64,000 nucleotides of DNA. It comes from Nocardia bhagyanarayanae. GTDB taxonomy: Bacteria; Actinomycetota; Actinomycetes; Mycobacteriales; Mycobacteriaceae. The stretch lies in contig NZ_VFPG01000001.1 in NCBI RefSeq assembly GCF_006716565.1, forward strand, positions 1,426,001-1,490,000, read 5' to 3'. Position numbers and translations under genes: made by a program. Every line of letters begins with the position of its first letter. The first letter of the stretch is position 1. This document shows, one piece after another, positions 1 to 64,000 of this stretch. A model generated the notes under the pieces. The model ran no database searches. It saw only the letters and a program-made list of their open reading frames with translations, and had not been told where the DNA came from.

Positions 1-606
1 TACCTGCACTTCGGTTGTCTGTCCGCCGCCGAGGCGGTGCACCGGGTGGACATGTCGGCCGAAGGTGGTCGGGCCTTCGTCAGGCAATTGGCCTGGCGGG
101 ACTTCCACCACCAGCACCTCGCCGCCCGGCCTGCGGCGGCCTGGCACGACTACCGCGCGCGGGACATCCGATGGCGCGACGATCCGCGTGCGGTCGACGC
201 CTGGCGAGACGGGCGCACCGGATATCCGATCGTCGACGCGGGCATGCGCCAGCTGCGCGCCGAGGGCTGGATGCCCAACCGCGCCCGGCTGATCACGGCC
301 AGTTTCCTCACCAAATCCCTTCGGGTGCATTGGCGCATCGGCGCGGCCCACTTCCTGCACTGGCTCGTCGACGCCGACCTCGCCAACAACCAGCTGAACT
401 GGCAGTGGGTGGCGGGGACAGGCACCGACACCAGGCCGAACCGCGTGCTCAACCCACTGCGCCAAGCCAAGCGCTACGACCCGGAAGGCGATTACGTCCG
501 GCGTTGGATACCCGAGCTCGCGCACCTGGAGGGGGCACGGATCCATCTGCCGTGGCGCGCGGACGTCGACTACCCCGCTCCGATCATCGATTGCGCCGGC
601 ATGTGA
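1..606 (+). CDS. phr: Deoxyribodipyrimidine photolyase, 3' part
   Basis: This is the C-terminal 201 residues of a class I CPD photolyase; the 5' end lies outside the window and the reading frame is open from base 1. The family uses light and a flavin to split cyclobutane pyrimidine dimers. The FAD-binding helical domain is clear: RQLAWRDF, then GRTGYPIVDAGMRQL, then NRARLITASFL, then LANNQLNWQWVAGTGTD and RYDPEGDYVRRW. These match actinobacterial photolyases closely. One oddity is WMPNR, where most family members read WMHNR, so a conserved histidine near the lesion pocket is a proline. Whether the enzyme is active cannot be judged without the N-terminal half. Confidence 0.92.
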   Translation, partial: YLHFGCLSAAEAVHRVDMSAEGGRAFVRQLAWRDFHHQHLAARPAAAWHDYRARDIRWRDDPRAVDAWRDGRTGYPIVDAGMRQLRAEGWMPNRARLITASFLTKSLRVHWRIGAAHFLHWLVDADLANNQLNWQWVAGTGTDTRPNRVLNPLRQAKRYDPEGDYVRRWIPELAHLEGARIHLPWRADVDYPAPIIDCAGM

Positions 607-651
607 GAGCACCGGGCTGCGCTTGTCGGTGCGGGTGATTACGTTGGCCGA

Positions 652-1839
652 GTGGACAATTCACGTACGCCAACGCCGAGCGAGTTCGCCGCGCTGGTGC
701 GCCGCCGCCTCGACGACCTCGGCATCGATGGCGCGAAGTACCGACCCGAGGAGTTCTGCTTCGAACTGCCCGACGGCCTGGTCATCAATCTGCACAACAT
801 CTTTCGCGATACCGACGGGCTGACGGCCGAGGACCGGTCGGAGCGCATCACGCGGTTCCTTTCGGCGTTGCGCGCCGACGAGGAACTTCCCGCGGACTGG
901 GAAAGCGCGCGGCCCACACTGTTTCCGGTGCTGCGCCCGTCCACCTACGGCGGGCAGGGCATGCGCCCGCTCTCGCGCCCGGCCTTCCCCTTCGTCGATG
1001 AGCTGATCGCGATCGATATGCCCGACAAGCGCGTCCTGGTCACTACCGATCACGTGGCGGGTTGGGGCGTAACGATTTTCGAGGTGTTCGAAGCAGCGCG
1101 CGAAAACCTCGCCGCGAAACCGCCTTCGATTTCCCTGTCGGATGACGGGTACACGCGCATCGTCGACACCGGCGACTTCTACGCGACCTCCTGGCCCTTG
1201 CTCCCCGGCTGGCTCGCCTCGCTCGCCGAAGAGGGCAGGCGTGCGGTCGCCTTCATCCCCGAAGACGACGCCCTCATCCTCACGCTGGACGAGCCCGAAC
1301 TTCTCGAGCAGCTCTTCGACGCCGTGGAGGACCAGTACATCAACGCGGTGCGCCGCCTCTCGCCGCAGGCCTACACCACCGACGAGCGGGGCGTCGTAGT
1401 CCCGTTCGATCTGGCGGGCCCGCATCCGCAGCTGCACGCCGCTCACCGGGCGCGCTGCGGTCTGGCCACCACCGAGTACCAGGCCCAGCAAGAGGAGCTC
1501 ATCGAGGCGCTGGACGACGAAGACGGCTTCGCGCCCTACGGCATCGACTTCGCCTACCCCTCCCAGCTGAACTTCGCCAGCGGTGACGACGGCTTCTTCA
1601 CCATCGCCCCATGGGCCGAGGAGATCGAGACCCTGCTGCCCGAAGCCGACTACATCGACCTCTGCCTGACCGACGAGAACGACGAGATCATCGAAACCCT
1701 GGCGATCCCCTTCGCCACCCTCGCGGCCCACACCGATCTCGTCCCGGTCCCCAGCCTGTCGCCACCCCGCTACCTGGCCAAGAACTGGCCGGACGCCACC
1801 ACCCTCACCCGCCTGCGCGCCGCCGCCGTCGACCTCTAG
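652..1839 (+). CDS. Unrecognised acidic protein, 395 aa
   Basis: I do not recognise the family. The frame is open for 395 codons from a GTG start 45 bases after the photolyase stop, with no convincing ribosome binding site, so the start is uncertain. The product is acidic and looks soluble, with no signal peptide or membrane segment. The first 75 residues resemble a small helical module (SEFAALVRRRLDDLGIDGAKYRPEEFCFELPDG). A middle section has LLPGWLASLAEEG and FIPEDDALILTL, and the C-terminal third is rich in Asp and Glu. Codon use matches neighbouring genes, which supports a real gene. It is followed by the tRNA cluster on the opposite strand. Confidence 0.7.
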   Translation: MDNSRTPTPSEFAALVRRRLDDLGIDGAKYRPEEFCFELPDGLVINLHNIFRDTDGLTAEDRSERITRFLSALRADEELPADWESARPTLFPVLRPSTYGGQGMRPLSRPAFPFVDELIAIDMPDKRVLVTTDHVAGWGVTIFEVFEAARENLAAKPPSISLSDDGYTRIVDTGDFYATSWPLLPGWLASLAEEGRRAVAFIPEDDALILTLDEPELLEQLFDAVEDQYINAVRRLSPQAYTTDERGVVVPFDLAGPHPQLHAAHRARCGLATTEYQAQQEELIEALDDEDGFAPYGIDFAYPSQLNFASGDDGFFTIAPWAEEIETLLPEADYIDLCLTDENDEIIETLAIPFATLAAHTDLVPVPSLSPPRYLAKNWPDATTLTRLRAAAVDL

Positions 1840-1891
1840 CCCGGAAACGAGAATCGGCGCGTGCTCAGATCGAGCACGCGCCGGTTACGAG

Positions 1892-1964
1892 TGGAGCCTA
1901 GGGGAATCGAACCCCTAACCCCTGCCTTGCAAAGGCAGTGCTCTGCCAATTGAGCTAAGGCCCC
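1892..1964 (-). tRNA. tRNA-Ala (anticodon TGC)
   Basis: On the minus strand the 73 bases fold as a complete cloverleaf: acceptor GGGGCCT pairs with AGGCTCC, the anticodon stem is CTGCC/GGCAG around loop TTTGCAA, and the T arm has GGTTCGATTCC. The anticodon TGC reads alanine GCN codons. CCA is not encoded (the next bases are C and T). It is the last gene of the gyrB-gyrA-DUF3566-tRNA-Ile-tRNA-Ala order. Confidence 0.97.
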
Positions 1965-1988
1965 GAGTCCCCGAGGGTGGAATGAGTT

Positions 1989-2096
1989 TCAGCGGGTGGT
2001 GACTTCGTGCCACAGGTCCGCTTCGTCACGCTTGCGCAGCTTGGTGATTCCGAAGAGAACCGCGACCACGACGCCGACCGTGAGGAGAATCTTCAT
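1989..2096 (-). CDS. DLW-39 family membrane peptide, 35 aa
   Basis: A 35-codon gene lies between the two tRNA genes, starting at ATG (2096-2094) and ending at TGA. The product begins MKILLTVGVVVAVLFGITK, a single membrane helix, followed by a basic stretch KLRKRD and the sequence ADLWHEVTTR. The ADLWxEVT ending names the DLW-39 family, tiny proteins found at this position beside the gyrA-linked tRNA genes in mycobacteria and nocardiae. The function is unknown. A single helix with a positive cytoplasmic tail suggests an inner-membrane peptide. Confidence 0.9.
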   Translation of the reverse strand: MKILLTVGVVVAVLFGITKLRKRDEADLWHEVTTR

Positions 2097-2125
2097 GGTT
2101 CCCACCCTACTGTCATGTTCGGGAG

Positions 2126-2199
2126 TGGGCCTAGGAGGACTTGAACCTCCGACCTCTTCGTTATCAGCGAAGCGCTCTAACCGCCTGAGCTATAGGCCC
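2126..2199 (-). tRNA. tRNA-Ile (anticodon GAT)
   Basis: A complete 74-base cloverleaf on the minus strand. The acceptor GGGCCTA pairs with TAGGCCC, the anticodon loop CTGATAA carries GAT, and the T arm reads GGTTCAAGTCC. CCA is not encoded. It precedes tRNA-Ala downstream of gyrA, the usual actinobacterial arrangement. Confidence 0.97.
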
Positions 2200-2513
2200 G
2201 TGTTGGCTCTCGCACCGTAGTGGGCGAGCCGAGGACAAAGATTACCCGACACCACCTGGAAGGACCAAAACGGCTGGTAGCGGGCTCGCGGTCTGCGGCT
2301 CTTCCGCCTCGAACGACATTCGGCCGGCGCCGCTCCGGCGTGTACTCCCGCCTACGGTCGGCGTCGACCTGGCGTGACTCTTTCCCCGGGAACGGCGACG
2401 GCCGATACCGCCCTGGAATGGGAGGTACCGGCCGCTGCCGAGGACTTTCGCGGAACGCCCGCCTGAGTTCGCGCACTGCGCGGAGCCGACGACGGACGCC
2501 ACCCGCCTATGGA
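2200..2513. other. Intergenic gap, DUF3566 gene to tRNA-Ile
   Basis: These 314 bases separate the DUF3566 stop codon from tRNA-Ile on the minus strand. I see no gene with a ribosome binding site, no strong hairpin and no repeat. It presumably carries the tRNA promoter, but I could not pick out convincing -35 and -10 boxes. Confidence 0.5.
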
Positions 2514-3611
2514 CTAGTCCGGGTCCGCCAGGGTGACCTGGATACCGCCGACCAGGTCGCAGCACTGGTTGTAGATGAACGTGCCGACCGTGCCGAGCGC
2601 GGTGAACAGCACCACGTTGATCAGGCCGATGACGCCCGCGTAGCCGAAGACCGTGCCCGCGTCGATCAGGCCCACCGAGCCGCTGTCCTGGGACACCATG
2701 TCGGTGAAGGTGTTGTTCAGCCGCTCCCACACACCCATGCCCTCGAGCACGATGTAGAGCAGGCCGACGGCGAGCATCCACACGAAGAACAGCGCCACGC
2801 TGATCACCAGCGAGATCTTCAGCGTCGACCAGGGGTCGATGCGGCGGATCTGCACGGTGGCGCGCAGCGGCTCACCGGAGGCGACGGCCGCCGCGACCGC
2901 GACCGGAGCCGCGGGCGAGACGTGCGCCTGCGGGCTCACGCCGACGGGCTCGGGGTGCGGTAGCGGGTGCCGGATCTCGGAGAGGTCGGGCATGTCCTTG
3001 ATCAGTTCCGGCCGCGCGATGCTGCGGGTGGGTCCGTCGATGCCGACCGACTTCACCATCGCCGCTTCCTTGCGCGCCGCCTTGGCCGCGAGGTCGGCCG
3101 TGGTGCGCGCGTTGGTGACGCCGCCGTTCAGGCCGACCGCCGCGCCGCCGCCGGCGCCGAGCCCGCCGCCACCGTCCGCGGGCGGCCTGCCCGCCACCGG
3201 CGCCTGACCGGGGCGGTACAGGTTCGACTGCGGCTCGCGCTGCGGCAGCTGCGACCAACCGTCCTTGTACTGCGACTGACCACCGCCCGGCGCGGGCTTG
3301 GCGCCGTCGGGACCGCCGGATTCACCGGGCGAGCCCATCCGAACGGTCTCCTGATCGAACCCTTCCTGCTTGCCGCCGGACTCCGGCGCGCCCTTGGGCG
3401 CACCCTGCTTGGGCGCACCCTGCCCGGGCCCGAAATCGCCCTGCTGACCGGCGTTCTGCTGCGGCTGGCCACCCTGCTGGCCCCCGCCCGGCTGTCCGGT
3501 TTCGCCCGGGCCGGGCCGGGGGATCGGCCGCGGCGGAATCGGAGACGGTGCGATCCGTTCGGTCACACCGTTCGTCTGGTGTCCGTCATTCGGCTGATTC
3601 GGAGTGGTCAA
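2514..3611 (-). CDS. DUF3566 membrane protein, 365 aa
   Basis: The counterpart of M. tuberculosis Rv0007, which sits directly after gyrA in mycolic-acid bacteria. Its function is not established, though its place and build suggest a cell-envelope or division role. Residues 1 to about 240 are a disordered Pro/Gly/Gln-rich cytoplasmic tail. The C-terminal 125 residues are the DUF3566 domain, with membrane helices around [20 protein letters not shown] and [20 protein letters not shown], between them a short loop with [14 protein letters not shown]. The start is TTG (3611), chosen because AAGGA lies six bases upstream. It begins 41 bases after gyrA and is probably co-transcribed with it. Confidence 0.9.
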
Positions 3612-3652
3612 TGGGAATCCTTAGATCCGTTCGTTGCCGCCGCTTGGAAGGG

Positions 3653-6166
3653 TTACTGCTCAGAGGAACCGGTGTCGTCGCCACCGTCGACCTGATCGGG
3701 TTCGTCGGCGTTGCGCGCGATAGCAAGCAACGTATCGCCCTCGGCGAGGTTCATCAATCGCACGCCCTTGGTCTGTCGCCCAGCCTTACGAACCTGCTTT
3801 GCCGCCGTCCGGATGACTCCACCGCCGGAGGTGATCGCGTAGAGCTCATCCTCGTCGTCGACGATGAGCGCACCGACCAGAGTGCCACGCCGAGCGTCGA
3901 ACTGGATAGTCAATACACCTTTACCGCCGCGTCCCTGCGCGGTGTACTCCTCGATCGCGGTGCGCTTCGCGTACCCGCCCGAGGTCGCGACCAGCAGATA
4001 CGTCTCGGGCCGAACGACGTTGAGCGACAACAGTTCGTCCTCGGCGTTGAACCGCATGCCCTGCACGCCGGAGGTGGCGCGACCCATCGGACGCAGCGCC
4101 TCGTCGGTGGCCGAGAAGCGGATCGACTGGCCCTGCGCCGAGACGAGCAGCAGATCGTCGTCGGCGGAGCAGAGCACGGCGCCGACGAGTTCGTCCTCGT
4201 CGCGCAGGTTCACCGCGACGATGCCGCCGCTGCGGTTGGAATCGAAGTCCGAGAGCCTCGACTTCTTCACCAGACCATTCTTGGTGGCCAGCACCAGATA
4301 CGGGGCGTCTTCGTAGGATTTGATCTGAATGATCTGGGCGATCTTCTCGTCCGGCTGGAAGGCCAGCAGGTTGGCCACGTGCTGACCGCGCGCGGTCCGG
4401 TTGGCCTCGGGCAGCTCGTACGCCTTGGCGCGGTAGACCCGGCCCTTGTTCGTGAAGAACAGCAGCCAGTCGTGCGTCGAGGTGACGAAGAAGTGCTTGA
4501 CGATGTCGTCCTGCTTGAGACCAGCGCCCTGCACGCCCTTGCCGCCGCGCTTCTGCGAGCGGTAGAGATCGGTCTTGGTGCGCTTGGCGTAACCGGTCTC
4601 GGTGATGGTGACGACCACGTCCTCGCGGGCGATCAGATCCTCGTCGGCCACGTCGCCGTCGGCGGCGATGATGCGGGTGCGCCGCTCGTCGCCGTACTTC
4701 TCGACGATCTCGGCCAGCTCGTCGCGCACGATGGCGCGCTGCCGCTCCGGCTTCTCGAGAATGTCCTTGTAGTCGGCGATTTCGCTCTCGATCTTGGCCA
4801 GATCGTCGACGATCTTCTGCCGCTCCAGCGCGGAGAGGCGCCGCAGCTGCATGTCGAGGATGGCGGTGGCCTGGACCTCGTCGATCTCGAGTAGCTGCAT
4901 CAGGCCGGTGCGCGCGGTGTCGGTGTTGGCCGACCGCCGGATCAGCGCGATGACCTCGTCGAGCGCGTCGAGCGCCTTGACCAGGCCGCGCAGGATGTGA
5001 GCCCGCTCCTCGGCCTTGCGCAGCAGGTAGCGGGTACGCCGGACGATGACTTCCAACTGATGATCGACATAGAGCCGGATCATCTGGTCCAAGCGCAGCG
5101 TGCGCGGCACGCCGTCGACGATGGACAGCATGTTGGCGCCGAAGCTGGTCTGCAGCTGGGTGTGCTTGTAGAGGTTGTTCAGCACCACCTTGGCGACGGC
5201 ATCGCGCTTGACCGTCACCACGATTCGCATGCCCGCACGGTCGGAGGACTCGTCGTGGATATCCGAGATACCCGCGATCTTGCCGTCCTTCACCTGCTCG
5301 GCGATCGAGTTGATGAAGTTGTCGGTGTTGACCTGATACGGCAGCTCGGTGATGACGATCGTGGTGCGACCGCGGTTGTCCTCTTCGATCTCCACCACAC
5401 CGCGCATGCGGATCGAGCCGCGGCCGGTGGTGTAGGCGTCGTTGATGCCCTGGTTGCCGACGATCAGGCCGTGCGTCGGGAAGTCCGGGCCCTTGACCCG
5501 TTCCATGCACGCGGCGAGGGTGCTCTCCTCGTCGGCGTCGTAGTTCTCCAGCGCCCAGTAGATCGCCTCGGCGAGCTCGTTCAGGTTGTGCGGCGGAATG
5601 TTGGTCGCCATACCGACCGCGATGCCGTTGGAGCCGTTCATCAACAGGTTCGGCACCCGGCTGGGGAGAACCACCGGCTCCTGCGAACGACCGTCGTAGT
5701 TCGGCGTGAAATCGACCGTCTCGTGGTCGATCTCGCGCAGCAGCTCCATCGCGAGCGGCGTCAGGCGGCACTCGGTGTATCGCATGGCGGCCGCGCCGTC
5801 GTTGCCGCGGGAACCGAAGTTGCCCTGGCCGTCGACCAGCGGGTAGCGCAGCGACCACGGCTGCGCCATGCGGACCAGGGTGTCGTAGATCGACGCGTCA
5901 CCGTGCGGGTGATAGTTACCCATGGTCTCCGCGACCGGGCGCGCGGACTTCACGTAGCCGCGGTCCGGGCGGTACCCGTTGTCGTACATCGCGTAGAGCA
6001 CGCGCCGGTGCACCGGCTTCAGGCCGTCGCGCACGTCGGGCAGCGCGCGGCCCACGATCACGCTCATCGCGTAATCGATGTAGCTGCTCTGCATTTCGTT
6101 CTGGATGTCGACCGGCTCGATCCGGTCGCCTGCACCACCGTTCGGGGGCAGCGTTGTCTCAGTCAT
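3653..6166 (-). CDS. gyrA: DNA gyrase subunit A
   Basis: DNA gyrase subunit A (837 aa), the breakage-reunion subunit of the A2B2 enzyme that introduces negative supercoils. The active-site tyrosine lies in [10 protein letters not shown]. The quinolone-resistance region reads [11 protein letters not shown], with alanine where E. coli has Ser83, as in mycobacteria; in that group this is linked to lower intrinsic quinolone sensitivity. The C-terminal beta-pinwheel includes the GyrA box QRGGKGV and a second related GRGGKGV. Start is ATG with AGGAGA just upstream. It follows gyrB by 55 bases. Length is normal for actinobacteria. Confidence 0.98.
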
Positions 6167-6221
6167 GCGGTCTCCTTAGCGGGGCGTGAAAAGGCTGAAT
6201 GGCAGCGGGTTCTCACGCCGG

Positions 6222-8566
<2,345 letters not shown>

Positions 8567-9475
8567 TCACCCGGTGACCGCGACCCGATCGATGAATTCG
8601 GCCGTGCGATCGGCGAGCGCCTCGGGGTGCGAGATCGGCGACCAGTGCCGAGCCGCGATCTCGGTGCGAGTCAGGTTGCCGACCCACTGCTCGGCCTCGG
8701 CGTGCACCACCGGACGCACCGCGCGATCGCCGGTCGAGACGATCAGCTGCACCGGGACACCGATCGGGCGCGGGCGCGGATTGCGCAGGTGCGCACGGAT
8801 ATTCGCGCGGTAGAGCTTGAGATTGTTGATCATGTCGGCGCGCAGCGTCGGCGCGGTCTGCACCAGCGCGGGATCGAGGCCGTCGAAGAAGGCGAGGAAG
8901 CGCGGCCAGCGACTGGACAGCGCGCGCAGCACCGGATTGGGCAGGCCTGGAATCTGGAAGGCGACGGTGTACGCCGAGGCGATGCCCTGCGCGAGCGCCC
9001 CGCGCAGCCGGGCCGCCGAGAACGGGCCGCGCAGGTACGCGCCGAGGAAGTCGAGGTTCGGGCCGGAGACCGAACTGAACGACGCGATCCTGGTGTCGGC
9101 GTCGGGATCGCCGACGAGTTCCCAGCCGATCACCGAGCCCCAGTCGTGCCCGAGCACGTGCACGCGCTGATCCGGAGCCACGGCATCGGCGACCGCGCGC
9201 ACGTCGGCGGCCAGTTCCTCGATGCGATAGGCCGAGACCTGGGTGGGCACCGTGCTGTCACCCGCGCCTCGGTTGTCGAAGGCGATGACGCGATAGCGAT
9301 CGGCCAGGCGGGCGGCGACGCGATTCCACAGGATGTGAGTGTCGGGCCAGCCGTGCACCAGCAGGATCGGCGTGCCCGCGGGATCGCCGCACTCGAACAC
9401 CGCGAGCTCGACGTCGCCGCGGCGGACGGTGGTGGTGGCCGTGGCGGGGAACGGGCCCGCGGTGCTGATCGTCAT
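8567..9475 (-). CDS. Alpha/beta hydrolase, epoxide-hydrolase-like
   Basis: A 302-residue alpha/beta-fold hydrolase. The oxyanion-hole motif is HGWPDTH and the nucleophile elbow is LGHDWGS. An aspartate at the nucleophile position is typical of epoxide hydrolases and haloalkane dehalogenases, not serine esterases. The likely acid is near STGDRAVRPVV and the base is the histidine in RHWSPISHPEAL. The lid domain is around residues 140-215. Start is ATG (9475) with AGGAG nine bases upstream. It is inserted between the DUF721 gene and gyrB, which are usually adjacent, so it probably arrived later. The substrate is unknown. Confidence 0.88.
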   Translation of the reverse strand: MTISTAGPFPATATTTVRRGDVELAVFECGDPAGTPILLVHGWPDTHILWNRVAARLADRYRVIAFDNRGAGDSTVPTQVSAYRIEELAADVRAVADAVAPDQRVHVLGHDWGSVIGWELVGDPDADTRIASFSSVSGPNLDFLGAYLRGPFSAARLRGALAQGIASAYTVAFQIPGLPNPVLRALSSRWPRFLAFFDGLDPALVQTAPTLRADMINNLKLYRANIRAHLRNPRPRPIGVPVQLIVSTGDRAVRPVVHAEAEQWVGNLTRTEIAARHWSPISHPEALADRTAEFIDRVAVTG

Positions 9476-9564
9476 CGATCCGTTTCTCCTGTGCATATTC
9501 GATCCGGCCGGAGGGGCGGCATCGGGCGCTCCACAGGGAATCCGCAGGTCCCAAGGCTGGGGAC

Positions 9565-9593
9565 TGTGGAGATACCTGTGGATATGTGGATAA
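9565..9593. promoter_or_regulatory. DnaA-box cluster upstream of the hydrolase gene
   Basis: Three boxes in tandem. TGTGGATAA (9585-9593) is an exact reverse complement of TTATCCACA. TGTGGATAT (9577-9585) matches eight of nine. TGTGGAGAT (9565-9573) matches seven. They lie about 90-110 bases before the hydrolase start, about 4 kb from oriC. DnaA binding here is inferred from the match only. Confidence 0.6.
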
Positions 9594-9713
9594 ACGTAAC
9601 ACTGGGTATCAGCTATTGCCAGGGCGCCTGAAGGCTTGCACGCAGGACCGGTGCCGGGCATCGAGACAAAGCAGGCTCTGCTCGCCGCCGACGCCGATCC
9701 GGTGCGGCGCCGA

Positions 9714-10277
9714 TCAGCCGTAGGTGTCGCGCGGACCGCGGCCCTTGATGTGCCGCTCCCCCTTGCGCCAGCTCGGGGCGGCCGGGCCGGAAATCTTCAG
9801 CTGCGTCACCACGCCATGACCGACCGCCGCGTTGATCTTCGCCAGGATCTGGCTCTGCAACATGCGCAGCTGGGTCGCCCAGGCGGTGGACTCGGCGGCG
9901 ATGCTCAGCACGCCGTCTTTGAGCGCGATCGGGGTGGCGTGCGAGGCGATGTCCTCGCCGACGACGCCCGCCCAGCGACCGAGCACCGTGCCTTCGGCGA
10001 CCTTGTTGTCCCAACCCCTGCTCTTGGCGATGCGGGTGGCGAGCTGGGACAACAGCTGGGGATCGCGATCGTCCGGTCGCGCGCCGGACCAGCCTGTCCG
10101 CCTGCGGGCGCCGGTGCGCAGCTTCCGTACCGGCGACGCACGGCCCTGACCGACCGACTTTCCGCTGGCCTTCGCCGCGGCGCGAGCCTCTTCCAGTGCG
10201 CGCCGGGCCAGATCGATGCCGCGCAGCTGCGGCTCGCCGCCGGGCTGCTGTGCGCCCGGTTCGGGCTGGTCGGTCAT
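9714..10277 (-). CDS. DUF721 protein (DciA-like), 187 aa
   Basis: The counterpart of M. tuberculosis Rv0004. The DUF721 family includes DciA, which in many bacteria helps load the replicative helicase, a job that fits this origin-side location. Residues 1-90 are a basic, probably disordered tail ([16 protein letters not shown]). The DUF721 fold is residues 90-187, with [27 protein letters not shown] and [21 protein letters not shown] sequence (here [17 protein letters not shown]). Nucleic-acid binding is likely; helicase-loader activity in this organism is inference. It lies downstream of recF after a 378-base gap. Confidence 0.88.
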
Positions 10278-10655
10278 CGTCCCGCTCCGTTCGACCCTCG
10301 GGTTTGTCCCCAGATCTTGCTCTGTTGTCCCCAGCCGGTGCGCGGCCGGGTCCGGCGCTGAAACGCCCGGTCGGCATGATCGCCGGACCGGCGTCGAACG
10401 CCTGTTCGTGGCGTTTTCCGGAACGACGGCGGTGACTGTCGAACGATCACCGCAGCACCATGGGAAAACGCCTCGGGTGCAAGGTTCTCCACAGGTGCTG
10501 GGGATGAATCGGCGGTTCCGGCCCGGCCCCGGTGCAGGGCAACTGTACGGGAGCCCGCCGACGAACTGTCACACGGTTCGCGGCTCTTACGCGTCGGCAT
10601 TCCCCACCTGTGCACAACGTGGCGGACTACCTGTGGACACCTTCGTCCATGCGAT
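10278..10655. promoter_or_regulatory. recF-DUF721 gap with DnaA-like boxes
   Basis: This 378-base gap has no gene. It contains five near-matches to the actinobacterial DnaA box TTGTCCACA: TTGTCCCCA at 10304-10312 and 10325-10333, TTCTCCACA at 10485-10493, TGTGCACAA (reverse) at 10609-10617 and TGTGGACAC (reverse) at 10632-10640. Each differs at one position. Five single-mismatch sites in one short gap is notable. Promoter elements for the DUF721 gene probably lie here too but were not identified. Confidence 0.5.
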
Positions 10656-11837
10656 TCAGGCGAACCCGGGCGCGGGCTCGGCGATGCGGGAAGCGCGGTG
10701 CGTGGCCTCGCCTGTGGTCTCCACCCGCAGCGGCACCGCGGCCAGCTCGGCGGGCACGTCTTCGGGGACGGCGGCGGTGATCAACACCTGTTCGGCGCCC
10801 GCCGCGACCTCGGCCAGCGCGGTGCGGCGGCGACGGTCCAGCTCGGCGAAGACGTCGTCGAGCAACAGCACCGGCTCCGCTCCAGTGGTCCGCAGCAGCT
10901 CGAACGCGCCGAGGCGGAGGGCGAGGGCGAAGGACCAGGACTCGCCGTGGCTGGCGAATCCCTTCGCGGGCGCGTCACCGAGCATCAACTCGAGGTCGTC
11001 GCGGTGCGGGCCGACCAGGCAGACGCCGCGATCCAGCTCCTTGGACCGCGCCGCGGCGAGCTCGCGCAGCACGATCCCCTCGAGCGCGGCGGCGTCGTCG
11101 GCCTGCGGTTCCCGGGCCGGGTCGAGGAAGTCGGGCGGAAGATACGAACTGCGGTAACCGATTGCGGCGGGCCGGGATTCGGGCGCGATCGACAGATAGG
11201 ACTGTGCCAGATGGGGATACAGGTCGTGCACCAAGCGCAGCCGCTCGGCGAGCAGCACCGAGGCGTGCGCCGCCAAATGCCCGTCCCACACGTCCAGGGT
11301 TCCCAGGTCGGCCTTCGATCTGGCTTGCCGCCCAGCGGTTTTCAACAGGGCGGAGCGCTGCCGTAGCACCCGGTCGTAGTCCGAGCGCACACCCGCAAAC
11401 CTGGGGAGCCGGGCTGTGCACAACTCGTCGAGGAATCTGCGGCGCTCCCCCGGGTCGCCGCGCACGAGCGCCAGATCCTCCGGCGCGAAGAGCACCGTCT
11501 GCAGAATGCCGAGAATCTCCCGTGTCCGGCGCACCGGCGACCGGTTGATCTGCGCGCGATTGGCCGCGCCTTGATTCAGCTCGACATCCACGCGCAGCTC
11601 GCGGCCGGTGTTGACCACCGTCGCGCCGATCCGCGCCCGCTGCGCGCCCATCCGGATCAGCGGCGCGTCGGCGGCCACCCGGTGTGAGCCGAGGGTGGCC
11701 AGGTAGCCGATCGCCTCGAGCAGGTTGGTCTTGCCGTTGCCGTTCGATCCCAAGAAAACCGTTCGGCCTGGGGATAATTCGAGTTCCGCGTGCTCCCAGG
11801 AGCGGAAGTCGCGCAGCGACAGCGCTCGGATGAACAT
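10656..11837 (-). CDS. recF: DNA replication/repair protein RecF
   Basis: RecF (393 aa) is an SMC-like ATPase that, with RecO and RecR, loads RecA at gaps and stalled forks. The Walker A site is [13 protein letters not shown] near residues 30-42. The ABC-type signature is [14 protein letters not shown] and Walker B is [11 protein letters not shown]. The ATG start gives [14 protein letters not shown], the normal RecF N-terminus with its F/YRSW-type motif. It starts 54 bases after dnaN and is almost certainly co-transcribed with it. Confidence 0.97.
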
Positions 11838-11891
11838 TCGCTACACCGCCCCGGTCACCGCGGGAGACGGCACCCGATCACGCACAGATGC

Positions 11892-13067
11892 TCAGCCCGG
11901 GAGCCGGACCGGCATCAGCAGGTAGATGTAGGAGCTGGCCAGCGCGGCGAAGGCGCCGGAGTCGAGCACCTCGGGCTCCTCCTCGCTCGCCGGGAGCAGC
12001 ACCGCGGGACGGCTGGGAGTGGTGAACCCGAAGGTGACCCGATCGGCGTGCAGCGCGGACAGGCCGTCCACCAGGTAGCCGGGGTTGAAGGCGATGGTCA
12101 GCGCTTCGCCGCGGAAATCGGCGGGCAGCCATTCCTCGGCGCGGCCCGCGTCGTCACCGCCCGCGGACAGCAGCAGGCCCTCGCTGGAGAACTCCAGCCG
12201 CACCTGCGCGCCGCGCTCGGCGACCAGGGCGACACGCTTGATGGCCTCGGTCAGTGCCGCGACCTCGAGCGTGGCGATGGAGGTGTGCTCCTTGGGGAGC
12301 AATTGGCGGAACTTGGGGAATTCCGCGTCGAGCAGCCGGGTGGTGGTGCGCCGCCCCGCGTTGACGATGCCGAGCAGGCCGTCCGAACCGGCACCGGTGC
12401 CCAGCGACAGCTGCACGGGCGCGTCCGAGGGGCCGAGCGTCTTGGCGGCTTCGGAGAGCGTGCGGGCCGGGATCAGCACCGCGGTCTCGATGTCGGTGCG
12501 GGCGGGCTGCCACTCGATGTGGCGCACGGCCAGGCGGAAACGGTCGGTGGCCGCGAGAACGACCTGGGGACCTTCGATCTCGACGCGAATGCCGGTGAGC
12601 ATCGGCAGGGTGTCGTCGCGGCCCGCCGCCACGGCGACCTGACCGACGGCCTCGGAGAAGACGTCCACACTCAATTCACCGGTCTGCTGCGGCACCTCGG
12701 GCAGCTGTGGATAGTCCTCGACCGGCATGGTCGGCAGCGAGAACTTGGCGCTGCCGCAGGAGATCAGCACGCGCGTGCCGTCGACGGAGACGTCCACCGG
12801 CTTGTTGGACAGCGCCTTGGTGATGTCGGCGAGCAGGCGGCCCGAGACCAGAACCTCGCCCGGACCGGCGACCTCGGCCGCGACGCGCATCTGCGCGGAG
12901 ACCTCGTAGTCGAATCCCGAGACGGTCAGCCCGTCCTCGCTCGCCACCAGCAGCACGCCACCGAGGACCGGCACCGGAGGCCGGGACGGCAGGCTGCGCG
13001 CGACCCAGGCGACGGACTCCGCGAAATCCTCTCGGGCGACCCGAAACTTCATGCTCGCAAGCTCCAT
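11892..13067 (-). CDS. dnaN: DNA polymerase III sliding clamp (beta)
   Basis: The beta sliding clamp, 391 aa, which encircles DNA as a dimer and tethers polymerases and other partners. The three clamp folds are visible: residues 1-125 ([10 protein letters not shown] to [15 protein letters not shown]), 130-255 and 265-391. It ends in the typical [10 protein letters not shown]. Two starts five codons apart are possible, 13067 (MELASMKF) and 13052 (MKF). I give the longer because GGAGAGGA lies about 10 bases before it. The gene reads out of oriC with its own promoter, since the dnaA terminator lies between. Confidence 0.96.
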
Positions 13068-13123
13068 CGCCCGATCTGTCCTCTCCCGGTTCCGTGATCC
13101 GTGTGTGGCGTCCGTCCGAGCAC

Positions 13124-13152
13124 TGTTGGCTCGACAGCATGTTGGCTCGACA
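13124..13152. repeat. Direct repeat upstream of dnaN
   Basis: TGTTGGCTCGACA occurs twice, at 13124-13136 and 13140-13152, start-to-start 16 bases. Each copy has TGT...ACA ends. It lies 57-85 bases before the dnaN start, where a promoter or operator would be. No known binding protein matches this sequence that I can name. Confidence 0.6.
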
Positions 13153-13382
13153 ACGTGTGGTTCTCGTCAGGGGGTGCTGGATCGGCCGCGCCAGCAGTCT
13201 GGCACAGGCGACCGACATAAAACGTACCCGTGTGTGGCCCGGGTACCTAGTCCGACCCTCGATTCGCGCTCGCGTGTCCGAAACGGGTGTCCGTATATCC
13301 GAGAGCGCCCATCCCCTCTTCTCCTTGCCTGTGTAGACGCGTGGCTCCCGACCGGACACTCCCCGACCGACTTTCCACACAC

Positions 13383-13452
13383 CCTGTTTTGAAGAGAGAT
13401 CTATAAGAAGAAGAACTGAAGTAGTAGTAGGCACTGTGGAATCTGTGGACTG
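13383..13452 (+). other. Candidate unwinding element with DnaA trios
   Basis: An AT- and purine-rich stretch (13385-13417) runs into GAAGTAGTAGTAGG (13417-13430), then GCAC, then two DnaA-core boxes: TGTGGAATC (13435-13443) and TGTGGACTG (13444-13452). The basal unwinding system known from Bacillus consists of DnaA boxes followed by repeats of 3'-GAT-5' leading into the unwinding region. The same order and polarity are seen here: read 3' to 5' from the boxes, the plus strand gives GAT GAT GAT into the AT-rich run. Confidence 0.65.
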
Positions 13453-13641
13453 AGCCCGTTTTCGCTGGTCCGGGGGTGTGGTGCCGTGGGGATGGCCGTC
13501 GGGTGACTCGAGGATGAACCGGAGGCGTCTGTGGAGGTTCGAAAACTGTCCCCCGTTCATCCTCGAGCCGTCCTCGAGTTGTTCCACCGGATTCACCCGG
13601 TTGTTCACACATGTGCACCGAACGGTGGACAGCTCGAGGAA

Positions 13642-13844
13642 TCCTCGAGGACTCCACACGGACTCCTCGAGGATTCCACAGGCGCCGGACCGAGACGTGG
13701 CTGGTCAGACCCTGTGGGCAGAGATCAATGGGGATGATGTTGATATCCGGCTGTGAGCGACTCCGCCACGAGCCTGTGCACGAATCGGTGGACAAACCAG
13801 GGGATTCCTCGAGGACTCCACAAGGAATCCTCGAGGAATCCACA
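13642..13844 (+). repeat. Four 17-bp composite modules in oriC
   Basis: TCCTCGAGGACTCCACA occurs at 13642-13658 and 13806-13822. Variants TCCTCGAGGATTCCACA (13664-13680) and TCCTCGAGGAATCCACA (13828-13844) complete two pairs. In each pair the copies start exactly 22 bases apart, about two helical turns. Each module joins the palindrome CCTCGAGG to a DnaA core TCCACA in the same orientation. Partial relatives with CTCGAG lie at 13507-13514, 13562-13567, 13572-13579 and 13633-13640. Confidence 0.85.
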
Positions 13845-13850
13845 ACGCAC

Positions 13851-13882
13851 AAAAAAGCACCGCCCCTGGTCAGGGGCGGTGC
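13851..13882 (-). terminator. Rho-independent terminator of dnaA
   Basis: On the minus strand, 18 bases after the dnaA stop, a perfect 12-bp stem (GCACCGCCCCTG with its complement) with a two-base nominal loop is followed by six T residues. It separates dnaA from dnaN transcription and borders the last 17-bp module of oriC. Confidence 0.9.
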
Positions 13883-13899
13883 GGGGTTGTGGAGGGCGC

Positions 13900-15915
13900 T
13901 CAGCGCGAGCGCTGTTTGATCCGGGCTGTGAGTTCTTGCACCTGGTCGTAGACGCGGCGGCGCTCGGTCATCTCCTTGCGCACTTTCTTCTCCGCGTACA
14001 TGACCGTGGTGTGGTCGCGTCCGAAGGCCTGACCGATCTTGGGCAGCGATAGGTCGGTGAGTTCGCGGCACAGGTACATGGCGATCTGCCTGGCCTGCGC
14101 CAGCGGCCGCGCCTTGCCGGGGCCGGTCAGTTCCTCCAGCGTGGTGTTGAAGTACTCCGCGGTCACGGCCATGATCGTCGCCGCGTTGATCTCCAGCGCC
14201 GCGGTGTCGGGCATCAGATCGCGCAGCACCACCTCCGCGAGCGGCAGATCGAGCGGCTGACCGTTGAGCGAGGCGAAGGCGGTGACGCGGATCAGCGCGC
14301 CCTCGAGCTCGCGGATGTTGCGCTCCACCCGGCTGGCGATCAGTTCCAGCACGTCGTGCGGCACGTCGAGCCGATCCATCCGCGCCTTCTTGCGGAGGAT
14401 CGCGATGCGGGTCTCCAGTTCCGGCGGCTGTACGTCGGTGATCAGGCCCCACTCGAACCGGGTCCGCAGTCGCTCCTCGAGGGTGGCCAGCTGCTTGGGC
14501 GGACGGTCGGAGGAGACCACGATCTGCTTGTTCGCGTTGTGCAGCGTGTTGAAGGTGTGGAAGAACTCCTCCTGGATGCCTTCCTTGCCTTCGATGAACT
14601 GGATGTCGTCGACGAGCAGAATGTCGGTCTCGCGATAGCGCCGCTTGAACGCGACCTTGCGGTCGTCGCGCAGGCTGTTGATGAAGTCGTTGGTGAACTC
14701 TTCGGTCGACACGTACTTCACCCGCATGCCGGGAAACAGCCGTTGGGCGTAGTGCCCCGCCGCGTGCAGCAGGTGCGTCTTGCCGAGACCGGAGGCGCCC
14801 CAGACGAACAGCGGGTTGTACGCGCGGGCGGGCGCTTCCGCGATGGCCACCGCCGCGGCGTGCGCGAAGCGGTTGGAGGCGCCGATGACGAAGGTCTCGA
14901 AGGTGTACTTCGCGTTCAGGCTCGCCGAGGAGTTCGCCGGAGCCGGAGTCTCCTGGCTCTTGGTGAAGTAGGTCGGCCAGTTGTTACGGACGTTGACGAC
15001 CGGTTCGTCGTCGGGCTGCTCGGTGCGCAGCGCTTCACCGGACTCGCGGACCGAATCGTGCGCGGCGGCGGGCGCGGCTTCGCGCAACGGCATCCGGGCG
15101 GGTCCACGCATCGGAGCGGGACCGGGCTCGGGCGTGAACAGCGACTCCTGGCCGGGCGGGGTGGAATCCCGGCGCGAACCCATTCCCGGCTCGCGCCGCG
15201 GCGCGGTCGAGACCTCGGGCACCACGGCGGAGTCGGCGACACCCGGATAGTCGCCCGCGCCCGGCGCGCGGTAGACGGCGGTCGGATAGTCGTCGGCCGG
15301 GTAGTCGACGCCGGACTGGTAGTCGGCCGGGTAGTCCGAGCTCGGCGGGTAGTCGGGCGCGGGGGTGTACTCGGCGGCGGGCGCGTAGTCGGCGGACTGG
15401 GGATAGTCGGACGGTCCCGGATACTCCGGCGCGGGCGCGAAGTCCTGCTGCGCGTAGCGCGGGGCCGGGTAGTCGGTGCGGCTGGGCGGATCGGCGGGGA
15501 AACCGCGCGAGGCCTCCCTGGTGCGCTGCGTGTCCCGGTTTCGCTGGGCCGCCTCCCTGCTTCGCTCCGGACGACTGGTCATCCTGGCGTGCCGGGGATT
15601 GGCGGCGGACCGATCGGTGCTCGGCGTCGCGGGCGCCGCGATGCGCACACCGAGTCCCTCGACCTGGGGACCGAGCCGGCGGGCGAGGGAGCGCAGGATG
15701 GGTTCGCGCAGATCGCGTTCGATGGCCTCCTGGGCCAGCGACGAGGGCACCGACAGCAGGGCGAAGCCCTGGGCGACGGTGATCGGCTTGACGAGTTTGA
15801 GCCACGCCTGCTGTGCTCGGGTCACCGCCGGGATGGAGCCGTCGTCGGAACCGGTGGTGAGCTCGGCAATCACCTCGGGCCACACGGTGGCCAGCACGTT
15901 CTGCTCGTCGTCCAT
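13900..15915 (-). CDS. dnaA: Chromosomal replication initiator DnaA
   Basis: DnaA (671 aa) binds DnaA boxes, opens oriC and loads the helicase. Domain I is residues 1-95. Domain II, about 100-330, is very long and low in complexity, with tandem Asp/Glu-Tyr-Pro elements ([14 protein letters not shown]) at about 145-230. Domain III (AAA+) has Walker [14 protein letters not shown], Walker [16 protein letters not shown] and the sensor sequence SSDRPPKQL. Domain IV ends with the DnaA signature [14 protein letters not shown]. The length exceeds E. coli (467) and M. tuberculosis (507) because of domain II. Start is ATG (15915) with GGAGGAAA four bases upstream. Confidence 0.98.
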
Positions 15916-16520
15916 GCAGTTTCCTCCCCGGAAGTAGGTCGATAGGAGCAGACGGCCGGGGTACGCGAGCAGGTTCGTGGATGGGCTATCCTGTGATCCC
16001 GCGTACGTCCGTAGCCGTGTGGACGCTGCTCGGATTCCCCCGTACCAAGGCAGCGGCGTTGGCGCCGTCGGCCTACGAATATGCCACTCCAGGGGTCTTT
16101 CCACACAATTATCCACAGATGTGGAAAACCCTGGGGAAATGTGAAACGGGCTCGAAGTTCGCGGGGATCACGCCCCGACCTGCGGATCTGTAGCAACCCT
16201 CTGGCAACGTATCGCTCGTCGGCCCGCTCGGCGCGCCTAGGGGTGTGGACGAAGTCACGAAGAAGCCCGGGCGCGTCGCCGGGCAGCGCACCGGATTCGC
16301 ATGGGGGCCGAGTTTGACCCGTCTCGAGCTGATCAGTACCCTCGTACAGTCACCCCTTGGTGCGGTGGCGGTCCCGTGCTGACCGCGTTAGGTCGATTGA
16401 CGACCGTGTGCGCCAGGACCGACGCGCGCCGATGATGACATCGCGATTCATCGCGCACATACGTATCACCGACAAGCTTCGGGCGCCGAACGGCGCCCAC
16501 CAACTCGAGGAGTGTTGACC
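15916..16520. promoter_or_regulatory. dnaA-rpmH divergent region with DnaA boxes
   Basis: This 605-base gap lies between divergent dnaA and rpmH. A DnaA-box cluster sits at 16097-16128: CTTTCCACA (16097-16105), the exact consensus TTATCCACA (16109-16117) and, reversed, TGTGGAAAA (16120-16128). Placed about 180-210 bases before dnaA, it fits autoregulation by DnaA. The rpmH ribosome binding site GAGGAG is at 16507-16512. Promoter boxes were not resolved, and I see no gene here. Confidence 0.75.
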
Positions 16521-16664
16521 GTGGCCAAGGGCAAGCGGACGTTCCAGCCGAACAACCGTCGTCGGGCGCGGGTTCACGGCTTCCGCCTCCGGATGCGCAC
16601 CCGTGCGGGTCGCGCCATCGTTTCGGCGCGTCGCCGCAAGGGCCGCGCTTCCCTCACTGCCTGA
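16521..16664 (+). CDS. rpmH: 50S ribosomal protein L34
   Basis: L34 is a 47-residue, highly basic protein of the large ribosomal subunit. The sequence [20 protein letters not shown] followed by [21 protein letters not shown] is the textbook L34 pattern. Start is GTG (16521) with GAGGAG about nine bases upstream. It heads the plus-strand rpmH-rnpA-yidD-yidC operon, divergent from dnaA. Confidence 0.98.
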
Positions 16665-16685
16665 TCCTCGCTCTCGGACGCTCGG

Positions 16686-17150
16686 GTGTTGCCTGAGCCG
16701 TATCGGTTGCATCATCGTGCCGACTTCTCCCGGACGGTGCGCCGCGGCCAGCGAATCGGGAGGCGAGATCTGGTCGTACACGCGCTCGTGCACGGGTATG
16801 ACGGAGTCGTGGGCGCTGACGAACGACATGGTGCTCCGGTAGCCACCGGAGCGCTCGTTCGCGTCGGTGGGCCGAGGTTCGGATTGATTGTCAGCAAGGC
16901 GGTGGGCTCCGCGGTGGTTCGACACCGGGTGGCCCGCCGCCTGCGTCATATGTGCGCCCAAGTGGTCAGCGAGCTGCCCGCCGAAGCCGACATCGTCATC
17001 CGGGCGCTGCCCGGCGCCGCGACCGCGGAATCCGACGAACTGCTGCGGCAGTTGCGCAGCGGGTTGCGCAAGCTGGGCGTCGCTCAGGCCCCCGGCCGGA
17101 CCGGCACACGGGTTCGACCCGTCGCCGTCGACGCGGATGTATCGTCGTGA
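16686..17150 (+). CDS. rnpA: Ribonuclease P protein component
   Basis: The 154-residue protein subunit of RNase P, which helps the catalytic RNA mature the 5' ends of tRNAs. The basic RNA-binding signature is RFGLIVSKAVGSAVVRHRVARRLR. The N-terminus (LPEPYRLHHRADFSRTVRRG) is typical. Start is GTG, 21 bases after the rpmH stop. It overlaps the start of yidD by four bases (GTGA), indicating translational coupling. Confidence 0.97.
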   Translation: MLPEPYRLHHRADFSRTVRRGQRIGRRDLVVHALVHGYDGVVGADERHGAPVATGALVRVGGPRFGLIVSKAVGSAVVRHRVARRLRHMCAQVVSELPAEADIVIRALPGAATAESDELLRQLRSGLRKLGVAQAPGRTGTRVRPVAVDADVSS

Positions 17151-17500
17151 GATTCGCCGCCGTCCTGGCCCGGCTGCCCGCCCGTACGCTGATCTTCCTG
17201 ATCGAGCTCTACCGGACCTATGTCTCCCCCACCCGCATGCCGGTGTGCCGCTTCACCCCGACGTGTAGCGAGTACGCGGTCACCGCGTTGCGAACCCGAG
17301 GGCTGTTCGTCGGCCTCGGACTGACGGTCGTGCGATTGGCCAAATGCGCGCCCTGGCACCCTGGTGGGTGGGACCCCGTTCCCGAGCGCAAACATCGCGC
17401 ACGGAACGAGGCTGCGGCCGACGCCTCGTCGTCGGCGCCACACGCTTGTAAAGGATCGCCGCACGCGGTGATCGGCGACACGAACGACGGGAGTGCATAG
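17147..17500 (+). CDS. yidD: Membrane protein insertion factor YidD
   Basis: A 117-residue YidD protein, which assists YidC-dependent membrane insertion. After a short hydrophobic N-terminus ([19 protein letters not shown]) comes the family hallmark [11 protein letters not shown], then [14 protein letters not shown], with conserved cysteines. The GTG start overlaps the rnpA stop by four bases. The tail beyond the family core is long, Ala/Ser-rich and probably disordered. The yidC start follows four bases after its stop. Confidence 0.96.
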
Positions 17501-17504
17501 AGCC

Positions 17505-18590
17505 GTGCTCGACTTCATCTACTACCCGGTGTCCTGGATCTTGTGGTTCTGGCACCGTGCTTTCGCGGCCATCCCGGGCCTCGGCAAGGACAACGGCCTG
17601 GCCTGGGCACTGGCGGTGGTGTTCCTGGTCTTCACGCTGCGCGTCGTGCTCTACAAGCCGTTCGTGAAGCAGGTGCGCACCACCAAACAGATGCAGGAGC
17701 TGCAGCCCCAGATCAAGGAGCTGCAGAAGAAGTACAAGAACGACCGCCAGAAGATGGCGCTGGAGATGCAGAAGCTCCAGAAGGAACACGGCTTCAACCC
17801 GCTGATGGGCTGTCTGCCGATCCTGGCGCAGGTGCCGGTGTTCCTCGGTCTGTTCCACGTCCTGCGTTCGTTCAACCGCACCGGTCACGGGTTCGGTCAG
17901 CTGGGCATGACGCCCGAGGAGAACGCGAACACCGCGAACTACGTCTTCAACGCGGCCGACGTCCAGTCCTTCCTGAGCGCCCGTATCTTCGGCGCGCCGA
18001 TCTCCGCGTTCATCACCACCCCGGCCAACGAGCTGCTCGCCTTCGCCGACTACGGCGGCATCCCGAGCCGGGTGAGCATCGCCCTGGTCGCCATCCCGCT
18101 GATGGTGATCGCCGGTCTGGCGACCCACTTCAACGCCCGCGCCTCGGTCGCGCGGCAGACCCCGGAGGCCGCGGCCAACCCGCAGGCGGCGCTGATGAAC
18201 AAGCTGGCGCTATGGGTCTTCCCGCTCGGCGTGCTCGTCGGTGGTCCGTTCCTTCCGATCGCCATCCTGATCTACTGGGTCTCCAACAACATCTGGACCT
18301 ACGGTCAGCAGCACCTCGTCTTCGGCCGCATGGCGAAAGAAGAAGAGGCCAAGAAGCAGGCCAAGCTCGAGCAGCGCGCGCAGAACGCGCCGAAGCCGGG
18401 CGCCAAGCCGGTGAGCACGAAGAAGAAGCCCGCGGCGGCCACCGCCGTCGACGCCGAGCAGGCCGACGCGGAACCGTCGGCGAACGGCACCCGGAAGACC
18501 GCGGCAGGCAAGGCCGCCGGACAGCGCAAGCCCGGTGGGCAGAAGCGTTCGGGTCAGCGCGGCCGCGCCAACCAGAAGCGTCGCCGCTGA
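17505..18590 (+). CDS. yidC: Membrane protein insertase YidC
   Basis: YidC (361 aa) inserts and folds inner-membrane proteins, alone or with SecYEG. It starts [15 protein letters not shown] like other actinobacterial YidC proteins. Five membrane segments can be read, including [20 protein letters not shown] and the pair [14 protein letters not shown] and [15 protein letters not shown]. The cytoplasmic coiled hairpin [20 protein letters not shown] is clear, and the last 85 residues are Lys/Arg-rich. I start at GTG 17505 because GGGAG lies 11 bases upstream; an in-frame GTG at 17493 overlaps that site. Confidence 0.96.
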
Positions 18591-18669
18591 CCGCCGAGCA
18601 AACTCGTGATCGCGCAACCGCCCGGCGCCTCGCGCCCGGCGCGCGCGATGGACAGATGAAGGAATCCAA

Positions 18670-19221
18670 ATGACTGTTGAGACCGACGGAGGGGACGCCA
18701 CCGTGGCGACGAGTGTGGTGAACGCCGGAACGGATGCCGGCGATGTCGTGAGCGATGCCGAGGAAGCCCTGATCGAAGAGGGCGAGATCGCGGGCGACTA
18801 CCTCGAGCAGTTGCTCGACGTGCTCGACTTCGACGGCGACATCGACCTCGACGTCGAGGGTGACCGTGCCGTCGTGAGCATCGACGGCGGCCGCGACCTG
18901 TCGAAGCTGGTGGGCCGCAATGGCGAGGTGCTCGACGCGCTGCAGGAGCTGACCCGGCTCGCGGTGCAGCAGGCGACCGGCGTGCGCAGCCGCCTGATGT
19001 TGGACGTGGCGGGTTGGCGGGCCAAGCGCCGCTCCGAGCTGAGCGCGCTCGGCACGGCCGCCGCCAAGCGGGTGCTGGAATCCGGCGCACCGGAATCGCT
19101 CGATCCGATGACGCCGTTCGAACGCAAGATCGTGCACGACGCCGTCGCCGCGATCGAAGGAGTCAGCAGCGAGAGCGAGGGCGTGGAGCCCAACCGCTTC
19201 GTGGTGGTCGTTCCGGGCTGA
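18670..19221 (+). CDS. khpB: KhpB/Jag RNA-binding protein (KH-R3H)
   Basis: A 183-residue single-stranded nucleic-acid-binding protein of the Jag/KhpB family, which with KhpA binds many RNAs and affects cell division and envelope synthesis in Gram-positives. An acidic N-terminal tail (1-45) precedes a KH domain with GRNGEVLDALQELT, then an R3H domain whose RxxxH signature is ERKIVHDAV. It ends FVVVVPG. ATG start, 79 bases after yidC, and very likely in the same operon. Confidence 0.95.
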   Translation: MTVETDGGDATVATSVVNAGTDAGDVVSDAEEALIEEGEIAGDYLEQLLDVLDFDGDIDLDVEGDRAVVSIDGGRDLSKLVGRNGEVLDALQELTRLAVQQATGVRSRLMLDVAGWRAKRRSELSALGTAAAKRVLESGAPESLDPMTPFERKIVHDAVAAIEGVSSESEGVEPNRFVVVVPG

Positions 19222-19459
19222 TCGCCCGACCGTGCCGAAGGGCGGCGCGTTTCGTCACGCTGACGATTGATGATTCGATTGGAGTGCCTCCGCCTCGCTC
19301 GGGCCGTGCGCGGTCCGAGGGCGGAGGGCGGTCCGATAGTGTCGTCTAGGCCTCTGGTCTTCGGACCGGAGGCCTTCTCCATGCCGGGGGCGCTGCGGCC
19401 CATGGCCGAGGCGGACACCCCTCCCCTCTTGCAATTGGTCGACCTCGAGCTCGGAAGGA

Positions 19460-19475
19460 TGTTTCACGTGGAACG
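19460..19475. other. parS: parS-like site 1 (rsmG start)
   Basis: TGTTTCACGTGGAACG matches 14 of 16 positions of the bacterial parS consensus TGTTTCACGTGAAACA. ParB binds such sites and spreads to build the segregation complex. It overlaps the first codons of rsmG. Confidence 0.75.
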
Positions 19476-20253
19476 AGAACTCGGTGGAAGCGCCGCGCTG
19501 CCGACCGAGCTGGAGCCGCCCGCGGCGGCCGCCACCGTCTTCGGCGATCGGCTCGACATCGCCCGCCGCTACTGTGCGGCGCTCGCGACCGCGGGTGTCG
19601 AGCGTGGTCTCATCGGACCGCGCGAGGTGCCGCGGCTCTGGGATCGGCACATCCTCAATTGCGCGGTGGTCGCGGAGCTCATGCCCGAAGGAACGACCGT
19701 CGTCGACATCGGCAGCGGTGCGGGGCTACCCGGCATCCCGTTGGCCATCGCCCGCCCCGACCTACGCATCACCCTGGTCGAGCCGCTGCTGCGCCGTACC
19801 GCCTTCCTGAGTGAGTTCATCGAAGCGGCCGGACTCGACATCACCGTCGTCCGCGGCCGCGCCGAACAATCCGGCGTGATGAAGGAAGCGGGCGGCGCCG
19901 ACGTCGTCACCTCCCGCGCCGTCGCCCCCCTCGCCAAACTCGCCCAGTGGTCCCTCCCCCTCCTCCGCGACCACGGCCGCATGCTCGCCCTGAAGGGCGT
20001 CAGCGCAACCGAAGAGCTGGAGCGCGACGGCGAGGCACTGACCCGCGCGGGCGCCGGTAAGTTCGAGGTCCTCGAATGCGGTGTGGGAGTGCTCGATACA
20101 CCCACGGTGGTGATCAGCGCCGAACGCCTCCCACGAGCGGAACGCACACCACGCCGCCGCACGGAGAAGGTCGGTAGCCGCCGCGCGACCGGCCGCCCCG
20201 AGGGCGGAGTCCTCCGCCGCAACACCGAACGCCGTCGCTCGAGCGAGAAGTAG
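19468..20253 (+). CDS. rsmG: 16S rRNA m7G527 methyltransferase RsmG
   Basis: RsmG methylates G527 (E. coli numbering) of 16S rRNA using S-adenosylmethionine; loss gives low-level streptomycin resistance in several actinobacteria. The SAM-binding motif is [16 protein letters not shown], preceded by [10 protein letters not shown]. The C-terminal 40 residues are Arg-rich. I chose GTG 19468 (261 aa), with GGAAGG nine bases before it. ATG 19459 is in frame but abuts that site. The sequence from 19460 to 19475, spanning both starts, is a parS-like palindrome. Confidence 0.94.
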
Positions 20254-20283
20254 GGCCGCGGGTCCTTCCCGCGCCTTGCGCGT

Positions 20284-20299
20284 TGTTTCACATGAAACA
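20284..20299. other. parS: parS-like site 2
   Basis: TGTTTCACATGAAACA differs from consensus TGTTTCACGTGAAACA only at the central G (15 of 16). It lies 30 bases after rsmG. Confidence 0.75.
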
Positions 20300-20919
20300 G
20301 CGTCCCGATCCGCCGACCTCCAGATCCCTCGACCGGTTGGCGTCATCGGACGACTCGGCCGGATCTCTCGCCCGTAGCGCAGCCTGCCTCGGCGCCATCG
20401 CTTGGTCGGCCTGCGCTCCCCCGCGAGGACGGCTGCTTCGATGTCCAGACGGTGCGGCCTGACAGCTGGTCTCCCGATCCTCGGCGGATTAGCTTGGCCG
20501 GGTGGTGCGCAGCACGGCGGGATCGGTGTATTCCCGCCGGTCGGTACCGCTAGCCGCCGAGCGTGGCTCTGAGCGCCATACAGGGCCGGAAGCCGTGCGG
20601 CTTGCGGTTGACCTTTGGCGCGGCACGCTGGCTCCGCGGATCGGTTCGAATCGTTCGCGTACCCCGACGATTTAGTTCGACCGCACGGCCGGATGGCTTG
20701 ACCCAACGCCGCCACGATGGCTCGGCCAGAGAGTGTGACGAGACGGCGCTCCTGATGCCGGGCGGATGGCTCAGTACGATCAGGCCTCGCTCAACCCGAT
20801 AGCTCGGCCGATTCATCTTCGGGTCCGGAGCAGTCGGCTCGGGCGAGGGCTCAGTTGTGCGGTTCGCTTTGTGGGCGAGAGGTGCGTCGAATCGGGCTGG
20901 GTTGGAATCGCTCGGCGGA

Positions 20920-20935
20920 TGTTTCACGTGAAGCA
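20920..20935. other. parS: parS site 3
   Basis: TGTTTCACGTGAAGCA, 15 of 16 against the consensus. The same variant recurs at 21963 and 23625, and its reverse complement at 23861. Confidence 0.88.
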
Positions 20936-21164
20936 TCGCCCGGCCGCTCGAACTTGCTGATGTCGAGTCCCGCCGAACGTTGATCCCCTAGTCCGGTTCA
21001 GTCGTCACGGCGGTGCCGAACGCGCGCTCATGCCGATTACATCGCGTCGTGTTCGATCTCCGTGCCAGCGCCACCAGTGAACGGTGCAGAACGTTCGCAG
21101 GGCGATCGACCCGCGATCCACGAATGCGGTCGACAGCGCGCGGGGTGATCAGTTGAATCGGGGC

Positions 21165-21938
21165 ATGATGCGTGTCCGGTTCGAGTTGGCGCCCCTCGAG
21201 GAGGTTGTTCCGTGGGGGGAGCATCGCCGTCTGCATTGGTTCGGGCTCACCCAGGGGTGGTACTGCCTGGAGGTTGGGGGTGTCGAGTTGCTGAGATATG
21301 CAGAGCGGTCCGGGAACTCGATAGGCCATGGCGGCGCCGCCGTGACGTCGTGGGTGGACTATTACGTGGTGCGGCTGTGGGAGGACCTGCTCGCCGTTCT
21401 GCCCTCGGCCCTCGAGCCGGTACCGGATGATTTGGCGCAGTTCTTCGCCGCTGGCTCCGAGGGGTGGGTCGACACCGGAGATCCGGCTCTCCTCGACGAT
21501 CCAGCGATCGACGCCGCTTCCGAGGCGTACGGCCTGCGCTGGACCGACACTTCGTATCTGCGATTCGGGCCCGCGTTTCGCTGGTGGCGCACCCTCGCCC
21601 CCGAGGACACGGTCACCGTGGCGTGGCGGTTCGCACCCGATCCCGATGGTGAGATCACGTTCTCCGCGCCGCCGTCGGGCGTGCGGACGGTCGGCACGAA
21701 GGAATTCATAGCCGCGATAACCGATTTCGACCACCGGCTGCTGCAAGCCATGCAGGAGCGTGTCGACCACCTGGTTGCGGCCGGTGGTATCCCGGGGATC
21801 GAGCTCGATATCCCTGCGCTGATTCGGGAACAGGCCCAGCGCCGGACGTGGTTGCCGCGGGCGTTGGCACGGCAGGACGACACCGACTGGGCCGCCGTAC
21901 GCGCAGGCGCGGCCATCCTGGCTCCGCATCTGGCGTGA
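21165..21938 (+). CDS. DUF5984 family protein, 257 aa
   Basis: A protein of unknown function resembling DUF5984: it begins MMRVRFELAPLEEVVPWG and has LHWFGLTQGWYCLEVGGVELLRY near the N-terminus. It is rich in Trp and acidic residues (SWVDYYVVRLWEDL, AFRWWRTLAPEDTVTVAWRF), with no signal peptide or membrane segment. Two adjacent ATG codons (21165, 21168) could start it. No strong ribosome binding site is visible, so the start is provisional. It stands alone in the non-coding field between rsmG and parA, flanked by parS sites. DUF5984 proteins are scattered in actinobacteria, so gain by transfer is plausible. Confidence 0.72.
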   Translation: MMRVRFELAPLEEVVPWGEHRRLHWFGLTQGWYCLEVGGVELLRYAERSGNSIGHGGAAVTSWVDYYVVRLWEDLLAVLPSALEPVPDDLAQFFAAGSEGWVDTGDPALLDDPAIDAASEAYGLRWTDTSYLRFGPAFRWWRTLAPEDTVTVAWRFAPDPDGEITFSAPPSGVRTVGTKEFIAAITDFDHRLLQAMQERVDHLVAAGGIPGIELDIPALIREQAQRRTWLPRALARQDDTDWAAVRAGAAILAPHLA

Positions 21939-21962
21939 ACGCACGGAACTGCGGACCGCGGA

Positions 21963-21978
21963 TGTTTCACGTGAAGCA
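21963..21978. other. parS: parS site 4
   Basis: TGTTTCACGTGAAGCA, 15 of 16, located 25 bases after the DUF5984 stop codon. Confidence 0.88.
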
Positions 21979-22172
21979 TCGCTCGGCATACGAATTCGGC
22001 GGCGCCTCAGGGCCGCTCGCCGGTTCTCCAAACCAGCGAGCCTCACCGCTATTCGCGCGGCTGGGGCGTTGCCGCATCGCGCATCCGCGCCCGTGCCCGC
22101 CACCGCTTCCGACAGCCCGCATCTGGAATCGCTGCGCCTGGAACGCTCGCCGCCGACAACTCGGGCCACCGC

Positions 22173-23412
22173 TTGGCCCGATGGCTTGGCCCGACGGCTT
22201 GGCCCGACGGCTTGGCCCGATGGCGCGGTCTGACGGCGCGGTCTGACGGCGCGGCCCGATGGCGCGGCCGGATGGCGCGGCCGGATGGCGCGGCCGGATG
22301 GCGCGGCCTGAAGGCGCGGCCGGATGGCGCGGCCGGATGGCGCGGCCTGAAGGCGCGGCCGGATGGCGCGGCCGGATGGCGCGGCCCGATGGCGCGGCCG
22401 ATGGCGCGGCCTGAAGGCGCGACCCGACGGTGCGGCCGATGGCGCGGCCTGAAGGCGTGGTCCGATGGCGCGGCCCGAAGGTACGGCCGGACGGTGCGGC
22501 CGATGGCGCGGCCTGAAGGCGTGGTCCGATGGCGCGGCCCGATGGCTCGGCCGGATGGCTCGGTCGGATGGCGCGACTCGAAGGCGCGACTCGATGGCGC
22601 GCCCTGAAGGTTCGGCCTGAAGGTTCGGCCGGATGGCTCGGTCGGATGGCGCGACCCGATGGCGCGGTCCGACGGCGTGTCCGGATGGCGTGGCCGGATG
22701 GCGCGACCCGATGGCGCGACCCGAAGGTTCGGTCCGAAGGTTCGGCCCGAAGGTTCAGCCCGATGGCGCGACTCGAAGGCGCGACTCGAAGGCGCGACCC
22801 GAAGGCGCGACCCGAAGGCGCGACCCGAAGGCGCGACCCGAAGGCGCGGCCTGAAGGTTCGGCCGGACGACGCGGTCCGACGGCGCGACCCGAAGGCGCG
22901 ACCCGAAGGCGCGGCCTGAAGGTTCGGCCGGACGACGCGGTCCGACGGCGCGACCCGAAGGCGCGACCCGAAGGCGCGACCTGAAGGTTCGGCCCGAAGG
23001 CGCGACCCGAAGGTTCGGCCTGAAGGTTCGGCCGGATGGCGCGACCCGAAGGCGCGACCCGAAGGTTCGGCCCGAAGGCGCGACCCGAAGGCGCGACCCG
23101 AAGGCGTGGCCGGATGGCGCGACCCGATGGCGCGACCCGAAGGTTCGGCCCGAAGGTTCGGCCCGAAGGCGCGACCCGAAGGCGTGGCCGGATGGCGCGA
23201 CCCGATGGCGCGACCCGATGGCTCGGCCGGATAGCGCGGTCCGTTGGCGCGGTCCGATGGCGCGACCCGATGGCTCGGCCGGATAGCGCGGTCCGATGGC
23301 GCGGTCCGATGGCCCGGCCCGACGGCGCGACCCGAAGGCGCGGCCTGAAGGTTCGGCCGGACGGCGCGGTCCGACGGCGCGGTCCGACGGCGCGTCCTGA
23401 AGGTTCGGGCTG
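22173..23412. repeat. 13-bp degenerate tandem array, about 95 units
   Basis: About 1.24 kb of head-to-tail 13-bp units with consensus GGYKYGRYCBGAH. Frequent forms are GGCGCGACCCGAA, GGTTCGGCCTGAA and GGCGCGGCCGGAT; the left edge has TTGGCCCGATGGC phasing. Phase is kept except for 12-bp units near 22395 and 22433. Higher-order copies exist: a 65-bp block (five units) repeats from about 22848 to 22913 and again from 22978, and a 64-bp block repeats from 22431 to 22495. More degenerate units continue to about 23470, and two isolated ones lie at 23507-23534. Because 13 is not a multiple of three, every frame reads a 13-residue repeat and stops are scarce. There are no spacers, so it is not CRISPR. 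Confidence 0.95.
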
Positions 23413-23624
23413 ATGGCGCAGGCGGATTGCTCCCCCGGATCGCACGGCTCGATCGCGAGCCTGGCGAGTGGGCCGGGGCGGCCCTTGCCCGCTGGAGTGC
23501 CTTGATGGCGCGGTCCGATGGCGCGCCCCGACAGCAGCAGTGCGCGCCCCGACGCTCGGTCTCACAGCTTGGTGGATGGTGCGATGGACAGTGGTTCCGA
23601 GGGCGCAGCCGGGATTTGGGTGGA

Positions 23625-23640
23625 TGTTTCACGTGAAGCA
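23625..23640. other. parS: parS site 5
   Basis: TGTTTCACGTGAAGCA, 15 of 16, identical to sites 3 and 4. Confidence 0.88.
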
Positions 23641-23860
23641 TCGCTCGGCGATGCGAGCTCGATTGCGGGCAGTTCTCCCTGTGAAGTCGGCGGCGAGAAG
23701 CGGACGATCCAACCGCGCGGCGCGAGCCTGCCATTGGTTGTGCGACGTCCAAGCAACGAGACACGACGCTGCATAGACGAGAGTGCCAGCGTCTTGAATG
23801 CGTGAATGGAAGGCGCAGCGCCACTCTCCGTAGGAGCGCGGCATTCCGCCCTTCACCCAA

Positions 23861-23876
23861 TGCTTCACGTGAAACA
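23861..23876. other. parS: parS site 6 (inverted variant)
   Basis: TGCTTCACGTGAAACA, the reverse complement of sites 3-5; 15 of 16 against the consensus. Confidence 0.88.
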
Positions 23877-24325
23877 TCGCCTGTCCGGTGCACGGCCGGG
23901 GCAGTCCGCGAATCAACAGCACAACCCGACGACGCCCCGATTCCTCCTCCACACAAGAAGATCTGCGAGGGCGCGCAAAGTTCAACTCGCCGAATGCACC
24001 CCAACCTGGCACCCCGAACCCGCAATCTGCCCAGTGGAAATCACACTCCCCGCCGGAAATCCTGCGGCACGCAATGTTCATTCGCGTGGATCTGCGTGTC
24101 GCCGCGATTCAACTTTCTTCTAGCGCTCAGTGCTGGCAAGCTAGTGTGCGTCGGGCGTGAGCGTTGATGCCACGGTGGGATGTGGGTGTGCGGGACAGCT
24201 CCGCTCGGTTGATCGGGCGCCGTCCCGACGGAGCATCATGTTCGATCCGACACAGGCTGTTGAAGACACGGCGCCGGCGTGGGCCGAGGGCACGTGGTCT
24301 GTAGTTCTCTGGTTAGGAGCTGTCT

Positions 24326-25330
24326 ATGTCGAGCGGTCCGGCGAATGTTTCACGGGAAACTACGTCGCGCGTGCCGGGGATGCTGGACTCCAGCAACTTC
24401 GACGCGGAGGCATTCGGAAGCACACCGTTCGGGCACATCTCCCCCAGCGAGACCCCGATCGCGGCCGAGGCTCAGCGCGCAAGTCAGATATTGCATCCAG
24501 GAAAGGTGACAGTGCCGAAACCTCGCGAGCAGCGCATCATCACCATCGCGAATCAGAAGGGTGGCGTCGGTAAGACGACGACGGCGGTGAATCTTGCCGC
24601 GGCCCTTGCGCATCAGGGGATGAAGGTGCTCGTGATCGATCTCGATCCCCAGGGCAACGCCAGCACCGCCCTCGGCATCGAGCATCACTCGGGTGTCCCT
24701 TCCAGCTACGAACTGCTCATCGGCGAGGTCTCCGTCAAGGACGCTATCCAGCAGAGTCCGCACAACGAGCGGCTGCTGTGCATCCCGGCGACGATCGATC
24801 TCGCGGGTGCGGAGATCGAACTCGTCTCGATGGTCGCCAGGGAGGGCCGCCTCAAGGGCGCCATCCAGGAGGCCAATATCGCGGGCTACGACATCGATTA
24901 CGTCATGATCGACTGCCCGCCTTCCCTCGGCCTCCTGACGGTCAACGCGCTCGTCGCGGCCAAGGAGGTGCTGATCCCGATCCAGTGCGAGTACTACGCG
25001 CTGGAGGGCGTCGGCCAGTTGCTCCGCAATATCGGTCTGGTGCAGGCGCACCTGAATCCCGAGCTGCACGTGTCCACGGTGATTCTCACGATGTACGACG
25101 GGCGCACCAAGCTCGCCGACCAGGTCGCGGAGGAAGTGCGCGGCCACTTCGGCGATGTGGTGCTGCGCTCGGTGATTCCGCGCAGCGTGAAGGTCTCGGA
25201 GGCGCCGGGTTACGGAATGACCGTGCTCGATTATGATCCAGGCTCCCGGGGTGCGATGAGCTACCTCGACGCCGGGCGTGAGATGGCCCAGCGGGCGATG
25301 GCCCGGCAGGCCGCGAACGGCGCGGAGTGA
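24326..25330 (+). CDS. parA: Chromosome-partitioning ATPase ParA
   Basis: ParA (334 aa) is a deviant Walker ATPase that binds DNA non-specifically and moves ParB-parS complexes, so separating the origins. The Walker A motif is [14 protein letters not shown] near residue 75, A' is [13 protein letters not shown] and Walker B is [12 protein letters not shown] leader of about 65 residues precedes the ATPase fold; part of it (NVSRET) is written by a parS-like site. Start is ATG 24326 with AGGAG six bases upstream. It is separated from rsmG by about 4 kb, instead of the short spacing seen in many relatives. Confidence 0.97.
24346..24361. other. parS: parS-like site 7 (inside parA)
   Basis: TGTTTCACGGGAAACT, 14 of 16. 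It encodes the NVSRET stretch of the ParA N-terminus. Confidence 0.65.
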
Positions 25331-25400
25331 TTCGGGTACCGGTGACCCGGGTCGGCGTGACCCGGTTTGGTGGCGAACGAGGGAAGGGATCGGTGGGCCG

Positions 25401-26420
25401 ATGAGTCAGGCGAAGAAGGGCGGGCTAGGACGAGGTCTGGCGGCGCTGATCCCGACGGGGCCCGCGACCACGCAGGGACTCGGCAGCGCCGCGGCCAACG
25501 TGGTGATCGGCCTCGATCCCATCGGTCCGCAGCCCGCTTCGGCGTACCTGCACCGCGTCCCTGATCCCGACGACACCGCCGACGAGGCCGACCTCGCCAC
25601 CCCGGGCGGCGCGGTCTACCGCGAGATTCCGCCGGACCAGATCGAGCCGAATCCCAAGCAGCCGCGCCAGGTCTTCGAGGAAGAAGCGCTCGCCGAACTC
25701 GTCCACTCCATCCGCGAATTCGGCCTCATGCAGCCGATCGTGGTGCGTCGCGTCGAGGCGGACCGCTATCAGCTGATCATGGGCGAGCGCCGCTGGCGGG
25801 CCGCCCAGGAGGCGGGCCTGGAAGCGATCCCGGCGATCGTCCGGGAGACCGCCGACGAGTCGATGCTGCGCGATGCCCTCCTGGAGAACATCCACCGGGT
25901 GCAGCTGAACCCCTTGGAAGAAGCGGCCGCATACCAGCAGCTGCTCGAGGAATTCGACGTAACCCACGAAGAACTGGCCACCCGGATCGGTCGATCCCGT
26001 CCGGTCGTCACCAACATGATCCGTCTGCTGAAGCTGCCGATCCCGGTGCAGCGACGGGTCGCGGCCGGCGTGCTGTCCGCCGGTCACGCACGCGCCCTGC
26101 TCGGACTCGAAGCGGGTGCCGACGCACAGGAGGTGCTGGCCGCCCGCATTGTCGCGGAGGGTCTCTCCGTGCGTGCCACCGAGGAAGCCGTCACTCTGGC
26201 CAACCGTGATCCGGACGCGGCCACTCCCCCGGCTCCCCGGCGCAAGCCGATCCACATGCCCGGTCTGCAGGACGTGGCCGAGCGGCTGTCGAACTCGTTC
26301 GATACCCGGGTGACCGTGAGTCTCGGCAAGCGCAAGGGCAAGATCGTCGTCGAATTCGGGTCCGTGGAAGATCTGGAGCGCATCGTCGGTCTGATGGCGC
26401 AAGAGCAGCTCGGTCAGTGA
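25401..26420 (+). CDS. parB: Chromosome-partitioning protein ParB
   Basis: ParB (339 aa) binds parS and spreads as a CTP-dependent clamp. The N-terminal [14 protein letters not shown] is the ParA-interacting motif. The CTP-binding ParB/Srx core has [17 protein letters not shown] and [14 protein letters not shown], followed by [19 protein letters not shown]. The helix-turn-helix is [20 protein letters not shown], and the C-terminal dimerisation domain ends [18 protein letters not shown] start 70 bases after parA. Confidence 0.97.
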
Positions 26421-26464
26421 CAGAAGAGGCAAAATAGCCCCGTGTTCTCGGTATATACGGGCCC

Positions 26465-26496
26465 GGCGTCGAAACGTCACTGTGACGGCGTCGAAA
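26465..26496. promoter_or_regulatory. Palindrome between direct repeats after parB
   Basis: GGCGTCGAAA (26465-26474), then the palindrome CGTCACTGTGACG (26475-26487), then GGCGTCGAAA again (26487-26496). It lies in the 208-base parB to GNAT gap, about 130 bases before the GNAT start. It could be an operator, but no regulator is identified. Confidence 0.4.
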
Positions 26497-26628
26497 AGGG
26501 CGGTGCGACAGTGAGATTGCGCGCGCCGACGGCCTGGCACGAGGGCTCCGACCAACAGCACAGCGACGTGGAATGAGGCGGATTCGCTTGATCGCTTATT
26601 CTTGCTGGCGAGAAGACATTGATGCGAC

Positions 26629-27399
26629 GTGAGCGTGGATGAATCGGACAGCTGGAGGCTGAGCAGAGCGGTGTCGACCAGCGTCACAGCACTTACCCTC
26701 GACGGACTGGACAAGCTGCCCGCGCATGCCCGGCGCTGTGTCTTCTGGGAGATCGATCCCGCCGTCGCAGAAGACTCGCGCGCGTTCAGTGATCCGGTCT
26801 TCGAAAAAGAGGCCTGGCTTTCGACGGTCATGCTCGAATGGGGTTCGTGCGGCCAGGTGGCCCATGTCGACGGCAGCGTGGCGGGCTGCGCGCTGTACTC
26901 GCCGCCCAGCGCCGTGCCGCGCGCGACGCTGTTCCCCACTTCCCCGGTCAGCCCGGACGCCATCTTGCTGACCACGCTCCGCACCGAGTTCCCGCACCGG
27001 GACGAGGACGTCGCCCACCGCCTGGTGCAGGCCGTGGTGTCGGATCTGGTGCGGCGCGGTGTTCGCGCACTGGAGGCTTTCGGCATCCGTACCGACCCGC
27101 CCACCAAACGGCTCTCGGACCGATTGGTCGGTTCGATGACGCTCATGGAGCGGATCGGCGCCCCGGTCCGCGGTTCCGCCGCGGCCGCCCCCACCGAATG
27201 CTCACCGCAGACCTGCATGATCGAGGCGGACTTGCTCGAGGAGTTCGGCTTCGAGGTGGTCGCACCGCACCACCGCTTCCCGCGGCTGCGTCTGGAGCTG
27301 GATTCCGATCACGGCTGGAAGGAAGACGTGGAGCGCGCGCTCGATCAGCTGCTCGCCGCCGCGTCGATGACGGTCCCCACTCGGGCCGGCGCACGCTGA
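26629..27399 (+). CDS. GNAT-type acetyltransferase-like protein
   Basis: The counterpart of M. tuberculosis Rv3916c, which also lies between parB and cwlM. It is 256 aa, with the conserved start VTALTLDGLDKLPAHARRCVFWEIDP and GNAT-like elements: CGQVAHVDGSVAGCALYSPP (substrate strand), then LLTTLRTEFPHRDEDVAHRLVQAVVSDLVRRGVRALEAFG around the acetyl-CoA site. The Q/RxxGxG/A loop is not typical, so catalytic activity is uncertain. Start is GTG 26629; a GTG at 26671 is a shorter alternative closer to the mycobacterial N-terminus. It converges on cwlM. Confidence 0.82.
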   Translation: MSVDESDSWRLSRAVSTSVTALTLDGLDKLPAHARRCVFWEIDPAVAEDSRAFSDPVFEKEAWLSTVMLEWGSCGQVAHVDGSVAGCALYSPPSAVPRATLFPTSPVSPDAILLTTLRTEFPHRDEDVAHRLVQAVVSDLVRRGVRALEAFGIRTDPPTKRLSDRLVGSMTLMERIGAPVRGSAAAAPTECSPQTCMIEADLLEEFGFEVVAPHHRFPRLRLELDSDHGWKEDVERALDQLLAAASMTVPTRAGAR

Positions 27400-27402
27400 G
27401 AC

Positions 27403-27444
27403 GAGAAAGCCCCCGCCGATCACACACTCGGCGGGGGCTTTCTC
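27403..27444. terminator. Bidirectional hairpin terminator
   Basis: A perfect 17-bp stem (GAGAAAGCCCCCGCCGA at 27403-27419 pairs with 27428-27444) with an eight-base loop. It lies between the converging GNAT and cwlM genes, and the stem gives T- and A-rich shoulders on both strands. Confidence 0.92.
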
Positions 27445-27456
27445 CGAGACGGAGTC

Positions 27457-28653
27457 TCAGGTCCGGTCGGCCGCGGCCAGTTCTTCGGCCAGCAGCTCGG
27501 CGAACGTATACGTGCCGGTCGGCTGATCGTCCTGACCCAGCAGATACAGGCGCTTCACCGAGATCAGGATGGCCTCGGCGATGACGTCGCGCATCCGCGG
27601 ATTGGTGAGGACCGAGGCGTCGTATTCGTTGGTGAGGTAACCGATGTCGACCTGGACCGTCGGCATCTTGGTGAGCCGCAGCAGATCCCAGGTGCGCGAA
27701 TGCGTACGGCAGTCCTGCAGCGACGTGCGGGCCACCACCTCGCGCTGGATGAACCCGGCCAGCACCTGCCCGATCATCGAGACCGAGCCGTGCGAGTTGC
27801 CGAAGTGGAAACTGGCCACACCGTTCGCCGACGGGCTCGGGTTGGTGGCACAGCGCAGCGAGATCATCAGGTCGGCGTCGAAAGCGTTGGAGGTCTCCGC
27901 GCGTTCGGCATCGGTGGGGTTCGCGCCCCACGGCCGCGACAGGAACGTCTCCATGCCGGTGGCGGCCATCCGGCCCTCCAGCCTGCTGGCCAGATCCCAC
28001 AGGATCTCCGACTCGTAGACGTCGCCGTACTCGGTCGGTACCGCGTATCCCTTGTCGGGACCGCCGAGACCCGGATCGATGACGATCCGCTTGCCGGTGA
28101 GCTGCGGCCCCGCCCGGTGCACCACCTCTTCTTCGGCGATGCGGTGGGGGTTGCCGCCGGTGACGCGCGCGCCCAGCAATTCCAGCGAACGCAGCGTGTC
28201 CGGCCCGCAGATGCCGTCGGCGGACAGGCCGATCTCACGCTGGAACGCGGTGAGCGCGTCGTGGGTGTGCGGGCCGAAGTACCCGTCCACCCGATGAACG
28301 TAAAAGCCGAGGTCCTGCAGTTTGCGTTGCAATGTGGCGACATCGTCGCCGTACAGCGGCGCGGACAGCTGGTAGATCAGCGTGCGCGCGCCGAGGCGGT
28401 AGGACGCCTCCTTCAGGGCCCGGTAGGTGGCCGGACCCACCACACCGTCGACGAGCAGACCGCGATGTTGCTGGAACGCGCGGACCGCGGAGTCGAGGTG
28501 GTGGTCGAAGGAAGCTTCGGTGTCCTTCCAGTACTCGCGCGCGTCGCCGTGATCGGCGCCGATTGCGTGTGCGTGCAGGAAGCCAAGACTTGCCAGGGTG
28601 CTCCGAACCTCAGCGACGGCTGGACCGGTATCACCGTGACGAAGTCGGTGCAT
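27457..28653 (-). CDS. cwlM: CwlM, amidase-like regulator of MurA
   Basis: CwlM (398 aa) is built like an N-acetylmuramoyl-L-alanine amidase. In mycobacteria it is an essential cytoplasmic regulator, activated by PknB, that stimulates MurA and interacts with MurJ. Two peptidoglycan-binding repeats (GDTGPAVAEVR, DDVATLQRKLQDLGF) fill residues 1-165, followed by an Amidase_3 fold from about 190. Two zinc-ligand histidines are missing: DPGLGG instead of DPGHGG, and SLRC instead of SIHA-like. The C-terminus TGTYTFAEL carries threonines like the mycobacterial phosphosites. No signal peptide. ATG 28653 was chosen for the upstream GGAAGGAAAGGG. Confidence 0.94.
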   Translation of the reverse strand: MHRLRHGDTGPAVAEVRSTLASLGFLHAHAIGADHGDAREYWKDTEASFDHHLDSAVRAFQQHRGLLVDGVVGPATYRALKEASYRLGARTLIYQLSAPLYGDDVATLQRKLQDLGFYVHRVDGYFGPHTHDALTAFQREIGLSADGICGPDTLRSLELLGARVTGGNPHRIAEEEVVHRAGPQLTGKRIVIDPGLGGPDKGYAVPTEYGDVYESEILWDLASRLEGRMAATGMETFLSRPWGANPTDAERAETSNAFDADLMISLRCATNPSPSANGVASFHFGNSHGSVSMIGQVLAGFIQREVVARTSLQDCRTHSRTWDLLRLTKMPTVQVDIGYLTNEYDASVLTNPRMRDVIAEAILISVKRLYLLGQDDQPTGTYTFAELLAEELAAADRT

Positions 28654-28814
28654 GCGTGAGAGCCCTTTCCTTCCGTCAACCCGGGTACCCACTCATGCGA
28701 CGGCATACACCCTCGCACGACCGGAGCGTCGGTCGATTGTCTCAGACCTGCCCCGGAATCCGACAATTACGGGGGTGGTGCAGGCATCCTACGGCGCGTC
28801 GTGGATTCGCGCCG

Positions 28815-29141
28815 TCAGATCACGTCTTCCAGTTCGCGCAGGAGGGCCGCTTTGCCCTTGGCGCCGACGATCTGTTTGACCGGCTTGCCGCCGCGGAACA
28901 GCATCATAGTGGGCAGGGAGAGGACCTGGTACTCGCGGGCCGTCTCCGGGTTGGCGTCCACGTCCAGCTTGGCGATGGTCAGCTTGTCCGCGTTCGCGGC
29001 GGCGATCTCCTCCAGCACGGGGGCGACCATCTTGCACGGACCGCACCAATCCGCCCAGAAGTCGACGAGCACGGGCTTCTCACTGAGCAGCACCTCGTCG
29101 GCGAAGGACTTGTCGGTCACGGTGACCGTGTTCTCGGACAT
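28815..29141 (-). CDS. trxA: Thioredoxin
   Basis: A 108-residue thioredoxin with active site WCGPC in DFWADWCGPCKM and the cis-proline loop SLPTMM. It reduces protein disulfides and is recharged by the reductase encoded just upstream. Matches mycobacterial TrxC (Rv3914). ATG start with AAGGAG eight bases upstream. The gap to trxB is 33 bases, so the two are co-transcribed. Confidence 0.97.
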   Translation of the reverse strand: MSENTVTVTDKSFADEVLLSEKPVLVDFWADWCGPCKMVAPVLEEIAAANADKLTIAKLDVDANPETAREYQVLSLPTMMLFRGGKPVKQIVGAKGKAALLRELEDVI

Positions 29142-29174
29142 GGGGTATCTCCTTGTGAATCGGTACGAGCGAGA

Positions 29175-30161
29175 TCAGTTGGCGTTCACGGCGACCGGCT
29201 GGCCGGCGGCGTCCAGGGTGTTCGCGGTGATGTCACCCTGTTCGGCCAGCCAGCGCTCGGCGTCGATCGCGGCGCGGCAGCCGGTGCCCGCAGCGGTGAT
29301 GGCCTGCCGGTAGGTGTGGTCGACGAGATCGCCCGCGGCGAAGACGCCGGGGACCTTGGTGGCCGTCGTCGGATGCTCGACCTGCACATAGCCTTCGTCG
29401 TCCAGCTCGACCTGGCCGCGCACGAGCTCGCTGCGCGGGTCGTGGCCGATCGCCACGAACAGGCCGGTCGCCGCCAGCTCGGAGGTCTCGCCGGTGCGGG
29501 TGTCGCGGAGGGTGAGACTGGTCACCGCGTTCTCGCCGTGCACCTCGATCACTTCGGCGTTCAGCACGAACTTGATCTTCTCGTTGGCCTTGGCGCGCTC
29601 GAGCATGATCCGCGACGCGCGGAACTCCTCGCGGCGGTGCACGATGGTGACGCTCGACGCGAACTTGGTGAGGAAGGTCGCCTCCTCCATAGCCGAGTCG
29701 CCGCCGCCGACCACCACGATGTCCTGGCCCTTGAAGAAGAAGCCGTCGCAGGTGGCGCAGGCGCTCACGCCGCGGCCGAGCAGTCGCTGTTCACCGGGCA
29801 CGTTCAGGTAGCGGGCGGCCGAGCCCATCGCCAGGATGACCGCGTACGCCTGGTAGGTCTGATCGCCCACGGTGACCGTCTTGACCGGTCCGCTCAGGTC
29901 GATGGCGTCCACGTCCTCGGTGCGGATGTCCGCGCCGAAACGCTTGGCCTGCTCACGCATCTCGTCCATCAGGTCCGGGCCCATGATGCCGTCGCGGAAG
30001 CCGGGGAAGTTCTCGACCTCGGTGGTGGTCATCAGCGCACCGCCGAACTGGGTGCCCTCGAAGAGCAACGGCTCGAGTTCGGCGCGTGCGGCGTAGACGG
30101 CTGCGGTATAGCCTGCGGGGCCGGAGCCGACGATGATCAGGTCGCGAACTGGCGTGCTCAT
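29175..30161 (-). CDS. trxB: Thioredoxin reductase
   Basis: TrxB (328 aa) passes electrons from NADPH through FAD to thioredoxin. FAD-binding [15 protein letters not shown] is at the N-terminus, the redox pair is CATC in [13 protein letters not shown], the NADPH site is [13 protein letters not shown] and the C-terminal FAD motif is [15 protein letters not shown]. Matches Rv3913. ATG start with GGAAAGG upstream. It follows the rsmA gene by 88 bases on the same strand. Confidence 0.97.
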
Positions 30162-30249
30162 GGGGCCCTTCCGGAAAGATCTGAGGGGAACGTGACGGTC
30201 AACAACAGCCTAAACGCTGTTGTTCCCGCGCCGGTGGGCCCGTGCTCGG

Positions 30250-31116
30250 TCAGCCGATGTCGGTGACTTTGCGCACCTGCGGGTCGCCCGTGGTGCAGCC
30301 GGGGCCGACGACCAGCGCTGTGATCTTGCCCTGGACGGTGCCGGACAGCAGGATGAGCACCGCGTCCTTCCCCTGATATCGCATGTTCATCGAGCCGAGG
30401 ACGGCCCGCTCCATCCCGGCCGCGGCGACGCAGCGGGTGAGCGCGGAGCGGCTGCCGAGCGGCCCGGTGACGTCGTTGCGGCCGAGGGCGGCCAGCGCGG
30501 CAGTGGGGGTGAGATCGTCGCCGATCCGATCGCCGGTCGGCGTCGGCTTCGCGGTGGTCGTCACGTCACCGCCGCCGAGCATCTGGACGCCGATGCCGGT
30601 GCCCGCGATCACCGTGAGGACGGCGGCCGCGGCGGCGATCCAGCGCAAGCGTCTACCGCGGTGCTGTGTTGTATCGCGGTGCGGCGCCAAGGGAATCGGC
30701 GTGGCGATGCGTTCGGTCCGGTCCTCGGAAGCCGTTGGCTCGCTGCCGTTTCCGAGGACCCGCTGATCTCGCAGCGCAACCTCGGGTTCGGCGTCGTCGG
30801 CGGATGCCGTGGCGCCGATCCGACGAACGGTGGCGACCCGCTCGGTCGGCTCCTCGCCCAGCTCCAGTTCGGCGACGAAGGCCGCGAGCCGCTCGGAGAC
30901 GTCCTCGGGCATCGGATGGACGACGCGCTCGTCGGTGCGCAGGGTGCGCAGCCGCGTCGTCACCTCGTCCAGCGACCGCAGGTAGCGCACCGCGTCGGAG
31001 TCGGCGCGGACGGCGGGCCACAACTGTGCGCCGAGTTCGGGATCCACGTTGTCGGCATGCAGATCGGCGAGGAGCTCCGGCGAAAATGGAGGCTGCGGTA
31101 CGGACCGGGTCGCCAT
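30250..31116 (-). CDS. rsmA: Anti-sigma-M factor RsmA
   Basis: Counterpart of Rv3912, the membrane anti-sigma factor that holds SigM. 288 aa. The N-terminal ~110 residues are cytoplasmic and helical (LLADLHADNVDPELGAQLWP), where SigM would bind; no HxxxCxxC zinc motif is seen. One membrane helix is at about 156-178 (RLRWIAAAAAVLTVIAGTGI). The outer domain has two cysteines (TRCVAAAG and GPGCTTG) that may form a disulfide. It lies 119 bases downstream of sigM. Identification rests on position and build more than on sequence. Confidence 0.85.
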   Translation of the reverse strand: MATRSVPQPPFSPELLADLHADNVDPELGAQLWPAVRADSDAVRYLRSLDEVTTRLRTLRTDERVVHPMPEDVSERLAAFVAELELGEEPTERVATVRRIGATASADDAEPEVALRDQRVLGNGSEPTASEDRTERIATPIPLAPHRDTTQHRGRRLRWIAAAAAVLTVIAGTGIGVQMLGGGDVTTTAKPTPTGDRIGDDLTPTAALAALGRNDVTGPLGSRSALTRCVAAAGMERAVLGSMNMRYQGKDAVLILLSGTVQGKITALVVGPGCTTGDPQVRKVTDIG

Positions 31117-31235
31117 CGCACCTCCAGTGTTCTCATCCGACGTAACTGTCTTGTCTGTCGCGGTGGCGTCGCGGGACCTCGCGGCGCCATCTGTACATCG
31201 CTCAGGTGTTCGTCACTATTAATGACGCATCGCCA

Positions 31236-31871
31236 CTACTTCCGGTTCCCCGGATCGCGGAGAAAATCCAAACGCTCTTGCAGGCGTTGTCGACCCCGAG
31301 CGCAGCGGCTCTTGATCGTCCCCTCCGGAACCCCCAGCATCGCCGCCGCTTCCGACACGCTATACCCCTCCAGGTCGATCGCGACGAGCGCGGTGCGCTG
31401 ATCGGGCGGCAGCGAGAACAGCGCGCGGTCGACCACGATCGACATCTCGACCTCGGAGAACTCGTCCCGCTCGTCGCGCGGTTCGGGCAGCGTATCGGGC
31501 GACAGCGAGACCGCCCGTCGAGTCTTGTTGCGGCGGATCCGATCCAGGCAGGCGTTCACCACGATGGCGTGCAGCCAGCTGCGCACCTCGGCCTCGGCGC
31601 GGAACGATCCCGCGGTGCGGTGCGCGGAGAGCAGCGCGTCCTGCAACGAGTCCGCGGCGTCCTCGCGGGTGTACGACGTGCGCAAGGCCGTCTGCCAGAG
31701 GTGATCGTTGTGCCTGCGTAGTAGTTCGGCGAAGGCGTGCCGCTCGCCGCGCGCGTGGGCGCTGAGCAGTTCCCGGTCGGACAGCTCGCCGGGCACGAAC
31801 GAGCGCTCACGGGCCGCGACCCGCGAACTTCCCCCGCGGGAGTCCTCGTTCAATTCCGACGACAAAACCAA
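31236..31871 (-). CDS. sigM: ECF sigma factor SigM
   Basis: An extracytoplasmic-function sigma factor, 211 aa. Region 2 has HAFAELLRRHNDHLWQTALR and EDAADSLQDALLSAHR, with SWLHAIVVNACLDRIRR. Region 4 has LPPDQRTALVAIDLEGYSVSEAAAMLG and PEGTIKSRCARGRQRL. In mycobacteria SigM controls surface lipids and ESX-type genes. The start is probably TTG 31871 with AAGGGG near it; downstream GTG codons are possible. The sigM-rsmA-trxB-trxA order matches M. tuberculosis. Confidence 0.93.
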   Translation of the reverse strand: MVLSSELNEDSRGGSSRVAARERSFVPGELSDRELLSAHARGERHAFAELLRRHNDHLWQTALRTSYTREDAADSLQDALLSAHRTAGSFRAEAEVRSWLHAIVVNACLDRIRRNKTRRAVSLSPDTLPEPRDERDEFSEVEMSIVVDRALFSLPPDQRTALVAIDLEGYSVSEAAAMLGVPEGTIKSRCARGRQRLQERLDFLRDPGNRK

Positions 31872-32075
31872 CCCCTTGGACGGCGCTCAACTCACGACAG
31901 CCCAAAAGGACCATCGCCGTAGATATTTCGCAGCATCCGGGATCGAAAAAACCAGGTCCCGGGAAGCTCCCCTGCTGAGAGCGCGAGCCGATCATATCGG
32001 GACTGCCGAAGCGGCAGCAACAAGACCGCTCGGGATCGGGATGACCAGGGAGCGGGACGGATTCGGTGCGGACGA

Positions 32076-35000
32076 TCAGGGCGCGGCGTCGAACCGCAGA
32101 TCGGCGATCGTCGTCTGGAACTGGTTTCCCGAGTTGCCGAGACCGGTGATCCAGACGAGCACGTAGCGCGCGGACTGGTCTGCGTTCACGGGGATTTCGG
32201 TGACACCGTCGGCCAGCTGGGCGGCGCCGATCAACTGGGTCTGGTCCAACGTCGGCGAATTCGTCGGCGAGGTACGGATTTCCACGGACGTACCCGGGCT
32301 CGGCGAGGTGATCGACACGTTCGTCAGCTTCGCCGGGCTCGGCAACGTGGCCAGCAGGCCGACCCCCTTCTTGAGGGCCGGGAACTGCTGGAAGTACTGA
32401 TCGGAGCGCCAGACGGTGGCCGGGTCGTCGTCCAGCACCGCGCCGACACCGCTGACGTTGTCCGGCGTGCCCTCCGGAGAGAACACGGTCGCGTTGGTCA
32501 CCGGCACGGGAACGCCGCCCGCCGGGTTGCTCGGGATCGCTCCTGGCGGAGTCGTCGGCGAGACGGAACTGTTGGTGGTCAGGCCGATGTTGCGCGATTC
32601 GTCGATCGGTGCGTCCGACGCGCCTGGCGCGAAAACGCTGACCATCCACCAGATCACGATGCCGACCACGAGCGCGGCAAGGATGCCGAGCCCGACCATG
32701 ATCCACATCATGCGCTGCGACCGCTCGCGTTCGGCGGCGAGCAATTCGGGATCGGCGAGCGAATCGTCGGCGTTGACCGGCTGCGCCCGCTGTCCGAGCC
32801 GGAGCACGGGGATGAAATCGGTCTTCTGATCGACGACCGAGGCCTGTTCCAGCACGTGCTGGACGGTCGCCGCGGTCCGCACGCCCTTGTTCGACTCCAG
32901 CGAGCGCACCGCGACCGCGGAGATCTCGAAGGGCACCTCGGGCCGAATCTGTCTCGGCTCCACCGGTGTTCCGTCCGGACCGAAGTCCGCGAGGCGCAGT
33001 CCGCCGACGGTGGCCGCGGTGCCGGTCAGGCCGCCGGAGCGGATCGGCCAGCGCGCGGTGATGAGCGCGTAGAGCATGGCGCCGAGGCCGCGCACGTCGG
33101 ACTGGGCGTCGGAATCGCCGAGCGTCCCGGGGAAAGCCAGCACCGCGTCACCGGAGGCGCTGATGCGCACGCGGTCGGGGTGGTCGATGGACAGCGAACC
33201 GCCGCCGCGGTGGGCCAATTCGGCCGCGGAGGCGAGCGCACGGATCGCGCGGGCCGCGCCGATCGGGGAGGGCACCGTCTCGGCCATCTCGCGCAGCGAG
33301 CGACCGGGCGTCCACTCGGCGACCACGATGCCGCCCGAGCTGCCGCGCACCACGTCGAGGACGCGGGCCAGACCGGGCGAATTGATGCGGCCGAGCCGCA
33401 GGGTGCGCGAGAGGATGGCCTGCGGACCGTCGTGGCCGGAGTTGTCGGTGGCCTTCTGATCGGCGTCGACGAAGGTGAGCGCGACCTCGCGGTCGAGTTT
33501 GATGTCGAGGGCCTGCCAGAACTTGAGTCCACGCGCGCCGCCGTGGCTGGCGAGCAGCCGGTAGCGACCGCCCGCGACCGACGCGCCCGGAATCAGCTTG
33601 GGGCCGCGCGGAGTTCGGCGCGCACCCGTCGCTTCCGGCCCGGCTGGCGGCAGCTGCGGAATGGGGATCATCCCGGTGTCGTACATCGGGTCGCGCGGCG
33701 GCGCCTGGTGCTGGGTCTCGCGCGGAACGTGCTGGCCGTCGCCGGAAGGCGGGCTGTCGGGTCCCGCGTGCGGATGCTGGGGGTCCGACGGGCTCTCCGC
33801 GGCGGGCGGGTTGTCGGTGGACAGGCTGCCTGCCTTGGTCGCAGAAGGATCGGCGGCTGGGACGCCGCCCACCGCCGCGTCGTCGCTCACCCTCATTCCT
33901 CCTTCGCCCTGATATGTCGAAGTTCCGGCGACATCGCCACCTGTGCTTCTCTGCCGAACAGGGTACGGGAACTCACCCCGCCCGGTGCGGTCAACAGCAT
34001 CCGGTCTGATCACGGGCAAGACCATCGTGGCCTGCGAATCCAGGTAGGGGTCGAAGCCCGAGTACATGTACGGATCGGGCCTGCGGAACACCTGCGTGGC
34101 GTACTCGTCCTCGACCGGTCCGTCGAGGTCCAGATCCGGTGCGGGCGGCGTGATGCCGAGGCGCCGGGAGATGGCCACTGTGATGGCGACGATCTCCGGA
34201 ATGCCCGCGAGTCGCATGAGTCCGAACGCCGTCGCGAACATGACGATCGCCGTGATCGTCACACGGATCAGCGAGCCGGGACCGCCCATGGACTCCGACA
34301 GCCGCTCGAGGCCGAGCACCTTGTCCACGATCAGCATCACCGCGCCGCCCGCGATCGACGCGAGCACGACCCGGGTGACGGTGCGGCCGACGTTGGCCAT
34401 CCGCAGATCGCCGAGGCTGCGGTGCAGCAGGTAGCCGCCGATGATCGCGCCCGCGGTGAAGCCGAGGCCGGTCGCGACGCCGAGCACGATGACGACCTGA
34501 TCGCTGTTGTCGGCGATGAACGGCGCGAGCGCCGAGAAGGCGATCTTGACGGCCGTGATGCCGAGGATGATCCAGGTCGGCGTCCACGCCTGCTCCCGCG
34601 CGTAGAACACCCGGAGGTGGATCAGCACGAGGGCGTACGGGATCAGCGCGAAGGCCGACCAGCTCACGGCGTAGCCGAGCCGTTCGGCGTCTCCGGTGAA
34701 GCGCGCGTACCCGAACAGCGCCTCGCCCAGCTGCGGCCCGGCGAGCGTCAGGAAGGTGACGACGGGGACGAGGGCGATCATCGTCAGACGGGTCGCGACG
34801 GAGAGGTCGTCGACGACGGCCGGGGTGTCGCCCTCGGCCGCGTTGCGGCTCAGTCGCGGCATGATCGCCGTGAGCACGGTGACGCCGAGGACGCCGTAGG
34901 GCAGCTGGAGCAGCAACCAGGCCAGCGAGTAGATGGCCGGGCCCGCTTCGTCCGCCGTCGAGGCGACGTGGTTGGCGAAGACCAGGCCGACCTGGCTGAT

Positions 35001-36470
35001 CAGCACGTACAGGATGATGGCCGCGCCCATCATGCCGAACTGCTTGAGCCGCGTGTCGACACCCCAGAGCGGACGCAGGTCGATCCCCTCGCGGCGGATC
35101 GCGGGCAGCAGCGTGGCCGCCTGGGTGAACACGCCGAGCGTGACGCCGACACCGAGGACGAGCAGCTTCGGGTCGCTCATCGACACCGGGTCGAGGGTGA
35201 TCTCGCCGGGCGTCACGGCGTAGAGGCCGAGCACGACGAGCACGACGATGTTGTTCAGCACGGGCGCCCACGCGCCGGGTTTGAACACCTGGCGCGTGTT
35301 CAATATCGCGGTGAACAGCGCCGACATGCCGTAGAAGAGGATCGCGGGCAACAGCAAGAAGGTCAGCGCCGTGGTCAGCTGGGTGTTGACCTTGCCGTCG
35401 GCGGACACGAAGACGTGCGTCGCCAGCAGCGGCGCCGCGGCCGTCGCCAGCAGTGTGGCGCCCATCAGCACCACGAACGCGGCCGTGACCAGGCGCCGGA
35501 CGAAGGCCGCCCCGCCGTCGGGGTCCTCCTTCTCCGCGCGCACCAGCGTCGGCACCACCATCGCGGTCAGCACCGCGCCGAGCACCAGCTCGGTGATCAT
35601 GTTCGGGATCAGGCTGGCCGAGGTGAACGCACTGGCGATCGCTGGGCCGAGCACCGCGGCGAGCAGCAGCTGCTTGCCGAAACCGGTGATGCGGCTGATC
35701 AGCGTCGCGATCGCGATCGAACCGGAGTCCCTGAGCAGCCGGGAGCTCGCGCTCTCCTTGGTCTCGGCCGGCTCCGGCTCGGCCTCGGTGACGGCCCACT
35801 CCTGGGTGCGCGGCCGATTGGCGGGCGGCGGCGTGTCGTGTACCGCGGCCGCGGGTCGGCCGCGCAGCGGCGCCGGGTTCGGCTGCTGCGGCGCGTACTT
35901 GGGCGGCGGGGCGAACCGCTGCGGCGGCGCGGGCGTGCGTGGAATCGGCTCGCCCTGCCCGTGCGGCATTCTGGGCGGCGCCTGCCTGCCCTCCGGCGGC
36001 ACGGGCGGGCGCTGTGCAGGCGACGGCGGGGCCGGTGGCACCGGCGGTAGGGGGCGTCCCTGCGGTGCGGGACGCGGCCCGCCCTGACCGGGCTGCGGCG
36101 GATACTGGCGCTGACCCGGATGCGGCGCGGCGCCGGGCCGCTGCGGCGGCACGGGCGGACGGCCGACCGGTGGGCGCTGGGCGGGCATGGGGCCGGACTG
36201 TCCGGGAGCCGGTCCGCGCTGGGCGGGCATCGGGCCCGACGGCGGCGCCATCCGACCGCCCTGCGGCGGTCCGGACGGGCGGCTGACCCGAGGCACCCTC
36301 GGATACTCGCCGTAAGGGTCCCGGTGCGTCATGCCGGGATCCTCCTGCGGCTCGCTCGGCGGCCGGATCCCCCGTTCCCAAGGTGCGGCGGGAGCCCGGC
36401 GGGCGGGCGGCCCGTCAGGTCGTTCATCAGGTCGAGGCCGATGAGCGGATAAATCATCGTCGCTCATCAT
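32076..36470 (-). CDS. murJ: MurJ lipid II flippase fused to pseudokinase
   Basis: A 1464-residue protein like mycobacterial MviN (Rv3910). Residues 1-240 are a Pro-rich tail. At about 248-775 is the MurJ flippase (SGSIAIATLISRITGFGKQ, many membrane helices), which moves lipid II across the membrane. The segment at about 970-1210 is a pseudokinase: the beta-3 lysine is lost (VALTF), the HRD region reads LSIDHPDRVRI and DFG is absent. In mycobacteria this domain is phosphorylated by PknB and bound by FhaA. A further helix lies near 1255, and the C-terminal 180 residues form an outer beta-rich, discoidin-like domain. AGGAGG precedes tandem ATGs at 36470 and 36467. Confidence 0.95.
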   Translation of the reverse strand: MMSDDDLSAHRPRPDERPDGPPARRAPAAPWERGIRPPSEPQEDPGMTHRDPYGEYPRVPRVSRPSGPPQGGRMAPPSGPMPAQRGPAPGQSGPMPAQRPPVGRPPVPPQRPGAAPHPGQRQYPPQPGQGGPRPAPQGRPLPPVPPAPPSPAQRPPVPPEGRQAPPRMPHGQGEPIPRTPAPPQRFAPPPKYAPQQPNPAPLRGRPAAAVHDTPPPANRPRTQEWAVTEAEPEPAETKESASSRLLRDSGSIAIATLISRITGFGKQLLLAAVLGPAIASAFTSASLIPNMITELVLGAVLTAMVVPTLVRAEKEDPDGGAAFVRRLVTAAFVVLMGATLLATAAAPLLATHVFVSADGKVNTQLTTALTFLLLPAILFYGMSALFTAILNTRQVFKPGAWAPVLNNIVVLVVLGLYAVTPGEITLDPVSMSDPKLLVLGVGVTLGVFTQAATLLPAIRREGIDLRPLWGVDTRLKQFGMMGAAIILYVLISQVGLVFANHVASTADEAGPAIYSLAWLLLQLPYGVLGVTVLTAIMPRLSRNAAEGDTPAVVDDLSVATRLTMIALVPVVTFLTLAGPQLGEALFGYARFTGDAERLGYAVSWSAFALIPYALVLIHLRVFYAREQAWTPTWIILGITAVKIAFSALAPFIADNSDQVVIVLGVATGLGFTAGAIIGGYLLHRSLGDLRMANVGRTVTRVVLASIAGGAVMLIVDKVLGLERLSESMGGPGSLIRVTITAIVMFATAFGLMRLAGIPEIVAITVAISRRLGITPPAPDLDLDGPVEDEYATQVFRRPDPYMYSGFDPYLDSQATMVLPVIRPDAVDRTGRGEFPYPVRQRSTGGDVAGTSTYQGEGGMRVSDDAAVGGVPAADPSATKAGSLSTDNPPAAESPSDPQHPHAGPDSPPSGDGQHVPRETQHQAPPRDPMYDTGMIPIPQLPPAGPEATGARRTPRGPKLIPGASVAGGRYRLLASHGGARGLKFWQALDIKLDREVALTFVDADQKATDNSGHDGPQAILSRTLRLGRINSPGLARVLDVVRGSSGGIVVAEWTPGRSLREMAETVPSPIGAARAIRALASAAELAHRGGGSLSIDHPDRVRISASGDAVLAFPGTLGDSDAQSDVRGLGAMLYALITARWPIRSGGLTGTAATVGGLRLADFGPDGTPVEPRQIRPEVPFEISAVAVRSLESNKGVRTAATVQHVLEQASVVDQKTDFIPVLRLGQRAQPVNADDSLADPELLAAERERSQRMMWIMVGLGILAALVVGIVIWWMVSVFAPGASDAPIDESRNIGLTTNSSVSPTTPPGAIPSNPAGGVPVPVTNATVFSPEGTPDNVSGVGAVLDDDPATVWRSDQYFQQFPALKKGVGLLATLPSPAKLTNVSITSPSPGTSVEIRTSPTNSPTLDQTQLIGAAQLADGVTEIPVNADQSARYVLVWITGLGNSGNQFQTTIADLRFDAAP

Positions 36471-36620
36471 GCCTCCTGTGTCGTACCGGACCTGCGCATC
36501 CGGCATGCCCGATCGGCGTTTCGCCCATCGAGCCTCCCCCGTCGTGCTGGTATCCGCCCGCGCTCCGAAGCGGTCGCGGACGTCCACCGATTGTCCCGCA
36601 CGGTGAGGGCATCGGATCGA

Positions 36621-39212
36621 TCATCCCTCATCGTGTCCCTGTCCCTGTTCACGCAGCACTCGCTTGCGCGCACGTCGGTACCTGTTGACCCGACGCCGGA
36701 TGCCGGGGTCGAAACCCTCGTCGGCGGGGTCGGGCTCGCCACGGAAGCGCCGCCACAGCCGACGCCCGGCCAACAGGAACAGCAGCAGTCCGGCACATGC
36801 CGTAATTATGGCCAAGGCTTGGCCGTAGGCGTTCGAACGCACCGAGACCGAGGTGGCGTTGCCGAGCCCGACGCCGTCGGGCGTGGTGAGCGAGATCGGA
36901 ATCACCAGGTTCCGGCTGTCGCTGACCTCGGTCGGAATCTGGAACGACCGGGTGCCCTTCGGCGGCAGCTGCTGTTCGCCGATGTCGGTGATGTTCGTCT
37001 CGGCGGGCGCCTCGATGCGGAACCTGATACGGATCGCGACCGGCAGATCGTTGCGCGCGACCAGCAGCAACGGACTCTGCTCGGAGGCGAGCGTGTACAC
37101 ACCGCCCGGCGGAAGCACCGTCACCGACCGATACAGGTTGTTCATCGTGCGCGTGGTCTGGTCCAGCCGTCGCTGCGCGAAGGTGTCCGGCTGGGTGGCG
37201 TTGCCGGTGCGGCGATCGGAGAGCGAGAGCACCCGGATCAGATCGTCGCGCAACGGGGTGAGGAACTGGCGCGGCGTCGGCTCGATCTCCGGCACGTCGA
37301 CGAGGGCCCGCATCAGCTCGGTGATCCGGTGGCCCTGGTCGCGCGTCGGCAGGACGAACCGCGCGGGCACCGCGTCCTCGGCGGCCTGCGGCAGATAGTC
37401 GAGTTCGTAGGGCTGCGGGTCCGGCGGCAGGGCGAGCAGGTCCGCGAACGGGCGCGGTGTCGCGAGATTGCTCTCGACCAGCAGGTCGAGCTGCTTCAGC
37501 AGCGCGGCGGCCTCGTCCCGGTTGGCGCCCCACTGCTGCGGCGGGACGAGCAGCAGCGAACGCGGTTTGCCCGGTTCGGGGTGCAGCGCGCTCCACGAGA
37601 TCGCGCCCAACGCGTCTTGCAGGCGGGCGGCGCGCGAGTCGTTGGTCACTTCGTAGCGCACCCGATCCGGAGTGAACGAAGGCGTCGGCGGATTCGAGCC
37701 GACCGCGGCGAGCGCCGTTGCCGACCAGATGTCGAAGGTCGCCGCGTGCAGCGCGGGATCGGGCCGCGCGGCGGGCGGCGCGGGAGGATCGGCGGGCGCG
37801 GGGGGCGGTGGCGCCTGCTCGGGCGTCGGCGCGGTGACGCCCGGCAATCGGACCATCGCCGGCGCCGCCGACTCCGGGGCATCCGTCGTCGTGATCGAGG
37901 ATCCGCGACCGCTGGTGAAATCCGCCGAATCGGCCTGGCCGACCGGCACCGCGGCCGTGTCGGCGAGCACGGCGGTGCTGAAACCGCGGCTGCGCAACAA
38001 CATTCCGCCGCCGGCGTCGATGCTGCCGGAATCGGGCAGGCTGACGCCGCGCAGCGAGCGGGTGGCCAGGACCGAATCGATGATCTCCGCGGGCGCGTCC
38101 AACGCGCGAGCGGACAGTTCGGGATCGTTCACCGCCGCCAGCGCGTCCACGTCCACTTGCGCGAACGGCAACGCCACCGTGCACACCGACGAGGCGAGCG
38201 CGCGCAACCGGTCCAGCCAGGCCTGTGCGTGTTCGGCGCCGGTGCCATCCCTGGTCGCGCCGTCCGGATCCGACGGGCTGGCGAGCACGCGATAACCCCT
38301 GGTCATCGCCTGCACGGTGAGCAGCAGATCCGGGTCGACGGCGACGCACACGGCCGAGGACAGCCCGCGATCGCGGTTCGGCCCGGTGCCGAGCGCCGAC
38401 TCCAGCGCGCCGAGCAGCTGTTCCAGCCGACCGCCCTTGCCGAGCGACGCCGCGAGTTCGTCGTCGGTCAGCTCGACGTTCCCGTTCACCGAACCCGGCA
38501 CACCGGCCACCAGCCGGGGCCGGTCGGCCAACGGCCACAGCAACGTGGTCGCCACCGGCGCGTCGGTCGGCGCGGGCACCGGCTCGGCCGCGTCCGGCCC
38601 GCCGGGCGGCAGCCCGAGCACCGGCAGCAGGAACCTGGCGTCGTCCAGCCGCGCCTGGCTGCCGTAGGCGGGCTCGCCGTTGACGTTCAGCAGCAGCGGA
38701 TACACGCCGGGCTCGTCGATCTGCAACGACGCGTCGCCGCCGGAGCGCAACGGGATGCTCAACGTGAACTGCTTGCGCTGGCCGGGACTGAGCCGCTCGA
38801 CCACATCCTCGAACGGACCGGTCAGCTCGTAGTTGACCTGATCCAGCCGCAACGCCGAGCGCAGCTCGCTCGGCGCCGACACCGCGGGGGCCCGCTGAAT
38901 GCGGACGCTGATGTCGTCGACGACGCGGTCGCCGATGTTGGTCACCGTGCCGGAGACGGTGAGCAGCGGATCACTGGTGGTGGTCACGGCCGAGGGCGTC
39001 ACCGAATCCAGCGACAGCTTCAAGAATTTGGGCGTTGTGGAATTGTTCGACCCGCTCGGCTGCGCGCCCGCGGGCGCCGCGAGCAGCACCGGCACGGCCG
39101 TCACCGAACCGAGCAGGGTCAGGACCGCCACGATGATCCGGAACAGACCCACCCGTCGCCCGGCCACCACCCCCCACGGAATCGCTGCGCGATGCCGAAA
39201 AGTCTGGGTCAT
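36621..39212 (-). CDS. DUF6049 family envelope protein, 863 aa
   Basis: Counterpart of Rv3909; function unknown. An N-terminal hydrophobic segment ([20 protein letters not shown]) ending in a likely signal cleavage site is followed by a large exported region with beta-sandwich stretches ([21 protein letters not shown]) and a Pro/Ala linker near residue 500. A membrane helix at about 795-815 ([18 protein letters not shown]) precedes a basic cytoplasmic tail of about 50 residues. ATG 39212 overlaps the mutT4 stop by four bases. Constant linkage to murJ suggests a peptidoglycan role, but that is inference. Confidence 0.9.
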
Positions 39213-39748
39213 CGCTTGCCGGTCTCCATCCGGTCGATCAACCGGTTCGCGACCTCGGCCAAGCGGCGCTCGTCGGCATAGGCCAAACGAGAATCCAGCT
39301 CGCTCAACGGAACCCACGCGACCTGGGTGACCTCCACGTCGGCGTCGGACAACTCACCGCCGACGGAACGCAAAAGATAATGATGCACGGTCTTGTGTAC
39401 CCGGCGGCCCTCGGTGACGAACCAGTAATCGATACTGCCCAACTCGGCCACCACCACGCCGTGGATGCCGGTCTCCTCGGCCACCTCACGGATCGCGGTC
39501 TGCTCCGCCGTCTCGCCTTCCTCGATATGACCCTTCGGCAACGACCACAGCAACCGCCCGCGACGATCGGTGCGACCGATCAAGGCGGCGCTGCGTTTAT
39601 CGCTCGGTCCGTCCAGACCGTCCACGACCAATCCCCCCGCGGAAGTCTCCCGTACCGTGCGCATGCGCGGTTTAGCCGCGTTGGCCGCCGAACCGCGGCG
39701 CCGAGGCTGGCGGCGTCGACTGTTCGCGCGATCGGCCGGAGACACCAA
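39209..39748 (-). CDS. mutT4: Nudix hydrolase MutT4-like
   Basis: A 179-residue Nudix hydrolase, counterpart of Rv3908. The Nudix box [20 protein letters not shown] followed by TGI fits GX5EX7REUXEEXGU exactly. An N-terminal basic tail of about 30 residues precedes the domain. The family cleaves nucleoside diphosphate derivatives; the true substrate is unknown. The start is TTG (39748) or the next codon GTG (39745). It overlaps the DUF6049 gene by four bases and likely leads the mutT4-DUF6049-murJ-sigM transcript. Confidence 0.92.
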
Positions 39749-39790
39749 GCAATCCTACTGTGTTGGATTTGCCGCGCTGGCGCGCGGCGT

Positions 39791-39882
39791 GTTCGCGGCC
39801 CTTATGTCTCGCTTCCGAGCGGTCGAGACTCGCGACTGCGTCGCATGCGCTTCCACCGCTCGGAAGCGAGACGGCCGCGAAC
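39791..39882. repeat. 92-bp imperfect palindromic element
   Basis: Outer arm GTTCGCGGCC (39791-39800) pairs perfectly with 39873-39882. Inner arm GTCTCGCTTCCGAGCGGT (39806-39823) pairs perfectly with 39855-39872. CTTAT is bulged on the left side only, and the loop is 31 bases. It lies in the 345-base divergent gap between mutT4 and pcnA. It has no U-tract and is too long for an ordinary terminator; it looks like a palindromic interspersed element. The rest of the gap shows nothing else clear apart from the pcnA ribosome binding site near 40083. Confidence 0.85.
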
Positions 39883-40093
39883 GGTCGCTCGTCGGGCTCG
39901 CTCCGTGGTGGGTGGGGATGCGCGAATGCTCTTTTTATCAGGGGAATCGTCCGGAGCGAGATCATCATTGCCTGTCAGGTGGGATGAACGCCATCGACTG
40001 TTCGACGCTTCCCTCCGGCTGTGCCCGAATTCCGCTTTTCCGGCCTCGGTAAGCTGCTTCTTCGTGGTTTCGTCCAAGTCCGAGGATGCGCAA

Positions 40094-41551
<1,458 letters not shown>

Positions 41552-41566
41552 CCGGGTTTTCCGCGC

Positions 41567-42382
41567 TCAGAAGACGATGAGCGTGGTGCCCGCGACGATG
41601 GCGTCGCGGATCTGCGCGAGATCGAACGAGCCGGTCGTCTCGGGCAGGTCGACGCGGAACCGGACCAGGTCACCGTCCCGGGCGGCCCGCGCGATGCGCG
41701 CGTGCCGCGGCAGGTTCTCCAGCAGGATCGCGGGCGCGGTGATCATCCGCCGCGGTATCCGGAGACCGAGCCAGTTGGCCCGGTGGATCTCGATGGTCAG
41801 CAAATTGTTCTCGACCGCGGCGTCGACCAGCGCGGTCAGCTTGCGTCTTCGGTGCTCGGCCCGGATCAGCCCGTTCTCGTGCACGCTCAGCCGCCAGTCC
41901 AGCGGCTGGGTGTTCAGCCAGCCGACCAGGGCCGCCGTGGTGACGGTGCCCTCCAGGTCCAGCTGGGCGGCCCGCAACTTGGTGGGAACGCCGGGGATCA
42001 GCCGCACGCCGTGCGCGATCACCGTGACGGCCTCGATCGGATGCTCGTCCCAGCTCAGCCGCGACAACACCGTCTTGGTCTGGAAGTGCGCCCCGCGCCT
42101 GCGCACCTTCAGCACCTGCAGGGTCGCGTTCACCTCGTGGCCGAGCAGTGTGGCGTGCACCTCTTGACCGCCGAACCGGCTCAGAATGCCTTCGCTCAGC
42201 ACCGTCATCAGAACGTCCGGCATCAGCGCCGTGACCGTGCCCGAGCCGAGGTCGACCACGGGATCCACCCACGAGGTGGTCGTCGCGATCCACTGCTCCA
42301 GCCAGGACTGATCGAACAGGCGCTTGCCGAAGTCGACGGCCCGCAGCGGTGACCATGACTTCGGATCGAAATACGTGGCCAT
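41567..42382 (-). CDS. Conserved hypothetical protein, 271 aa
   Basis: I do not recognise the family with confidence. The product starts MATYFDPKSWSPLRAVDFGK, has no signal peptide and no long membrane helix, and alternates hydrophobic and charged residues as in a beta-rich lipid-binding fold (VHATLLGHEVNATLQVLKVRRRGAH; LIPGVPTKLRAAQLDLEGTVT). That pattern recalls DUF2993/LmeA-type proteins, but the match is by eye only. The ATG start lacks a strong ribosome binding site. The gene converges on pcnA with 15 bases between the stops. Confidence 0.7.
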   Translation of the reverse strand: MATYFDPKSWSPLRAVDFGKRLFDQSWLEQWIATTTSWVDPVVDLGSGTVTALMPDVLMTVLSEGILSRFGGQEVHATLLGHEVNATLQVLKVRRRGAHFQTKTVLSRLSWDEHPIEAVTVIAHGVRLIPGVPTKLRAAQLDLEGTVTTAALVGWLNTQPLDWRLSVHENGLIRAEHRRRKLTALVDAAVENNLLTIEIHRANWLGLRIPRRMITAPAILLENLPRHARIARAARDGDLVRFRVDLPETTGSFDLAQIRDAIVAGTTLIVF

Positions 42383-42529
42383 GATTGCTCCGAGGGTACT
42401 TGCCGGCGAGCGGTAGGACCATCCGCGCAGGCGGGCGCGCGCGGCGCCGGTCTGCCGATTCTTTGTCTCGTGCGGCGCGCGAGGACGACAATGTCACCGG
42501 CACGCAGGTTCGACGGCGGGAGGACACCG

Positions 42530-43282
42530 ATGGCGCTGGATCTGAACAGCGATCTCGGCGAGGGCTTCGGCCCGTGGACGATGGGCGACGACGCGGCGAT
42601 GCTCGACATCGTGACCAGCGCCAACATTGCCTGTGGCTTCCACGCGGGCGATCCGTCGATCATGCGGGCCACCTGTGCGACGGCGGTGCGCAAGGGGGTG
42701 CGGATCGGCGCGCACGTCGGGTACCGGGACCTGGCCGGTTTCGGCAGGCGCGCGATCGCGGTCGCGCCCGCCGAGCTGCGCGACGAGGTGCTGTACCAGA
42801 TCGGGGCACTCGACGCCTTCGCCAAGTCCGCGGGCGACCGGGTCCGCTATGTGAAGCCGCACGGTGCGCTGTATCACGCCGCGGCGGCGGATCGGGAGCT
42901 GGCCGAGGCGCTGCTCACCGCGATGACCGAGTACGACGCGGAGCTAGCGCTGCTCGGCCCGTCGGGGACCGAGCTCGAGGCGGCGGCTACCGAGGCGAAG
43001 GTCCGGTTCGTCGGCGAGGGCTTCGCCGACCGCGCGTACACCCCGACCGGCTTGCTCGCGCCGCGCGGCCTGCCCGGCGCGGTGCTGCACGCCGATGAGG
43101 CTGTCGCCCAGGCCATTTCGATCGCGGCGACGGGCAAAGCGCGGACCGTCGATGGCGGCGAGGTCGCGGTGTCCGCCGCCAGTCTGTGTGTGCACGGTGA
43201 CACTCCGGCCGCGGTGGAGATGGCGCGGCGGATTCGCGCCGCGCTCGCGGAATCGGGTGTGCCGGTCGCGTCGTTCGGGTAA
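42530..43282 (+). CDS. pxpA: 5-oxoprolinase subunit A (LamB/YcsF)
   Basis: PxpA (250 aa), of the LamB/YcsF family, works with PxpB and PxpC to hydrolyse 5-oxoproline, a damage product of glutamine and glutamate, to glutamate using ATP. Family signatures are LDLNSDLGEGFG, IACGFHAGDP, RIGAHVGYRD and YVKPHGALYH. The C-terminus has CVHGDTP. ATG 42530 is preceded by GGGAGG. It leads a tight pxpABC operon. Confidence 0.95.
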   Translation: MALDLNSDLGEGFGPWTMGDDAAMLDIVTSANIACGFHAGDPSIMRATCATAVRKGVRIGAHVGYRDLAGFGRRAIAVAPAELRDEVLYQIGALDAFAKSAGDRVRYVKPHGALYHAAAADRELAEALLTAMTEYDAELALLGPSGTELEAAATEAKVRFVGEGFADRAYTPTGLLAPRGLPGAVLHADEAVAQAISIAATGKARTVDGGEVAVSAASLCVHGDTPAAVEMARRIRAALAESGVPVASFG

Positions 43283-43294
43283 TCGGAGCGTCAT

Positions 43295-43972
43295 ATGAGG
43301 GAACCGAAATCGCCCTGGCAGCGATACATTCGCGCCGCAGGAGACCGGGCGCTGCTCGTCACGCCCGACGAACCCGCTCGGGCCGCCGGGTTGGCCGACG
43401 CCCTGCGTGTCAGCGCGCCGAAGGGTGTGGAGGACGTGTTGCCCGCCGCGGAAACCGTTCTGGTGACGCTGAATTCGCCCGACGACGCCGAATCGGTGCG
43501 CCGCGAGATCTGCGCGCTACTGGAAAGCTTCCAGCACGAGGTCGATTCGGGCGATGTTTCCCGTGGAACATTGCCGCACAACGGCTCTCCCGAACCACTG
43601 GTCGTCCCGGTGCGCTATGACGGCGCGGATCTCGCCGATGTCGCCGAGCTGCTCGACATGACCGAGGACGAGGTGATCGCCGCGCACACCGGCACGGTAT
43701 GGCGTTGCGCGTTCGTCGGATTCGCACCGGGTTTCGGTTATCTGGAGTCCCCCGACGGAAGGCTCACCGTGCCGCGCAGGGATACCGCCCGTACGTCCAT
43801 ACCGGCAGGCGCGGTCGCCCTCGCGGGCGGCTTCTCGGCGGTGTATCCGCGCAGTACGCCCGGCGGATGGCAGTTGATCGGCCGCACCGATCTGACGATG
43901 TGGGACGTCGACCGCGATCCGCCCGCGCTGATCAGGGCGGGTGGGCTGGTTCGTTTCGAGGTGGCCCGATGA
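43295..43972 (+). CDS. pxpB: 5-oxoprolinase subunit B (KipI-like)
   Basis: PxpB (225 aa) carries the allophanate hydrolase subunit 1/KipI domain. Signatures are AAGDRALLV near the start, PVRYDGADLADVA, GTVWRCAFVGFAPGFGYL and the near-C-terminal PGGWQLIGRTDLTMWD. It pairs with PxpC to form the oxoprolinase component. It starts 12 bases after pxpA and its TGA overlaps the pxpC ATG. A parS-like palindrome lies within the gene at 43555-43570. Confidence 0.95.
   Translation: MREPKSPWQRYIRAAGDRALLVTPDEPARAAGLADALRVSAPKGVEDVLPAAETVLVTLNSPDDAESVRREICALLESFQHEVDSGDVSRGTLPHNGSPEPLVVPVRYDGADLADVAELLDMTEDEVIAAHTGTVWRCAFVGFAPGFGYLESPDGRLTVPRRDTARTSIPAGAVALAGGFSAVYPRSTPGGWQLIGRTDLTMWDVDRDPPALIRAGGLVRFEVAR
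43555..43570. other. parS: Outlying parS-like site in pxpB
   Basis: TGTTTCCCGTGGAACA matches 14 of 16 of TGTTTCACGTGAAACA. Both changes keep palindromic symmetry in part. It lies about 18 kb from parB and 30 kb from oriC, inside pxpB, where it encodes DVSRGT. Confidence 0.5.
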
Positions 43973-44826
43973 TGCTCGTCGAGTGGGTCGGTCCGCTGGC
44001 CACCATCCAGGACCTCGGTCGCCCCGGCTGGTTCGATTCCGGCGTCGGGGTCTCGGGCGCGGCCGACCGCGCGTCGTTGCGGCTGGCCAATCGCCTGGTC
44101 GGCAACCCGGAGGACGCCGCGGTGATCGAGGTACTGCTCGGCGGGCTGATGCTGCGCGCGGAGCGGCACCACACCGTCGCGGTCGCGGGCGCGCCCGCCC
44201 AGGCGGTGCTGGACGGTATCCCGGTCGGCCACGCCAGCGTGCTGGAAATGGAAGAGGGACAGACCCTTCGGCTCGGATTCGCGGCGAACGGGCTGCGCAG
44301 CTACGTCGCGGTGCGCGGCGGCATCGACGTCGCGCCGGTGCTCGGCTCGCGCAGCCGCGACACACTGTCCGGCATCGGACCGGAACCGCTGCGCGCGGGT
44401 GATCGGCTGCCGATCGGGCCCGTTCCGCGTCAGCTGCCGCTCGTCGACGTCGCGCCGGTCGACGGGCCACCCGATGGCGTCCTCACGGTGCGCGCGCTGC
44501 TCGGCCCGCGCGACGACTGGTTCGAGGACGCCACAGCGCTTTTCGCGGCCGAGTGGGCCGTCTCCCCCGACACCGACCGCGTCGGCGCCCGCATCGACCG
44601 CGTCGGCGGACCGGCGCTGCGACGGCGGATCACCGGCGAATTGCGCACCGAGGGCATGGCGCTCGGCTCGATTCAAGTGCCGCCGAGCGGCCAGCCGGTG
44701 ATCTTTCTGGCCGACCATCCCATCACCGGCGGCTATCCGGTGATCGCGGTGGTACTCGACGCCGACGTCGACGCGGTGGCGCAGGCCAGACCCGGTCAGC
44801 GCCTGCGATTCCGTCGAGCGGGCTGA
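43969..44826 (+). CDS. pxpC: 5-oxoprolinase subunit C (KipA-like)
   Basis: PxpC (285 aa) carries the allophanate hydrolase subunit 2/KipA domain. It begins LVEWVGPLATIQDLGRPGW, then GVGVSGAADRASLRLANRLVGN, LRSYVAVRGGIDV and the terminal VPPSGQPVIFLADHPITGGYP, all family marks. The ATG overlaps the pxpB stop (ATGA), so translation is coupled. It converges on the DUF4185 gene with one base between the stops. Confidence 0.95.
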   Translation: MMLVEWVGPLATIQDLGRPGWFDSGVGVSGAADRASLRLANRLVGNPEDAAVIEVLLGGLMLRAERHHTVAVAGAPAQAVLDGIPVGHASVLEMEEGQTLRLGFAANGLRSYVAVRGGIDVAPVLGSRSRDTLSGIGPEPLRAGDRLPIGPVPRQLPLVDVAPVDGPPDGVLTVRALLGPRDDWFEDATALFAAEWAVSPDTDRVGARIDRVGGPALRRRITGELRTEGMALGSIQVPPSGQPVIFLADHPITGGYPVIAVVLDADVDAVAQARPGQRLRFRRAG

Positions 44827-44827
44827 A

Positions 44828-46510
44828 TCACTTCGGCGTGCCGACTTCGGCGCGCATCAGGTACACGTTGTAGGTGTCCCAGGCCGAGATGGTGAAGTAC
44901 AGGTCCCGGCCCGAGGACCACGGGTGGATGAAGCCGCCGTAGGCCTTCGGGTAGTCCGAGGTGTTCACCAGCGGCACCGTATCGGTCCAGATGCCCTGCG
45001 GCGCAGCGGCTTCGCGCAGCACGATGGCGCCCTGGGCGGAATCCAGATACACCATCTGCCACTTCTCGGCGGCCTCGTCGTAGCGCACCGACACCTCGCT
45101 CGCGATGCCGAGGAACAGTGGCGTCGCGTGGTTTTCGATCGCGGGAGCCCAGGCGCCGTGCACCCAGTACTGATAGGCGGTCTTGTTGAGCACCTGGTCC
45201 TTCGGCACCCTGGCCAAGCCGACCACGCCGACCCGGCCGTTGGGCGTGCCGAACATGTAGACGTAGTCGCCCTGCGGGACCATGGCCGCGACCTGGAAGC
45301 GCCCCATCCCGAAGAGGTTGTCCCACCTGGCGTGCTGATCCTTGGTCCAGGTGCTGCCGTTGTCGTCGGAGTAGGCGATGCCGCCGTAGTTGGTGAACCA
45401 CATGCCGGGCACGCGGCTCCACCTGTTCACGGACATGTAGCTCAGGTACTGGCGATTCCCGATCGCGAACCCGGAGGTCGGGATGACGGTGGTCTCCCAG
45501 TTCTTGATCTTGCGGCTGCTCAGGATCTCCGCCGCGTGGCAGCGGCTGTCCTGGACCATGGTGTCCAGCGTCAGTCCGTCGGACAGGTCGCGGTCGGTGC
45601 TGTAGGCCAGCACGTTGCTTCGCCAATCGGGGCCGCCCGCTCCGCCGGTGACCCAGCCCTCGCCGAAGGTGTCGCCGAAGACGACGGCGACCTCGCCGGG
45701 CTTGGTCTCCCACATCAGGCCGAGGTCGGTGCCGTCGACCTGCCAGCGCATATCGGTGCGGTTGTTCGATCCGTGCCCGGTCACCTGGCCGACCAGGTCG
45801 ACCTTCCCCACCCACGGCGCGACGACGGCCTCGGCGACCGGTCCCGGTTCGATCGGGTGCAGGACCGGCGGCGGCGCGGGCTGCGGCTCGTCGCCGGGAC
45901 CGCCGGGCACCGGAATCGGGATCGGCTCGATCTCGGGACGGAACTCGATGCGCGGCAACTGGATTCCGCCGTCGCCGGAACCGCTGCCCGAGCCCGAACC
46001 GCTGCCCGAGTCCGAGCTACCCGAGTCCGAGCTGCCCGAGCCCGCGCTGCCAGTGTCGGCGCTGCCGGAGCCGGAACCGCTGCCACTGCCGGAACTCGAT
46101 CCGGTGCCACCGGGAACGGGCGCCTCGGGCGTCTGCGGTTCCGCCGCTTCGATATCCGGCTTCGGTGTGTCGCGGATGTCGGGGCACGGGTTGCGGCACG
46201 GATCCTCGGGCAGCGGCTCCGGAACGATCCTCGTCTTGTCCTGCGGCGGATCCGGTACGGGCACCGGCGTGATCTCCGGGATCGGCACGGGGATGTCGAT
46301 CTGCGGCGGGAGCACGATCGGCGGTGGCGGCGGCAGGCTCGGATCGGGCTCGCGGGCCAGTGGATCGAATCCCGTTTCGCCGCAGAGATTCACGGGCGGC
46401 GGCGCCCACGGATGCGGCGCGGCCTGCGCGGGCGCGGGGACCGAGAGGACCCCCGCGAGCAGCACACCGAAGAGCGCTGGGGATTCCAGCTTCCGCGGCA
46501 GCGCTCCCAT
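44828..46510 (-). CDS. Secreted DUF4185 protein, 560 aa
   Basis: An exported protein with a signal peptide at residues 1-30 (cleavage near APAQAAP). Then come a Pro-rich wall-spanning segment (about 35-130), a Ser/Gly repeat tract (about 140-190), a second Pro-rich linker, and a DUF4185 domain from about 245 to the end. DUF4185 has a five-bladed beta-propeller-like, glycosidase-related look: VVFGDTFGEGWV, GGIAYSDDNGSTWTKD, MFGTPNGRVG, YFTISAWDTYNVYLM. Some DUF4185 proteins act on glycans of the actinobacterial envelope, but no activity can be claimed here. ATG start. Confidence 0.88.
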   Translation of the reverse strand: MGALPRKLESPALFGVLLAGVLSVPAPAQAAPHPWAPPPVNLCGETGFDPLAREPDPSLPPPPPIVLPPQIDIPVPIPEITPVPVPDPPQDKTRIVPEPLPEDPCRNPCPDIRDTPKPDIEAAEPQTPEAPVPGGTGSSSGSGSGSGSGSADTGSAGSGSSDSGSSDSGSGSGSGSGSGDGGIQLPRIEFRPEIEPIPIPVPGGPGDEPQPAPPPVLHPIEPGPVAEAVVAPWVGKVDLVGQVTGHGSNNRTDMRWQVDGTDLGLMWETKPGEVAVVFGDTFGEGWVTGGAGGPDWRSNVLAYSTDRDLSDGLTLDTMVQDSRCHAAEILSSRKIKNWETTVIPTSGFAIGNRQYLSYMSVNRWSRVPGMWFTNYGGIAYSDDNGSTWTKDQHARWDNLFGMGRFQVAAMVPQGDYVYMFGTPNGRVGVVGLARVPKDQVLNKTAYQYWVHGAWAPAIENHATPLFLGIASEVSVRYDEAAEKWQMVYLDSAQGAIVLREAAAPQGIWTDTVPLVNTSDYPKAYGGFIHPWSSGRDLYFTISAWDTYNVYLMRAEVGTPK

Positions 46511-46644
46511 ACCTGTTGACTCCCTGGTCGAATCGGTCGCAGCATGATCAACTTACCGGAACCGGGGGCCCGCGGCCGGGCGCCGTGCGGTGCCGATCCG
46601 AATCGCGCGGGAACCGGATCGAGGCGGGCCGCGTCCAAGCAGAT

Positions 46645-47280
46645 ATGAACGACATCGAGTACGGCTTCGGGACGGGCGACGGCGCCGTCCACGTCTGGTC
46701 GTCACCCGCCGATCTCGACCTGGCCCGCACCGGCACGGCCGACGCCATCCAACTGGATTTCGACGGCGACGGCCTCGCCGACGACGCACTGTGGGATTCG
46801 CACGGCACCGGCATCGCCGACGTCGCGGCGCTGGACCTGGACGACGACGGGGTGCTCGACCACTTCTATACCGACCCCACCGGCCTCGGTACCTGGAACC
46901 ACCAGATCACCGGTGCGGCGGCCGACGCGGGCAGCGAACCGCTCGACTGGATCGTGCGCAGCGGGCCGGATCCGCTCACCGCCCCGCAGAATGCCGCCGC
47001 CCCAGCCGTCACCGAAGCGCTCGCCGACTACCCGATTCCACCGGAGCCGATCGCACACGGCGGCCCGTTGGATCATCCCGCGCCGGGGCAGGCGACCCCG
47101 TTCGACCAGCCGATTCCGCCCAATCGCCCTGAGCCGCCGTACGATTCGGCGACGCTCGCCGAGCATCCGATCCGGTCCGACCGCCCGGCCCACGCCGCGT
47201 CGGTGCCGCTGCCGACCGAGAGCACACCGATCACCGAACCACCCGCTACGAACGACCTGCTGGAAGATTCCCGCTACTGA
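46645..47280 (+). CDS. Acidic DxDxDG protein, 211 aa
   Basis: Family not recognised by name. Residues 1-95 contain two calcium-loop-like motifs, DFDGDGLADD and DLDDDGVLDH, with DSHGTGIAD between, as in FG-GAP, thrombospondin-3 or dockerin-like calcium sites. The rest is Pro-rich and probably disordered (HPAPGQATPFDQPIPPNRP). There is no signal peptide at the chosen ATG (46645). Similar small acidic proteins are common in nocardiae. Divergent from the DUF4185 gene, sharing a 134-base promoter gap. Confidence 0.72.
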   Translation: MNDIEYGFGTGDGAVHVWSSPADLDLARTGTADAIQLDFDGDGLADDALWDSHGTGIADVAALDLDDDGVLDHFYTDPTGLGTWNHQITGAAADAGSEPLDWIVRSGPDPLTAPQNAAAPAVTEALADYPIPPEPIAHGGPLDHPAPGQATPFDQPIPPNRPEPPYDSATLAEHPIRSDRPAHAASVPLPTESTPITEPPATNDLLEDSRY

Positions 47281-47315
47281 TCCGTGGGTGCACCCGGTGC
47301 CGCGCGCGGGCGGTT

Positions 47316-48662
47316 CTACCCTCTCGTCCGCCGCCGACTGTTCAACGCGATCGCGAGAATCCCCAACCCGTACCCGACCGCGCCCGCGACCACCACGGGC
47401 AGCGAGCGCCCGTCGTCCGGGACCACCAGCGCGGCCAGCGCGATGGCGAGGACGAACGCGATGTTGAAGACCGTGTCCTGGAGGGCGAACACCTGCCCGC
47501 GCCTGGCGTCGTCGATATCTATCTGCATGGTGGCGTCGCCGGTGAGTTTGATCGTCTGCCCGGCCAGCCCGAACAGGAAGGCGCCCGCGAGCAGTAGTTG
47601 ATGCGCGCGCTGGGCCGCCGCGCCCGCCTCGGCGACGGCGATCGGCGTCACCAAGGTCAGCTGAACGATCATCGCGGCGACGAGCCCGGCGACCACTGTG
47701 CGCGAACGACCCAAACGCGGGATCACCACCGGCGCGACGACGGCGGCGACCAGCATGCCGCCCGCCGTCGCGGCGATCGCCACGCCGAACCCGATCAGGC
47801 CGCTGCTCAGTCCGGAACCCTCGGGCGCCTGCCGCAGCACAAGCACCATGATCAGCGTGTTCGCGCCGAACACCACGCGGTGCGTGCCGATGCCAACCAT
47901 CGCCGTGGTCACCGAGACCGACTGCCACACCGCCCGCGCGCCGGTGCGCAATCCGGTGAGGATCGCGTGCACGGTGCTCTCGTGGACCGCACTGCCGTCC
48001 TCCGGTCCGAGCACGCCGTGCCGGAACCCGGCCGCGAGCAACGCACCGAGCACCGACCCCACTCCGCTGATCGCGACGGCGACGGCCGAAGCGAAATCGC
48101 CCGCCCCGATCACTCCGATGACGGCCACCGCGACCGCCGCGCCCGCGCCCGCGCACCCGGAGGCGACGGTGGCGAGCACCGAATTCATCGGCACCAGCCA
48201 CTGCTGCGCGAGCACCCTCGGCAACGCCGCCGAGACGCCCGCCATCACGAACCTGCTGATGCCGACGACGGCCAGCGCCAGCAACAGCAGCGGCGGCTCG
48301 GCGATCCCGGCGACCAGGCCGACGCTCGTCACGCCGATCAGAACGCCGCGCAGCACATTCGCCACCAGCAGCACCGCGCGCCGGTCCCAGCGGTCCAACA
48401 GCGCACCGGCATAGGGCCCGATCAGCGAATACGGCAGCAGCAGGACGGCGAAGCCCGCGGCGATGGCCAGCGGATCGGTCTCGCGCTCGGGATTGAAAAG
48501 GATCGCTCCGGAGAGCGCGGCCTGGAACATGCCGTCGCCGAACTGTCCGGCGAAGCGCACGATCGCCAATCGCAGCACGCCCGGACTCTCGCGCAGCGCC
48601 GTACGCAATGGAACGCGCGGCGCGTCGGCGGGCGGGCTGTCTTCCTGGCGACCGATCGACAC
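47316..48662 (-). CDS. MFS transporter, 448 aa
   Basis: A major facilitator family exporter with about twelve membrane helices. The loop after helix 2 has GPYAGALLDRWDRRAVLL, the MFS motif-A region, and the second half has PRLGRSRTVVAGL. A central cytoplasmic loop of about 35 residues precedes helix 7. The substrate is unknown. The two helix-6 to helix-7 tryptophan/histidine stretches offer no clue. The start (MSIGRQ) is the first likely ATG; the downstream Nudix gene lies upstream of it on the same strand, 24 bases away. Confidence 0.85.
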   Translation of the reverse strand: MSIGRQEDSPPADAPRVPLRTALRESPGVLRLAIVRFAGQFGDGMFQAALSGAILFNPERETDPLAIAAGFAVLLLPYSLIGPYAGALLDRWDRRAVLLVANVLRGVLIGVTSVGLVAGIAEPPLLLLALAVVGISRFVMAGVSAALPRVLAQQWLVPMNSVLATVASGCAGAGAAVAVAVIGVIGAGDFASAVAVAISGVGSVLGALLAAGFRHGVLGPEDGSAVHESTVHAILTGLRTGARAVWQSVSVTTAMVGIGTHRVVFGANTLIMVLVLRQAPEGSGLSSGLIGFGVAIAATAGGMLVAAVVAPVVIPRLGRSRTVVAGLVAAMIVQLTLVTPIAVAEAGAAAQRAHQLLLAGAFLFGLAGQTIKLTGDATMQIDIDDARRGQVFALQDTVFNIAFVLAIALAALVVPDDGRSLPVVVAGAVGYGLGILAIALNSRRRTRG

Positions 48663-48686
48663 CGCCTCGATTGTGCCCTGTTCGTC

Positions 48687-49148
48687 TCAGCCCGAGCTGA
48701 CCAGGGAACTGACCGCCGCCCGCATATCCGTCGTCATCGGTAGTTCGTCGAGCGCGCTCGCGTCGATCCAGGCGAAGGCGTCGTGTTCGCCGGGCGCGAG
48801 CGCCACCTCGCCCGGCTCCACCTCGACCAGGAAGCTGAACTTGCGCACCCGCGGCTTGGTGCGGGTGGCGTAATCGATGCCGCCGAGGAACTCGGTGATG
48901 CTGCGCACCCGCAGCCCGGTCTCCTCGAAGAGCTCCCGCGCCACGCACTCGGCGAAGGTCTCCCCCGATTCCACGCCGCCGCCGGGCAGTTCGTACATGC
49001 CCCCGTGATAGTCGTCGGGCACCCGCCGGACCACGAGCAGCTTCCGGTCGCGGAAGACCGCGACACCGACCACGAAATCGCCGATGCCGTCGCGGCGCGC
49101 CTCGGCGCGGAGCTGTCGCTCGATGCGATCGAGCGCTTCCGGTCGCAT
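48687..49148 (-). CDS. Nudix hydrolase, 153 aa
   Basis: A MutT-type Nudix protein. The box is GGGVESGETFAECVARELFEE followed by TGL, fitting the consensus. Preceding LLVVRRVPDDYHGGMYELP is the usual strand order. ATG 49148 has GGAGGTGAG just upstream. The protein ends MRAAVSSLVSSG. The substrate is not predictable. It lies 24 bases before the MFS gene on the same strand, so the two may be co-transcribed. Confidence 0.92.
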   Translation of the reverse strand: MRPEALDRIERQLRAEARRDGIGDFVVGVAVFRDRKLLVVRRVPDDYHGGMYELPGGGVESGETFAECVARELFEETGLRVRSITEFLGGIDYATRTKPRVRKFSFLVEVEPGEVALAPGEHDAFAWIDASALDELPMTTDMRAAVSSLVSSG

Positions 49149-49410
49149 TCGGCTCTCACCTCCGGTTCCGTTGGGGCGCTTCGTGTTACGAACCCGGTGC
49201 CGTCGGGAAGGGGCTCCGTCGCCGGTAACCCTACGTGTCCCGTCCCCGCTTCACCGCACCGGTAGGTATTGCTCGCCTGCCGTTCACCCGCTGGTCGCTC
49301 GCGTAAAATGCCGAGTGCAGGACAATTTACTAGGAATCAGGAGTACCGCGACCTCGAGTGCTCCTACCCTGAAAGGTGATCGGTGCACGGTCGGAGAGAG
49401 GAGGACCCCG

Positions 49411-50199
49411 ATGTCCACACTCACGACGCCTCACATCGATATCCACCGTGGCGGCGACCGCATGAAAACGCGGGTGTCCTGGTTGGATTCGAAGCATTCG
49501 TTCTCCTTCGGTGAGCACTACGACCCGGAGAACACCCATCACGGCCTGCTGCTGGTGAACAACGAGGACATCGTGCTGCCCGGGCAGGGTTTCGACACAC
49601 ACCCGCACCGGGACATGGAGATCGTCACCTGGGTGCTCGGCGGCAGCCTGGTGCACCAGGACTCGCTCGGACACAGTGGCGTCATCTACCCCGGCCTCGC
49701 CCAGCGGATGAGCGCGGGCACCGGCATCCTGCATTCGGAGAAGAACGACTCGTGGCGGCTGGACGACAGTGCCGAGCACCAGGAGCCCGTGCATTTCGTG
49801 CAGATGTGGGTGGTCCCCGACGAGCCGGGCCTGACTCCCGGCTACCAGCAGCTGGAAATCGATGACGAACTGGCGGGCGGCGGTCTGGTCACGGTGGCCT
49901 CGGGCCTGCCGCGCTACCGCGATCGCGCCGCGATCGCCATCAACAGCAGCCACTCCGCGCTGCACGTCGCCCGCATGCCCGGTGCGGAGCCGGGCGCTGC
50001 GCCGCAGGTGATCGACCTGCCCGACGCACCGTACCTGCACCTGTTCGTCGCCCGCGGCGAGGTCGAGATGGAGGACGTCGGCCCGCTGTACGAGGGCGAC
50101 GCCGTGCGGCTGACGCGCAGCGGCGGCCAGCGGATCACCGCGCACGGTCCGGCCGAGATCCTGGTCTGGGAGATGCACGCGCGACTCGGCGGGCAATGA
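49411..50199 (+). CDS. Pirin-like protein, 262 aa
   Basis: A bicupin pirin family protein. The metal site is seen in THPHRDMEIVTWV and GTGILHSEKND. It begins IDIHRGGDRMKTRVSWLDSKHSFSFG, the family N-terminus. Bacterial pirins can have quercetinase activity or bind metabolic enzymes; which applies here is unknown. ATG 49411 has GAGAGGAGG about 8 bases upstream. Transcribed away from the Nudix-MFS pair. Confidence 0.92.
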   Translation: MSTLTTPHIDIHRGGDRMKTRVSWLDSKHSFSFGEHYDPENTHHGLLLVNNEDIVLPGQGFDTHPHRDMEIVTWVLGGSLVHQDSLGHSGVIYPGLAQRMSAGTGILHSEKNDSWRLDDSAEHQEPVHFVQMWVVPDEPGLTPGYQQLEIDDELAGGGLVTVASGLPRYRDRAAIAINSSHSALHVARMPGAEPGAAPQVIDLPDAPYLHLFVARGEVEMEDVGPLYEGDAVRLTRSGGQRITAHGPAEILVWEMHARLGGQ

Positions 50200-50336
50200 G
50201 CGGTCCACCGTACGGTTTGCCCTATTAACATCCGAGCGTAGGGAGCGCGATCAGTAGGCGACCGCCGCGCAGCGCACCCGCAGGACCCGCGAGACCCGCA
50301 GCGAGTTCCCCAGCGGCACCGACTGAGAGGAAGTCC

Positions 50337-50828
50337 ATGTCGCAATATCCCCCGCCCGGCCAATACCCGCCGCCCGGGCAGTATCCGCCACCACCGGGCG
50401 GATATCCGCCGCCGGGACAGGGTGGCTACTGGCAGGAATCGCCGAAGGGCAAGGGCCTGGCCATCACCGCGTTGGTGCTCGGCATTCTGGCGCTGCTCAC
50501 CTTCTGGTCCATTCTCGGCGGCGTCCTGTTCGGGCTGTTCGGACTGATCTTCGGCATCATCGCGTTCGTCAAGGCGCGCAAGGGAACCGCGGGCGGCACC
50601 GGTATGGCCGTCACCGGTCTGGTCTTGAGCGTGCTCGCGCTGATCGGCACGATCCTCATCGCCATCGTCGGCTGGAGTTTCTTCGTCGATTCCGGCGGCA
50701 AGGATTTCATCGACTGCCTGGACAAGGCGGGCAACGATCAGGCCAAGATCGACGAGTGCGAGCGGAAGTGGAACCAGAACATCGAGGACCGCTTCAGCGT
50801 GACGTTGACGCCGCGGCCGACGCCGTAG
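50337..50828 (+). CDS. DUF4190-type membrane protein, 163 aa
   Basis: A small membrane protein with a Pro/Tyr/Gly-rich N-terminal tail (about 1-40, repeats of PPPGQYPPP type). Then come two or three helices with the DUF4190 pattern: GLAITALVLGILALLTFW, LFGLFGLIFGIIAFVKARKG, GMAVTGLVLSVLALIG. The C-terminal domain of about 55 residues, probably outside, contains a DCLDKAGNDQAKIDECERKW segment with two cysteines. ATG preceded by GAGAGGAAG. Function unknown. Confidence 0.85.
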   Translation: MSQYPPPGQYPPPGQYPPPPGGYPPPGQGGYWQESPKGKGLAITALVLGILALLTFWSILGGVLFGLFGLIFGIIAFVKARKGTAGGTGMAVTGLVLSVLALIGTILIAIVGWSFFVDSGGKDFIDCLDKAGNDQAKIDECERKWNQNIEDRFSVTLTPRPTP

Positions 50829-50834
50829 CCGAAC

Positions 50835-51377
50835 TCACTTGTCTCTGGACGGGATCGCCGCGGTCCTGGTAGCGGCGATCACCTCGGGTAGCTCTGGCCG
50901 GTAGTCCATATCCGGCCGCGCGATCCAGGTGCGGTAGCCGCTGTGTTCGTCGGCGGGCGAGGGCAGCACGATCCGGCTGCCGGGCAGGGCGACCGAGGCG
51001 CAGACCCGGAACAGGTCCGCGAAAAGGGCCATGTCCAAATAGGAGTTGTCGGTCGGTCCGGTCAGGAAGGTCCAGCGTCCGGAACGCGGGTGCCCGATGA
51101 TCGGTCCGCCGCGTCGCCCGCCCGCGGTGAGCAGCGCGCGAACTTTCGTGCCGAGCGAGGCGGGCATGACGACCGCGCCGACGGCGCCGACCTCGAGCAT
51201 GATGCGGCCGAGCGCCGGGTCCACCACGGCGTAGAGGCCGTTGTCCTTGCGGTAGTGGCGGCAGCGGGCGAACGCGTCCTGGGTCGCCGAGTACTCGGGA
51301 GCGGCCGCGTGCGATGGCGAGGCGTCCGGTTGCCCGAGCGGACCGTGACTGCCTGATTCGGTGCGGAACGTGCTCAT
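50835..51377 (-). CDS. Hypothetical protein next to XRE regulator
   Basis: A 180-residue soluble protein divergent from the XRE regulator gene. It has LYAVVDPALGRIMLEVGAVGAVVMPASLGTKV and GGPIIGHPRSGRWTFLTGPTD, then ALPGSRIVLPSPADE. The pattern recalls the primase/polymerase-like N-terminal modules that often lie beside WhiJ-type XRE and DUF397 genes in actinomycetes, but catalytic carboxylates are not obvious to me. The start is ATG 51377. It probably shares regulation with the XRE gene through their common gap. Confidence 0.65.
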   Translation of the reverse strand: MSTFRTESGSHGPLGQPDASPSHAAAPEYSATQDAFARCRHYRKDNGLYAVVDPALGRIMLEVGAVGAVVMPASLGTKVRALLTAGGRRGGPIIGHPRSGRWTFLTGPTDNSYLDMALFADLFRVCASVALPGSRIVLPSPADEHSGYRTWIARPDMDYRPELPEVIAATRTAAIPSRDK

Positions 51378-51456
51378 GACGAACCTCGCCTCGATGCGGA
51401 GTGAACGTGACGGGTGAATCGGCCGCTGGTGTCGACCCTAGTCCTGGGCAATCGGG

Positions 51457-51482
51457 TTGACAATAGTCACACGCTGGCGTGT
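51457..51482. promoter_or_regulatory. Candidate operator upstream of XRE gene
   Basis: A consensus -35 hexamer TTGACA (51457-51462) is followed six bases later by a 14-bp inverted repeat, ACACGCTGGCGTGT (51469-51482). The repeat ends 24 bases before the XRE start codon. No matching -10 was found at 17 bases, so the promoter itself is uncertain. The palindrome is well placed for autoregulation. Confidence 0.55.
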
Positions 51483-51506
51483 TGCGCAGGCGTAGCATCG
51501 CGTGTC

Positions 51507-52358
51507 ATGGCACCCGTCTCGCCTACCGTCGCGCGTTGGGAACTGGTGCTGCGCCTTCGCGAACTGCGCGAGCAGCGCGGCTTCGACTCCGCGACCTTCG
51601 CCAAGCGGGTCGGCTTCACCCCGGCGAACTGGTCGCACGTGGAGAAGGGCAGGCGCGTGCTCACCGGCAACACCATCGGTCCCGTCCTGGAGCTGCTGGA
51701 AGTCACCGCCGAGGAGCGCACCGAGTTGCTCGCCCTGCTGGACGCGAGCAAACAGCGCGGGTGGTGGGCCAAGTCCTCCGCGCTGATCGGCCCCGAGTTG
51801 CAGCGGCTGTACGGCATGGAGCACGGCGCGCAGAGCATCCGCAGCTACGACAGCCTCATCGTGCCGGGTCTGCTGCAGACCGAGGCCTACGCTCGCGCGC
51901 TCATCAGCGCCGACGTGATGATCCGTCCGGTGCAGGTCGAACAGCTGGTGTCCATTCGCATGCGCCGGCAGGATCGGCTGCGCGGACCGGACCGCGTCGA
52001 ACTCACCGCCGTCATCGGCGAGGCCGCGTTGCTGCAGCAGACCGGCGGCCCAGCGGTGCTGCACGGCCAGCTCGAGCACCTGGCCAAGCTGATCGACGAG
52101 CTGGACAGCGTCGAGGTGCGCGTCATCCCGTTCTCCGCGACCGCGGGCGCAACCCTCGGTGGTTGCAGCTTCCACCTGATCGATTTCGCCGGCGTGCAGC
52201 TGCCGACCTTCGGCTGGGCCGAGAGCGCGGTGTTCGGCGGCGCGGTCGACGATCCCGATCTGGTGCGCGATCTGAGCTTCGCCTACCTGCGCGCGCTGGA
52301 GCAATCGCTGACCCGTGACGAGTCATTGGCCCTGATCAGGCGGCACGCGCTCGGGTAA
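51507..52358 (+). CDS. XRE-family regulator with Scr1-type domain
   Basis: A 283-residue helix-turn-helix protein of the WhiJ-like group. Residues 10-75 are the XRE domain (LRLRELREQRGFDSATFAKRVGFTPANWSHVEKG). The rest is the actinomycete DUF5753/Scr1-type domain, with IVPGLLQTEAYARALI, RMRRQDRLRGPDRVELTAVIGEAAL and VRVIPFSATAG. Members usually act with a DUF397 partner encoded next door, as here. ATG 51507; ten bases separate its stop from the DUF397 start. The direct target is probably the upstream palindrome. Confidence 0.92.
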   Translation: MAPVSPTVARWELVLRLRELREQRGFDSATFAKRVGFTPANWSHVEKGRRVLTGNTIGPVLELLEVTAEERTELLALLDASKQRGWWAKSSALIGPELQRLYGMEHGAQSIRSYDSLIVPGLLQTEAYARALISADVMIRPVQVEQLVSIRMRRQDRLRGPDRVELTAVIGEAALLQQTGGPAVLHGQLEHLAKLIDELDSVEVRVIPFSATAGATLGGCSFHLIDFAGVQLPTFGWAESAVFGGAVDDPDLVRDLSFAYLRALEQSLTRDESLALIRRHALG

Positions 52359-52368
52359 AATCCTGCCC

Positions 52369-52746
52369 ATGGCCACCACCGCTAGCCCCCGGCCGGGCTC
52401 CACCGGCTGGTTCACGTCGAGCCGATCGAACAACGGCAACCAATGCGTCGAGGTCAGGTTCGATGGTGATGCGGTGCTCATCCGTGACAGCAAATACCGC
52501 CGCAACCCGGCCAACCGCCCCGCCGAAGAGCCCATCATCACCGTCACAGCGAGCGCATGGACCTCGTTCCTGACCTTGCTCAACAGTGGACGACCGCACA
52601 CCGACCTGGTAGTTCACACCGCCGCGGACGGCACCACCACGCTCCGCCACGGCGACGTCGCCCTCACCTACACCCCCGAAGAGTGGGAAGCCTTCCTCGC
52701 CGGCGCGTACGACGGCGAATTCGACCGCATCATCCTCCCCGCCTGA
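52369..52746 (+). CDS. DUF397 protein, XRE partner
   Basis: A 125-residue protein whose first 65 residues are a DUF397 domain (GWFTSSRSNNGNQCVEVRF, then VLIRDSKYR). DUF397 proteins are small partners, sometimes antagonists, of WhiJ-type regulators in Streptomyces development loci. The C-terminal 60 residues (LTYTPEEWEAFLAGAYDGEFD) are the second motif commonly fused in this group. ATG ten bases after the XRE stop, so the pair is co-translated. Confidence 0.92.
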   Translation: MATTASPRPGSTGWFTSSRSNNGNQCVEVRFDGDAVLIRDSKYRRNPANRPAEEPIITVTASAWTSFLTLLNSGRPHTDLVVHTAADGTTTLRHGDVALTYTPEEWEAFLAGAYDGEFDRIILPA

Positions 52747-52855
52747 TCGCACAGCCCCGGTCGCCCGCGCGGCCGGGGTTCACTCTGCGTGAACGTGCCG
52801 CGGCCCAGGCGGCTATCACCTCGCGGCGCCGCGCCCACTCGGCATACTGGAGATC

Positions 52856-54874
52856 GTGACTTCCGAACCGATCAGCCCGTCCGGCCTGGACCTGTCCCAC
52901 CTCGACGACGCCGTGCGCGTGCAGGACGACCTGTTCGCGCATGTCAACGGCAAATGGCTGGACGAATATCGGATTCCGGCCGACCGCGCGGTCGACGGCG
53001 CGTTCCGCGCGCTGTACGACCAAGCCGAGCTGGACGTTCAGGCCATCATTCAGAACGCCGCCGCCGCGGGCGCCGAGCCGGGCAGCGACGCGCGCAAGAT
53101 CGGCGACCTGTACGCCAGCTTCATGGATACCGAGACCGTCGCCGCCGCCGGGCTCGCGCCGATCTCCGGCGAACTCGCCGCCGTGCACGAGGTCGCCGAC
53201 CGCGGCGCCTTCGCGGCGCTGCTCGGGCGGCTCCAGCGCACTGGTGTCGGCGGCGCGGTCGCCCTCTATGTCGACACCGACGACAAGGACTCCACCCGCT
53301 ACCTGGTGCACGCCACCCAGTCCGGCATCGGCCTGCCCGACGAGTCCTATTACCGCCAGGACGAGTTCGCCGAGATCCGTACGAAGTACATCGCGCACAT
53401 CGGCCGCATGTTCGCGCTCGCCGCCGCCGATCCGCGCATCGCCGCGCTGCTGCCGGAGGATCTGGACACGATCGGGCAGCGGGTGTTCGAGCTGGAGCGC
53501 AAGCTGGCCGCCGGCCACTGGGACGTGGTTCGCCGCCGGGACGCCGAACGCAGCTACAACCTGGTCACGTTCGACGCGCTGGTCGCCGAGAATCCCGAAT
53601 TCGATTGGCACGCGTGGGCTTCGGCGCTCGCCGAGGGCGTCGACAAGCCGGTCGCTGAGTTGTTCGGCGAGGTGGTGGCCCGTCAGCCCTCCTACCTGCG
53701 CACCTTCGCGCAGACCTGGGCCGAGGCGGATCTCGCCGACTGGCGGGCGTGGGCGGCGTGGCGTGTGCTGCGTTCGCGCGCAGCGTATCTCACCGAAGAA
53801 CTGGTCGAGGAGAACTTCGACTTCTACGGCCGCACGCTCACCGGCGCCCAGGAGAACCGGGAGCGCTGGAAGCGCGGTGTCTCCCTCGTGCAGGAACTGC
53901 TCGGCGAGGCGGTCGGCAAACTGTATGTGGCCGAACACTTTCCGCCCGAAGCGAAGGCCCGGATGGTCGAGCTGGTCGAGAATCTCCAGGAGGCCTACCG
54001 CCGCAACATCTCCGAGCTGGAGTGGATGGGTCCGGACACCAGGAAGGCCGCGCTGGCCAAACTGGAGAAGTTCACCCCGAAGATCGGCTACCCGGAGCGC
54101 TGGCGCGACTACTCCGCCGTGGTCATCGATCCCGCGGACCTGGTCGGCAACTATCGCAGCGGCTACGCGGCCGAGCACGATCGCGAACTGAACAAGCTCG
54201 GCGGACCGGTCGACCGGGACGAGTGGTTCATGACCCCGCAGACGGTCAACGCCTACTACAACCCGGGCATGAACGAGATCGTCTTCCCCGCGGCGATTCT
54301 GCAGCCGCCGTTCTTCGACATGAACGCCGACGACGCGGCCAATTACGGCGGCATCGGCGCGGTGATCGGTCACGAGATCGGCCACGGCTTCGACGATCAG
54401 GGCGCCAAGTACGACGGCGACGGCAACATGATCGACTGGTGGACCGACGCCGACCGCGCGGAGTTCGCCAAGCGCACCAAGGCGCTGATCGACCAGTACA
54501 ACGTGCTCTCCCCGAAGGAGCTGCCCGACGAGCACACCGTCAACGGCGAATTCACCATCGGCGAGAACATCGGCGATCTCGGCGGTCTCTCCATCGCGCT
54601 CGAGGCGTACAAGATCTCGCTGAAGGGCGCCGAGCCCCCGGTCATCGACGGTCTCACCGGACTGCAGCGCGTCTTCTACGGCTGGGCCCAGGTCTGGCGG
54701 ACCAAGGCCCGCACCGAGGAGGCCATCCGCCGCCTCGCCGTCGATCCGCACTCGCCGCCCGAATTCCGGTGCAACGCCGTCGTCCGCAACATCGACAGCT
54801 TCCACGAAGCCTTCGACGTCCGCCCCGGCGATGCCCTCTACCTGGAACCCGCCGAACGCGTGAAGATCTGGTAG
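52856..54874 (+). CDS. M13 family zinc metallopeptidase
   Basis: A neprilysin-family endopeptidase, 672 aa, related to mycobacterial Zmp1. The zinc site is VIGHEIGHGFDDQG (HExxH) with the third ligand in GENIGDLGGLSIAL. The substrate-binding NAYYNPGMNEIVFPA motif and the C-terminal FRCNAVVRNIDSFHEAF are intact. There is no signal peptide, as for Zmp1, which is nevertheless exported. The start is GTG 52856 without a strong ribosome binding site. All catalytic residues are present, so it should be active. Confidence 0.94.
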   Translation: MTSEPISPSGLDLSHLDDAVRVQDDLFAHVNGKWLDEYRIPADRAVDGAFRALYDQAELDVQAIIQNAAAAGAEPGSDARKIGDLYASFMDTETVAAAGLAPISGELAAVHEVADRGAFAALLGRLQRTGVGGAVALYVDTDDKDSTRYLVHATQSGIGLPDESYYRQDEFAEIRTKYIAHIGRMFALAAADPRIAALLPEDLDTIGQRVFELERKLAAGHWDVVRRRDAERSYNLVTFDALVAENPEFDWHAWASALAEGVDKPVAELFGEVVARQPSYLRTFAQTWAEADLADWRAWAAWRVLRSRAAYLTEELVEENFDFYGRTLTGAQENRERWKRGVSLVQELLGEAVGKLYVAEHFPPEAKARMVELVENLQEAYRRNISELEWMGPDTRKAALAKLEKFTPKIGYPERWRDYSAVVIDPADLVGNYRSGYAAEHDRELNKLGGPVDRDEWFMTPQTVNAYYNPGMNEIVFPAAILQPPFFDMNADDAANYGGIGAVIGHEIGHGFDDQGAKYDGDGNMIDWWTDADRAEFAKRTKALIDQYNVLSPKELPDEHTVNGEFTIGENIGDLGGLSIALEAYKISLKGAEPPVIDGLTGLQRVFYGWAQVWRTKARTEEAIRRLAVDPHSPPEFRCNAVVRNIDSFHEAFDVRPGDALYLEPAERVKIW

Positions 54875-54887
54875 CGCCGGAAAGGGT

Positions 54888-55970
54888 TCAGCGAAGGCGA
54901 GTTTCGGTCTCGGCGTCGAAGAACAAGACTTCGTCGGGCTTGGGCCGCAGTTGCAGCGGTGCGCCGAGGGCGGCGCGGAAGTGGTGGTCGACGCGGGCCA
55001 CCACTTTGCCGGAGCGGCTGCGCCAGTCCTCGGAGATGCCGTGGCCGTAGACGAAGGATTCGGCGCCGAGTTCCCGGACGAGTTCGGCGTCGATCGCCAG
55101 GCTCGCCTCGGAATCGGTGGTGATCTCCCAGGATTCGGGGCGGATGCCGACGATGATGCGGGCATCCTTTCTCATGCTGCGCGGCAGCGGGATTCGCAGG
55201 TCGTCGAGTACCGCGGCGTCGTCGCGCACCGGTGCGTCGAGCAGATTCATGCCCGGCGAGCCGATGAAACCCGCGACGAACGCGTTGACCGGGTCGTCGT
55301 AGAGATCGCGCGGGGCGGCGAACTGCTGGAGGCTGCCCGCGCGGAGCACGGCGACCCGGTCGCCCACGGCCATCGCCTCGGCCTGATCATGGGTGGCGTA
55401 GACGGTGGTGGTGCCGAGGCGCTTCTGCAGGGAGACGATCTGGGGCCAGGTGCTCACCCGTAGCTCGGCGTCCAAGTTGGACAGGGGGTCGTCCATGCAC
55501 AAGACCTGCGGCTTGCGCGCGATCACCCGCGCCAGCGCGACGCGCTGGCGTTCCCCGTCGGAGAGTTTCGCGGGTTTGCGGTCGAGCAGATCCTCGAGCT
55601 CGAGCAGCTTGGCGGCCTCGTCGACCCGGACCTGGGCGTCGGCCTCGGTGACGCCCGCGTCGCGGAGCGCGAAGCCCATGTTCTGCGCGACGGTCATGTT
55701 CGGGTAGAGCGCGTAGCTGCCGAACACCATCGCCACGTCGCGGGCATGCGGCGGCAACTCGGTGACGTCCCGCTCGCCGATCAGGATGCGCCCGTGCTCC
55801 ACCGTCGCCAGCCCGGCGAGCATGCGCAGGCTGGTGGACTTACCGCAGGCCGACGGCCCCACCAGCACGACGAACTCCCCGTCGGCGATCTCGATCTGCA
55901 AGTCGTCGACGGTGGGCGTCGGCGCACCGGAATATCGGTGCGTCACCCGGTCGAAAAGCACCGTCGCCAT
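54888..55970 (-). CDS. Degenerate sugar-type ABC ATPase (MsmK/UgpC-like)
   Basis: A 360-residue ATPase of the MsmK/UgpC/SugC type, with an ATPase domain (1-235) and a C-terminal OB regulatory domain (VGIRPESWEIT). Walker A is GPSACGKST and the switch is YATHDQAEAMA. Several key residues have changed: the Q-loop reads VFGSYALYPN where VFQxYALYPH is usual, Walker B reads CMDDPLSNLD with Asp for catalytic Glu, and the signature is LSDGERQRVALAR. No permease genes are adjacent; a broken binding-protein gene lies just upstream. It may be inactive or decaying. ATG 55970 with GAGGAG upstream. Confidence 0.85.
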   Translation of the reverse strand: MATVLFDRVTHRYSGAPTPTVDDLQIEIADGEFVVLVGPSACGKSTSLRMLAGLATVEHGRILIGERDVTELPPHARDVAMVFGSYALYPNMTVAQNMGFALRDAGVTEADAQVRVDEAAKLLELEDLLDRKPAKLSDGERQRVALARVIARKPQVLCMDDPLSNLDAELRVSTWPQIVSLQKRLGTTTVYATHDQAEAMAVGDRVAVLRAGSLQQFAAPRDLYDDPVNAFVAGFIGSPGMNLLDAPVRDDAAVLDDLRIPLPRSMRKDARIIVGIRPESWEITTDSEASLAIDAELVRELGAESFVYGHGISEDWRSRSGKVVARVDHHFRAALGAPLQLRPKPDEVLFFDAETETRLR

Positions 55971-55999
55971 GCTGTCGTCTCCTCGTGTCGTCGCGGAAC

Positions 56000-56418
56000 T
56001 TACTCGGGCAGTTTCGGTGTGATCCGCCGGTCGGCAATCGACCGCGACAGCTCGGCGAAATTCGCGAAAGTCGTTGCCGGATCGCCATTTCGCAGGCCTT
56101 TCTGCGCCAATCGTGTTCCGATGGTCCGGTCGCCGCCCGGCACGAACACCCGTGCGAATTCCGGCCATTCGGTCCGCGGCGGCTGTTCGATCGCATCGGG
56201 ATTCTCGGCCGGGATTCGCTGATCGCTCGGATCGTTCGCCGCGGATTTCCGCTCGGGCAGGTAACCGGTGTCTGCGAGAAATAGGCGGCGCGCTCGGTAT
56301 CGGTGCCGAATTCCATGAACCCGAGCGCGTCGGCCGAGCGCCCGTAGCGCCGCCACGGCCCGCCCCGAAACCCCTTGCCGCGGGGTCGCGGCAGCACTCG
56401 TTCCGGCCGTATTCGCAC
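56000..56418 (-). pseudogene. Sugar-binding protein C-terminal remnant, frameshifted
   Basis: Two overlapping frames together read like the C-terminus of an ABC sugar-binding protein: SADALGFMEFGTDTERAAYFSQ in one frame, then TGYLPERKSAANDPSDQ continuing in another to the stop at 56000. The pattern of a helix ending TSPE..A.W...TGYLP.RKSA is typical of UgpB-like proteins. The switch of frame falls near 56265-56275, around CAGACACCGGTTAC, consistent with a +2 or -1 change. The N-terminal 300 or so residues are missing. It ends 30 bases before the degenerate ABC ATPase gene. Confidence 0.75.
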
Positions 56419-56560
56419 GCCGAAAACTTTACGACGTGAACAGCAAATGATCGGTGAACATCGCCCGGCGGCGCGTTGAACGTGCGACCAGTCCGGCGGT
56501 GCGACAGCGAATCGCGAACCCCGGGCGGCTATTTCGCGGCGGAGCGAGCTGTAGAGACGA

Positions 56561-56596
56561 AAACGCCGACCGCGCGGAAGTGCGCGGTCGGCGTTT
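56561..56596. terminator. Hairpin terminator after L,D-transpeptidase
   Basis: AAACGCCGACCGCGC (56561-56575) pairs perfectly with 56582-56596 across a six-base loop, a 15-bp stem. It is placed 20 bases after the L,D-transpeptidase stop on the minus strand. Confidence 0.88.
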
Positions 56597-56616
56597 CGGT
56601 GGCTATCGGCCGGATA

Positions 56617-57519
56617 TCAGTTCCAGTCGCCCAGGCCGTCGCGCGAGTTCAGCGTCCCGCCGTCGGTGTTCTGCACGATGACCGGATCGCCCTTCTGCGC
56701 GTTCTCGAAGAACCAGCGGGCGTTCTCGGTGCTCACGTTCAGGCAGCCGTGGCTGACGTTCGACACGCCCTGCTGGCCGACCGACCACGGGGCGGCGTGC
56801 ACGAAGATGCCGCTGTTGGAGATGCGGGTGGCGTACTCGACCTCGAGCTTGTAGCCCTCGGGGGCGTCGATCGGGACGCCGTAGGTCGACGAGTCCATGA
56901 TCATCTTGCGCTGGCGCTCGCCGACGATGTAGATGCCGTTCGGGGTCTCGTACTTGGGCTTGCCCATCGAGACCGGCATCTCCATCACGACCTCGCCGTT
57001 GCGGGTGACGGTCACGGTCTTGGTGGTGTCGTCCGCGGTGGTGATCAGCGCGTCGCCGATGCGGAACGAGCTGGTCGTGCCGCCCGCGACCACCGTCACG
57101 TCGGTGTTGTCCGGCCAGAAGTCGTTCGGCCGCCAGCGCACCTGCTTGTCGCTGAACCAGTAGAAGTGGCCGGGCGCATCCTTCGACGAGGTGACCTTGA
57201 TGGCCTTCTCGGCGGTGGCGTGATCGGTCACCGGTTCCTGGAAGGTGATGATGATCGGCTGCGCGACGCCGACCGTCTCGCCGTCGGCGATGTTGATGCT
57301 CGGCGGCGCGAAGTTGGCCTCGGGGGCGGGATCGGTGGCCGCGGCCGCCGATCCGGAACCGACTCCGGGGAGGCCCGGCTCGGCCTGAGCGGGAGCGACG
57401 ATCATGGCACCGGCCGCCGCGATCGCCGCGGACAAGAGAACGCCCCGCCGGATCCGGCGGGCTAGCCGTCCTTCCTCGCGGAAAGTCGACAGCGTTCTGT
57501 TGTTCGAAGCGGCATGCAT
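56617..57519 (-). CDS. L,D-transpeptidase
   Basis: A 300-residue exported enzyme that makes 3-3 cross-links in peptidoglycan. A signal peptide (GVLLSAAIAAAGAMIVAPAQA) follows a basic N-terminus. Residues 65-160 form the Ig-like (BIg) domain, with GETVGVAQPIIITFQEPV, and 165-295 form the YkuD catalytic domain, with IFVHAAPW and the cysteine motif VSHGCLNVS. The layout matches mycobacterial LdtA/LdtB types without a long C-terminal extension. ATG 57519. Two palindromic CRP-like sites lie 230-375 bases upstream. Confidence 0.94.
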   Translation of the reverse strand: MHAASNNRTLSTFREEGRLARRIRRGVLLSAAIAAAGAMIVAPAQAEPGLPGVGSGSAAAATDPAPEANFAPPSINIADGETVGVAQPIIITFQEPVTDHATAEKAIKVTSSKDAPGHFYWFSDKQVRWRPNDFWPDNTDVTVVAGGTTSSFRIGDALITTADDTTKTVTVTRNGEVVMEMPVSMGKPKYETPNGIYIVGERQRKMIMDSSTYGVPIDAPEGYKLEVEYATRISNSGIFVHAAPWSVGQQGVSNVSHGCLNVSTENARWFFENAQKGDPVIVQNTDGGTLNSRDGLGDWN

Positions 57520-57889
57520 AGGTTATTCGTCCATTCCAGCTCTCGCGCGCGCGTACGCGGGCGAGATGTCTCATCGGTGTGGTGCTCTGCGCCCGCGCAC
57601 GAACGTCACGGGTCCATCGGAGCTGCCACGGATACTGACGGGGGCCTTCGAAGCACCCCACGGGTATTGACGCCCGACCCCGTTCATTCCTACCGTCCGG
57701 ATGCGACAGCTAGCCAGTGCCAATATCCGGTTATTCGGCCTCTCGGCCAGATGTGTTCTGAGACACATCGACCATTGCCGGACAGTGGGTTTGGGCAAAC
57801 GGCCCGGTCAGGTCCGCAAGTCCGATGCAAGTGCGGCAACCTGCGGTCCGTCCGGTTTTGTGCAAGATCAAACACTTTCGTGACCGAAA
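57520..57889. promoter_or_regulatory. Upstream region of L,D-transpeptidase gene
   Basis: A 370-base gap with no gene. GATGTGTTCTGAGACACATC (57750-57769) has perfect seven-base arms and contains TGTGT-N6-ACACA. CGTGACCGAAATCACG (57879-57894) has perfect five-base arms containing GTGA-N6-TCAC and overlaps the P450 stop. Both resemble the mycobacterial CRP site TGTGA-N6-TCACA. Binding is inferred only. Confidence 0.5.
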
Positions 57890-59227
57890 TCACGCCAGCA
57901 CGTCGAAGGGGATCGACCGACGCGGTCCCGTCGCGATGTTGTGCGGCACGGAGAGCGGCGCACGCCCGCGCGCGTGGCGCGGCGGCAGCGCGAGCCGCAC
58001 GCGGCCGAGCACAGTGGCGAGCACGATCCGCAGTTCGTAGTCGGCCAGGCTCGCCCCGACGCAGCGCCGGTGTCCGCCGCCGAAGGGTGCGAACTCGAAC
58101 GGGCCGTAGCGACCGTCCAGGAACCGTTCGGGGCGGAACCGCTCGGGATCGTCCCAAATGTCCGGGTCGGTGTGCAGCAAGGGTAGCGCGAGCCCCATCG
58201 TGTCGCCCGCGGCCAAGCGGACGCCGCGCAGCGCGAACGGCTCGGTCACCCGGCGCAGGACGATCGGCACCGGCGGACGCAGGCGCAGCGTCTCCTGGCA
58301 CACGGCGTCCAGGTACGGCAGCGCCGCGATTTCCACGGGTGATTCGCCCGCCTCGCGCAACTCCGCGCGCAGCCTGCGCAGCGCTTCCGGTGTCCGGTGC
58401 AGGTGGTACAGCGCCCAGACCAGGCTCGTCGCCGTGGTCTCGTGCCCGGCGACCAACAAGGTGCGCAGCTGATCGCCGAGTTCGGCGTCGGCGGGTGCGC
58501 CGCCGTGGCGCGCGCTCAGCAGCAGGCCGAGGATGTCGGAGTCGTCTTGGCGCGCAGTGCTTTCGCGCGCGGCGAGGTCTTCGCGGATCAGTCGATCCAA
58601 GCGGGCGCGCGCCGCGACGAACCGATCCCACGGCGCGCGGCCGAACGCACCGCGCCGCAGGGCGGGCGCCAGCAGCAGCGGGCCCGAGAACGCGGTGAGG
58701 AACTCGGTGATCGCGGCGGTGTACGCGGCCCGTCGCTCGCGGGCGCGCACACCGAAGACCGCCTCCAGGATCACTCGCAGGGTGATCGACCGCGCCGCCG
58801 CGCGCGAATCGACGCGCGTACCAGGACGCCACGGCGCCGGACCGTCGCCGATCTCGTCCAGCGTCGCGGTCCGGATCAGTTCGCCGTAGGCGCGGATTCG
58901 CGCGCCGTGGAAGGCGGGCGCGAGCAAGGTCCGGTCCCGTCGGTGCGCGGCGCCCGAGGTCAGGATCAGCGAGGCCGGTCCGACCAGCGGCTCGATGGGA
59001 TTCGGCCGCGGCGGTTCGAGCAGCTCGATCGGCGCGCGGAACAGTTCACGCGCGCCCGCGGGTGTTCCCGTGAACAGCACCGCGCCGAAGCCGGGGAACC
59101 TGACGTAGAACGGATCGCCCTCGCGCGCCCGCCGCCACCGGAAGTACCGCTCGAAATCCAGCCCGGCCGCGAGCGCGTGCAGCGCGAACAACCGCGGCGG
59201 AGCCGGTGCTGCGGTCTCGGTCGCCAT
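57890..59227 (-). CDS. Cytochrome P450, 445 aa
   Basis: A soluble P450 monooxygenase. The oxygen-binding I-helix has VAGHETTATSLVWAL, the K-helix has ETLRLRP and the heme loop is FEFAPFGGGHRRCVGASLA with the axial cysteine. Before the heme are WDDPERFRPERFLDG and PLLHTDPDIW. This is the CYP4/CYP102-like class E style seen in several nocardial P450s (CYP110/135-like). No ferredoxin or reductase gene is adjacent. The substrate is unknown. The ATG start has GTAAGGGC upstream. Confidence 0.93.
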   Translation of the reverse strand: MATETAAPAPPRLFALHALAAGLDFERYFRWRRAREGDPFYVRFPGFGAVLFTGTPAGARELFRAPIELLEPPRPNPIEPLVGPASLILTSGAAHRRDRTLLAPAFHGARIRAYGELIRTATLDEIGDGPAPWRPGTRVDSRAAARSITLRVILEAVFGVRARERRAAYTAAITEFLTAFSGPLLLAPALRRGAFGRAPWDRFVAARARLDRLIREDLAARESTARQDDSDILGLLLSARHGGAPADAELGDQLRTLLVAGHETTATSLVWALYHLHRTPEALRRLRAELREAGESPVEIAALPYLDAVCQETLRLRPPVPIVLRRVTEPFALRGVRLAAGDTMGLALPLLHTDPDIWDDPERFRPERFLDGRYGPFEFAPFGGGHRRCVGASLADYELRIVLATVLGRVRLALPPRHARGRAPLSVPHNIATGPRRSIPFDVLA

Positions 59228-59272
59228 GCCCTTACCTACGAGACGCCCACGGCGGCGGTTCGAGCGGCTTGC

Positions 59273-59791
59273 TCAGTGCAACGCGGCCCAGCGGCCGAAC
59301 GGTGTCGCCAGGCAGGACGCACCGGTGGCCGCGTTCCACGCGAAGGCCGCGGATCCGAGGCACACCACGGTGCGTTCCTCGCTGCTGACCTGTGCGTGCG
59401 AGCCTTCGAAGGCGATCGAGACCGCGAGCGTCCTGCCGTCCGCCGCGTCGGGATCGACGATCGAGGTCAGCGCCAGCGCGTCCGGGCCGAAGCCGAGCGC
59501 GACCGGAATCCCGCCCGCGCCCTCGCTGGCGCCGATGCCGCCCGCCCCGCCGATGCCGAACGCCGTCGCGCCTGCGGTCGCGCGGGCGTAACCCACCCCG
59601 TCGAAACCGGCCGATCGAGCTTGCCCGTCCGGGTCGGTGGCGGCCCGGCACGCGGTCCGGCCATCGATGACGGTCACATCGGCACCGCGCTCCGAGCCGC
59701 AATGCACGGCGGTTGCCGAAGCGAGAGCCGGAAGTGCGAACGAGGACCCCACCGCGGCGGTCGAGCAGATGATCGCGCTGATCAGCTTCAC
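59273..59791 (-). CDS. Secreted protein, probably DUF6764-like
   Basis: A 172-residue exported protein with a signal peptide MKLISAIICSTAAVGSSFALP and cleavage near ALASATA. The mature part is Gly/Ala-rich with four cysteines (VHCGSE, TACRA, VVCLGSA, GASCLATP) that may form two disulfides. The terminal AFAWNAATGASCLATPFG and the central GGAGGIGASEGAGG fit the DUF6764 type common in nocardiae, recalled from memory. Function unknown. ATG start. Confidence 0.75.
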   Translation of the reverse strand: MKLISAIICSTAAVGSSFALPALASATAVHCGSERGADVTVIDGRTACRAATDPDGQARSAGFDGVGYARATAGATAFGIGGAGGIGASEGAGGIPVALGFGPDALALTSIVDPDAADGRTLAVSIAFEGSHAQVSSEERTVVCLGSAAFAWNAATGASCLATPFGRWAALH

Positions 59792-60001
59792 GGTCTACCC
59801 CTTTCACACCGTAGGGCCCACCATACCCAGGTGGATCGGCTGCGCGGCCTTTCCGCAGCACGCCCCGGACTGTGTCCCTTTCGACTCGACTACCGCGTCC
59901 GTGATGGTGTATGCATGGCGTGATATTTGAAGATCAGGTCGTCAACTTCGGATTCTTACGGGGGTGTGAGTTCGGAGCGTTACAGCTCGGGAGGACTGTA
60001 C

Positions 60002-60619
60002 GTGTCTCGTCAACTGCTATCCGGTCTCGCGCTCGCGCTCGGAACCGCCGCCACCGCGCTCACCTTGGTGGCCTGTAGCTCGACCATCGACGGCACCGCG
60101 CAGCCCGCGCTGGACAGCGGAACCATCGACGCCGTCAACACGAGCACCCCGAAGACGTCCGCGCCCAAGTCGAGCGGCAGGCCGACCTCCGGGCGCCCGA
60201 CGCCGACCGGCGGCAGCACCGATTTCGAGGCGTCCATCGGCGACTGCGTCACCCTCGGCGGCACCACGACCAACGCCACCATCGCGAAGGCGTCCTGCGG
60301 CAGCCGCGCGTCCAACTACAAGGTCATCGGCAAGACCGAGACCAGCTCGGCTTGCCCGTCCGATCGCGACAACTACTACGCCGAGACCATCAACGGCGTG
60401 CAGCAGGGCGCGCTGTGCCTGGACATCGACTGGGTGGTCGGCGGCTGCATGGACGTCGGCGGTGACGACCCGAAGCGGATCGACTGCACCGAGCGCGGCA
60501 CCCAGGGCGTTCGGGTGACCAGCATCGAGCAGGGCGTCAGCGACTCGGGCGCCTGCGCGAGCGGCATCGGATTCGAGTACGGCGAACGCGATTTCGTGGT
60601 CTGCGTCGAGGAACTCTGA
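60002..60619 (+). CDS. Lipoprotein, LppU-like
   Basis: A 205-residue lipoprotein. The signal peptide ends LTLVACSST, with Cys 26 or so as the lipid-modified residue. A Ser/Thr/Pro-rich linker (about 45-75) leads to a domain with six or more cysteines (GDCVTLGG, ASCGSRASNYKVIGK, SACPSD, LCLDIDWVVGGCMD, DCTERG, VVCVEEL) that resembles LppU-type proteins. GTG 60002 is preceded by GGGAGGA at seven bases; an earlier in-frame ATG would give a leader that is not a signal peptide. It leads into the MFS gene 16 bases downstream. Confidence 0.85.
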   Translation: MSRQLLSGLALALGTAATALTLVACSSTIDGTAQPALDSGTIDAVNTSTPKTSAPKSSGRPTSGRPTPTGGSTDFEASIGDCVTLGGTTTNATIAKASCGSRASNYKVIGKTETSSACPSDRDNYYAETINGVQQGALCLDIDWVVGGCMDVGGDDPKRIDCTERGTQGVRVTSIEQGVSDSGACASGIGFEYGERDFVVCVEEL

Positions 60620-60635
60620 CCGCTAAGTTGGACCG

Positions 60636-62099
60636 GTGAGCACCACCCAGGAGCTACCCCGGTTGCATTCGGCGAGCGGCCGCTGGATTCTGCTCGCCAC
60701 CATCCTCGGTTCCTCGGTCGCGTCGCTGGACGCCACCGTCGTCAACATCGCGCTGCCGCGCATCGGGGAGTCGCTCGACACCGATGTGGCCGGTCTGCAA
60801 TGGACGCTCAACGGCTACACCCTGACGCTGGCCTCGTTCATCCTGCTCGGCGGCTCGCTCGGCGACAAGCTCGGCAGGCGCAAGGTCTTCGTCTGGGGCG
60901 CCGTCGGTTTCGCGGTCACCTCGGTGCTGTGCGCGGCGGCGGTGAACATCGAGATGCTGGTGGCGGCGCGGGTGTTGCAGGGCGTTGCGGGGGCGATGCT
61001 CACCCCGGGCAGCCTCGCGCTGATCTCCTCGTCGCTCGACGAACGCGACCGGGGCGCGGCGATCGGGCTGTGGTCCGGTTTCGGCGGTGTGGCGGGCGCG
61101 CTCGGGCCGTTCCTCGGTGGCTGGCTGATCGACTGGGTGGGCTGGCAGTCCATCTTCCTCATCAACGTGCCGCTGGTCGCCGTGGTCGTGGTCCTCGCGC
61201 TGCGCCACGTGCCGGAGAGCTTCGACCCGAATGCCCCCGCGCGGCTGGACATACCCGGCGCGGTGGTGGTCGCGCTGGCCCTCGGCGCGCTGACCTTCGG
61301 GCTGATCGACGCGATGCCGCTGCTGGCCCTGTCCGGCGTGCTGCTGCTCGCGGTCTTCGTGGTGATCGAGGTACGCAGCGACCATCCGCTGGTGCCGCCG
61401 GCGCTGTTCCGTTCCCGGGTGTTCACCGCGGCCAACCTGGTGACGCTGGCCGTCTACGCCGCGCTCGGCGGCGTCTTCTTCCTGCTCGTTATGGAGCTCC
61501 AGCTGGTGGCGGGCTACTCGCCGCTGATGTCCGGGTTGGCCACGGTGCCGATCACGCTGATCATGCTCGCGCTGTCCGCGCCCGCCGGGCGATGGGCCCA
61601 GGCGCACGGGCCGCGCGTCCCGATGACGCTCGGGCCCTTGCTGGCCGCGGCGGGATTGATCCTGCTGCTGCGCATCGGGCCGGCCGCCGGATACGTCGGC
61701 GACGTGCTGCCCGGCGTGGTGGTCTTCGGGCTCGGGCTCGCCGTGCTCGTCGCCCCGCTGACGGGCGCCGTGCTCGGCGCGGTGCCCGCGTCCGAGGCCG
61801 GGATCGCCTCCGGCGTGAACAACGCCGTGGCGCGGACCGCCCAGCTGCTCGCCGTCGCCGCGCTGCCCGGGTTGGCGGGGATCTCCGGCTCGCTCACCGA
61901 CCCGGCCGCGTTCGACGACGGGTTCGAGACCGCGATGTGGATCTGCGTCGGGCTGCTGGCCGCCGGCGCGCTGATCGCCGCCGTGCTGCTTCGTCCGCCG
62001 CGCCGGGCGCCGGACCCCGCGAGCGTCGAGTGTCTGCCGCAGTGCGCGGTGGCGGGTCCGGCCGTCGCGCCGCGGCAACGGGTGACGCACTCCGCATAA
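60636..62099 (+). CDS. MFS drug exporter, DHA2 (EmrB/QacA) type
   Basis: A 487-residue, 14-helix MFS exporter of the EmrB/QacA group, which typically exports drugs or cell-envelope lipids using proton gradient. Family marks are SLDATVVNIALPRI in helix 1, LGGSLGDKLGRRKVFVWG (motif A), ARVLQGVAGAMLTPGSLALI and SGFGGVAGALGPFLGGWL (motif C). The last 30 residues are a soluble tail. GTG or ATG at 60636, 16 bases after the lipoprotein stop, suggests co-transcription. Confidence 0.93.
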   Translation: MSTTQELPRLHSASGRWILLATILGSSVASLDATVVNIALPRIGESLDTDVAGLQWTLNGYTLTLASFILLGGSLGDKLGRRKVFVWGAVGFAVTSVLCAAAVNIEMLVAARVLQGVAGAMLTPGSLALISSSLDERDRGAAIGLWSGFGGVAGALGPFLGGWLIDWVGWQSIFLINVPLVAVVVVLALRHVPESFDPNAPARLDIPGAVVVALALGALTFGLIDAMPLLALSGVLLLAVFVVIEVRSDHPLVPPALFRSRVFTAANLVTLAVYAALGGVFFLLVMELQLVAGYSPLMSGLATVPITLIMLALSAPAGRWAQAHGPRVPMTLGPLLAAAGLILLLRIGPAAGYVGDVLPGVVVFGLGLAVLVAPLTGAVLGAVPASEAGIASGVNNAVARTAQLLAVAALPGLAGISGSLTDPAAFDDGFETAMWICVGLLAAGALIAAVLLRPPRRAPDPASVECLPQCAVAGPAVAPRQRVTHSA

Positions 62100-62104
62100 C
62101 GGAA

Positions 62105-62130
62105 AGGAGCGGGCGATGTCGCCCGCTCCT
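62105..62130. terminator. Bidirectional hairpin terminator
   Basis: AGGAGCGGGCGA (62105-62116) pairs perfectly with 62119-62130, a 12-bp stem. It lies between the converging MFS and protease genes, six bases after the MFS stop. Confidence 0.85.
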
Positions 62131-62151
62131 CGTCGTCTGTGCCGTGGCCGA

Positions 62152-62826
62152 TCAGATCGGCATGAAACCCGCGCCTGGGCCGCCCCGCGCGTTGAGATCG
62201 TTCATGATCGCGCTCATGTTGGTGCCGACCTCCGGGCCGAAGCACGCGATCGCCAGGTAGGCGTTCACCATGCCGACCAGGGTCGTGCCCGCGACCACGG
62301 GTGCGCCGGAATCGCCTTCGACGACGCACATCTGGGTCCAGGTCTCGATATTGGTGCCGAACACGTCGCCGTAGGTGATGCCGCAGGTGTTGCCGGTGGT
62401 GCGGCCTTCCTTGCAGACGATCATCGGGAACTGGGCCGGTCCGCCGATGCCGGTGATGGTGACGTTGCCGATCCGGTTGACCGGGGTGATCGCGCCCGGC
62501 TCGAACTCGATGACGGCGTAGTCGAGCTCCGCGTTGGAGTAGACGAAGCGACCGATCACACCCGCCTCGCGATCGACCTCGGCGTACACCTGCGCGCCCG
62601 GGTCACCGCAGTGTCCGGCCGTGAGCCCGACCAGTCTGCCCGCGTTGTCGTGACCAACCGTGGTGACGGTGCACTCGAACATGTTGTCGATGACGATGCC
62701 GGATCCGCCCCCGATCACCGGCGGACCGGGCGCGGCCACCGAGGGGCCCGCGCCCGTCCCGAGCAGCGCCGCACCGAGGGCGACGGCGAAGACGGCGTTG
62801 GCCACCTTGGCGAGTTTGCTGAACAT
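62152..62826 (-). CDS. Secreted S1-type serine protease
   Basis: A 224-residue chymotrypsin-fold protein. The signal peptide is NAVFAVALGAALLG ending near SVAAPGPP. The catalytic triad can be read in order: His in LTAGHCG, Asp in AELDYAVIEF and Ser in EGDSGAPVV. Four cysteines (FECTV, HCGD, CKEGR, CVVEGD) suggest disulfides. It is intact and probably secreted. ATG 62826 was chosen for GGAGGG, although the spacing is only two bases; ATG 62871 is possible but has no ribosome binding site. Confidence 0.88.
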   Translation of the reverse strand: MFSKLAKVANAVFAVALGAALLGTGAGPSVAAPGPPVIGGGSGIVIDNMFECTVTTVGHDNAGRLVGLTAGHCGDPGAQVYAEVDREAGVIGRFVYSNAELDYAVIEFEPGAITPVNRIGNVTITGIGGPAQFPMIVCKEGRTTGNTCGITYGDVFGTNIETWTQMCVVEGDSGAPVVAGTTLVGMVNAYLAIACFGPEVGTNMSAIMNDLNARGGPGAGFMPI

Positions 62827-63305
62827 GTCCCTCCAGAAGTCGGAAGCCCGCACGATATCAATCTGTCGCATACATCGTGTCAGTATTCGGTCTCGGGCGC
62901 GTCTCGTACCGGTGGGTGCCGCCGAATCGTGATCGTGATAGCTAGGATCTATAACAAAGGTCGTCGGAGGACACGCCCAATGCGTTTCCAATCGGCATCG
63001 GACGTATTCGCGAGGCCTTGGAAAAGGCGTCACTTTTAGATGAATACTTTCCGCGTAATTGATCGGTGATAGAAGACGATGCCCATATAGAGGCACTTCA
63101 ACTGTAACCTGTTCTAAAATTTGGACACTTTATTTTGGGACGCAAGACAAAGGCGCGACGGTGTGCTCGAGGGCTTTTCCCGACAGTGACTCGCATCTAT
63201 GACTGCAATCACATGAGGATGGTGTGTTCCGCACTACTCCGTAGTAAGGTGCGTCAAGCAAACAAGTCGTCGGGGTGAGCAACCGGCGTCGAGAGGGGTT
63301 AGCCA
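62827..63305. promoter_or_regulatory. AT-rich divergent region before mce locus
   Basis: A 479-base gap. Between about 62940 and 63140 the sequence is much richer in A and T than anything else in the window except the oriC unwinding stretch (for example TTCTAAAATTTGGACAC at 63112-63128). It separates the protease gene from yrbE and probably carries promoters for both. A small inverted repeat ACTACTCCGTAGT lies at 63233-63245. GAGGGG at 63293-63298 is the yrbE ribosome binding site. No gene is seen. Confidence 0.55.
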
Positions 63306-64000
63306 GTGCAGTCGACCAAGAGTCCTCCCACGGGATCACGGATAAGTGAAGCGGTCGATTGGACGAGGTCGTACTGGGAAGACCATCCCAAGCGGTCACT
63401 GGAGACCTTCGGCCGACAGATCACGATGGGTATCGCCGCGGTAGCGGAACTGGTCCTCGCCATCTTCCGGCGCCGGTTCCCCTTCGGTGAATTCGTGCGT
63501 CAGTGCGCCTTCATGGCCAATGTTGCCGCGGCGCCCACACTGCTCGTCGCGATTCCGATCGGCGTCATCGTCTCGATCCAGGTCGGCGCCGTGGCCGGAC
63601 AGGTCGGCGCGACGTCGTTCATCGGCGCGGCCAACGGCCTCGGCATCATCCAGCAGGGCGCACCGCTTGTCACCTCGATCATGATCGCGGGCGCGGTCGG
63701 CTCGGCCATCTGCGCCGATCTCGGCTCGCGCACCATCCGCGAGGAGATCGACGCCATGAAGGTGATGGGCGTGGACCCCATGCGCCGCCTCGTCGCACCG
63801 CGGCTCGGCGCCGCGATGCTGGTCAGCGTCCTGCTTTGCGGCTTCGTCGTCTTCGTCGGCTTCCTGACCGGCTACATCTTCAACATCTTCGCCCAGGGCG
63901 GTACGCCAGGTTCGTACGTCAGCACCTTCTCCTCGTTCGCCGTGACCCGCGATCTGCTCGTCGCGCTGGTGAAGTCGCTGATCTTCGGTCTGCTTGCCGC
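63306..64000 (+). CDS. YrbE/MlaE-type permease of an mce operon, 5' part
   Basis: The first 231 codons of a YrbE (MlaE permease) protein; the frame runs off the window end. It has KRSLETFGRQITMGIAAVAE, then helices LLVAIPIGVIVSIQVGAVAG and LVTSIMIAGAVGSAICADLG, and the family motif TIREEIDAMKVMGVDPMRRLVAPR. In actinobacteria yrbEA and yrbEB head mce operons that import lipids such as cholesterol or fatty acids, driven by MceG. GTG 63306 with GAGGGG seven bases upstream. The product start is VQSTKSPPTG. Confidence 0.95.
   Translation, partial: MQSTKSPPTGSRISEAVDWTRSYWEDHPKRSLETFGRQITMGIAAVAELVLAIFRRRFPFGEFVRQCAFMANVAAAPTLLVAIPIGVIVSIQVGAVAGQVGATSFIGAANGLGIIQQGAPLVTSIMIAGAVGSAICADLGSRTIREEIDAMKVMGVDPMRRLVAPRLGAAMLVSVLLCGFVVFVGFLTGYIFNIFAQGGTPGSYVSTFSSFAVTRDLLVALVKSLIFGLLA

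Follow-up and report, generated by a model that had tools for sequence, protein, structure and literature searches.

The parS field between rsmG and parA in Nocardia is a place that repeatedly grows short tandem repeats of mostly unrelated sequence, and it is the place that is new. The array from which this analysis departs lies in a 64,000-nucleotide stretch of the Nocardia bhagyanarayanae genome (7.56 Mb, assembled as 2 contigs only), hereafter the window, which corresponds to C1:1426001-1490000, and we consider it, with a probability of about 0.7, to be a minisatellite outside coding sequence, enlarged by slippage or unequal exchange at a place of recurrent arrays and without a sequence-specific job. 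The original prediction had put the array forward as a candidate undescribed element, a description that fits the hotspot but not the window's 13-mer; in the literature searched, with subscription journals thinly covered, no tandem arrays in the Nocardia rsmG-parA interval were found.

TRF, run on the 64-kb window, returned 23 rows and placed a single array at 22175-23419 (period 13, 96.0 copies, 80% matches, score 1041; the runner-up scores 91). Split unit by unit, the array consists of 95 units, 92 of 13 bp and three of 12 bp, in 36 variants with the consensus GGYKYGRYCBGAH, in agreement with the roughly 95 copies of this motif that had been predicted between rsmG and parA. Identity at lag 13 is 0.80, and the maximum over any lag in 1000 Markov shuffles is 0.384. 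Positions G1, G2, G6, G11 and A12 are nearly invariant, and seven positions carry most of the variation, in many combinations; the rare unit variants are few and scattered over positions, in which we see no constraint on particular letters. The units adjoin head to tail without the unique spacers of a CRISPR array, as had been noted at the outset, and in number, arrangement and sequence variation they match the usual description of a minisatellite (variable units of roughly 6-100 bp arranged head to tail).

From the origin outward, the gene order is dnaA (minus strand, up to 16116), rnpA, yidD, khpB/jag (the product of which has R3H and KH domains), rsmG, the DUF5984 gene, parA and parB. The features of the field and its borders are as follows, in window coordinates.

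19267..20253, + strand: rsmG/gidB, start codon uncertain (Pfam GidB, 4.9e-50)
19460..19475, + strand: parS-like site, 2 mismatches, within rsmG
20284..20299, + strand: parS-like site, 1 mismatch
20340..20860, + strand: stray or decayed members of the 13-mer family, 5' of the DUF5984 gene (5 unit-like matches scoring >=7 bits; mean in shuffles 0.38, P<=0.001)
20920..20935, + strand: parS-like site, 1 mismatch
21084..21938, + strand: DUF5984 gene in the field (Pfam DUF5984, 2.8e-83)
21963..21978, + strand: parS-like site, 1 mismatch, nearest left of the array
22175..23419, + strand: tandem array, period 13 bp, 95 units given in the parA orientation (TRF, unit split and autocorrelation)
23430..23620, + strand: stray 13-mer units just 3' of the array, best pair 23507-23532 (4 unit-like matches, shuffle mean 0.14, P<=0.001)
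23625..23640, + strand: parS-like site, 1 mismatch, nearest right of the array
23861..23876, + strand: parS-like site, 1 mismatch
24080..24325, + strand: stretch 5' of parA, probable parA promoter region (present at this position in many further Nocardia; DNA search, 150 genomes)
24326..25330, + strand: parA (Pfam AAA_31 and CbiA; matched in 147 of 148 genomes of the genus)
24346..24361, + strand: parS-like site, 2 mismatches, within the parA start
25404..26420, + strand: parB (Pfam ParB_N, HTH_ParB and ParB_C)

Seven of the genome's nine parS-like sites (at most 2 mismatches) span the segment from rsmG to the parA start, so that the array sits inside the main parS cluster, and the one-mismatch sites at 21963 and 23625 confirm the predicted parS on both of its sides. 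Isolated two-mismatch sites flank the main cluster at window 43555-43570 and at G000:C1:1414574-1414589. Across 146 Nocardia genomes, the parS-like sites of the rsmG-parA interval (hereafter the gap) are mostly imperfect palindromes, the commonest being TGTTTCATGTGAAACA (72/385) and another being TGTTTCCCGTGAAACA (49/385), and their cores tend to have CGA ahead and TCG behind. Near the dnaA end, window 13638-13845 contains 22-bp palindrome-like repeats with the core GGATTCCTCGAGGAATCC, and similar 22-bp repeats were seen in several Nocardia loci. The ParA protein of the window is 92% identical to that of Nocardia sp. CNY236. Some part of window 21084-24325 was matched in 90 of 150 genomes at E<=1e-8; at parA loci, the match is confined to the last 230-310 bp or less 5' of parA, except in G108, the closest sister species compared. 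Among 93 loci tested, only the window and G108 have the DUF5984 gene within the parS field, and DUF5984-like DNA (72-92%) lies elsewhere in other Nocardia (92% in G147:C1, 84% in G011:C2), which makes it look like a moving gene.

Within the 13-bp array, exact repeats occur at distances of 13, 39, 52, 64, 65 and 78 bp, which points to tandem copying of blocks of one to six units; the predicted nested duplications are there, with exact repeats of 53 bp at distance 64 and of 97 bp, the longest, at 65. Some blocks recur 416-494 bp apart, and between-unit identity declines steadily with distance, from 0.80 at one unit to 0.41 at 59. A seed of a few units may thus have been enlarged by repeated slippage or unequal exchange into the present array.

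The original prediction would have been undermined by arrays of the same 13-mer at random positions, and these were looked for: the unit family forms an array at one place only in the source genome. With the array as query, 148 genus genomes gave its own copy once and the corresponding locus of G108. Matches of any kind at E<=0.001 occurred in 32 of the 148, but re-examination of 29 match loci (L072-L100) revealed no array of the window's 13-mer family beyond L072, the locus of G108; L079, also at parA, carries another unit, and the four strongest off-locus matches (L073-L076) are repeats of period 12, 18, 24, 36, 60 or 72 bp. A dispersed 13-mer family was therefore rejected, the off-locus matches being other repeats.

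The ParA protein of G108 is 100% identical to that of the window, and three long blocks align at 88.6-91.8% identity. G108 shares the DUF5984 gene in the field and the flanks of the array, and between those flanks it has about 4 units (around L181 7165-7220), three of which reach 7 bits, versus 95 in the window; copy number thus differs between close relatives, as in minisatellites, with the caveat that G108 is a draft in which collapse is possible. Upstream, G108 retains a decayed stretch of the family (10 unit-like matches, shuffle mean 0.75). The decayed units and the few copies indicate that the family predates the split and that the large copy number is not common to both genomes. Judged from these two sequences, growth in the window's lineage would be the simpler reading, and loss or a collapsed assembly in G108 (about 110 contigs) could account for the near-empty site. 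A search for the 13-mer at the same locus in other Nocardia, suggested with the original prediction, accordingly succeeded for G108 and not beyond it: the window's unit has no close match among the units of the other gap arrays (best 0.48, threshold 0.6).

The recurrence of arrays at this place was assessed in a genus set of 150 genomes, one per species, of which 148 were searched for parA and 147 were positive. Up to 8 kb 5' of parA was taken from 146 genomes and added to the window's own; the whole rsmG-parA gap lies on one contig in 138 of these 147 loci, and a contig ends inside it in 9. Short-unit arrays were defined by a TRF score >=100, a period <=20 and >=5 copies. Gap length ranges from 244 to 7824 bp (median 1004, 138 gaps). 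In these whole gaps (229,123 bp), 54 short-unit arrays were found in 37 genomes; the remainder of the same loci (1,032,722 bp) has 4, with periods of 15, 15, 15 and 18, and 40 control stretches of 20 kb (800 kb) have one (period 15). Because genomes share ancestry, Poisson comparisons of these array counts overstate the case; on a tree of ParA and RsmG, array presence requires at least 23 changes (138 rows) or at least 24 (144 rows). With the loci that have a contig end in the gap included, the count rises to 60 arrays, carried by 43 of 147 genomes, and the proposed link of the array to the parAB/parS place holds at the level of the genus. A tandem array lies within 100 bp of the contig end in 5 of the 9 interrupted loci (L035, L049, L053, L213 and L317), and drafts therefore probably under-count gap arrays.

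Arrays in rsmG-parA gaps also occur outside the genus. Twenty-four genomes of other families of the order were searched, and two of the six fetched have a short-unit gap array outside called genes; these are L066 (16 bp x 5.2) and L068 (18 bp x 13.6), whose gaps of 3.5 kb and 2.5 kb are the longest of the six. An earlier idea of arrays restricted to Nocardia was therefore abandoned. Among 80 named loci, the 77 from outside Nocardia have no gap array at score 100, period <=30 and 5 copies; 68 of these 77 have gaps <800 bp. Four Agromyces/Microbacterium loci (L169, L171, L178 and L180) combine gaps of 2.3-4.1 kb and 5-7 parS-like sites with no short-unit arrays.

The 60 gap arrays fall into 47 unit families, 44 of them confined to one genome, the pattern expected of centromere-linked satellites, in which the place is kept and the unit sequence is replaced between species. 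The largest families are one with an 8-bp unit (8 genomes, 7-53 copies) and one with a 13-bp unit (4 genomes, 13-17 copies), and their persistence in several species indicates that turnover is not always fast. Among 56 pairs of genomes with whole gaps at tree distance <=0.03, 43 are arrayless, 8 have a family in common, and in 5 only one partner carries an array (the window and G108 are one such pair). GC skew of the units is positive in 35 of 60, negative in 14 and zero in 11. Units of 9-12 bp are absent from the 147 Nocardia loci at both the strict (0/60 arrays) and the lax (0/103) threshold, and lengths of 8 bp (13 arrays) and 13 bp (16 arrays) are common at the latter. TRF recovers simulated 9-12 bp arrays in 30 of 30 cases, an autocorrelation scan of the gaps gave lag 10 in one window only, and 11- and 12-bp arrays are present outside the gap. 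Under a rough null of equal likelihood, the chance that 47 families avoid four of the unit lengths 5-20 is about one in a million (0.75^47).

Plain slippage alone does not predict such a hole in unit length, and the hole argues against it. A doubtful alternative is that the arrays are bacterial pericentromeric satellites: a field loaded with ParB and SMC would provoke arrays through fork stalling or unequal exchange between sister origins held together, and a physical filter would remove units of 9-12 bp, about the length of one helical turn. Proteins that act as roadblocks stop ParB as it slides away from parS (PMC8299390), which makes ParB-linked effects on arrays thinkable. If this alternative were true, Nocardia and some relatives in the order would offer a bacterial case of centromere-linked repeat turnover.

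The relation of arrays to gap length bears on two further explanations. With arrays discounted from the length, array-bearing gaps number 0 of 31 below 400 bp and, in successive length classes, 1 of 25, 5 of 32, 13 of 28 and 18 of 22, the last above 3000 bp. In a logistic model, gap length explains array presence and parS number adds nothing once length is counted (coefficient -0.30, s.e. 0.36); parS number was thus rejected as a driver, and the link to parS is positional only. Gap parS sites lie on both sides of 47 of the 54 arrays, and arrays lie no closer to parS than randomly placed ones would. Copying of parS together with its flanks was also rejected as a general route of field growth, flank identity being 0.32 both within and between genomes; one within-genome pair of flanks reaches 0.93.

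We consider it unlikely that length itself, and not sequence, is selected, such that arrays lengthen a gene-poor spacer or sliding track for ParB clamps or SMC. Non-array gap length and parS number do correlate (Spearman 0.77), the closest array end to parA is at 362 bp, with none within 361 bp, and the halting of ParB by roadblocks mentioned above would also fit; more speculatively, the missing units of helical-turn length could mean that phased DNA is removed. Gap lengths, however, spread over the full 244-7824 bp within one genus, a few hundred bp suffice for many genomes, and 17 of 88 loci have called genes within the gap.

The same dependence on gap length could mean that the gap counts only as a long non-coding stretch, of a piece with any long intergenic region in which arrays arise, and repeats with units >20 bp are indeed as common in control segments (12 in 34 controls, 48 kb) as in gaps (36 in 83 gaps, 207 kb). 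Short-unit arrays behave differently: among non-coding segments of >=800 bp, none was found in 34 controls (48,319 bp), a sample drawn from the remainder of the window and from 47 stretches used as controls, with coding called by a rough codon model, versus 54 in 83 gaps (207,053 bp), and the parB side has one (period 18) in seven 20-kb stretches. Chance of place is therefore a very unlikely explanation. Long-unit repeats are not enriched in the gap, which weighs against the reading preferred here and makes a view of the gap as all-purpose repeat-prone DNA too simple. As a separate observation, L258 (G000:C2:550001-570000) has at 2190-3368 a 198-bp unit in 5.8 copies (score 817) in DNA called non-coding.

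The original prediction was right to place the array with parAB and parS and to allow for a minisatellite, and its neutral alternative is the best fit; the roles that it suggested, namely binding a protein, shaping DNA or insulating ParB spreading, gained no support. Six array pieces fold as single strands no better than the shuffle mean (z 0.08 to 2.19), no RNA family reached gathering scores in 18-27 kb of the window, and 31 of 138 genomes manage with a field of <400 bp (arrays discounted) and no array. It is highly improbable that the 13-mers are sites for a protein such as a ParB helper, a condensin loader or an origin-binding factor, in the manner of direct-repeat plasmid centromeres. The position between parS sites and the five nearly invariant letters would suit such sites, but the array contains no parS-like site at <=3 mismatches, the rare variants show no clear constraint, G108 makes do with about 4 units, and most units bear no relation to those of other species, a pattern that speaks against a protein binding a specific sequence, even though ParA is 84-100% identical among full-length genus matches. 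That the open minus-strand frames at 21967-23565 and 22049-24025 (antisense, 532 and 658 aa) encode a repeat protein is scarcely credible, because the 13-bp units, whose length is not a multiple of three, and the three 12-bp units among them shift the frame, the codon model calls DUF5984 alone in the gap, the Pfam scores are 23.1 and 22.1 against a 60-bit cut-off, the array is nearly absent in G108, and none of the 54 gap arrays lies mostly within a called gene.

In the reading that we prefer, a minisatellite at a recurrent place, arrays would grow and decay in DNA that selection on the parS sites and on the parA promoter retains. The excess of short-unit arrays may stem from errors of copying or exchange where the DNA replicates early, is covered by ParB and has its two sister copies close together.

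Mycobacterial VNTR loci serve for typing, and the parS field is a candidate strain-typing locus, albeit one that is under-assembled in drafts. Bacterial minisatellites and VNTR loci likewise have degenerate head-to-tail units, nested duplications and copy numbers that differ between close relatives; the Nocardia interval differs in that it keeps the position and not the unit sequence, with its 47 families across the genus. The jag-gidB-parA-parB region of mycobacteria, as described in PMC2346475, resembles that of Nocardia in gene order and in having parS upstream of parB, but in M. smegmatis the gidB stop overlaps the parA start, at the place where Nocardia has an interval of 244-7824 bp. Further parallels come from centromeres. 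Some plasmid centromeres (parC, sopC type) consist of direct repeats. Direct repeats acting as parS are mentioned in PMC7022226, and such centromeres share with the Nocardia arrays a position adjoining the partition gene pair; in Nocardia, however, inverted-repeat parS sites are present separately, and the 13-mer is unrelated to parS and not conserved.

Satellite repeats surround eukaryotic centromeres. Like the Nocardia arrays, they are tandem arrays that flank a chromosome-sorting site and occupy the same place with units that differ between species, although the Nocardia arrays are short (up to about 1.2 kb) and missing from many genomes, and the likeness is one of position that does not imply shared packaging or function. 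The rapid turnover of centromere repeats is an old puzzle in eukaryotes, and if the repeats at Nocardia parS hold their place but not their sequence, its possible causes, whether replication, recombination or protein loading, could become testable in small genomes.
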